Assembly (NCBI GenBank): GCA_016882235.1
Contig: VGKU01000003.1
Span: forward strand, 1-36,242
DNA: 36,242 nt
Direction: 5' to 3'
From: Candidatus Parcubacteria bacterium
GTDB taxonomy: Bacteria; Patescibacteriota; Patescibacteriia; UBA9934; GWF2-40-263
Positions 1 through 36,242 of the stretch are shown here, piece after piece. Position numbers and translations under genes: made by a program. How positions within the stretch are numbered: position 1 is the stretch's first letter; the number at the start of each line of letters is the position of its first letter. Under the pieces are notes generated by a model that saw only the letters and a program-made list of their open reading frames with translations, made no database searches and was not told the DNA's origin.

Positions 1-15
1 GGGATCGGACGGAAG

Positions 16-654
16 ATGGATTGGCGGGCCGTTGTGCTCGAGCATCTGATCGATCAGCTGGAACACGAGTGCCGGATGATCCGACGCGCGGCGCAGGAAG
101 CGCTCAATGCCAACGACATCTTTGGCCCGACCCGGACGCCCAAGACGTTGCGAATGCGCGCCTTGCGGATGCACGAGTACGGCGCATTCCTGCGCGAGGT
201 GCGCGTGCGCACGTTCAGCCGCGCATTCACCCACGTAGCGGATGAGCTGGACGAAGTGAGCGACCTGCTCCATGCCGCGGCTGAAGGACGCGATCCAGAG
301 CCCATCAAGCGCGTGCCGCGTTTGCTGCGCAAGATCTACCGCTCCATGGCGCTTGCAGAAGTCCATTGGCGTCTGCAGGAGATCCTGCTTGTCGCCTCCG
401 ATCACGCGCACCGCCGCGTGCCGTTCTCGCCCGAACAGATCCGTCTGCTTTTGGGAGAATTGGAGGATGTGCTGCGTCATCTGACCGAGGCGGACAGTTT
501 GACAGGAGAACTGCTCGGAGAGGGATTCGTCACAGATATCCCGCTGGTCGTCAGCGGGAACATACGACTGGCGCGTATCTCCCTGCTGGATACCGGCGGG
601 GTGAACTTGCGGGCCTTCAAGGAGTATCTTGATAGGGCTTGCGCGCCGCTTTAG
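16..654 (+). CDS. hypothetical all-helical protein (212 aa)
   Basis: Complete ORF followed directly by a hairpin/poly-T; no family recognised. Confidence 0.65.
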   Translation: MDWRAVVLEHLIDQLEHECRMIRRAAQEALNANDIFGPTRTPKTLRMRALRMHEYGAFLREVRVRTFSRAFTHVADELDEVSDLLHAAAEGRDPEPIKRVPRLLRKIYRSMALAEVHWRLQEILLVASDHAHRRVPFSPEQIRLLLGELEDVLRHLTEADSLTGELLGEGFVTDIPLVVSGNIRLARISLLDTGGVNLRAFKEYLDRACAPL

Positions 655-678
655 CGACTCTTAGGGGTCGTTTTTTTT
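655..678 (+). terminator. intrinsic terminator after first ORF
   Basis: CGACTC-TTAG-GGGTCG stem followed by T8. Confidence 0.7.
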
Positions 679-699
679 CGTGCTACAATAGCTGCCACT

Positions 700-2742
700 A
701 TGGCCACGGGACGGATTGATTACCAACGAGCGCTCAATCAAGAACAGGTGTCGGTTGTGATGGACGGGGATGGGCCGGTCCTTGTGCTCGCCGGCGCCGG
801 ATCGGGCAAGACGCGCACGATTACCTATCGCGTGGCCTACTTGCTTGAGCAGGGCGTTTTACCCCAGGAGATTTTGTTGTTGACATTCACGAACAAGGCC
901 GCGCGCGAGATGCTTTCGCGCGTAGAGGGGCTGGTGGGCGCGGGCGTGCGGGGAATGTGGGGAGGAACATTCCATTCCGTTGCCGCGCGTTTGCTCCGCA
1001 TGTTTGCATCCGAGGCTGGTTATACCCGCGCCTTCACGATTTTGGACCAGGAAGACCAGCGTACGCTCATGAAGGTGTGTCTGAAAGAGCTCGCCGTAGA
1101 TACGACCGCGAAGCGTTTTCCTTCACCGACGAAACTTTGCGCGCTTTTCAGCTTTGCTCGTAATGCCAACCAACCGCTTCGCGATCTCATCGCAAAGCGA
1201 CATCCGCATCTGGCCGGCGAGGTTGGCGTGATTGAGCGCGCGGCCGAGGTCTATGAACTGCACAAACGGCAGGCCGATGCGATGGATTTTGATGATTTGC
1301 TGATCACCCTGCGGCGTTTGCTGACAGAGCAACCGGCAATTCAAGAGCGGCTTTCCAGCCAGTTCCGGTACGTGCTTGTAGACGAGTATCAAGATACGAA
1401 TGTCGTGCAGGCGGATCTCATCCGTTTGCTCTGTAACGTGCATCGCAATATCCTGGTCGTCGGGGACGACGCACAGTCCATTTATTCGTTCCGTGCCGCG
1501 CAACTCCAGAACATCCTTCGATTTCCAGAAACGTATCCGGGCGCGAAAACATTTCGTCTCACCACGAACTACCGTTCAACGCCGCAGATTTTGAATGTGG
1601 CGAACGAGTCCATCCGCAACAATGCGGACCAATTCAAAAAGACGCTTACGGCGGTGGCCGCGGATCAGGAGCGGCCACAAGTCGTGCCTTTGCCTGGCGC
1701 GCCGCAGGAGGCCCGGTACATTGCTTCTCGGGTGCTTGAATTGATTGAACAGGGCGCGGCGATGGGAGAAATCGCGGTGTTGTTTCGCGCCGCGTTCCAT
1801 TCGCAGGCGCTTGAATTTGAACTGATGAAGCAGAATATTCCATACGAGTATCGAGGCGGGTTAAAGTTTTTTGAACGCGCGCATGTGAAAGATGTGATTG
1901 CACACTTACGCATCCGGGCCAATCCAAAAGACGAGGCAGCCTGGATCCGCGTGTTGGGCCTTCAACAAGGCATCGGGCTGGCAACGGCGCAAAAGATTAT
2001 CGTTGGCGTGCGCAAAGCGGAACATTTGCGCGAAGTGTGCCAGGCGGATGTTTCGGCAGGAAAGCGCGCGGCAACCGGATGGGCGTCGCTGTGTTCCACC
2101 TTGTCAAAACTCGCGCAGGAAGAGCATCCATCCGATCTCATTCGCACCGTAATGGCCGGGGATTATCGAAGCTACTTAGAGGCGGAGTATCCGGATTTCA
2201 TCGATCGGTTGGAAGATCTTGAACAGTTCGCGCTGTTTGCGGAGTCGTCGGGTGATTTAGAGAATTTTTTGCAAGATGTATCGCTTACGGATGATTTCGG
2301 GGCGGTGCGGGAACGGGGAGCGCCGCAGGGGGAGCGCATCGTTCTCTCGACGATTCACCAGGCCAAAGGGCTTGAATGGAACACCGTGTTTGTGATGCAT
2401 ATGGTGGATGGGAAGTTCCCGAATCCGCGCGCATTTGAGGAAGAGGGCGGCCTTGAGGAAGAGCGGCGTTTGTTTTATGTGGCAACCACACGCGCGCGGC
2501 GCCGTCTTATTTTCAGTTATCCGTTGACAAGCGGCTACGAGACGGTTTTACTCCAGCAGCCGTCACTTTTTTTGCAGGAATTGCCCGACGCATTGTTTGA
2601 GCGCGTACGCGTAAAGCCATCTTCGCCTGTCTCGTCAAACAACGGCGAAGAGCGGACAATCGTTTTTGACGAGCTTGGAGAAACGGTTCCGTCTTCGCCG
2701 TCCCCGGTGAGGAGTTTTCTGCGTAACATTGAAGATTTATGA
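700..2742 (+). CDS. uvrD: UvrD/PcrA-type superfamily 1 DNA helicase
   Basis: Walker A LAGAGSGKTRTI, VDEYQDTN, GDDAQSIYSFRAA, TTNYRST, STIHQAKGLEW and YVATTRARRRL motifs. Confidence 0.95.
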   Translation: MATGRIDYQRALNQEQVSVVMDGDGPVLVLAGAGSGKTRTITYRVAYLLEQGVLPQEILLLTFTNKAAREMLSRVEGLVGAGVRGMWGGTFHSVAARLLRMFASEAGYTRAFTILDQEDQRTLMKVCLKELAVDTTAKRFPSPTKLCALFSFARNANQPLRDLIAKRHPHLAGEVGVIERAAEVYELHKRQADAMDFDDLLITLRRLLTEQPAIQERLSSQFRYVLVDEYQDTNVVQADLIRLLCNVHRNILVVGDDAQSIYSFRAAQLQNILRFPETYPGAKTFRLTTNYRSTPQILNVANESIRNNADQFKKTLTAVAADQERPQVVPLPGAPQEARYIASRVLELIEQGAAMGEIAVLFRAAFHSQALEFELMKQNIPYEYRGGLKFFERAHVKDVIAHLRIRANPKDEAAWIRVLGLQQGIGLATAQKIIVGVRKAEHLREVCQADVSAGKRAATGWASLCSTLSKLAQEEHPSDLIRTVMAGDYRSYLEAEYPDFIDRLEDLEQFALFAESSGDLENFLQDVSLTDDFGAVRERGAPQGERIVLSTIHQAKGLEWNTVFVMHMVDGKFPNPRAFEEEGGLEEERRLFYVATTRARRRLIFSYPLTSGYETVLLQQPSLFLQELPDALFERVRVKPSSPVSSNNGEERTIVFDELGETVPSSPSPVRSFLRNIEDL

Positions 2743-3284
2743 TGATGGATCCAGGGAGACGACGGGGAACCATGCTCGGAACCGGTGCAGTGGTCATCGG
2801 TTTGTTTGTGTTGTTTATCGTTGCTGTGGCGTGGTTTAGGCGACCTCAATCAACCGAAGTGAACAAGATTGGTTCCATTGCGGGCGTGTTGCGTCCCGAT
2901 CCAATTTCACAAGCGGTTCTCAACGGGGCGATTGATACAGAAGCAAAGACGGCGACGATCGCTTTGGTGGAGGGCGGGCGAACCGTCGGAGAAGCGCAAC
3001 GTGGGGAGAAGGATGGAAAGCCGTTTTACGAATTCAAAATAGCGTTGCCAGACATTGACCGAGAGGCGTGGTTCTATGAGGTATGGCTCGTGCGGCCACT
3101 TCCATACGGTTTTTTCTCGCTTGGCGAGATGGTTAGCAGCGAGGAGGCCGATTTTGTGCTGGAGTGGGAAGGCGAGGAGGGGAAAGAATACGCGGCATAT
3201 GTGGATGTGGTGGTTACGCGGCAGGAATACGGAGGGAGTCGGGATCCGCAGATGCATGTGGCAAAGGGTACATTTGGAAAGTGA
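2739..3284 (+). CDS. N-terminally membrane-anchored hypothetical protein
   Basis: Overlaps the uvrD stop (ATGATG); one N-terminal TM segment (VVIGLFVLFIVAVAWF) and a globular beta-rich domain. Confidence 0.75.
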   Translation: MMMDPGRRRGTMLGTGAVVIGLFVLFIVAVAWFRRPQSTEVNKIGSIAGVLRPDPISQAVLNGAIDTEAKTATIALVEGGRTVGEAQRGEKDGKPFYEFKIALPDIDREAWFYEVWLVRPLPYGFFSLGEMVSSEEADFVLEWEGEEGKEYAAYVDVVVTRQEYGGSRDPQMHVAKGTFGK

Positions 3285-3285
3285 T

Positions 3286-4554
3286 TCAGAGTTCGTGGTC
3301 AAAATGGAAACCGCTGGAGCGCGGTTTTATGATTGTGTGCAGGGCAGCCGCCCGGCTCCATACCTGACTTCCGTAACGGGTTTGGAGATGATCAAGCGCA
3401 TGGGTGAGGCGGGTAAGTTTTTGTTCTTTGAGAAACAGGGAGGGGTTTGGCCGACCGTATTGCAGATCAGCGGCGCTGATTCCCACCAGACGAATTGGGT
3501 CCGTAAAATCGGCGAGGTTACGGATAATGCTCCAGGCGTTTTTGAACAAGGTCATCCCGTCCGATGTCCCTTCACGGAACGCGCGTTGCTGGCCCGCTCC
3601 GGAGAAGTCTGCAAATCGGACAAACGCCGAAACCCGGCGGGCGATCAGTCCATCGCGCCGCAGACGCCAGGCCACCTTATCGCACAGGCACAACAGGTAT
3701 CGTTTTACCTCGCGCGGATCGTCCGTGTCGCGCGGGAGGGTGTAGGAATGGCCTACGGATTTGGGCGTGGTCGGCGTCATGCTTTTTTCAATGGAAGAGA
3801 TGATCGTCGAGCTGTCACGCCCGAATGCGGCCTCACGGAGCCACAGGCCGTATCGGCCAAACGCCTCTTCTAGTTTCGCGCGAGGGAACGTGCGCAGTTG
3901 CGCAAAATTTGTGATTCCAAGCACGTGGAGCCGGCGCTCTATGCGTGGGCCGATGCCGCATAAATCCTGCAGGTCACGCGTATCTATGAAGGGGAGCGTC
4001 TCGTCTGGAAGAACGATGGTGAGGCCGTTTGGTTTGACACTCTCTCCCGCAAGTTTGGCCATCACTTTACTCCCGGCGATACCGATGGAGGCGGTGATGC
4101 GTTCTCCACACTGATCGCGCAGACACTCACGGATCGCCAGCGCGATACACGCGGCGCCAAGATAATCCTGTGCTGTTTCTGTGACGTCTAAAAAACTTTC
4201 GTCCACACTGAACGGTTCGACACGATGCGTGAAACCCCGGTAGATTGCATTGAACCGGTGCATGATATCCGAATATTTTTCCGGATCCCCTGGATACAGG
4301 ATGAGTGATGGACAGATGCGCTTGGCTTCCCATGTAGACATCGCTGTTTTGACTCCGAGTTTTTTCGCCTCCCTGGACGCAGTGGCGATAACACTGCGCG
4401 GTATTGGGTTGTGTGGACTCCATCTGTGTGTTTCGTTGTCATCGCGTTTGCCGGTGATGCCGATTGGTTTGCCGCGCAAAAACGGGTTCGCTTGCTGTTC
4501 CACGCTCGCGAAATAAGAATTCATGTCAATGTGGAGGTAGATGCGATTAGCCAT
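3286..4554 (-). CDS. dinB: DNA polymerase IV (Y-family)
   Basis: YLHIDMNSYFASVEQ, YSVDE-like SVDESFLDVT, GIAGSKVMAKLAGE; start at MANRIYLHID preferred over the ORF-track start at 4584. Confidence 0.95.
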   Translation of the reverse strand: MANRIYLHIDMNSYFASVEQQANPFLRGKPIGITGKRDDNETHRWSPHNPIPRSVIATASREAKKLGVKTAMSTWEAKRICPSLILYPGDPEKYSDIMHRFNAIYRGFTHRVEPFSVDESFLDVTETAQDYLGAACIALAIRECLRDQCGERITASIGIAGSKVMAKLAGESVKPNGLTIVLPDETLPFIDTRDLQDLCGIGPRIERRLHVLGITNFAQLRTFPRAKLEEAFGRYGLWLREAAFGRDSSTIISSIEKSMTPTTPKSVGHSYTLPRDTDDPREVKRYLLCLCDKVAWRLRRDGLIARRVSAFVRFADFSGAGQQRAFREGTSDGMTLFKNAWSIIRNLADFTDPIRLVGISAADLQYGRPNPSLFLKEQKLTRLTHALDHLQTRYGSQVWSRAAALHTIIKPRSSGFHFDHEL

Positions 4555-4795
4555 CGGTATAGAGTTCCACGAGGTGCCATTCAAGGTTTTCCGGGTCTAG
4601 TTTGAGCTTGAAGAAATTAGTGTGATCGGACACGGAGAAATAGAAAATACGTTTTTGTCCTTCGCGCGCGCTATGAACAAGGTTGACGCGCTCAATCTCA
4701 TAGTCGCGGGTATTCCAACGCATGCGACGGGGAAGGACGCGGTTGTCGCGGAAGGCCACAAGAACATCAATAGGATCGTGGAGGAATTCGTGCAT
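4547..4795 (-). CDS. small DUF6504-like protein of the dinB cassette
   Basis: 82 aa, overlaps the dinB start; layout (H-EFL-DPI-V...R..P....W....Y.IERV....) resembles DinB/ImuB-associated DUF6504 proteins. Family call from memory. Confidence 0.6.
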   Translation of the reverse strand: MHEFLHDPIDVLVAFRDNRVLPRRMRWNTRDYEIERVNLVHSAREGQKRIFYFSVSDHTNFFKLKLDPENLEWHLVELYTDG

Positions 4796-4813
4796 AGAAG
4801 AGGGCTGAAAGGG

Positions 4814-4978
4814 CTAGGAGGCAACAGAACGTGTGAAGAGTCCTCGGATAGACTGTTTGAGGCGGCGGCGGCTGGCGTACAGGCGCAGGATTTGTTTGAA
4901 ATTAAGCAGATGTCGGCTGCGTCGCTGTGGCAGGAAGGAAACAGTCAGATTGTAGAACCGAAGGGTCGTGGTAGACAT
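4814..4978 (-). CDS. 54-aa Arg-rich small protein (not in ORF track)
   Basis: Hand-translated: MSTTTLRFYNLTVSFLPQRRSRHLLNFKQILRLYASRRRLKQSIRGLFTRSVAS*. Fills the gap between lexA and the DUF6504-like gene in the same direction. Confidence 0.45.
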   Translation of the reverse strand: MSTTTLRFYNLTVSFLPQRRSRHLLNFKQILRLYASRRRLKQSIRGLFTRSVAS

Positions 4979-5017
4979 AGAGAAAGAGGGTTATGTACAA
5001 TACAAAAGCCGCCGTAC

Positions 5018-5029
5018 GCGAACGGATAC
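5018..5029 (-). promoter_or_regulatory. candidate LexA-type motif GTATCCGTTCGC upstream of the dinB cassette
   Basis: 11/12 match to GTATCTGTTCGC at 5783-5794 in the lexA operator region; overlaps inverted repeat AACGGA-TACG-TCCGTT (5021-5036). Confidence 0.35.
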
Positions 5030-5141
5030 GTCCGTTGGCGTGCCGAGTGGTTTCCAAAGCGTTGCGCTGTCTTGCCGGACGAGCAACGCTTTTAACTTTG
5101 TCGTGTGATCCCTTGCACGACAAAGCTCTTGTTTGGATGTC

Positions 5142-5756
5142 CTACACCGGCTGGAATTTGCGTATGACGGCTCGAACCACACCTTGGATGATGCAATCTT
5201 TCACGTAAATTGGATCCATGGTGCTGTTCGCAGGTTGGAGGCGTATACTGCTTTTCTCCCGATAAAACCGTTTCAAGGTGGCATACGCGTTATCTAAGAG
5301 GGCGACAACCACTTCGCCATTTCTGGGCGAAGGGTTGCGTTCAATCACGACAAAGTCGCCGTCGAGAATCCCGTCTTCAATCATGGAGCGGCCCCGTACC
5401 TTGAGGACATAAGAATTGGATCCATCCAGAACGAATGTCGCGGGAATCGCCATTGTTTCATTATCCTGCACCGCTTCAATAGGCGCGCCGGCTGTGATAA
5501 GCCCTAGCAGAGGCAACAACACAGCGGGTTCACTTTTTGCGGCCCCAACAAGTTCAATGGAGCGCGCCTCGCCTTCATCACCGATGGAAACCATTCCTTT
5601 TTCCACAAGGGATTGCACATGCGCGTGCACGGTGGCAGGGGAGGAGAGGCCGAAGTGGTCGCCGATTTCGCGATAGGACGGTGCGTACCCATACTCTTTT
5701 ATATGCGAGCGGATGAAATCAAGCACTTCGGATTGTTTTTTGGTGAGTGGGGGCAT
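5142..5756 (-). CDS. lexA: LexA repressor
   Basis: N-terminal wHTH (SEVLDFIRSHIKEYGYAPSYREIGDHFGLSSPATVHAHVQSL), Ala-Gly cleavage site in LITAGAP, GRSM Ser, and catalytic Lys context ATLKRF. Confidence 0.95.
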   Translation of the reverse strand: MPPLTKKQSEVLDFIRSHIKEYGYAPSYREIGDHFGLSSPATVHAHVQSLVEKGMVSIGDEGEARSIELVGAAKSEPAVLLPLLGLITAGAPIEAVQDNETMAIPATFVLDGSNSYVLKVRGRSMIEDGILDGDFVVIERNPSPRNGEVVVALLDNAYATLKRFYREKSSIRLQPANSTMDPIYVKDCIIQGVVRAVIRKFQPV

Positions 5757-5776
5757 AGGAAGTTCATGACGTTAAC

Positions 5777-5820
5777 TGTTCGGTATCTGTTCGCATGATA
5801 GACCGAACAAAAAACGAACG
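5777..5820. promoter_or_regulatory. symmetric four-half-site operator between lexA and metK (putative LexA box)
   Basis: TGTTCG (5777), TGTTCG (5788), CGAACA (5804), CGAACG (5815): two tandem half-sites mirrored about 5798.5. Confidence 0.55.
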
Positions 5821-5869
5821 CAAGGGGTGAGGTGTGGATAAGTATGGTTGTGGTACGCTTTGCATCGCT

Positions 5870-6940
5870 ATGCTCAAAATCGTTGAATCCGTGACCATAG
5901 GACAGCCGGACAAAGTCTGCGATCTCATCGCCGATACCATTGTGGATGAGTACATCCGTCGTGACCCCAACAGCCGCGTGGATCTCCATGTCTTTGGTTC
6001 CCATGGCATGCTGATGGTCGGTGGCGAAGTGCAATCCACGGCTGATTTTGACGTCAGCGCGCTCGCCAAAAAAACCTACATGAGCATCGGTTATCCCGAC
6101 GACATGGAAGTATTTGTGAATGTGGAGGCGCCGTCTGAAGAGATGCGCGGAGTGACAACCGGCGTGATGGACATGGCGGTCATCAACGGTTACGCGACGA
6201 GCGAGACGCGCGAGCGCCTGCCGCGTGCTGTCGTGTTCGCACACGCGCTTGCGCGACGGTTGGACGATCTGCGCAAGACCGACCCGGCGTTTTCTTGGAT
6301 GAAGCCGGATGGCAAAGTGCAGGTGGCGATGCGGGGGGAGCGCGTGGAGGCGGTGACGATTCTGTGCGGCCATCATGTGAGCATCAGCGAGCGCGACGCG
6401 CGGACGGCTCTTTTGGAACGCTTGGTCATCCCGACCGTCGGCGAACAGGGTGTGCAGATGTATATCAATCCGATCGGATCCTTCACGGTCTGCGGGTTTC
6501 GCGCGGATTCCGGCGCGTCCGGACGCAAGGTGAGTGTGGATACCTACGGCGGGCTTATCCCTCACGGCGATAAGGCACTCTGCGGCAAAGACCCGATGCG
6601 CGCCGAGCGTTCCGGGGCGTACTTGGCGCGCGTTGCGGCGCGATCGCTTGTGGATGGGGGACTGTGCGCGTCTGCGCTCGTCAGCGTTGCCTACACCATG
6701 GGCCGCGCCGAGCCCATTCATGTGAGTGCGGTCGGGACGGGGGAGAAGTCGCGCGGTTCTAAAATGGATCTGTCGGCCGTCGTGAAAAAGCAGTTTGATT
6801 TTCGTCCCGCCGCGATTGTTGAGCGTTTGGATCTTCTGCGGCCGATCTACGCGCAGACCGCGGCATACGGTTGTTTCGGCCGTGAAGGATTACCGTGGGA
6901 AACGGTTTTGCACGTGGATAAAAATATTGGTACACTGTGA
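5870..6940 (+). CDS. metK: divergent S-adenosylmethionine synthetase (MAT) homologue
   Basis: ESVTIGQPDKVCDLIADTIVDE, GMLMVGGEV, NGYATSET, GRKVSVDTYGG, GKDPMRAERSGAY and TAAYGCFGRE match MetK blocks. Confidence 0.85.
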   Translation: MLKIVESVTIGQPDKVCDLIADTIVDEYIRRDPNSRVDLHVFGSHGMLMVGGEVQSTADFDVSALAKKTYMSIGYPDDMEVFVNVEAPSEEMRGVTTGVMDMAVINGYATSETRERLPRAVVFAHALARRLDDLRKTDPAFSWMKPDGKVQVAMRGERVEAVTILCGHHVSISERDARTALLERLVIPTVGEQGVQMYINPIGSFTVCGFRADSGASGRKVSVDTYGGLIPHGDKALCGKDPMRAERSGAYLARVAARSLVDGGLCASALVSVAYTMGRAEPIHVSAVGTGEKSRGSKMDLSAVVKKQFDFRPAAIVERLDLLRPIYAQTAAYGCFGREGLPWETVLHVDKNIGTL

Positions 6941-6972
6941 ATAATCATTTTATTCACTTCGTCCTTTTGCCT

Positions 6973-7374
6973 ATGCCAGCCAAAACAAAAAAAGAACCGG
7001 TGCCCACCAAAACAAAAAAAGAACCGGTCAAAAAGAACGCGTCCGCAAAAGTCAAAACGAAAGTAAAAAAAGCTCCTGCGAAAAAAACGAAAGCGAAATC
7101 TTCCGCGCCGGTGCTTGCCGTGATGGTGCATGAGCACGAGGAAACGCAAGAGCAAGAGGCCCCCATCACCCCTGTCGAAAAAATCATCCACCGTTTTGAA
7201 AAGCGTTTCGTGTTTGTGCCGAGCTGTCACAACTGCGAGCACATGCCCATGCGAATCAACCGGCTGGTGGCGCTGATGACCGTCTTGGTCGCCGTGCTCT
7301 CGGGCCTCGTGATCGCCCAAACGCAATCCGTTGATCTCACACAATTGTTATTCGCGCTCGCGCACTCCTCGTAA
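6973..7374 (+). CDS. Lys/Ala/Pro-rich N-terminus plus single TM protein
   Basis: Repeated TKKEPV tract, then a C-terminal TM segment (LVALMTVLVAVLSGLVIA); start at MPAKTKK. Confidence 0.65.
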   Translation: MPAKTKKEPVPTKTKKEPVKKNASAKVKTKVKKAPAKKTKAKSSAPVLAVMVHEHEETQEQEAPITPVEKIIHRFEKRFVFVPSCHNCEHMPMRINRLVALMTVLVAVLSGLVIAQTQSVDLTQLLFALAHSS

Positions 7375-7375
7375 T

Positions 7376-7975
7376 ATGAAACGGAAGTTCTGGATCCTCC
7401 TTGGGGGACTCGTGCTGGTTGGCGCCGGATGTACGGCAACGCCGAAAGTACCAGATGAGCTCTCTCTGACGTTTGAAGAACCTATGGCCGAACCGCAATC
7501 GAAGACATGGGAATTCCCGGGTGTCCTCTCCGCTGAAGAAATTAAGGGCAAGCAGGTTCGGGTCAAAACAGCAAAAGGTGAAATCGTCTTTGAATTATTT
7601 GCCGATACGGCGCCGAAAACCGTTTCTAATTTCGTGTATCTGGCGGCGGGAGGGTATTACAATGGGTTGATGTTTCACCGCCGCGAGGAGGGGTTTGTGA
7701 TCCAGGGCGGCGATCCCATAGGGAATGGCACGGGCGGGCCTGGGTACACTTTTGAGGATGAGTTGAAGGATGGCTATGCGTACGAGCGCGGGATCGTGGC
7801 GATGGCCAACCGCGGCCCTCATACAAACGGTTCGCAGTTTTTCATCATGCTTGGTGATGTCCCTCTGCCGAAGTTATACTCCATTTTCGGGCGCGTGACC
7901 CAGGGGATAGAGGTGGTGGATCAGTTGCAGATCGGGGATGTGATGGAGGCGGTCCTGATTGAAGCTCGTTCCTAA
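7376..7975 (+). CDS. cyclophilin-type peptidyl-prolyl cis-trans isomerase, lipoprotein
   Basis: Lipobox-like LVLVGAGC; FELFADTAPKTVSNFVYLA, FHRREEGFVIQGGDP, GSQFFIML. Confidence 0.92.
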   Translation: MKRKFWILLGGLVLVGAGCTATPKVPDELSLTFEEPMAEPQSKTWEFPGVLSAEEIKGKQVRVKTAKGEIVFELFADTAPKTVSNFVYLAAGGYYNGLMFHRREEGFVIQGGDPIGNGTGGPGYTFEDELKDGYAYERGIVAMANRGPHTNGSQFFIMLGDVPLPKLYSIFGRVTQGIEVVDQLQIGDVMEAVLIEARS

Positions 7976-7993
7976 TTTAGATACAGTAGGGGA

Positions 7994-9181
7994 ATGCAAC
8001 TCCCCGTGTTCAACACATTGGCAAAACACAGGTGGCATGTCCTGCTTCCTGTGTTTTTGGTTCTTGCGTTGGCATCGGCTTTTGTCATCCTCACATCAAC
8101 CACATGGGTCGACGAATCCCAAAAGGGTTCTTCGCCCATCCAAAGCGGGGATCCCCATGAGACAGAGATGACACCCATTGCGCATACGCCTCTTCCTGAC
8201 GAAGTCCGTGGCTTCTATTGGACGGCCGTGACCGCCGGATCACCGCGCGGGGATGAACTTTTATTGTCTCTCAAGGAGTCCGGTCTCAACACGGTCGTGA
8301 TTGATTTGAAAATGGATAACGGGCAGGTCGCGTTTGTGCCGCGCGACGAGGCGATCGAACCCTATGTGCAAGCGGGGCCGGCCATCGGCGATCTGGACGC
8401 GCTCCTCGTGAAACTGTACGACGCGGGGGTGTATCGCATCGCCCGCATCCCGGTGATGCGCGACGCAACGTTTGCGCGCGCACATCCATCGTTTGCTCTG
8501 CACGCGCAGGACGGGGCATTGTGGCAGGACAACATCGGGTCGCTCTGGGTGGATCCCGCTTCTGTGGAAGTGGCGGATTACGCGATTGCGCTTGCGCGCG
8601 AGGCATACGCGCGCGGGTTTGACGAGGTGCAGTTTGATTATGTGCGGTTTGCTTCCGACGGGGCCGTGGACGAGATCGTCTACCCGGTCTACGACGGAGA
8701 GGAGACGAAGGTCGCGGTGCTCCAGCGGTTTTTTGCGCGCGTCGGGAGCGCGATGCGCGACAAGGGGATCCCGGTGTCATTTGATCTGTTTGGGATAACC
8801 TTTTGGTCGTTTGACGACTTCCATATCGGCCAACGGCTTGTGGATGTTTTGCCGTATACGCAGTGGGTCTCGCCGATGGTCTATCCATCGCACTATCCCG
8901 ATGGGTTTGAAGGGTTTGCCAATCCGGCCGAAGCGCCCTATGAGATTGTGCGGCGGTCGCTGGAGGAAGGGACGCGGTTGATGCGCGGGTTTTGGTCCGG
9001 GTCGGAGGCGGAACTGCGTGCGAAATGGCGCCCATGGTTACAGGATTTTGATATCGGTGCGGTGTATACCGCCGATCTGATTGAAGCGCAGATTCAAGCA
9101 GTCCGCGACGCCGGTGCATCCGGCTGGATTCTCTGGAACGCCCGCAATGTCTACGAACAGGCAAATTATTTAGGAACGTGA
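7994..9181 (+). CDS. putative glycoside hydrolase (DUF4015 family)
   Basis: GFYWTA...LNTVVIDLKMDNGQVAF, GFDEVQFDYVRFASDG, SPMVYPSHYPDGF motifs; N-terminal TM. Confidence 0.88.
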   Translation: MQLPVFNTLAKHRWHVLLPVFLVLALASAFVILTSTTWVDESQKGSSPIQSGDPHETEMTPIAHTPLPDEVRGFYWTAVTAGSPRGDELLLSLKESGLNTVVIDLKMDNGQVAFVPRDEAIEPYVQAGPAIGDLDALLVKLYDAGVYRIARIPVMRDATFARAHPSFALHAQDGALWQDNIGSLWVDPASVEVADYAIALAREAYARGFDEVQFDYVRFASDGAVDEIVYPVYDGEETKVAVLQRFFARVGSAMRDKGIPVSFDLFGITFWSFDDFHIGQRLVDVLPYTQWVSPMVYPSHYPDGFEGFANPAEAPYEIVRRSLEEGTRLMRGFWSGSEAELRAKWRPWLQDFDIGAVYTADLIEAQIQAVRDAGASGWILWNARNVYEQANYLGT

Positions 9182-9209
9182 TGAGGGGGTTCAGGCTTGT
9201 TTGGATAGG

Positions 9210-9233
9210 AAAAACGGGGGTGACCCCGTTTTT
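9210..9233. terminator. bidirectional terminator between convergent genes
   Basis: AAAAACGGGG-GTGA-CCCCGTTTTT perfect stem. Confidence 0.85.
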
Positions 9234-9241
9234 CGGTTTGC

Positions 9242-10915
9242 TTATGGTTGTGTCGGCGCGTCTGTGCCAAATCCACCGCCTCTCTCACCCCCTCCGTTAT
9301 TTGCCGGACCCGGTGGAAACCCGCGTCCGCCAAATCCACCCTCTCCGCCAAATCCACCACCAGGCGCACCCCCACTGCCCGGTGTCCCTTCCATCCTCGG
9401 GCCTGGCTGAAATCTCGGCGTACCACCCATCTCACCCGCGTCTGCCGAACCCGGAGTTGGCTCCTGTCTTTGTCCAGGTGCCTCGCGTTTTTCTATCATA
9501 CCCCGCGGTTGTTCATTTGGCCGTTCCATCATCTCGCCACGCCTCTCCGTAACCTCTTCCCGTCTTTCCGGCATTTTTTCCTCCGGTTTTACATTTTCCT
9601 CGCGTCGTTCCATGGTCTCTTGGCGTCTGTCCATCATCTCCCCTTGCGGTTTTCGCATCTCCCCTTGCGGTTTCATCATTTCTCCGCGCTGTTCTTTCGC
9701 TTCTGTACGTATATTCTCACTCCCCCTTTTTTGCTCCTTGATCATTTCACGTCGTTCTAAGACTTCTTGTTTTTCCTCTTTGCGCTCGTTCCTGATGTTC
9801 TCAAATCGTTCACCCATCTCGCCTCTTCTTTCACCCCCCTGTTCAAACTCCGGCGGCTGGCCCATCATCCGCTCATCAAACGGCTCGCCCATCGTCGGCT
9901 GATCTCCCTCAAACCGCCCTTCCATCTCAAACCGTGGTCGAAACTCCGGCCGTTCCTGCAACCGCTCCAGGGCTTCCGCCGCGTCCTTGTCACCATCCTG
10001 CGCGCGCTGTTTAAAATCTTCAAATGTGCGTTCAAACTTTTGCGTAAATTCCATCCTCATTCGTTCCCCTTCCTCTTGCCGCATCCGGATTTCCCCTTGG
10101 CGGTTTGCCTTAAACGCTTCCAACTTGCCAATCGCCGCTTCATCGCCTCCTCGCGCCGCGTCAAACAGGACGCGCGCCTCTTGCGACCTTTGGTGCACTT
10201 CCTGCGCGTGTTCTTCCATACGCATCTTCACTTCTTTTAAATGTTCGCGCACTTCCGCCGGCACGCGCTCGTTCGTTATGGCGTTTTCCAGTCGGCTCTG
10301 TTCCTGCGCGAATTGGTCGCGGAATTCAAGTACGGTTTCCAGTTGGTCATCTGCTTTTTGTTCTATGCGATCCATGATTTCCTGTTGGCGTTCAAACTGG
10401 ACGGCTTGGTTGCGCAATAAACGCTCAACGCCGCCATTGCCGTCTTCCAGGGCCTTTTCTTGATGTTGTTGCGCGCGCTGGATAAACTTGCCAGCTTTTT
10501 CCAGCATCTTTTTCGCTTTTTCTCGTGCCTTTTCATCGTCCGCTTGTTCAAATACTTTTTCCGCGATGAGCATGCGCTCTTCGGCGAACTTGATCGCCTT
10601 TTCCGCTTTTTTGGCTGGGTCGCGTGTGACGGCCAGCGAGACGCGCTCTTTTAGGCCGCGCCAGAATAATCCAAAACCGGACGGGGCTGTTTGTGGCTCG
10701 TCCACCTCGATGCCGTCATAGCTCGGCTGGACCTGCTCGGCTTCTTGGGCGAGCGCTTCAATATCCCCGTCAAAGGCTTCTCCTCCTTCACTGGACGCCT
10801 CGCTCTGTCCATTGAGCGCGCTGTCCGTTTGCGCTTCCTGGGCGAAAGCGCCGGTGGCTCCTACAAACATCATCGCAAGGATGAGCGGGAGCGTAGACAC
10901 GTATCGGCTAGTCAT
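9242..10915 (-). CDS. secreted DUF5667-like coiled-coil protein with a Met/Arg/Glu then Gly-rich low-complexity C-terminus
   Basis: Signal peptide, GLKERVSLAVTRDPAKKAEKAIKFAEERMLIAEK block, then GEMM/RRE repeats and a GGFGGEGGFGGRGFPPGP tail. Confidence 0.8.
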   Translation of the reverse strand: MTSRYVSTLPLILAMMFVGATGAFAQEAQTDSALNGQSEASSEGGEAFDGDIEALAQEAEQVQPSYDGIEVDEPQTAPSGFGLFWRGLKERVSLAVTRDPAKKAEKAIKFAEERMLIAEKVFEQADDEKAREKAKKMLEKAGKFIQRAQQHQEKALEDGNGGVERLLRNQAVQFERQQEIMDRIEQKADDQLETVLEFRDQFAQEQSRLENAITNERVPAEVREHLKEVKMRMEEHAQEVHQRSQEARVLFDAARGGDEAAIGKLEAFKANRQGEIRMRQEEGERMRMEFTQKFERTFEDFKQRAQDGDKDAAEALERLQERPEFRPRFEMEGRFEGDQPTMGEPFDERMMGQPPEFEQGGERRGEMGERFENIRNERKEEKQEVLERREMIKEQKRGSENIRTEAKEQRGEMMKPQGEMRKPQGEMMDRRQETMERREENVKPEEKMPERREEVTERRGEMMERPNEQPRGMIEKREAPGQRQEPTPGSADAGEMGGTPRFQPGPRMEGTPGSGGAPGGGFGGEGGFGGRGFPPGPANNGGGERGGGFGTDAPTQP

Positions 10916-10969
10916 ATCGGAACATGGTAGCATGGAGGTGGCGCAGAGAGTAGTGGACTTTGAAAACGT

Positions 10970-10999
10970 GGGCTCACTTGGCGCGGAGCCCGTTCAAGT
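10970..10999. other. possible H-type pseudoknot
   Basis: GGGCTC(10970-10975)/GAGCCC(10986-10991) and ACTTG(10976-10980)/CAAGT(10995-10999) interleave; same topology on either strand. Confidence 0.3.
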
Positions 11000-11200
11000 G
11001 AATCTCGTCGACTGTGGTAGTGGTCTCTCTTAAGGGATTTGAACATTCACAGAACGCATGGCGAAAATAAAAAACCGCGATCTGCGGGTGAAAGCCAACA
11101 AGGTGTAGGGAAAACAAATGAGCGTGGGTGCCTTGCACCCCCAGGAGACTGCCAGCCCGGTCAAGCGACTCTCGTTGTCTTTTGCAGAGGTCTGTGTGGT

Positions 11201-11467
11201 TCAAGAAAAAGTGGCTGACTGTTTCTTCTTCTTGTTCCAAGACGAAGAAGGGTGCTGACCCGGAACGACTGGACGGCCGCCGGAGTGCCCCAACTTACAG
11301 CGCCGTCCCATGGCGCCGCCGCGGCAGTAGATGCACACATGTGCGGAAGATGGCTTCTGCATATCTTGAGAGGGACTTTTGCCAAAGTCTATTTCGCGGT
11401 GATCGTTCTCGGGCTTGGCTACTCCTTGTTTCATCAGTGGTTTGCCCAAGCGAGAGACCGATAGCAT
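11201..11467 (-). CDS. possible small zinc-binding protein (88 aa)
   Basis: AHVCIYCRGGAMGRRCKLGHSGGRP (CxxC...C...H) in an otherwise unassigned gap. Confidence 0.45.
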   Translation of the reverse strand: MLSVSRLGKPLMKQGVAKPENDHREIDFGKSPSQDMQKPSSAHVCIYCRGGAMGRRCKLGHSGGRPVVPGQHPSSSWNKKKKQSATFS

Positions 11468-11479
11468 CGAAAGCGCCTT

Positions 11480-11508
11480 TTGCAGAGATCCCTAAGGTTA
11501 TTTACAAT
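11480..11508 (+). promoter_or_regulatory. sigma70-like promoter
   Basis: TTGCAG-N17-TACAAT. Confidence 0.5.
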
Positions 11509-11523
11509 TCAGTAGAACATAAA

Positions 11524-11727
11524 ATGGTAATTATGTCCAGTTTGAAGTTCATGCGTGATGTGTCGTGGGATGAAGTGTTCGCGGAATGGAAGGCGCACGA
11601 AGGGGCGGATCCAGTGTGGCAGGCGTTCGCGCGGGAGGAGAAGGGATGGGAGAGTTGGGAGGCGTGGAGGACGCACCAGGCTGCGCAGTTTGGGCGGGGG
11701 AGCGGAAATGGAAGCTCTCTGAGTTGA
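11524..11727 (+). CDS. N-terminal half of a split gene, W-rich
   Basis: MVIMSSLKFMRDVSWDEVFAEWKAHEGADPVWQAFAREEKGWESWEAWRTHQAAQFGRGSGNGSSLS*; stop overlaps the next ATG as TGATG. Confidence 0.6.
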   Translation: MVIMSSLKFMRDVSWDEVFAEWKAHEGADPVWQAFAREEKGWESWEAWRTHQAAQFGRGSGNGSSLS

Positions 11728-12101
11728 TGCGGCCAAACGAGGACGTTCCGAAGATGCGCATGGGTCTGTTTCCCGGCTGGCAGAAGCAGTACCAAGACAA
11801 GAACGTCCATACGTTTGAAGATTTGGTGCGCGACCATACCGCGTGGGTGCGCGCGAACAGCGGCGTGCGTTCGCGTCTCGCGGATTTTCCGCAGGCAACG
11901 CAGTTTATCGGTTTGTATTTGAAACAAGACGATGTGATCGTCCTGTATGAAGGGCATTATCGCGCGGCGGCCGTGGCGCTTGCGGTCTATGACGGTCGCC
12001 CGATACCATTTTTGCAAAATCCGACCATCGCGCTGACGGTCGTGGAGGGAGATGCCAAGCCCTTGCTTGACCATCTATTCGCGCACAAGAGCGAGGCGTG
12101 A
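11727..12101 (+). CDS. C-terminal half of a split gene, ParB-like/DGHR-type small domain (inferred)
   Basis: MRPNEDVPKMRMGLFPGWQKQYQDKNVHTFEDLV...; conserved-looking sequence continues upstream in this frame (WAGERKWKLSEL). Confidence 0.6.
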   Translation: MRPNEDVPKMRMGLFPGWQKQYQDKNVHTFEDLVRDHTAWVRANSGVRSRLADFPQATQFIGLYLKQDDVIVLYEGHYRAAAVALAVYDGRPIPFLQNPTIALTVVEGDAKPLLDHLFAHKSEA

Positions 12102-12213
12102 GCGATTGACACATCTTCTCATTGCCGCGCGAGAAAAATTCGTCATGCACGCTTCTGATTGACGCTCCGGCCTTGGCCACGGGATGACCATGATCCGAGA
12201 GATTCTCAGTGGA

Positions 12214-12243
12214 TTGACGAGATCATCGCCAAGCTGGTATGGT
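12214..12243 (+). promoter_or_regulatory. candidate promoter of the hpt-like gene
   Basis: TTGACG-N18-TATGGT. Confidence 0.4.
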
Positions 12244-12273
12244 GGTGACCTCTTTTGCGCAAGGGAGGACGCT

Positions 12274-12835
12274 GTGTATCAGGAGAGAGTGTTGTTTAGC
12301 GAGAAGGAGATTCAAGATCGCGCGCGCGCTCGCGCAGGAGATCAGCCGCGACTACGAGGGTAAGTCCGTGGTCCTTGTTGGCCTCCTCAAGGGCGCATTC
12401 ATGTTCCTGCGCGACCTCGGGGTCGCGTTGGAGCGGATTCGCGGGGAAGGCCGGGGCGTGCACGAAGTGTACATTGAGTTTTTGAGCGTCGGCTCCTACG
12501 GCGGCGGCCACGAGTCTGGCACGCTCAAACTGGACCTGGACATCCGCTACGCGGTCAGGGGCAAGCATGTCATCCTCGTGGAGGATGTCGCCGACACCTG
12601 CAACACGCTCGCGTGGGTGGTGGAGCACCTCCAGAAGAAGGAGCCGGCGTCATTGCGCGTGTGCGTGCTGATTGAGAAGTCGGACGCGCATCGGTACTTG
12701 GTTGCGTTGCATTACGTCGGGTTTGCCCGTGATCGTCTCCCGTTTCTGGGCGGCTACGGGTTGGACGATGATGGCGCGCGCCGGTGCGATCTGAACATCT
12801 TCGAGATCCCGTCCAAGGCGCCGACTGCGGAGTGA
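12274..12835 (+). CDS. hpt: hypoxanthine phosphoribosyltransferase-like gene, frameshifted near its 5' end
   Basis: Frame 1 gives VYQERVLFSEKEIQDRARA; frame 2 gives ALAQEISRDYEGKSVVLVGLLKGAFMFLRDL...VILVEDVADTCNTL. Together they rebuild a normal HPRT N-terminus. Confidence 0.7.
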
Positions 12836-12853
12836 GCGATCGCTCCGTTTTTT
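12828..12853 (+). terminator. terminator with the hpt stop codon in its loop
   Basis: CGGAG...CTCCG followed by T6; TGA at 12833-12835. Confidence 0.75.
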
Positions 12854-12885
12854 GTTTCATCTTAATCATCGTGGCCCGTCCTGTG

Positions 12886-13230
12886 TGTCATCCTGAGCGA
12901 GGGTTGCGGTACCCCCTGTGTCAGCCTGAGCGAGCGTGTACTGCCCGTTGTCATCCCGAGCGAGCGTTCCTGTGCCCCCTGTGTCATCCGAAGCGAGCGT
13001 GTACTGCCCGTTGTCATCCCGAGCGAGCGTTTATCATTTAGCCGAGGGATCTCCTGTGAATGCGAGATCCCTCCACTCGCCCCGGCGTTGCCGGGGCTCG
13101 GTCGGGATGACAAGAAAAAGCTATGTCGGGCTCGGCCGGGATGACAGGAAAAAACTCTGCCGGTGCTCGCTCCTCAGGATGACAGGAAAAAGGTGTCGGC
13201 CTTGAGACCGGACACAGAATGACAGCAGGA
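12886..13230. repeat. REP-like array: TGTCATCC units on the left, GGATGACA units on the right
   Basis: TGTCAKCC starts at 12886, 12919, 12949, 12982 and 13012; inverted GRATGACA copies at about 13104-13223; inner stems GGGATCTC/GAGATCCC and CCCCGGC/GCCGGGG. Confidence 0.85.
12919..13031 (+). repeat. 63-bp tandem duplication inside the REP-like array
   Basis: TGTCAGCCTGAGCGAGCGTGTACTGCCCGTTGTCATCCCGAGCGAGCGTT... recurs at 12982 with few changes. Confidence 0.8.
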
Positions 13231-13234
13231 AATA

Positions 13235-13264
13235 AAAACGCGTGAACACATTTCGTGTTCACGC
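13235..13264 (-). terminator. terminator of the minus-strand gene, stop codon within the stem
   Basis: GCGTGAACAC-ATTTC-GTGTTCACGC perfect stem; T-rich on the minus strand. Confidence 0.8.
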
Positions 13265-13768
13265 AGTGTGGGGCATCGCCCGCATGATGGCGTCGCCCGT
13301 ACAGGCGTGGAGCTTGTCCCAGGACGAGCAGTGCGGGTCGCCGCAATGTTCCTTCTCCGGAGCAGAGAGCGCGCCGCAGTCCAGACATCGCCACTGGGCA
13401 TGGTCGCCCACGATCCCGAGCGCCGCGCGGGCAAGACCGACTCCGCGCAAACGAGTGAACTCGATCCACCAGGTCGTGAGCAGGAGTCCGCGACGAACGC
13501 TCGAGCGGGTGCGCCGCCCCAACAAGATCGGCAGATCGCGCACACCCTCGGGCGTGACAACCGTCGTTGCTCCGTGTTCCTCAAAGTGGAAGCGCTGTGC
13601 TCCTCCTTCGCGCAGGACATGGATAAACCCGGACAGGAGGGCCCGAAGGGGTGGCGGCAGGTCCTGCAGAGCAACCGTCGTTCCAAAGGGGCCGTGAAGG
13701 TGCGTCCATCCGAGTTCGTCGGTATCCAGCTTGATCGTCAGCCGGAGCCGCGGTTCGCTGTTCTCCAT
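13259..13768 (-). CDS. hypothetical protein with C-terminal zinc-ribbon-like motif
   Basis: MENSEPRLRLTIKLDTDELGW...WRCLDCGALSAPEKEHCGDPHCSSWDKLH. Confidence 0.75.
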   Translation of the reverse strand: MENSEPRLRLTIKLDTDELGWTHLHGPFGTTVALQDLPPPLRALLSGFIHVLREGGAQRFHFEEHGATTVVTPEGVRDLPILLGRRTRSSVRRGLLLTTWWIEFTRLRGVGLARAALGIVGDHAQWRCLDCGALSAPEKEHCGDPHCSSWDKLHACTGDAIMRAMPHTA

Positions 13769-13774
13769 ATTTTT

Positions 13775-13782
13775 AGTATAAT
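13775..13782. promoter_or_regulatory. overlapping divergent -10 boxes (AGTATAAT)
   Basis: TATAAT on + (13777-13782) and TATACT on - (13780-13775), each 6-7 nt from an ATG. Confidence 0.55.
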
Positions 13783-15187
13783 GCATCCTATGCTTGGGCG
13801 CATTACCGAAAAAACATTTTACCAATTCCTCAAGTGTCCCAACTGGGTCTATTTGGGCGCACACGCGTTTGAAAAGCGCGTCCATGCTCCGCTCATGGAG
13901 CGTTTAATGGACGACGGATTGATCCACGAAAAAGAGCGCGAGTTGATTTCGGATCGCGAAGATTTGGTCGAAGTCACCGCCGAGGATCCGGAGGAGGCGC
14001 ACCGCCAAACCCTCGTGTTCATGCGCGAGGGGCGCGGCACGATTTACCGTGGTGTGCTCATGGACAAGCATTGGGTCGGACATCCGGACCTGCTGGAAAG
14101 AGTAGAGGGTCGCTCTGCGCTCGGGGATTATTACTATGTCGCTGTGGATTTGAAACGGTCGCGTTTCCTCCGCGATGAGTTTAAATTTCAAGGATGTTTC
14201 TACGCGGCCCTGCTAGCTCGCATCCAAAAAGTGAAACCCTTGCAGGGATATGTCATCAACCCGGACGGGCTGGTGATGAGCTATCACATCGGCGCATTTG
14301 AAGGCGAGTTTGACCTGACGCTTGATGAAATAGAAAAAATCATGGCCGGGCAAAAGCCGCCGCATTTCGTCACCTCCGGCTGTAAACAATCACCGTGGTT
14401 TTCCGAGTGCGTCGGCGAAGCGCAAGCGTGCGACGAGATCTCACTGCTCAACCGGGTTTGGCGCAAAGAAGTGTCTCTGCTTGAACAGGCCGGTGTGAAA
14501 ACGATCACGCAGTTGTCGCTGATGTCTGTGACGGATTTGGAGCGCACAGCGCCGGAGGTCAGCCCCGCGCGCTTGGAAATCATGCGCGACCAGGCCGTGG
14601 CCATCACAGAACACCGGCACATCGTGCGCCGCGCGGTCGCCCTGCCGGAGGCGCGAACCGAGCTCTATTTTGATATTGAGAGCGACCCTCTGCGCGACTT
14701 TGATTACCTGTTTGGTGTCTTGGAAGTAAGGAACGGGGAGGGGCAGTACCATCCGTTTTTCGCCGCCTCGCCGGCGCACGAGAAAGAGATGTGGGAGGAA
14801 TTCGTCGGGTTTATTGAGCGCCACCTGGATTGCCCGATCTATCATTACGGTTGGTTCGAGCAGGAAGTCGTGCACCGCTTTTTACAGCGGTATGGCATCA
14901 GCGCCCTCGCGCGCGAGGCGTTGGAGCGCAACATGGTCGACCTGTTAGAATTGCTCCGTCCCGCGGTTATCTTCCCTCTGTCATTCTATTCGCTCAAGGA
15001 TATTGCTTCGTACGTCGGATACACGTGGCGGTCACAGGACGCTTCGGGGGCGAATTCGGTGATCTGGTTTGAAGAGTGGCTCAAGAACAAGAGTCAGAAG
15101 ATGATGCAAAAGATTTTGGAATACAACGAGGACGACGTGCGCGCAACGTTTCGTTTGCAGAGATGGCTGCGTGAACACGCAACCTAG
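13781..15187 (+). CDS. TM0106-family RecB-like nuclease / RNase H-like domain protein
   Basis: ITEKTFYQFLKCPNWVYL, CKQSPWFSEC, ELYFDIESDPLRDFDYLFGVLE, YHYGWFEQEV, YNEDDVRATFRLQRWL. True start is ATG 13781 or 13790. Confidence 0.85.
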   Translation: MHPMLGRITEKTFYQFLKCPNWVYLGAHAFEKRVHAPLMERLMDDGLIHEKERELISDREDLVEVTAEDPEEAHRQTLVFMREGRGTIYRGVLMDKHWVGHPDLLERVEGRSALGDYYYVAVDLKRSRFLRDEFKFQGCFYAALLARIQKVKPLQGYVINPDGLVMSYHIGAFEGEFDLTLDEIEKIMAGQKPPHFVTSGCKQSPWFSECVGEAQACDEISLLNRVWRKEVSLLEQAGVKTITQLSLMSVTDLERTAPEVSPARLEIMRDQAVAITEHRHIVRRAVALPEARTELYFDIESDPLRDFDYLFGVLEVRNGEGQYHPFFAASPAHEKEMWEEFVGFIERHLDCPIYHYGWFEQEVVHRFLQRYGISALAREALERNMVDLLELLRPAVIFPLSFYSLKDIASYVGYTWRSQDASGANSVIWFEEWLKNKSQKMMQKILEYNEDDVRATFRLQRWLREHAT

Positions 15188-15199
15188 GTTGCCGCCTCT

Positions 15200-15529
15200 A
15201 TGCCTCGCTTCCTTTTCCCGTCTGTTCTCGCGCTCCTCGTCGTCATTGGGTTTTTGTGGTGGGGAACGGGAGGGGGTGAGCCCTCTACCGACCAAAGGCA
15301 AGGCCCCCAGACCACGCACGTGGAGACGCAGGGATTGACCGCGATTTCGTGTGCAGAGGCGGGCGGGACATGGAATCCGTGCGGTAGCGCGTGCCGTGAG
15401 GATCCCGAAGCGGTGTGCATCCAGGTCTGCGTGGAGTTTTGCGAATGCGCGGGCGCGGCAGAGTGTCCAGACGGGTACGCCTGCGGCGGGTTCGTGGAAG
15501 GGACAGGCGTCTGCAAGCCCGTGCCATAA
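15200..15529 (+). CDS. small secreted/anchored Cys-rich protein
   Basis: N-terminal TM, then SCAEAGGTWNPCGSACREDPEAVCIQVCVEFCECAGAAECPDGYACGG. Confidence 0.75.
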   Translation: MPRFLFPSVLALLVVIGFLWWGTGGGEPSTDQRQGPQTTHVETQGLTAISCAEAGGTWNPCGSACREDPEAVCIQVCVEFCECAGAAECPDGYACGGFVEGTGVCKPVP

Positions 15530-15587
15530 GGTCCTCTCCGCAGACAAGGTTCAGACACCTGACTAAGGCACTTGATGTAATTATCGT

Positions 15588-16523
15588 ATGGTGAAATCGG
15601 TTCGGAATTGTGCCGAGGGGATCATTCTCCTGATTGTCTTTGCCGCCGCGACCTATTCCCAACACGACGCGATTTTTGAATGGCTGCGTGTCCACACGGC
15701 GCCACCCTTGCCGCCGGCGGTGGAGTATAGAGACGCACCGTCCGCTGTGGTCAGCGAGCCGCCTGCGTCTGCCACAAGCGATCCACTTACGTCTGCCACA
15801 AGCGATCCTCCCACTTCTGTCATCCTGAGCGAATCGCAGGCGAGCGAAGGATCTCAAACCTTCACAGATCCTTCGGCACCTGCAGTGTCTCAGAATGACA
15901 TGGACGCGGAAATTGTTTCCGTGCCGGAGCCGGCTCTGCCCCTTTCCTACAACCTTGCCATTCCGTTTACCCCGCAGGCACCAAACGAACAGTGGGGCGA
16001 ACCGTACAAGGAAGCCTGCGAGGAGGCATCGCTTTTTATGGTGCATCAGTATTACCAAGGGATGCGCGAAGGACGCATCAGCGCGGACGAGGCGGACAAG
16101 GAGATCAAAAACATCGTGGCGTTTGAAATGGAATTGTTCGGCGCGTATGAAGATACCACAACCGAGCAAACCGGTACGCTCGCCGAAATGATGTACGGCT
16201 ACGAGCGAGTGGAGACGATTGACAATCCGACGGTTGAGCAGATCAAAGCGCATGTCGCCGCGGGCCATCCGGTGATCGTGCCGGCCGCCGGCCGCTTGCT
16301 TGGCAACCCGTACTTTACCGCACCCGGTCCCCTCTACCACATGCTCGTCGTGCGTGGGTACACGCAGGACGGCCGATTCATCACCAACGACCCTGGCACC
16401 AAGCGCGGCGAAGCCTACCTGTACGATTTTGACACGCTGATGAACGCCATGCATGATTGGAACGACGGTGGAGAAATAACGAAGGGGAAGAAAGTGGTGT
16501 TGGTGATTTTTCCGAATTCCTGA
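15588..16523 (+). CDS. C39-like peptidase domain protein with repetitive linker
   Basis: N-terminal TM; SYNLAIPFTPQAPNEQWGEPYKEACEEASLFMVHQYYQG; GHPVIVPAAGRLLGNPYF...YHMLVVRGYTQDG. Confidence 0.85.
   Translation: MVKSVRNCAEGIILLIVFAAATYSQHDAIFEWLRVHTAPPLPPAVEYRDAPSAVVSEPPASATSDPLTSATSDPPTSVILSESQASEGSQTFTDPSAPAVSQNDMDAEIVSVPEPALPLSYNLAIPFTPQAPNEQWGEPYKEACEEASLFMVHQYYQGMREGRISADEADKEIKNIVAFEMELFGAYEDTTTEQTGTLAEMMYGYERVETIDNPTVEQIKAHVAAGHPVIVPAAGRLLGNPYFTAPGPLYHMLVVRGYTQDGRFITNDPGTKRGEAYLYDFDTLMNAMHDWNDGGEITKGKKVVLVIFPNS
15766..15813 (+). repeat. 24-bp tandem repeat in the linker coding region
   Basis: CGTCTGCCACAAGCGATCC at 15766 and 15790 (encodes SATSDP twice). Confidence 0.75.
15818..15900 (+). 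repeat. in-frame REP-like palindromic element within the C39-like gene
   Basis: TGTCATCCTGAG...CTCAGAATGACA termini (11/12 complementary), inner GAAGGATCT/AGATCCTTC perfect; encodes SVILSESQASEGSQTFTDPSAPAVSQND. Confidence 0.85.
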
Positions 16524-16544
16524 CGAGTAAACGGGGCGGGTTCT

Positions 16545-17018
16545 ATGGATTATCTTCTTGGTGGTTCGCTTGGCGCGCTCGTTGCCCTCCTGTTCGCCAT
16601 TCCGGCGATCGTGCTTGAAGTGAAACGCGGCGTAGGCCCGAGCGATGCGCCGCTCATCGTGGACGCGCGTCAAATTTTTGGCCGTCAACTGAAACGGCGT
16701 GAAGCGTTTCTCGTGGGACTCCTCATCCACATCCTGTTCGGCTTTCTGTTTGGCCTCTTGTATGTTGTGTTCGTTCTGCGCGGCTGGTTGTTCAACACCC
16801 ACGCGCCCTACACCCTTGTTTCCCTGATCGTGTATGCGCTCTTGAGTTGGATGGTGGCAGGCCTCGTGATCTATCCTGCGCTCGGTATGGGCCTGTTCGC
16901 GCGCCGTGAAGGAAAGGACGTGTGGATAGAAACGATTGTGTCGCACCTCCTGCTCGGCATCGCGCTGTGGTTGCTCGTCCAATATTTTCAGCCGCCGTTT
17001 TTCATCGTCCCGACATGA
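16545..17018 (+). CDS. integral membrane protein, unknown
   Basis: Four hydrophobic segments; stop overlaps the xseA start (ATGA). Confidence 0.75.
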   Translation: MDYLLGGSLGALVALLFAIPAIVLEVKRGVGPSDAPLIVDARQIFGRQLKRREAFLVGLLIHILFGFLFGLLYVVFVLRGWLFNTHAPYTLVSLIVYALLSWMVAGLVIYPALGMGLFARREGKDVWIETIVSHLLLGIALWLLVQYFQPPFFIVPT

Positions 17019-18220
17019 CCCGCCGTACCATTTCCGTTTCCGAATTCCTGGCGCTTGTGAACGAGACCCTGCGGCTCATTCCGTCGCAGGAGTTTTTGAT
17101 TGAAGGGGAGGTTTCGGATTTCCGCATCTCGCAGGAGAAGTGGGTAAGTTTTGATCTCAAAGACGAAACACAGGAAGCCGTGCTCAAATGTTTCATGACG
17201 ATTTGGGCGCTCAAGACGCCGATCGAAAACGGGATGCGCGTGCAGGCGCTCGGCTATCCCAACGTGTACGATCGTTACGGCCAGTTCAAACTCACTGTGC
17301 AAGAGGTCACGCCGGTGGGGGAGGGTGCGCTCCAACGGGCGTATCAACTGCTGAAACAAAAACTGGCAGCGGAAGGCCTGTTTGATGTTTCGCGTAAACG
17401 GCCTTTGCCTCGGTTTCCAAAGCGCATAGGGCTCATCACCTCGCGCGACGCGGCGGCCTATGGCGATTTTTTGCGTATCCTCAACAACCGTTGGAGCGGC
17501 GTTGAGATCCTGCACGCTCATGTCCATGTGCAGGGCCGCGAGGCCGTGGGCGATATCCTTTCAGCCCTCTCAGCCCTTTCAGCCATCTCAGCCCTGGATG
17601 TCATTGTCCTCACTCGTGGCGGGGGTGGATTGGAAGATCTGCATGCGTTTAACGATGAACACGTCGCGCGCGCGGTGTTTGCCAGCCCCGTTCCGGTCGT
17701 GTGCGCAGTCGGGCACGAGCGTGACGAATCGTTGTGCGATTTTGTGGCGGATGTGCGCGCATCGACGCCGAGCAATGCGGCCGAGCGCGTAGTGCCGAGC
17801 CGTCAGGAAGTGATCTACGAGATGGAGGCAATGGTCCGACACGTGCAGGATCGGTTGATGGATACCGTTTCGCATGCGCGCTTCGGGATTGATCGCGCGG
17901 CGCAGACAGCCTCGCGTTTGGTGGTCCAGCAGACGGAACGGTTGGGAAACGTGGAGCGTCGTTTTGCAGAGACCTCGCGTCTGTGGCTGGTGCGTCTGCG
18001 CGAAGGGCTTGAGGGATCTCTTCGGGTGCTCCAGCAAGTGGATCCCGCTCGGGTGCTTTCGCGCGGATATGGCATCGTGCGCGCCGGAGGGCGCATCATT
18101 CGTGATGCCTGTGCGCTTGAAATCGGGCAGGAGGTGCGAGTACAATTATCCGCAGGGGCGTTTGAGGCGGAGGTGAAGAGCGTTGCAGGAAAGGGACAAC
18201 TCACCATCGACAGCCTCTAG
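17015..18220 (+). CDS. xseA: exodeoxyribonuclease VII large subunit
   Basis: FLIEGEVSDFRISQEKWVSFDLKDE, PKRIGLITSRDAAAYGDFLRILNNR, VIVLTRGGGGLEDLHAFND, GHERDESLCDFVADVRASTPSNAAE. Confidence 0.95.
   Translation: MTRRTISVSEFLALVNETLRLIPSQEFLIEGEVSDFRISQEKWVSFDLKDETQEAVLKCFMTIWALKTPIENGMRVQALGYPNVYDRYGQFKLTVQEVTPVGEGALQRAYQLLKQKLAAEGLFDVSRKRPLPRFPKRIGLITSRDAAAYGDFLRILNNRWSGVEILHAHVHVQGREAVGDILSALSALSAISALDVIVLTRGGGGLEDLHAFNDEHVARAVFASPVPVVCAVGHERDESLCDFVADVRASTPSNAAERVVPSRQEVIYEMEAMVRHVQDRLMDTVSHARFGIDRAAQTASRLVVQQTERLGNVERRFAETSRLWLVRLREGLEGSLRVLQQVDPARVLSRGYGIVRAGGRIIRDACALEIGQEVRVQLSAGAFEAEVKSVAGKGQLTIDSL
17558..17593 (+). repeat. four tandem 9-bp units in xseA
   Basis: CTTTCAGCC CTCTCAGCC CTTTCAGCC ATCTCAGCC, encoding LSALSALSAISA. 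Confidence 0.85.
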
Positions 18221-18242
18221 AAATCTTTGAGACATCGCTCTC

Positions 18243-18290
18243 TGTCCCTGCGAGGAGCCCGGCTGTGCCGGACGACGAAGCCATCTCTCG
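18243..18290 (+). repeat. degenerate dispersed palindromic repeat between xseA and xseB
   Basis: GTCCCTGCGAGGAGCCCGGCTGTGCCGGACGACGAAGCCATCTC resembles the common TCATTGCGAGGAGC...GACGAAGCAATCTC intergenic repeat. Confidence 0.5.
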
Positions 18291-18291
18291 T

Positions 18292-18513
18292 ATGCCCAAA
18301 AAGAAAGAATCCTCATTTGCCGATGGCTTTGCCGAGCTGGAACAGATTACGGCCTGGTTTGATTCCGGGGTGAGCGTGGACCTTGACGAAGGCCTGAAGA
18401 AATTTGAACGAGGGCTGGAACTGGCCGCGTCGCTCAAGAAGCATTTGTCGGAGGTAGAGAACCAGGTGGAGGAGTTGAAGGGGAAATATCAAAACGCCGC
18501 GCTGTCATCCTGA
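18292..18513 (+). CDS. xseB: exodeoxyribonuclease VII small subunit
   Basis: SFADGFAELEQITAWFDSGVSVDLDEGLKKFERGLELAASLKKHLSEVENQVEEL. Confidence 0.9.
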   Translation: MPKKKESSFADGFAELEQITAWFDSGVSVDLDEGLKKFERGLELAASLKKHLSEVENQVEELKGKYQNAALSS

Positions 18514-18881
18514 TGATCACTTCGTCTATGTCGTATCTCTTATTCCGTTGGGTTCTCAACGCGCTTGCGCTCCTGCTTGTCGCGTACGCCGTTCCCGGGT
18601 TCGGCGTGGCGTCCCTGTATGCCGCGCTGATCGCCGCGTTCGTGCTCGGCCTGGTGAATGCGCTCGTGCGGCCACTGCTTTTCATCCTCACATTGCCTGT
18701 GACGATCTTGACGCTCGGCCTGTTTTCCTTTGTCGTGAACGCGCTGATGATCTGGCTCGTCTCCACCATCGTCAAGGGGTTTACGGTGGAAGGGTTCGTG
18801 CCGGCCTTGCTCGCCGCCGTGATCTTATGGCTGGTGAGCTTATTGACCAACTGGCTTATTGAACAAGCACGAGAAACCTAA
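18513..18881 (+). CDS. phage holin family (superfamily IV) membrane protein
   Basis: VNALVRPLLFILTLPVTILTLGLFSFVVNALMIWLVS; TGATG overlap with xseB. Confidence 0.88.
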   Translation: MITSSMSYLLFRWVLNALALLLVAYAVPGFGVASLYAALIAAFVLGLVNALVRPLLFILTLPVTILTLGLFSFVVNALMIWLVSTIVKGFTVEGFVPALLAAVILWLVSLLTNWLIEQARET

Positions 18882-18883
18882 CG

Positions 18884-18901
18884 GGCCATTGGCCCTTTTT
18901 T
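18884..18901 (+). terminator. intrinsic terminator immediately before next ATG
   Basis: GGGCC-ATT-GGCCC-TTTTT; next ATG at 18904. Confidence 0.7.
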
Positions 18902-18903
18902 GT

Positions 18904-19617
18904 ATGAAGCACAGCAACTCCTTTACACCATCCACGCTTGTCATTTCCGTCGGCGGTTCGCTCGTCGTGCCAACCGGCGGAATTGACACGGCGTTTTTAA
19001 CATCGTTTAAATCGCTGATCAAACGGCAGGTGAACAAGGGGTGGCGGTTCGTCATCGTGGTGGGTGGTGGATGGACGGCGCGGCAGTATCAACAGGCGGC
19101 GCGCGCGATCGGCAAGCTTGAACTGGACGACATTGATTGGCTCGGTATTCACTCAACCCGACTGAACGGTCATTTAATGCGCACCGTCTTGCGAGACATC
19201 GCCCATCCGGTGATGATCAAAAATCCAACAGCGCCGCTGACCCATTGGCGCGAGCCGGTGCTTGTGGCGGCCGGATGGAAGCCGGGGTGGTCAACGGATT
19301 ATGTGGCGACGCGTTTGGCGATCCGGCTGGGAGCGGACGTGGTCGTCAATCTTTCCAACGTGGACTATGTGTATGACAAGGATCCCCGGACACATACAGA
19401 CGCGAAGGCCATTTGTCACATCAGCTGGGAGGCGTTTCGGGAGATGGTAGGGGATACGTGGGATCCGGGAATGAATGCGCCGTTTGATCCGGTGGCTTCA
19501 CGCCTGGCGCACCGCCGGGAGATGACCGTCGCTCTACTCAACGGCAAAAATATGAAAAATTTGGCCGCCTTTTTTGGCGGGAGACGTTTCATTGGCACCG
19601 TCATTCGCCATTCCTGA
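18904..19617 (+). CDS. pyrH: UMP kinase, archaeal-type amino acid kinase
   Basis: LVISVGGSLVVP, FVIVVGGGWTARQYQ, STDYVATRLAIRLGADVVVNLSNVDYVYDKDPRTHTDAK, MNAPFDPVASRLA. Confidence 0.88.
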   Translation: MKHSNSFTPSTLVISVGGSLVVPTGGIDTAFLTSFKSLIKRQVNKGWRFVIVVGGGWTARQYQQAARAIGKLELDDIDWLGIHSTRLNGHLMRTVLRDIAHPVMIKNPTAPLTHWREPVLVAAGWKPGWSTDYVATRLAIRLGADVVVNLSNVDYVYDKDPRTHTDAKAICHISWEAFREMVGDTWDPGMNAPFDPVASRLAHRREMTVALLNGKNMKNLAAFFGGRRFIGTVIRHS

Positions 19618-19771
19618 TGCGAAGATTTTTGGTCATTCGTGCGTGGAGGGCAGAGGGCAAGCGAGCGACTCGTGAGTAATTGCGCTCTGCTGTTCGCGCA
19701 GAACAGAGTGAACACCGATTTCTGAACGATTTGGCAGCCGTTTTTCGAAGGAATTCTGGTCGGGTACCCCT

Positions 19772-19800
19772 TTGACAAAAACACCAATGTTTGCTATACT
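19772..19800 (+). promoter_or_regulatory. strong sigma70-like promoter with extended -10
   Basis: TTGACA-N17-TATACT with TGC directly upstream of the -10. Confidence 0.85.
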
Positions 19801-19825
19801 CTGACGTTACTTTTCGTGGCTGATT

Positions 19826-19871
19826 GGACGGCCTCATGGCCAGTGGAAGTGTGGTGGCCGTTAGGCCGTCC
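19826..19871 (+). promoter_or_regulatory. structured 5' leader hairpin
   Basis: GGACGGCCT(19826-19834)/AGGCCGTCC(19863-19871), inner GGCCA(19838-19842)/TGGCC(19855-19859); SD AGGAGGTGA follows. Confidence 0.75.
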
Positions 19872-19894
19872 GATAAACCCGTAGGAGGTGACGC

Positions 19895-20122
19895 ATGAAG
19901 GCAACTTCGCCGTACTGGAACGAGCAGCTCGGAGTGTGCGAGAAGCACGATCTTCCGCAGGTACCGTGTCCCGCGTGCATGGCAGGCGAAGGCGACGAGG
20001 ACATCAAGTTCATGGTCGACGAGAGCACCGAACTCACGCTCGACTTCGAGTACGTTGCCGGACGCGAGCTGACCCTGCTGGATCTGGTGCCCGAGAACTT
20101 CAAGAAGGCGCAGTTCATCTAG
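19895..20122 (+). CDS. 75-aa small protein with CxxH...CPxC putative zinc site
   Basis: MKATSPYWNEQLGVCEKHDLPQVPCPACMAGEGDEDIKF...; SD AGGAGGTGA 5 nt or so upstream of ATG. Confidence 0.85.
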   Translation: MKATSPYWNEQLGVCEKHDLPQVPCPACMAGEGDEDIKFMVDESTELTLDFEYVAGRELTLLDLVPENFKKAQFI

Positions 20123-20179
20123 GCCTCCAACGAGGCCGCCCCGTGGGATCGAGTAGCCGCACTGGCCGCTCGATCCCAC
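20122..20179 (+). other. two consecutive 3' hairpins
   Basis: GGCCTC-CAAC-GAGGCC (20122-20137); GTGGGATCGAG/CTCGATCCCAC (20143-20153/20169-20179). Confidence 0.75.
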
Positions 20180-20184
20180 CACTC

Positions 20185-20215
20185 AAAAACAGCTTTGGAT
20201 GCCAAAGCTGTTTTT
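20185..20215. terminator. bidirectional intrinsic terminator
   Basis: AAAAACAGCTTTGG-ATG-CCAAAGCTGTTTTT. Confidence 0.9.
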
Positions 20216-20249
20216 GTTTGCCAAACAGGTCGCACAAGAATCTTGTCCG

Positions 20250-20534
20250 TTATTTTTTAAGCAGGTCCAGCACTTCGTACGCATCATTACTGATTTGGCT
20301 TTCCAGACGATCCACAGAGTAGTCATTCATGCCCTGTGTGCGTAGCGCTTCGCGAATTGCCCGTTTTGCTCGGAGAAGATTTGCCTGCTCACCTCTTGCA
20401 TCTGGAAACTGTGAGTCGTTTTCTAAACGGAGAGCGGCCGCTTCCAGGATATCATCACGCTGGAGTTTCACATCGCCCATCGTGTAGAATTTTTTTTCCA
20501 TTTCTTCGAGACGTGGTTGTCGTTCAGATGGCAT
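20250..20534 (-). CDS. hypothetical helical protein (94 aa)
   Basis: Charged helical ORF in an otherwise empty gap, facing the bidirectional terminator. Confidence 0.6.
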   Translation of the reverse strand: MPSERQPRLEEMEKKFYTMGDVKLQRDDILEAAALRLENDSQFPDARGEQANLLRAKRAIREALRTQGMNDYSVDRLESQISNDAYEVLDLLKK

Positions 20535-20786
20535 AGAGTGTTTTGTACAAATTTTTATGGAGTAGCTTGGTAACGAAAACCGATTTCTGTGAAGGAAATT
20601 ATGTTCCTTTTCTCCTCTATCATACGCGTAATTTTCTGATCCAGCTATACGGCGTTCTCTGACTTTGGCTTTCCATTTTTTAGGCTATTTTTTGGGCAAT
20701 GTTCATCGTTTTCTCTTGACAGCGGGGGCACGATCTGAAAGAAAGGTTGGTCTGCTACACGAGGGTGGTATGACAAGGAGGACGAG

Positions 20787-20951
20787 ATGGAGTGCATCGT
20801 CTGTCATCGTACCTGGGAGCTAGCTGACGGCACACAGGGTCCGATCTGCGACCTCTGCCGTGACGCGGATGAGTTCGTTGCCGACCGTGCGCGACTGATC
20901 GCCGCGGCTGGCGACCCGACCCCCGAGGAGTTGGCGGAGATGGATGAGTAG
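20787..20951 (+). CDS. 54-aa Cys-rich small protein (not in ORF track)
   Basis: MECIVCHRTWELADGTQGPICDLCRDADEFVADRARLIAAAGDPTPEELAEMDE*; SD AAGGAGG upstream, terminator downstream. Confidence 0.75.
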   Translation: MECIVCHRTWELADGTQGPICDLCRDADEFVADRARLIAAAGDPTPEELAEMDE

Positions 20952-21019
20952 AGACTCGGTTGGCTGTTTGACTCCGATGGAGAGCTCCTCGCGTAGAGCG
21001 TCCCGTCGCCGTCTGCCTC

Positions 21020-21057
21020 ACGACCCACGTGGCTACAAGCCTGGCGGGTCGTTTTTT
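21020..21057 (+). terminator. intrinsic terminator
   Basis: ACGACCC(21020-21026)/GGGTCGT(21046-21052) followed by T-run. Confidence 0.75.
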
Positions 21058-21069
21058 ATACCAAGAACG

Positions 21070-21558
21070 CTACGTTTGCCTCATGCTATCTGGTGCCAGG
21101 CATCTGATGTCATTCTCCCAGCCGATTTCACCGTAAAACTTACCTGTCGCAATGTTGTTCAGGGCAAGTTGTATTTGAGGCAGGATATTAACTGGAAGGT
21201 CGTTGATGGAAAACCAAGTGAGGGCATCACATTTTTCAGGTTCCATGTTTGTTATTTCTCCTGACCATGTATCCGCAGTGAGGTAAATATCAACGTACTC
21301 TCGATCTTCTATGGAGAGTCTATGCATGACGTGAACGACATGCACATCTTGGGGTGTTAAGGTGATTCCAGCCTCTTCTTTGGCTTCACGGATAATACAT
21401 TGTTCTGCAGTTTCACGACCTTCCATGTGACCAGCAACGACGCTGTAATTGCCATCCTGATAGCCTGTATTAAATCTGCGGAGAAGCAACACTTGCCCAT
21501 CTTTATGAAGAACGAGGTGGGCTGCGACATAGGCTCTGAATCTTTCTGTACCGGACAT
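21070..21558 (-). CDS. NUDIX hydrolase
   Basis: NUDIX box GHMEGRETAEQCIIREAKEEAGI. Confidence 0.92.
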   Translation of the reverse strand: MSGTERFRAYVAAHLVLHKDGQVLLLRRFNTGYQDGNYSVVAGHMEGRETAEQCIIREAKEEAGITLTPQDVHVVHVMHRLSIEDREYVDIYLTADTWSGEITNMEPEKCDALTWFSINDLPVNILPQIQLALNNIATGKFYGEIGWENDIRCLAPDSMRQT

Positions 21559-21780
21559 AGGTTCAATGCTTAGAAAACGAAATGTCAGACAACGCGCGTG
21601 TCTGCGAAGATTCCGTCCAAGGATGGAATGATCGCCGAGGCGCTGTGAGCCAAAAAAAGGGGGGGAAGCGATCTTTCAGATCCCTGTGTTCACATGGGCA
21701 CGATCTGATGTGGATAGATAAGCATAGCATGGCTCACTCCAGAGGGCACGGTCAGCGATCGTGCCACGGGGAGTGCACTC

Positions 21781-21809
21781 TTGACGCCTTTTTCTTCATC
21801 GTTTATGAT
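21781..21809 (+). promoter_or_regulatory. rplJL promoter
   Basis: TTGACG-N17-TATGAT. Confidence 0.7.
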
Positions 21810-21815
21810 GTTCGC

Positions 21816-21935
21816 GAACTAAAGATTCGCCGTAGAAAGCAGGTATTCGTAAGAGATAAATCCTGCCGAGGTGAACCAAACACGCGTGTCCTGTTTGGAT
21901 CAACCTGCCGTGCGAATTGCAGGTTCTTTTATTAA
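21816..21935 (+). ncRNA. ribosomal protein L10 leader (L10_leader-like) with attenuator-like hairpin
   Basis: CCGTAGAAAGCAGGT...TCCTGCCGAGGTGAA core upstream of rplJ; CCAAACA/TGTTTGG and AACCTGC/GCAGGTT-CTTTT stems. Confidence 0.75.
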
Positions 21936-21966
21936 AGGTCGAAAGGATCGTATCCAACCTCACTTT

Positions 21967-22485
21967 ATGCCAAAAACACGCGCACAAAAAGAGGAGATTA
22001 TCGCCCAGCTTGCGGATCAATTCTCGCGCGCCAAGGCCGCCGTGTTCACCTCGGTCTCGGGGTACACCATGGAAGATGCCAACGCGCTGCGGGAAAAGGG
22101 CCGTGAGAAAGGCATTGAGCTTGCGGTCGCCAAGAAGACCCTGCTCGTCCGGGCGCTTGAGAAGAACGGTTTTTCCGTCAAAAAGGACGGCTTGGACGGC
22201 AGTGTTCTCACCACCTTCGGATTGCAAGATGAGATGTCCGCCGCCAAGCTCATGGCCGATTTCGCGAAAAATCGCGAAGGGATCACGCTCATCGGTGGGA
22301 TCCTTGAAGGACGAATGGTGGACGCGGCTTCGGTGAAGCAACTTGCTTCACTCCCCAGTCGCGAGGAACTGCTCGCCAAGCTGGTCGGTTCGCTCAATGC
22401 GCCTGTGTCCGGCTTCGTGAATGTCCTGGCCGGCAATCTGCGCAGTTTGCTGTACGCCTTGAATGCTATTAAGGACACCAAATAA
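21967..22485 (+). CDS. rplJ: 50S ribosomal protein L10
   Basis: [62 protein letters not shown]. Confidence 0.95.
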
Positions 22486-22490
22486 TTCAT

Positions 22491-22528
22491 AGATCCTTCG
22501 TCTCGGCCTGGCCGGGATTCAGGATGAG
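22491..22528. repeat. degenerate REP-like half-element between rplJ and rplL
   Basis: AGATCCTTCGTCTCGGCCTGGCCGGGATTCAGGATGA matches the AGATCCTTCG...CAGGATGACA side of the array units. Confidence 0.55.
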
Positions 22529-22541
22529 CAATGAAGAACAT

Positions 22542-22967
22542 ATGTCTGACGAAACAACGACCCAAGTTGCCGAAGCGACCGTAGAGGTCCCGGCAAAGTT
22601 TGAAGAGCTTGTGGGCAAGATTGAGCAGATGTCCGTGCTTGATCTTTCCGAGCTCGTGAAAGTGCTTGAAAAGAAATTCGGCGTGAGCGCGGCTGCGCCC
22701 GCCATGATGATGGCCGCTCCGGGCGCCGGAGCCGGCGCCGCGCCCGCGGAAGAGAAAACGGCGTTTGATGTGGAAATTTCCGCTGCCGGCGACAACAAAA
22801 TCGGCGCGATCAAAGCGGTTCGCGCGATCACGGGCCTTGGCCTCAAGGAGGCAAAGGATCTCGTGGACGGCGCGCCCAAACTCGTGAAAGAAGGCGTTAC
22901 GAAGCAACAGGCGGAGGACTTCAAGAAACAACTTGAAGAGGCCGGTGCCACCGTCACGATCAAGTAA
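22542..22967 (+). CDS. rplL: 50S ribosomal protein L7/L12
   Basis: [49 protein letters not shown]. Confidence 0.97.
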
Positions 22968-22972
22968 GATTC

Positions 22973-23000
22973 AAAAAACAGGGCCTTGGCCCTGTTTTTT
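22973..23000 (+). terminator. rplJL terminator
   Basis: AAAAACAGGGCC-TT-GGCCCTGTTTTTT. Confidence 0.92.
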
Positions 23001-23015
23001 CTTGCTTTTTAACGC

Positions 23016-23054
23016 TGGGGTCAGGTCGTTACTTGTCGCATTGACCTGACCCCA
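23016..23054. repeat. perfect 12-bp inverted repeat, REP/RAYT-like
   Basis: TGGGGTCAGGTC-N15-GACCTGACCCCA. Confidence 0.75.
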
Positions 23055-23079
23055 TCCCTCGCAAGAGGATGAGGAACGA

Positions 23080-25209
23080 TTACCGCGCGATATGGGAAGG
23101 GGCGATGGAGTAGAGTTTGGAACCGGCCAGCACATAGACGCTGTATCCCGCCTCGTCTACGATCAGGTCGCTTGCATTTTGAAAAGCTTCCGAGCGGTAC
23201 TGCACGACAAACGCGCCGGTTTGCTTGTCATAAACCACGATCCGTTTTGTATCCGGTTCAAGAATATACAGGTATTTACTCTCCCCGTCCGTCCAGAGGT
23301 CCAAGGCATTGGTGATCGGGGGATCCACGACGCCGGTTTCGTATTCCATCTGCGCGCTATTCTCAAAACGCGCGACCTTTCCATCCTTTAGGAGAATGTA
23401 GACCGATCCGTCAATCGCCACAGACCGCGCATCCGTCAGCGGTGTCGTTTTGGATGCGATCCATCCCGAGGGAGCGCCAAAACCGTCGCTCGTCTTGCCG
23501 GATCGGTAGAGCTGGCCGTCTGTTTCCGTGACGGTCAAGAAATACAACCGATTGGCGTAGGCCATCAGATCCACCGTTCGGCCCTCCGGTATGGAAACAG
23601 CAATCTGTTTCTGCACGGACTCGTCGCGGATCAATTGAACCACTGCCTGATCGTTCAACAGCGCGTAGATTCTTCCGTCCTCCTCGCTTGCGCTGATGGC
23701 AAGACGCGACCGCTCTGTTGCGGTGCTCGCAATCTTGAACACTTTTTGTGTACGATCCAGTTGATACACGCGACCGTCCGAACCAAATACAAACAGTTCT
23801 GGCCCAACCTTTACGAATGCTTGTCCAAAGACTCCGTCGGTGATGGACGCCAGATCTCCGAGCAAGGCCGGATTGGGGACGGTGACAAGATGGCGGATAT
23901 CATCCGTGGCTTTTTGCATTTCCATCTTATAGGCCGTCTGTTTCTCTTGCCGCTCCTGGGTATTCGTCGGCAACTGCTCAATGAGCGCCGCGGCGTTGAG
24001 GTATAACCCGCGTGCCTGGTTTTCATCCTTATAGATCAAGGCCGCAGAAGCGCGTTCCATGAGATCCTCTATTTTTTCTGTTTGCGAGACATACGCTTTG
24101 GCGTCTTGTGCTTGCGTGCGAGCGGACGAAAGAACAGAGATACTGACGGCCAGGATCGCCACGATGGCCACGACACCCGCGGCAAGATATTTCGTCGCAC
24201 GCGGGACGCGTTTCGTCTTGTACCAGAGGACTTGTATCCCTTTTCTTGCACGGCTCGTCAGACTGATGAACCAACTACTCACTTCTGCGCGTCCATCCTT
24301 TGTTTTAAATCGAGCGCCCGTTTTTAAGAACGATTTGAAAAAGCGGCGCATGCTGTGGAGGAGGAGTCGCCAAACGGCTTTTTTGAGCAACCGTTGAGCT
24401 TGTTTTTTTACCGCCTGCACAAGCGTGGCAATTTTTGGCGATTGATCCTCAAGCAACTGCGCGGTCGCTTCTTCCTGTTCTTTGAAGCGGTTGATGGAGA
24501 TGTCGGTTTTCGGGGTCGCGCGCGTTTCGGAAAGACGGGCAGGGTCGGGCTTTTTGGGCATCGCGAGAATTAAGAGCAACATGGCGGAACGCACCGGGAA
24601 GTAGGGCCGTAATTTTTGTGTTGCTCCGGACGGGGGGAGGGTCGTTAAAATCGCATGGAGATCTTCCGTGGGAACCGCGCGTTGAAGATCATGATTGCAC
24701 AACGCGAAGACGTCGCCGTCATGCAGGTCGCCGTCCAACACAACGGCAAACGCCTTTTCCCATGTCGGGAGCGATTGTTCGGTCTGGATGCTCCGGGACA
24801 GGTTAAAGATTTGATAGCGTTCATGAGAACGACAATGCAAGAAGAGAGCACAGATGTCTCCGGTTCCTGATAGATACATTCTGTGTTCAGAGGCGATGCC
24901 GACGATGGCATCAAACTGCTGGATGGGAACCCGAATGCGTCCTTCACGTACTTGCTGAGCCACTGTTTCATTCAAGGCGCCAAGAAAGTGTTCAAAGCGT
25001 TGTTGAGCATTGGCATCCGAGCCAAATGTCTCGGCTAAACGGTGTACTTGGTCGGACAGCGTTTGGAGAAGATATTCGTCTTGATGGCTTGTTTTCTGCG
25101 TTTTTGCTACGAGAAATATAAAACCCTGCCTCGATGAAAGCGGGAGAAGCACGGAAATGCCTTCAATCTTTTCTTCAGGCGTTTGGGGCGCGTACAGGGA
25201 GGCCTTCAT
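23080..25209 (-). CDS. PP2C-like N-terminal region, TM, C-terminal beta-propeller-like protein
   Basis: N-terminal MKASLYAP...FIFLVAKTQ...LSGTGDICALFL...DVFALCNHDL, TM KYLAAGVVAIVAILAVSISVL, repeated DGRVYQLD/DGSVYILLKDG blades. Confidence 0.7.
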   Translation of the reverse strand: MKASLYAPQTPEEKIEGISVLLPLSSRQGFIFLVAKTQKTSHQDEYLLQTLSDQVHRLAETFGSDANAQQRFEHFLGALNETVAQQVREGRIRVPIQQFDAIVGIASEHRMYLSGTGDICALFLHCRSHERYQIFNLSRSIQTEQSLPTWEKAFAVVLDGDLHDGDVFALCNHDLQRAVPTEDLHAILTTLPPSGATQKLRPYFPVRSAMLLLILAMPKKPDPARLSETRATPKTDISINRFKEQEEATAQLLEDQSPKIATLVQAVKKQAQRLLKKAVWRLLLHSMRRFFKSFLKTGARFKTKDGRAEVSSWFISLTSRARKGIQVLWYKTKRVPRATKYLAAGVVAIVAILAVSISVLSSARTQAQDAKAYVSQTEKIEDLMERASAALIYKDENQARGLYLNAAALIEQLPTNTQERQEKQTAYKMEMQKATDDIRHLVTVPNPALLGDLASITDGVFGQAFVKVGPELFVFGSDGRVYQLDRTQKVFKIASTATERSRLAISASEEDGRIYALLNDQAVVQLIRDESVQKQIAVSIPEGRTVDLMAYANRLYFLTVTETDGQLYRSGKTSDGFGAPSGWIASKTTPLTDARSVAIDGSVYILLKDGKVARFENSAQMEYETGVVDPPITNALDLWTDGESKYLYILEPDTKRIVVYDKQTGAFVVQYRSEAFQNASDLIVDEAGYSVYVLAGSKLYSIAPSHIAR

Positions 25210-25253
25210 ACGGATTTGCCCTTCCGTTATCGTTTGTTGTACATTATACCCGG

Positions 25254-25886
25254 ATGACTTCCGTGCGCAACCGGAGTATGGGAAAGCAAGGCCTGAAGCT
25301 TGAACAGATGTTTGGTTCAAAGACCCGCGCCCGCCTGTTGGGTTTATTTTTGCAGTATCCGAAAGAAGCCTTTTTCGTCCGCGAACTGACACGACGGATT
25401 GACGCCCAGTTGAATTCCGTAAGGCGAGAGCTGAAAAATCTCGTTGATATGGGTCTAATTATAGAGAAACGCGCGGACAGCCACAAAGCCGGCGCATCTC
25501 TTTCAGAAAAGAAAAAGTATTATACCGCCAACGAAAATTTTATCCTGTTTGAAAATTTGCGAGGGCTCTTTCAGAAGATTCACATTTTGTTGAAACAGAA
25601 TCTTGTTCAAGAGATTGACGAGAGCGGACACATTGACTACTTCGCGTTTACCGGGAGGTTCGTGGATGCGAAGGACATGCCGACGGATATCCTGATCATC
25701 GGTTCCATCAAGCCGGGAAGTTTGGAAAAGCTTATCGCCAATTTTGAATCCGAGTTCAATGGCGAAGTCAATTACACCCTGATGCCGAAGGATGAATTTT
25801 TGGACCGAAAACAAGTTGCCGACCGTTTTCTTCTCTCGTTGTTAAATGCGGAGAAGATCGTGATGATCAATCGGCTTTCCATATGA
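25254..25886 (+). CDS. winged-helix transcriptional regulator-like protein
   Basis: MFGSKTRARLLGLFLQYPKEAFFVRELTRRIDAQLNSVRRELKNLVDMGLI. Confidence 0.85.
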   Translation: MTSVRNRSMGKQGLKLEQMFGSKTRARLLGLFLQYPKEAFFVRELTRRIDAQLNSVRRELKNLVDMGLIIEKRADSHKAGASLSEKKKYYTANENFILFENLRGLFQKIHILLKQNLVQEIDESGHIDYFAFTGRFVDAKDMPTDILIIGSIKPGSLEKLIANFESEFNGEVNYTLMPKDEFLDRKQVADRFLLSLLNAEKIVMINRLSI

Positions 25887-26311
25887 CATTGTTTCTCTGT
25901 GCCCAAGATCTTGAATGGTTTTGGCTTGGACTGATCCGCGACGAATCATTTTTTGTCTTGGAACGCGTCACGGCGCCACCGGAACGGTATCTGTCCGAGC
26001 TTCATCGTTTTTTACACGCGCATGGATGGAAACCGGAAGATTTGGCGGGCGTGAGTGTCGTGAGAGGCCCCGGTTCTTTTACGGCATCCCGCGTCAGCTT
26101 GACGCTGGCGAACACCCTCCACTTTGCGTTCCGCATCCCCTTACATATCCTCGCCAATCCTGACTCTCTTGCACCCGCGGAGCTCTTGGCACGCCATGGG
26201 GTGGGCGAACAGCTGTCCGTCGGCACGTTTGCCGCCCCTTTTTATAGCGGCCCTGCCAGAATTACCGTGCCAAAGGCTGGGGATAAGGCACTAGATACCG
26301 CTGGTATCTAG
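25883..26311 (+). CDS. tsaB: tRNA t6A biosynthesis protein TsaB-like (short)
   Basis: LAGVSVVRGPGSFTASRVSLTLANTLHFAFRIPLH; ATGA overlap with the preceding gene. Confidence 0.8.
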   Translation: MTLFLCAQDLEWFWLGLIRDESFFVLERVTAPPERYLSELHRFLHAHGWKPEDLAGVSVVRGPGSFTASRVSLTLANTLHFAFRIPLHILANPDSLAPAELLARHGVGEQLSVGTFAAPFYSGPARITVPKAGDKALDTAGI

Positions 26312-26314
26312 TGC
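26288..26314. other. perfect hairpin across the tsaB stop codon
   Basis: GCACTAGATACC-GCT-GGTATCTAGTGC. Confidence 0.85.
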
Positions 26315-26366
26315 TAAGGTGAGGATATTCATTTCACTTTTAACTCTCTTATTCATTGATAAACCT

Positions 26367-27044
26367 ATGACGTTTACCGACCTTCTCCAAGGCCCGCTGC
26401 TCAAGCTCTGGGAGACTGTGATCGCCTATTTACCCAATCTTTTGGGGGCGATCGTTGTCTTTTTGCTCGGGGTTGTTGTCGCCTTGGTGCTCCGGACCGC
26501 GATTGAGCAGGTGATCAAGCTTTTGCGCATTGACGATCTGGCGCGCAAGCTTGAAATCACTCCGCAGTTTGAACGACTTGGGATCCGTCTGCACATCGGC
26601 AGCCTGCTCGGCTGGATCGTGAAGTGGTTCTTCCTGATCGTCGCGTTGATCGCCGCAACGGACATCTTGGGCTGGCAGGAGCTGACCGGTTACCTGCGCG
26701 AGATCGTTCTGTTTATTCCCAACGTCATCATCGCCGTCGTGATCCTGCTTGCAGGCATCCTCCTTGCGAACTTTGTGCAGGGCATCGTCAAATCGGCCGT
26801 GGAAGCCGCCAAGCTTGCGAGCGCGGACTTTCTTTCAGGCATTTCTAAATGGGCGATTCTCATCTTCAGTTTCATGGCCGCCTTGGTTCAGCTGCAGATT
26901 GCACCGGATCTCATTCGCGTGCTGTTCACTGGATTGGTATTCATGATCGCGCTTGGCGGCGGTTTGGCCTTCGGGTTGGGTGGACGCGACCAAGCAGAAC
27001 GATTCCTCACAAGATTAAAGAAGGACATCTCTTCGGAGAAGTAA
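26367..27044 (+). CDS. conserved TM-helix / small-conductance mechanosensitive channel-like protein
   Basis: LPNLLGAIVVFLLGVVVALVLRTAIEQVIKLL...IPNVIIAVVILLAGILLANFVQGIVKSAVE...GGGLAFGLGGRDQAERFL. Confidence 0.85.
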   Translation: MTFTDLLQGPLLKLWETVIAYLPNLLGAIVVFLLGVVVALVLRTAIEQVIKLLRIDDLARKLEITPQFERLGIRLHIGSLLGWIVKWFFLIVALIAATDILGWQELTGYLREIVLFIPNVIIAVVILLAGILLANFVQGIVKSAVEAAKLASADFLSGISKWAILIFSFMAALVQLQIAPDLIRVLFTGLVFMIALGGGLAFGLGGRDQAERFLTRLKKDISSEK

Positions 27045-27079
27045 TGGATATCCGCTGATCTAACGGTTTCCAGAGAGTC

Positions 27080-28570
27080 ATGGCTTTGACCTACCAGTAC
27101 GGACAATTGCGTTTTTGGGAAATGTTCCCCGGCCTATTGGTTTGGGGAACTTTTTCACTTGCCATGATTCTCTCGTTCGTGCAGCCCCTTTGGGTCATCG
27201 TCTTCATTATTGTCTTTGACTTGCTGTGGCTGTTTCGTGTGCTCTATTTCAATGTGTTCATCCTGATTGCCTGGTTCCGCTACCGTCAAACGCTCCGCGT
27301 GGACTGGCAGAAGAAATTGGACCAGACCGTCTGCGCCTACCGCGTGTATCACATGATCTTCTTGCCAACCTTTCAAGAGGAATACCCGATTATCCGCGCA
27401 ACTCTGCAATCGCTCAAGGAGAATACGTACCAGAACGACCGGATGGTGATTGTCTTGTGCGGCGAGGAGGCGGACGCCCAGCGGTTCGCGCGCGTGTGCG
27501 CACAGGCACAGGGCGAGTTCGGCGAGGTCTTCATGGGTCTTTATACCACGCTTCATCCCAAGGGCTTGAAAGGCGAGATTCCCGGCAAAGGCTCAAACCT
27601 CAACTGGGCTGGGCATGAAATGGTCCGGCGTCTGCAGGCGGATTTTCCGGAGATCAGCGACCGGCAGGTTGTGGTGAGCGCGTTTGATGTGGATACGATC
27701 GCCCATCCGCAATATTTTTCCTACCTCACGTATCTGTATTGCACGTCCAAGGATCCAGAGCGTTCGTCCTATCAACCCGTCGCGCTGTTTTCCAACAATA
27801 TCTGGACAGCTTCGGCGCCCGTGCGTATCGGAGCGTTTGGAACGACCTTCTGGCTGTTCGGGGAACTCGCGCGCCCGCACCGTCTTTGGACATTCTCCTC
27901 GCACTCCATGCCCTGGAAGATGCTCAAAGATGTGGGTTTTTGGCAGAAGGATATTGTGAGCGAGGATTCGCGCATTTTTATGCAGGCGTTTCTCCATTAC
28001 CACGGCGATTATCGTGTGACCCCTCTGTTCCTGCCTGTTTCCATGGACGCCGTGACCGGGCGCAATTATCTAGAATCGCTCAAAGGGCTGTACGCACAAA
28101 TGCGCCGGTGGGCATGGGGCGTGGAGCACTTGCCGTATCTCATAGATGGATTTCGCCGCGACCCCGCGATCCCCCTTCGTCTAAAAATAAAATATGTGTT
28201 CAACCACATAGAAGGGATGTATACCTGGGCGACGGCACCTCTGGTCATGTTTGTCTTTGGTTGGCTGCCGCTTTTTATCGCCAAAGGGCAAACGAACGCG
28301 ATCGTACAGGCAGCGCCGTTTACGCTTGAGCAGGTGATGCAATACGCGCTCATTGGCGTGCTCGTTTCGGCGGTCGTCGCGTTGACGCTCCTACCGCGCC
28401 GGCCTGATCGCGTGGGACGGCACACCTGGCTTGTGATGGCGCTCCAATGGGTGTTGTTACCCGTGACTTTTATCGTGTTTGGGTCGCTTCCGGCGATTGA
28501 CGCGCAAACGCGGCTCATGCTTGGGAAGTATCTGGAGTTTAAGGTGACGAAAAAGGAGAGGGGAACATAA
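27080..28570 (+). CDS. membrane glycosyltransferase family 2-like
   Basis: IFLPTFQEEYPIIRATLQSLKENTYQNDRMVIVL, SAFDVDTIAHPQYF, EDSRIFMQAFLHYHGDYR, QMRRWAWG, C-terminal TMs. Confidence 0.88.
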   Translation: MALTYQYGQLRFWEMFPGLLVWGTFSLAMILSFVQPLWVIVFIIVFDLLWLFRVLYFNVFILIAWFRYRQTLRVDWQKKLDQTVCAYRVYHMIFLPTFQEEYPIIRATLQSLKENTYQNDRMVIVLCGEEADAQRFARVCAQAQGEFGEVFMGLYTTLHPKGLKGEIPGKGSNLNWAGHEMVRRLQADFPEISDRQVVVSAFDVDTIAHPQYFSYLTYLYCTSKDPERSSYQPVALFSNNIWTASAPVRIGAFGTTFWLFGELARPHRLWTFSSHSMPWKMLKDVGFWQKDIVSEDSRIFMQAFLHYHGDYRVTPLFLPVSMDAVTGRNYLESLKGLYAQMRRWAWGVEHLPYLIDGFRRDPAIPLRLKIKYVFNHIEGMYTWATAPLVMFVFGWLPLFIAKGQTNAIVQAAPFTLEQVMQYALIGVLVSAVVALTLLPRRPDRVGRHTWLVMALQWVLLPVTFIVFGSLPAIDAQTRLMLGKYLEFKVTKKERGT

Positions 28571-28597
28571 AGACGGGGTCAGGAGACCCCGTCTTTT
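28569..28597. terminator. bidirectional terminator
   Basis: AAAGACGGGGTC-AGGA-GACCCCGTCTTTT between convergent genes. Confidence 0.9.
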
Positions 28598-29315
28598 ATC
28601 GCGTCTCATCCAAAATGATTCGCTTCTCAAATCCGCCGCGTGCGTTCTTTTTTTGCGATTGGATGAGCTGAAGCTGTTCGCGCGATGTTCCCAGAAGGGC
28701 GGTGAGCGTCTGCACCGTTTCCAGCACATCCGCCAAAACGTCCGTCTCGCCGCTTTCTAAAAATGTCCCTACGGTCTCTACCAATTTTGCTTTGAGCGCT
28801 TCATGGTATTCATCCATGGTCGCTCCATGCGTCATCACCGTTACACCCCGACTTTCCATGAGCTCCGGAATCCGGTCGTGCACCAGTTTTCCGTAGTAGG
28901 TTGCCAGCGGGTGCACGCCCTGCTTCATCAGATGTTCCATCGGCTTGAAACGCGGGAAAGGGATTCTCTCCCACTCGCACCACATGAGTTGTGTGTATCT
29001 GTCCGGCTCACAGACTCGCGGCTCGCCTTCGGGACACGCTGCGCGCATGAAAATAGTTACATAATGTTTTCCTTCGCCGATATTCCAATCATCCGTGACG
29101 CCTAAAAATTGCACCTGTTCAATTTCGAGTCCCGTCTCTTCGCGTACCTCTCGCCGCGCGCACGATTCCCACGATTCGCCAAACTCCACATGCCCACCTG
29201 GGATGCACCATGTTCCCTCGCCATGCGAGCCACTTCGGTGTCCAACCAGAACTTTCCGGTCGCGGATGACGACGACGCCGAGGCCGACCCTGGGTCGTTG
29301 CGGTTCGGTGGACAT
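28596..29315 (-). CDS. NUDIX hydrolase fused to a MazG/PRA-PH-like domain
   Basis: NUDIX box GGHVEFGESWESCARREVREETGLE; C-terminal YGKLVHDRIPELMESRG...LADVLETVQTL...RGGFEKRIIL. Confidence 0.85.
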   Translation of the reverse strand: MSTEPQRPRVGLGVVVIRDRKVLVGHRSGSHGEGTWCIPGGHVEFGESWESCARREVREETGLEIEQVQFLGVTDDWNIGEGKHYVTIFMRAACPEGEPRVCEPDRYTQLMWCEWERIPFPRFKPMEHLMKQGVHPLATYYGKLVHDRIPELMESRGVTVMTHGATMDEYHEALKAKLVETVGTFLESGETDVLADVLETVQTLTALLGTSREQLQLIQSQKKNARGGFEKRIILDETR

Positions 29316-29341
29316 AGGTGATAGGGTGTGGGCAATGCACT

Positions 29342-30391
29342 ATGTATCCTCGTCTTTCCGTTCACATCGTCGCGTGGAACTCCATGCGGTTCCTTCCAGA
29401 CTTGTTGAAGACGCTGGCGGCGCAGACCGTTGGCGATTTCGCCGTGCTCGTCGTGGACAATGGTTCAACGGACGGGCTGTGTGATTTCCTTCGTGAACAG
29501 TACCCGCAAATTATCCTTTTGCGCAATGCCAGGAATCTCGGATTTAGCGCCGCGCATAACCAGGCGATCCGGTATGCGCTTGAGCGGTGGCAGGGGGAGG
29601 ATATGTCCGATCGATTCGTCTTGGTGGCCAATCCCGACCTCGTGCTGGAGAGCGATTGTCTGGAGAAGCTGATGGCCGCGACCGTCGCGCATCCAAGCGT
29701 CGGCGCGTTCGGAGCAAAACTCCGCCGCGCGTTCGGTGAAAACCAGCAGGACGAGGCGCTTTTTGAAACGGTAAAGTCGGACCTCTTGGATTCCACCGGA
29801 CTGCGTGCGCGCAAAAACCGCACCGTCGCCGACCGCGGCGCCGGCGAGATGGATACCGGTCAATATGATGACCACCCCGAGGTGTTTGGCATTTCTGCCG
29901 CGCTCGCGCTGTATCGCGCCAACGCTCTTGCAGATGTCCGCCTCCAGAACGAGTTTTTTGACCAGGATTTTTTCGCCTATAAAGAGGATGTGGATCTCGC
30001 TTGGCGTTTGCAAAGCGCCGGATGGGACGCGCGCTTTGTGCCCGAGGCATTTGCCTTTCACTATCGCGGGATGTTCGGCAAAGAGCGCACGGGCCTGTTT
30101 GAACGGATACGCAACCGGCGCGGAAAATCCACCCTTCGCAGTTTTTATTCAAACCGCAACCAATGGCTGTTGCTGATGAAAAACGAACAGATCATAAACG
30201 GTCTGTTATCGCTCTGGAGGGTCTTACCGCTTGAACTCGCACGCGTCCTGTATACCGCACTGTGTGAGCCCAAGAATCTCCGCGCGTTTTGGGACGCGCT
30301 TCGGCTGTTCCCCTGTATGATGAAAAAACGCCGCGCGATTGCTCTCCAGCGCAAACGATCGTCCCGCGCATTGCGTCGCTGGTTCGTATGA
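29342..30391 (+). CDS. glycosyltransferase family 2 (rhamnosyltransferase-like)
   Basis: LSVHIVAWNSMRFLPDLLKTLAAQTV...LVVDNGSTDGLCDFL, NLGFSAAHNQAI, YKEDVDLAWRLQSAGW. Confidence 0.92.
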   Translation: MYPRLSVHIVAWNSMRFLPDLLKTLAAQTVGDFAVLVVDNGSTDGLCDFLREQYPQIILLRNARNLGFSAAHNQAIRYALERWQGEDMSDRFVLVANPDLVLESDCLEKLMAATVAHPSVGAFGAKLRRAFGENQQDEALFETVKSDLLDSTGLRARKNRTVADRGAGEMDTGQYDDHPEVFGISAALALYRANALADVRLQNEFFDQDFFAYKEDVDLAWRLQSAGWDARFVPEAFAFHYRGMFGKERTGLFERIRNRRGKSTLRSFYSNRNQWLLLMKNEQIINGLLSLWRVLPLELARVLYTALCEPKNLRAFWDALRLFPCMMKKRRAIALQRKRSSRALRRWFV

Positions 30392-31218
30392 AAAAAGACG
30401 TTTCCGTCCTCATTGTCCACTACAATACCCCAGGCCTCTTGCGCCAGACGCTCAAGGGGCTGTTTGGTTCCACACAGCATGTGGAATACGAAGTGATTGT
30501 CGTGGACAACAATCCTCACGTACGGGTGCGGGACTGGGTGCAAAAAGAGTTTCCGCAGGTCAAACTCGTGATGAGCGATCAGAACCTTGGGTTTGGAAGC
30601 GGGATGAATTTGGCGATGCGCCACGCCGACGCTCGGTACTTTTTTGTGTTCAATCCGGACATCGCGACCTTTCACCATGCACTTGACCGGCTCGTTGAAT
30701 TTATGGATGCCCACACGGATATCGGCATGGTCGGACCCAAACTCCTCAACCCAGATCGGTCGCTTCAGCACAGCTGTTATCGGTTCATGAAACCTTCCGT
30801 CATCGCGTATCGGCGCATCCCCGTCTTGCGTTCGCTCCCGCTCGCGCGCCGCGAAGTGGATGCCTACCAAATGAAAGATTGGGCGCACGATACCGTCTTT
30901 GACGTGGATTATCTTCTGGGCGCCGCTATGTTTGCTAGGCGCGAAGCCGTCGAACAGGTCGGCGGGTTTGATCCTGAATTTTTCGTCTATTTTGAGGACC
31001 AAGACTGGTGCCGGCGATTTTGGCTCGCGGGATGGCGTGTCGTGTACCACGCCGACATCTTTTTCGTCCATTACCATCGTCGTGAGACGGCAGAGGGATC
31101 GTTTTGGCAGCAACTTACCAATCCGCTCACGCGCATCCAGATGAAAAGTGCGATATACTATTATCGTAAGTACAAGGGCCAACCGCATGCACGACCCGAA
31201 CTTTCTTCACCAGAGTGA
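30388..31218 (+). CDS. glycosyltransferase family 2
   Basis: VSVLIVHYNTPGLLRQTLKGLF, VVDNNPH, NLGFGSGMNLAM, FEDQDWCRRFWLAGWRV; ATGA overlap. Confidence 0.92.
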   Translation: MKKDVSVLIVHYNTPGLLRQTLKGLFGSTQHVEYEVIVVDNNPHVRVRDWVQKEFPQVKLVMSDQNLGFGSGMNLAMRHADARYFFVFNPDIATFHHALDRLVEFMDAHTDIGMVGPKLLNPDRSLQHSCYRFMKPSVIAYRRIPVLRSLPLARREVDAYQMKDWAHDTVFDVDYLLGAAMFARREAVEQVGGFDPEFFVYFEDQDWCRRFWLAGWRVVYHADIFFVHYHRRETAEGSFWQQLTNPLTRIQMKSAIYYYRKYKGQPHARPELSSPE

Positions 31219-33103
31219 ACTGGTTCCTGTCCACCGTCGCCATCGCCGCCGTCGTTTTTTGCGCGCCCTTGCGGCGATCTTTTTGGTTTTGGCGGGACTC
31301 TGGACGGCGTGTATCCTGCTCGCGGTCGGACAGATTGTCGCGGCCGGACTTGATCTGAAAGACGCGGTGAACGGCACGGCCATGCAGGTGGATGCTCTGG
31401 CGTTTTCGCAGGCCGAAGACGACATGGAACGCGCTCGACGCGCGTTGGGAGAATTGGAACGGTCGTTGTTTCTTCTGGATCGGCTGTGGTTTTTCCCTGG
31501 CTTTGACGACGCCTTGCTGGATGCGCAAGGGCTGTTCGCGTCTGGGCGCGAAGTGACGGATTCGCTTTCCTCGCTTCTTTCGCTCGGGCGGGATGTGGTC
31601 CAACTCTCCGGCATTGGCGAACAACTGACCGTGAAATTTGACGATCTTCCCTCCGGCAGTAAGAAGGCGGTGCTGGAACGGTTCAGCACGGCTTCCAGCG
31701 ACTTTGACCTGTTCAGCGCGCGCATTCGCATCGCGCGTGACGAACTCGCACGTTTGCGAGGCAAGGCATATATCACCCCGCTTCTTGGTGTTCTGGATCC
31801 GTTCATGGAACGGCTTTTTGTCCTTGAGCGAGAACTCTCAACCGCGTCCGTTTTCGCGCGTCTGCTTCCGGAACTCTCGGGACTGGGCGAGGAACGAACA
31901 CATTTATTGCTCTTCCTGAATAACGACGAACTGCGTCCCGGAGGAGGGTTCATCGGCACCTATGGGCTGTTGCGCGTTCGGGACGGCGAAGTGGTGTCGC
32001 TGGTCACGCAAGACGTGTACGCCGTTGACCAGGCCGCGGAAGGGAAGGTGCATACGCCTCCGCCGGACCCGCTTGCCCGCTACAATGCCACCCATGTCTG
32101 GTTCTTCCGGGATGCGAACTGGAATCCTGATTTTGCGGAAAGTTCCAAGCAGGCGATGGCGATGTTTGAGGCGCAGACGGGCATTCGCGTGGACAGCGTC
32201 ATCGGTTTTACGCCCTCGCTTGCCTCGGCCTTGCTTGACTACATCGGTCCTGTGGAGGCGGGCGGGCAAACCTTCACGGCCAAGAACGTGCCCGAGTTGA
32301 TTGAGTACGAGGTGGAGAAGGGATTTTACGAAAATGGCATTCCAGTCTCGCAACGCAAGGAGATTCTTTCTGAACTTGTCTTGAAGGCCCAACAGCGTCT
32401 TTCCGCACTCCCCCTTTCACGCTGGCCGGATGCCTTTGCCATCCTTTCTGAAGCGATTCGCAACAAACAGGCGGCTATGTTCTCCCAGACGGAGTCGCTC
32501 CAGCAGGCCATTGTCCAGTCCGGCTGGGGAGGAACCGTGCGGTCGTACGCGCCCGATGCGTTGTTCTATGTGGACGCGAATCTTGCGAGTCTAAAAAGTG
32601 ATCCGGTGGTCAAACGTTCCCTCCGCTACGAACTGTTTCGCAATGCAAGCGGCGCGTGGATCGGGCGGACGACGATGACCTACGATCATCAGGGATCGTT
32701 TGATTGGCGTACGACCAGGTATCGGACGTTCATGCGGCTGTATACGCCGCAAGGGACCAAACTGATCCGCGCATCCGGTTTGAAAGAGGGACCTGAAGTC
32801 TTAACCGATCTCCACCTGGCGGTATTCGCCGGTTTTGCCGTCATTGAACCCGGAGAAAAACAATCGGTCACGTTTGAGTACCAACTCTCGCCGGTCGTGG
32901 TGGAAGCCATCGCTTCTGGAACGTACGCGTTGGACCTCTATAAACAAATGGGTGCGCGCGATTACGCGTTGACGCTTGACCTGGACTTTGATAAGACAGT
33001 CGCGAGCGCTTCGCCTGCAGAGAACCGCCATGAGTGGGGCGATGACCGGTATCATTTGAACACCAAATTGAGTCAAGATTTGCGCATTGAAGTTGGACTG
33101 TAA
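31187..33103 (+). CDS. DUF4012 domain-containing membrane-anchored protein
   Basis: HLLLFLNNDELRPGGGFIGTYGLLRVRDGEVVSL, NWNPDFAESSKQAMAMFEAQTGIRVDSVIGFTPSLASALLDYIGPV. Confidence 0.92.
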   Translation: MHDPNFLHQSELVPVHRRHRRRRFLRALAAIFLVLAGLWTACILLAVGQIVAAGLDLKDAVNGTAMQVDALAFSQAEDDMERARRALGELERSLFLLDRLWFFPGFDDALLDAQGLFASGREVTDSLSSLLSLGRDVVQLSGIGEQLTVKFDDLPSGSKKAVLERFSTASSDFDLFSARIRIARDELARLRGKAYITPLLGVLDPFMERLFVLERELSTASVFARLLPELSGLGEERTHLLLFLNNDELRPGGGFIGTYGLLRVRDGEVVSLVTQDVYAVDQAAEGKVHTPPPDPLARYNATHVWFFRDANWNPDFAESSKQAMAMFEAQTGIRVDSVIGFTPSLASALLDYIGPVEAGGQTFTAKNVPELIEYEVEKGFYENGIPVSQRKEILSELVLKAQQRLSALPLSRWPDAFAILSEAIRNKQAAMFSQTESLQQAIVQSGWGGTVRSYAPDALFYVDANLASLKSDPVVKRSLRYELFRNASGAWIGRTTMTYDHQGSFDWRTTRYRTFMRLYTPQGTKLIRASGLKEGPEVLTDLHLAVFAGFAVIEPGEKQSVTFEYQLSPVVVEAIASGTYALDLYKQMGARDYALTLDLDFDKTVASASPAENRHEWGDDRYHLNTKLSQDLRIEVGL

Positions 33104-33104
33104 C

Positions 33105-33229
33105 AGACCCCTGGAAAACGGATGGATGTTCGTTGAACGAGCTGCCGATTCCCGCGAACCCTGTACACGGAAAGGTAAGCGGGGCAGCGGGCGGCCGTTG
33201 GACGAACAGACGGCGTTTTACAGGGGTCT
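33105..33229. repeat. long-range inverted repeat bounding the mreB upstream region
   Basis: AGACCCCTG (33105-33113) / CAGGGGTCT (33221-33229). Confidence 0.6.
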
Positions 33230-33237
33230 TCCTCTCC

Positions 33238-34242
33238 ATGTTTCAGAAGAAAATCGGCATAGACCTTGGCACCACGACCGTTCTCGTTTATGTCCCTAAA
33301 CGAGGGATTATTATTCATGAGCCTTCGGTGGTTGCCATCTCTCACGCGGATAAAAAAGTGCTCGCGGTCGGCAAAGAGGCCAAGGATATGCTCGGCCGAA
33401 CACCCGAAACGATTGTGGCGCGCCGACCGCTCAAGGACGGTGTGATTGCGGATTATCGGACGACCGAGGCGATGTTGCGTTACTTTATCAACAAGGCGCT
33501 TGGTGGCGTTCGCCTGCTTCGTCCCGAGGTGATGGTGGCCGTCCCCGGCGGCATTACCTCTGTGGAGCGGCGCGCGGTTATTGACGCGACGCTGGCGGCA
33601 GGCGCCAAGGCCGCATACATCATCAAGGAACCGATCGTGGCGGCGATCGGCGCGAACATTCCGATTGGTTCGCCCTCCGGTCATATGATTATTGATATCG
33701 GTGGGGGGACATCCGAGATGGCTGTCATTTCGCTGGGAGGCATTGTGGCGTCCGAATCGGTGCGCATCGGAGGCGTGAAGTTTGACCTGGCCATTTCGGA
33801 ATACATCCGCCGTAAATACGGGCTGGCGATCGGGGAGCGCACGGCCGAGGATATCAAAATACAAATCGGCGCCGCGTTGTATCTGCCCGATAAGCTCTCC
33901 ATGGAAGTGAAGGGACGCGATATGATTACAGGATTGCCAAAGGTGATTGAGGTGAGCTCTGACGATGTGACAGCCGCGATTCAAACGGAGTTGGAAGGGA
34001 TTATCGCCACCGTGAAAGAAGTCCTTCATAAAACGCCGCCGGAACTCTCGGCGGATGTGATGGACAAGGGGATTGTGCTCTCCGGCGGTTCTTCGCAACT
34101 GCGCAACCTGGATGCGCTTATCGCCGAGGCAACGGGCGTGCCGACGTTCGTCGCGGAAGATCCCCAACAGTGCGTGGCCAAAGGGACGGGCATTGCGCTG
34201 GAGAACCTTGAAGCGTACAAGCGCAGCATTTTTACGAGTTGA
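33238..34242 (+). CDS. mreB: rod shape-determining protein MreB
   Basis: KKIGIDLGTTTVLVYVPKRGIIIHEPSVVAI, MIIDIGGGTSEMAVISLGGIV, GIVLSGGSSQLRNLDALIAEATGVPTFVAEDPQQCVAKGTG. Confidence 0.95.
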   Translation: MFQKKIGIDLGTTTVLVYVPKRGIIIHEPSVVAISHADKKVLAVGKEAKDMLGRTPETIVARRPLKDGVIADYRTTEAMLRYFINKALGGVRLLRPEVMVAVPGGITSVERRAVIDATLAAGAKAAYIIKEPIVAAIGANIPIGSPSGHMIIDIGGGTSEMAVISLGGIVASESVRIGGVKFDLAISEYIRRKYGLAIGERTAEDIKIQIGAALYLPDKLSMEVKGRDMITGLPKVIEVSSDDVTAAIQTELEGIIATVKEVLHKTPPELSADVMDKGIVLSGGSSQLRNLDALIAEATGVPTFVAEDPQQCVAKGTGIALENLEAYKRSIFTS

Positions 34243-34271
34243 CGCAACGTATCGGACAGACCCGTATCGTC

Positions 34272-35471
34272 ATGAAGAAGTTTTTTAAAAAATTCCGCTT
34301 TTGTATGGAGGATGACATAAACCTGCTCCACCGTGCCAAACCGGCCGTGTTTGCGATTGATGCTTCCTCGGCGAACAAACAGCATCGCACGGGGGTTGAG
34401 CAGTATGCCTATCACCTCATTGAGGCGATGAAACGCGAGCCGCTCAGACAAGGGGAGCGGGTTTTTTTGTACGCGCCGTCCGCGTTGGAGGGTGCGTTGG
34501 CAGACGTGCCGTCCGGCTGGGAATCGCGCGTGCTCCCGTGGCGCCTCGGGCGCGGGTGGATGCAGGGGCGCGTCAGTTGGGAACTGCTGCGCCGCCGGCC
34601 GGATGTCCTGTTCGTCCCGTCACAGGGATTGCCAAGATTTTTTTTCGGCACACCCGTCGTCACGACCGTCCATGATGTCGCGTTTCGCCGCATCGGCGGC
34701 CTGTATGATCCCTCCGTGCGCCGTCGCCTTGCGCGCACGACACGCCGTGCCGTCAACACAGCCGCGCATCTTTTTGCTGTCTCCGAGACGACAAAGCGCG
34801 ACCTGCAGGAGTTCTACCATCTTGCCGATCACCAAATCACCGTGACGCCGCTTGCGGCGGACACAACCTTGTACCGTCGTCTTGATACGGCCGCTGTCGC
34901 AACGATTTTGCGCAAACTCCGGATTGGCCGCTCCTTTTTCCTGTCCGTCGGACGACTGGAAAAGAAGAAGAACATCGCGACCCTGATCCGCGCGTTTGAG
35001 CTGTTCAAACAGGACCGCGGGGTGGGGGATCCCTTTGAGCTTGTGCTTGCGGGCCCTGCTGGATACGGATATGGGGAGATCAAAGCAATGGCCGACCGGT
35101 CAAGCGCGCGCGAACTGATCCGCGAGGTTGGCTACCTGCCTGACGAGGAGATTGCCGCGCTCATGAACAGCGCAACGGCTTGTTGTTTGCCGAGCGCGTA
35201 TGAAGGGTTTGGTCTTCCGATCGTGGAAGCGATGTCCTGCGGCGCGCCGCTGATCCTTTCGGATATCCCGGTCCACCACGAGGTGGCGGGGGATGCGGCA
35301 CGGTACGCGCCGGTTGACGCGCCGGAGGTCTGGGCGCGGCAGATGGAAACGCTTGTCAGCGATACGGATACGCGAGACCTACAGGTGGAAAAGGGGACGG
35401 TGCGCGCGTCAGGTTTTTCGTGGGGGCACACGGCGCGGGCCACATGGTCGGTCATGAGAAGTTTGGTATAA
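34272..35471 (+). CDS. glycosyltransferase family 4/1
   Basis: SSANKQHRTGVEQYAYHL, TVHDVAF, FFLSVGRLEKKKNIATLIRAF, CCLPSAYEGFGLPIVEAMSCGAPLILSDI. Confidence 0.93.
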   Translation: MKKFFKKFRFCMEDDINLLHRAKPAVFAIDASSANKQHRTGVEQYAYHLIEAMKREPLRQGERVFLYAPSALEGALADVPSGWESRVLPWRLGRGWMQGRVSWELLRRRPDVLFVPSQGLPRFFFGTPVVTTVHDVAFRRIGGLYDPSVRRRLARTTRRAVNTAAHLFAVSETTKRDLQEFYHLADHQITVTPLAADTTLYRRLDTAAVATILRKLRIGRSFFLSVGRLEKKKNIATLIRAFELFKQDRGVGDPFELVLAGPAGYGYGEIKAMADRSSARELIREVGYLPDEEIAALMNSATACCLPSAYEGFGLPIVEAMSCGAPLILSDIPVHHEVAGDAARYAPVDAPEVWARQMETLVSDTDTRDLQVEKGTVRASGFSWGHTARATWSVMRSLV

Positions 35472-35496
35472 TGAATCTATTCCCGCACGCAAACGT

Positions 35497-36242
35497 ATGG
35501 ACGAACTCATGAACGAATTGCGTCATCTCGGGCTCTCCGACAAGGAAGCGGCCGTGTATTTGGCATCGTTGGAGCTTGGTCCCGCGGCCGTGCAGGATAT
35601 CTCGCACAAATCCAAAATCAACCGCGCCACGACGTATGTGATGATTGAGTCGCTGGCCGCGCGTGGGCTTCTTTCCACGTTTGTGCGCGGCAAGAAACGG
35701 TTTTATGCGCCCGAGAGTCCAGAGCGTCTGCTGTCCATTTTGCGCGTCCAACAGCAAGAATTAGAAGAAAAGCGGCAAGAGTTTGAAAAAGCCCTCCCCC
35801 TGTTGTTTGCGTTGTACAACACAGAAGGGGCGAAACCGCAGATTCGTTATTTAGAAGGAGTGGAAGGACTCAAAACGCTGCGGCAAAATTTTGAAAAGCT
35901 CGAAGGAGAGTTTATCCAAATTCTCTCGTTCGACGACGCGGTGGTCTCGCGCGATCTTGCCCATGGGCGTCAATCGCATATTAACAATTTGAAAAATGAA
36001 CGGGTGCCGCATCGCATTTTGGCTGTGACGGATCATCCCGATCCCGACAAAATTCCAGAGGTGGGCGTTGGGGAATGGAGGATGATCCCTTACTCCGAGT
36101 TTCCGATGCATGGTGAAATTACCGTGCGGAGCAATCATGTGTTCCTCTTTTCGTATCGTTCGTCTATTCTGGCTGTCATTATCGTGAGCAAGGAGATTGC
36201 CGATGTGGTCCGTTCGCTGTTTAATCTTGCATGGAAGGGCGC
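35497..36242 (+). CDS. TrmB-like transcriptional regulator, truncated by window end
   Basis: Hand-translated MDELMNELRHLGLSDKEAAVYLASLELGPAAVQDISHKSKINRATTYVMIESLAARGLLS...; TATAAT at 35467-35472. Confidence 0.85.
   Translation, partial: MDELMNELRHLGLSDKEAAVYLASLELGPAAVQDISHKSKINRATTYVMIESLAARGLLSTFVRGKKRFYAPESPERLLSILRVQQQELEEKRQEFEKALPLLFALYNTEGAKPQIRYLEGVEGLKTLRQNFEKLEGEFIQILSFDDAVVSRDLAHGRQSHINNLKNERVPHRILAVTDHPDPDKIPEVGVGEWRMIPYSEFPMHGEITVRSNHVFLFSYRSSILAVIIVSKEIADVVRSLFNLAWKG

Follow-up and report, generated by a model that had tools for sequence, protein, structure and literature searches.

A REP-like palindromic repeat read in frame in the linker of a C39-like peptidase gene and in other protein genes of a relative of Candidatus Uhrbacteria

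We find that a REP-like palindromic repeat, present in high copy in a bacterial genome whose nearest named relatives are Candidatus Uhrbacteria, lies in frame within a gene for a C39-like peptidase. The palindrome is absent from the orthologue in the sister species, copies of the repeat are present in other genes of the same genome, and repeats recur at the same sites in other genera. The DNA analysed (hereafter the window) is a stretch of 36,242 nucleotides from a Candidatus Parcubacteria bacterium (assembly GCA_016882235.1, contig VGKU01000003.1), and the element, 83 bp long, occupies positions 15818..15900. Judging from its sequence, fold and motif copy number, it is very probably an inverted (head-to-head) dimer of the repeat. 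The explanation to which this belongs, and in which we place the same high degree of confidence, is that REP-like dimers insert widely and that a copy persists if it contains no stop, keeps the phase and sits in a tolerant loop. Inserts of this kind, we infer, are translated and close to neutral.

The element starts with an exact match to the terminal motif TGTCATCCTGAGCG (15818..15831, forward strand) and ends with an inverted copy of it carrying one change (15889..15900, reverse strand), the two termini reading TGTCATCCTGAG / CTCAGAATGACA. Between them lie the arms of an inner stem, CGAAGGATCT (15845..15854) and AGATCCTTCG (15866..15875), both given on the forward strand. An earlier note, made from the letters alone, had claimed an 83-bp palindrome at this place, and this is borne out both by the sequence and by the comparison of its fold with 200 dinucleotide shuffles: as RNA the element folds at -36 kcal/mol (z -5.29) and as DNA at -18.3 (z -4.14), and in neither case was any of the 200 shuffles equally stable. 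The inner stem pairs perfectly, as had been described, and its length is 10 bp, one more than claimed. The read-through translation SVILSESQASEGSQTFTDPSAPAVSQND was also given correctly; it falls at approximately residues 77-105 of the 311-aa open reading frame 15588-16523, and the peptide encoded by the repeat includes SVILSESQASEGSQTF.

The host gene (15588..16523, forward strand) encodes a protein consisting of an N-terminal TM helix, a linker and a Peptidase_C39_2 domain, an assignment based on the ORF, the PF13529 profile, orthologues and an AlphaFold model. The domain (15957..16394, forward strand; residues 124-269) matches positions 2-142 of the 143 in the profile with an E-value of 1e-11 and a score of 46 bits against a cut-off of 24, and C144, H251 and D268 all fall in columns that are invariant among 16 orthologues. 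Orthologues of the gene are found in 39 of the 43 family genomes. In the AlphaFold model, built from the 16 orthologues, the mean pLDDT is 81 and the peptidase domain is modelled with high confidence, whereas the region of lowest confidence (pLDDT < 50) spans residues 56-113 (15753..15926, forward strand) and contains the whole insert; the linker is accordingly predicted to be disordered. The placement of the element between TM helix and protease, proposed earlier, is thus upheld by the ORF, the PF13529 match and the in-frame alignment of orthologues. The linker is 75 residues long here versus 48 in the sister species (G001), whose shorter linker is unrelated and lacks the palindrome. The palindrome is not a linker common to the orthologues, and neither of the outcomes that the note had named as refuting its reading (one palindrome-free linker in all distant orthologues, or no further copies in the genome) was found. 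Aligning orthologues, as the note had suggested, could settle the absence of the palindrome in the sister species and not the exact insertion borders, since the linkers do not align.

The terminal motif is a high-copy repeat of the genome. The note had seen it as the building block of an intergenic array at 12.9-13.2 kb, and this array (12886..13220, between convergent genes) indeed consists of five copies in forward and two or more in inverted orientation; with up to two mismatches, matches start at 12886, 12919, 12949, 12982 and 13012 in forward and at 13099 and 13171 in reverse orientation. Searching the whole 723-kb assembly for TGTCATCCTGAGCG with up to two mismatches gave 58 forward and 56 reverse matches (114 in total) against 1 + 1 for the reversed control, and searching for GTCATCCYGAGCG with up to one mismatch gave 111 against 2, so that some 110 end-motif copies exist beyond those of the element. 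Seven copies of TGTCATCCTGAGCG in the genome are exact, the one in the window included. The element in the window is most similar to the intergenic copies C2:8567 (73%) and C25:4293 (74%), both of which share with it a GCGAAGGATCTC..ACCTT..AGATCCTTCG core. As is typical of REPs, the repeat is short, palindromic and abundant, and it appears to be mainly intergenic and often arranged in inverted pairs or clusters, with units 30-33 bp apart in the intergenic stretches inspected. Contigs 12, 36, 39, 41, 43, 45 and 62 of this genome (G000) start or end in or near repeat arrays; these arrays apparently interrupt the assembly, and the true copy number is probably higher. For the sister species the end-motif count is 22, with 3 in the control; among other genomes of the family it ranges from 0 to 98. 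Within the phylum, the exact motif is unevenly distributed, being found in 40 of 145 genomes, few of which have it in high copy. A pattern containing GAGGGATCT at fixed spacing had copies only in G017 and was rejected because the spacing is too variable.

Whole or partial copies of the repeat are also found in at least seven further genes of the genome, namely uvrB, ileS, valS and a methyltransferase gene and, more weakly, leuS, femX and smc. In-gene copies were located by motif, so this count is a minimum and degraded copies are undercounted; with less confidence, we regard the sequences in leuS, femX and smc as degraded or half copies. A VKOR-like match at C37:133 and several matches with two mismatches were judged on inspection to be due to chance. 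The clearest case is uvrB, which carries VILRRPKADEESHRDPSVAALPQDD and has the insert peptide DPVILRRPKADEESHRDPSVAALPQDDKPYPG. Its loop comprises 35 codons here versus a modal 9 in relatives, and subtraction of 78 bp returns it to 9 codons; a solved UvrB can be aligned up to the insert and again beyond it, the alignment breaking at the insert itself, and the borders can be placed to within a codon. Three separate repeat-derived inserts (sites A, B and C) are present in ileS (L193, on contig 9). The insert of valS comprises 46 residues, is missing in G001 and G009, and coincides with a break in the alignment to a solved ValRS at residues 726/778. The methyltransferase gene carries VILRRPKVAKGSPRLQDPSLSTLAQND. 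At most of the sites in this and the other genes, sister genomes lack the repeat.

Repeats are found at the same sites in other genera. In the C39 linker, G009 and G011, which belong to another genus, have the same family together with a CCTGAGCCTGTCGAAGG-type motif, whereas G039 and G041, from a third genus, have a different palindrome, TGTCATTGCGAG...CTCGCAATGACA, whose family is itself in high copy in these two genomes (38 and 16 matches versus 3 and 1 in the control, respectively). On the tree of the core domain, the repeat labels in this linker need three changes, the minimum possible, and involve three genera. Site A of IleRS is occupied by family A in G000, G001 and G009 and by family B in G010, G029 and G042, and is empty in G011, which is congeneric with G009 and G010. 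Taking five sites together, a repeat motif was present in 19 of the 102 site segments, whereas 100 dinucleotide shuffles gave a mean of 2.05 and a maximum of 7; the rate is thus about nine times that of the shuffles, an enrichment somewhat favoured by the fact that earlier inserts had in part prompted the motif list. Windows from the rest of the same ORFs contained the motif in 90 of 3117 cases (2.9%).

Some further sequences in these places are worth recording in their own right. Outside the motif test, a proline- and glycine-rich repeat-like type (SPLLYKEGQGEV, SPLPEGGQGGV, TPPLPRGDKGG) was seen in the same loops, in UvrB of G036 (L274), G019 (L275) and G023 (L280) and in IleRS of G016 (L258). 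In the C39 linker of G010 (L059), a CCTGAACCTGTC..GAAGGC motif is apparently split by another small palindrome, GTCCCGCTTTTAGACGGGAC, which may represent a nested insertion. The C39 linker of G026 (L058) contains FPAHRSFSEGGSLGGAEADTQADTQ, which resembles another translated repeat of unassigned family.

According to the explanation that we favour, a REP-like repeat would have multiplied in an Uhrbacteria-like genome, largely as intergenic arrays, and one copy would have inserted into the linker of the membrane-anchored C39-like peptidase. It may have survived there because the phase GTC-ATC-CTG-AGC (V-I-L-S ... S-Q-N-D) contains no stop and keeps the frame, and because a disordered linker tolerates extra residues. 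The phase of the window element, GTC-AT(C/T), is that of 12 of the 15 inserts, and in family A a TGA is met in one of the other phases. Element length leaves a remainder of 2 on division by three in 12 of the 16 elements located in long ORFs versus 13 of the 25 located elsewhere, with no clear separation of in-gene from intergenic elements. Through the same process, copies of this repeat and of one or more further families would have entered loops of UvrB, IleRS, ValRS and the methyltransferase, and inserts would separately have reached the orthologous C39 linker and loops in other genera.

Two other explanations would deny that the repeat became part of the protein or that a repeat is involved at all. 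The start of the gene might have been mis-called, so that the protein begins at the ATG at 15900 and the repeat is an RNA hairpin in the 5' leader. This in-frame ATG does stand directly after the palindrome, and Di Nocera et al. 2013 (PMC3733652) warned that many N-terminal REPs are really extragenic, through start mis-annotation. However, orthologues align in frame over residues 1-45, the TM helix included (that of G011 aligns to query residues 5-309 at 59%), and since both the TM N-terminus and the core do so, the palindrome lies within the gene and not in its leader. Ahead of the element there are, moreover, 230 nt of open frame, and the inserts of uvrB, ileS and valS are located deep within conserved domains. 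Taken together, this makes a mis-called start very improbable. Alternatively, we might be dealing with an ordinary fast-evolving linker in which a palindrome arose by chance, given that low complexity and varying length are general features of C39 linkers. This is hardly conceivable, as none of the shuffles folds as well and the motif is about nine times more frequent in the site segments than in shuffled ones; the further copies of the end motif, a high-copy genomic repeat, already refute it.

It is also worth asking whether the insert has been kept by selection, either because its RNA hairpin, located in the coding region, controls expression or because it usefully lengthens the linker. Two observations favour this: the hairpin is strong, and different repeat families repeatedly occupy the same C39 linker and IleRS loop. 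Nonetheless, we consider selection improbable: the inserts are missing from most relatives, they look decayed in leuS, femX and smc, and the genes hit are unrelated, as expected of tolerated selfish DNA. A different extension of the insertion model starts from the observation that the C39 linker holds families A, B and C and the IleRS loop A or B. Certain protein loops and linkers of Uhrbacteria might then be standing landing pads, at which palindromes of unrelated families insert, replace one another or nest time and again in different genera, owing to site preference of the mobilising process or to repeat-repeat exchange and not to tolerance alone. We regard this as a speculative and rather unlikely possibility.

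As for the mobilising enzyme, no Y1_Tnp gene (PF01797, RAYT-type) was detected in G000 or G001, although one could have been missed in G000, whose genome is 91% complete. A Y1/HUH transposase gene flanked by the repeat, the trait of RAYT-mobilised REPs, is found in neither genome. In the vicinity of ten Y1 genes from relatives, no repeat motif with up to one mismatch was found, and repeat copy number does not correlate with the number of Y1 genes (rho 0.17, p 0.27).

The earlier note had pointed to Rickettsia palindromic elements (RPEs) as a parallel. These were reported in 19 ORFs at first (Ogata et al. 2000), and one of the host enzymes was shown to be active (PMC2229807). With inserts present in several further genes, the parallel turns out to be stronger than the note had claimed. 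As with RPEs, palindromes occur both between genes and, in frame, within a variety of conserved protein genes unrelated to one another (here the C39, uvrB, ileS, valS and methyltransferase genes), and the host proteins would tolerate the inserts. However, RPEs are 105-146 bp long and restricted to Rickettsia (PMC2229807), whereas the in-gene elements described here are 68-83 bp long and reside in relatives of Candidatus Uhrbacteria, the comparison being drawn from published descriptions of RPEs. Our results would extend the Rickettsia pattern of palindromes turned protein to the candidate phyla radiation, where the neutrality of inserts, their rate of decay and the repeated colonisation of loops become testable thanks to small genomes and many related species to compare. 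For annotators, it follows that repeat-derived peptides (VILSE..., VIARSEATKQS...) in such proteins can be real coding sequence.

Other translated MITE-like repeats have been reviewed as well (PMC2229807). Those of ERIC, Neisseria and Yersinia type are likewise small inverted-repeat elements with open frames fused to coding genes, but, compared by description, they are 107-168 bp long and have other hosts (PMC2229807). Intragenic REPs have been listed for numerous species, with uvrA, uvrB and tRNA synthetases among the genes affected, and different REPs occupy about the same recB site in two Xanthomonas species (PMC3733652). The phenomenon can therefore not be called unprecedented, as intragenic translated REPs have been described in many bacteria (PMC3733652, PMC2229807). 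We found no report of such inserts in Patescibacteria in the open-licence literature, and searches for the motif strings returned unrelated papers or nothing. While the kind is already known from RPEs and intragenic REPs, the host group and the recurrent use of sites appear to be new, and the way in which different repeat families come back to the same sites somewhat exceeds the recB precedent. Among known repeats, the CGTC-tagged REPs (Di Nocera et al. 2013, PMC3733652), named in five phyla that do not include Patescibacteria, share with ours head-to-head dimers, the failure to find a dedicated transposase and intragenic copies in genes such as uvrB and those of tRNA synthetases. They differ in having an 8-9 bp stem with a 4-5 nt loop and an unpaired CCA tail, whereas in the window element the half-site stem is interrupted after ATCCT, the loop is longer and the tail is CT. 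Nonetheless, the YGTC tag of these REPs, followed by an AT able to pair with a second AT at the far end of the stem of the monomer, is present in the left half of the window element (15818-15854) as TGTC-AT...AT-CT.
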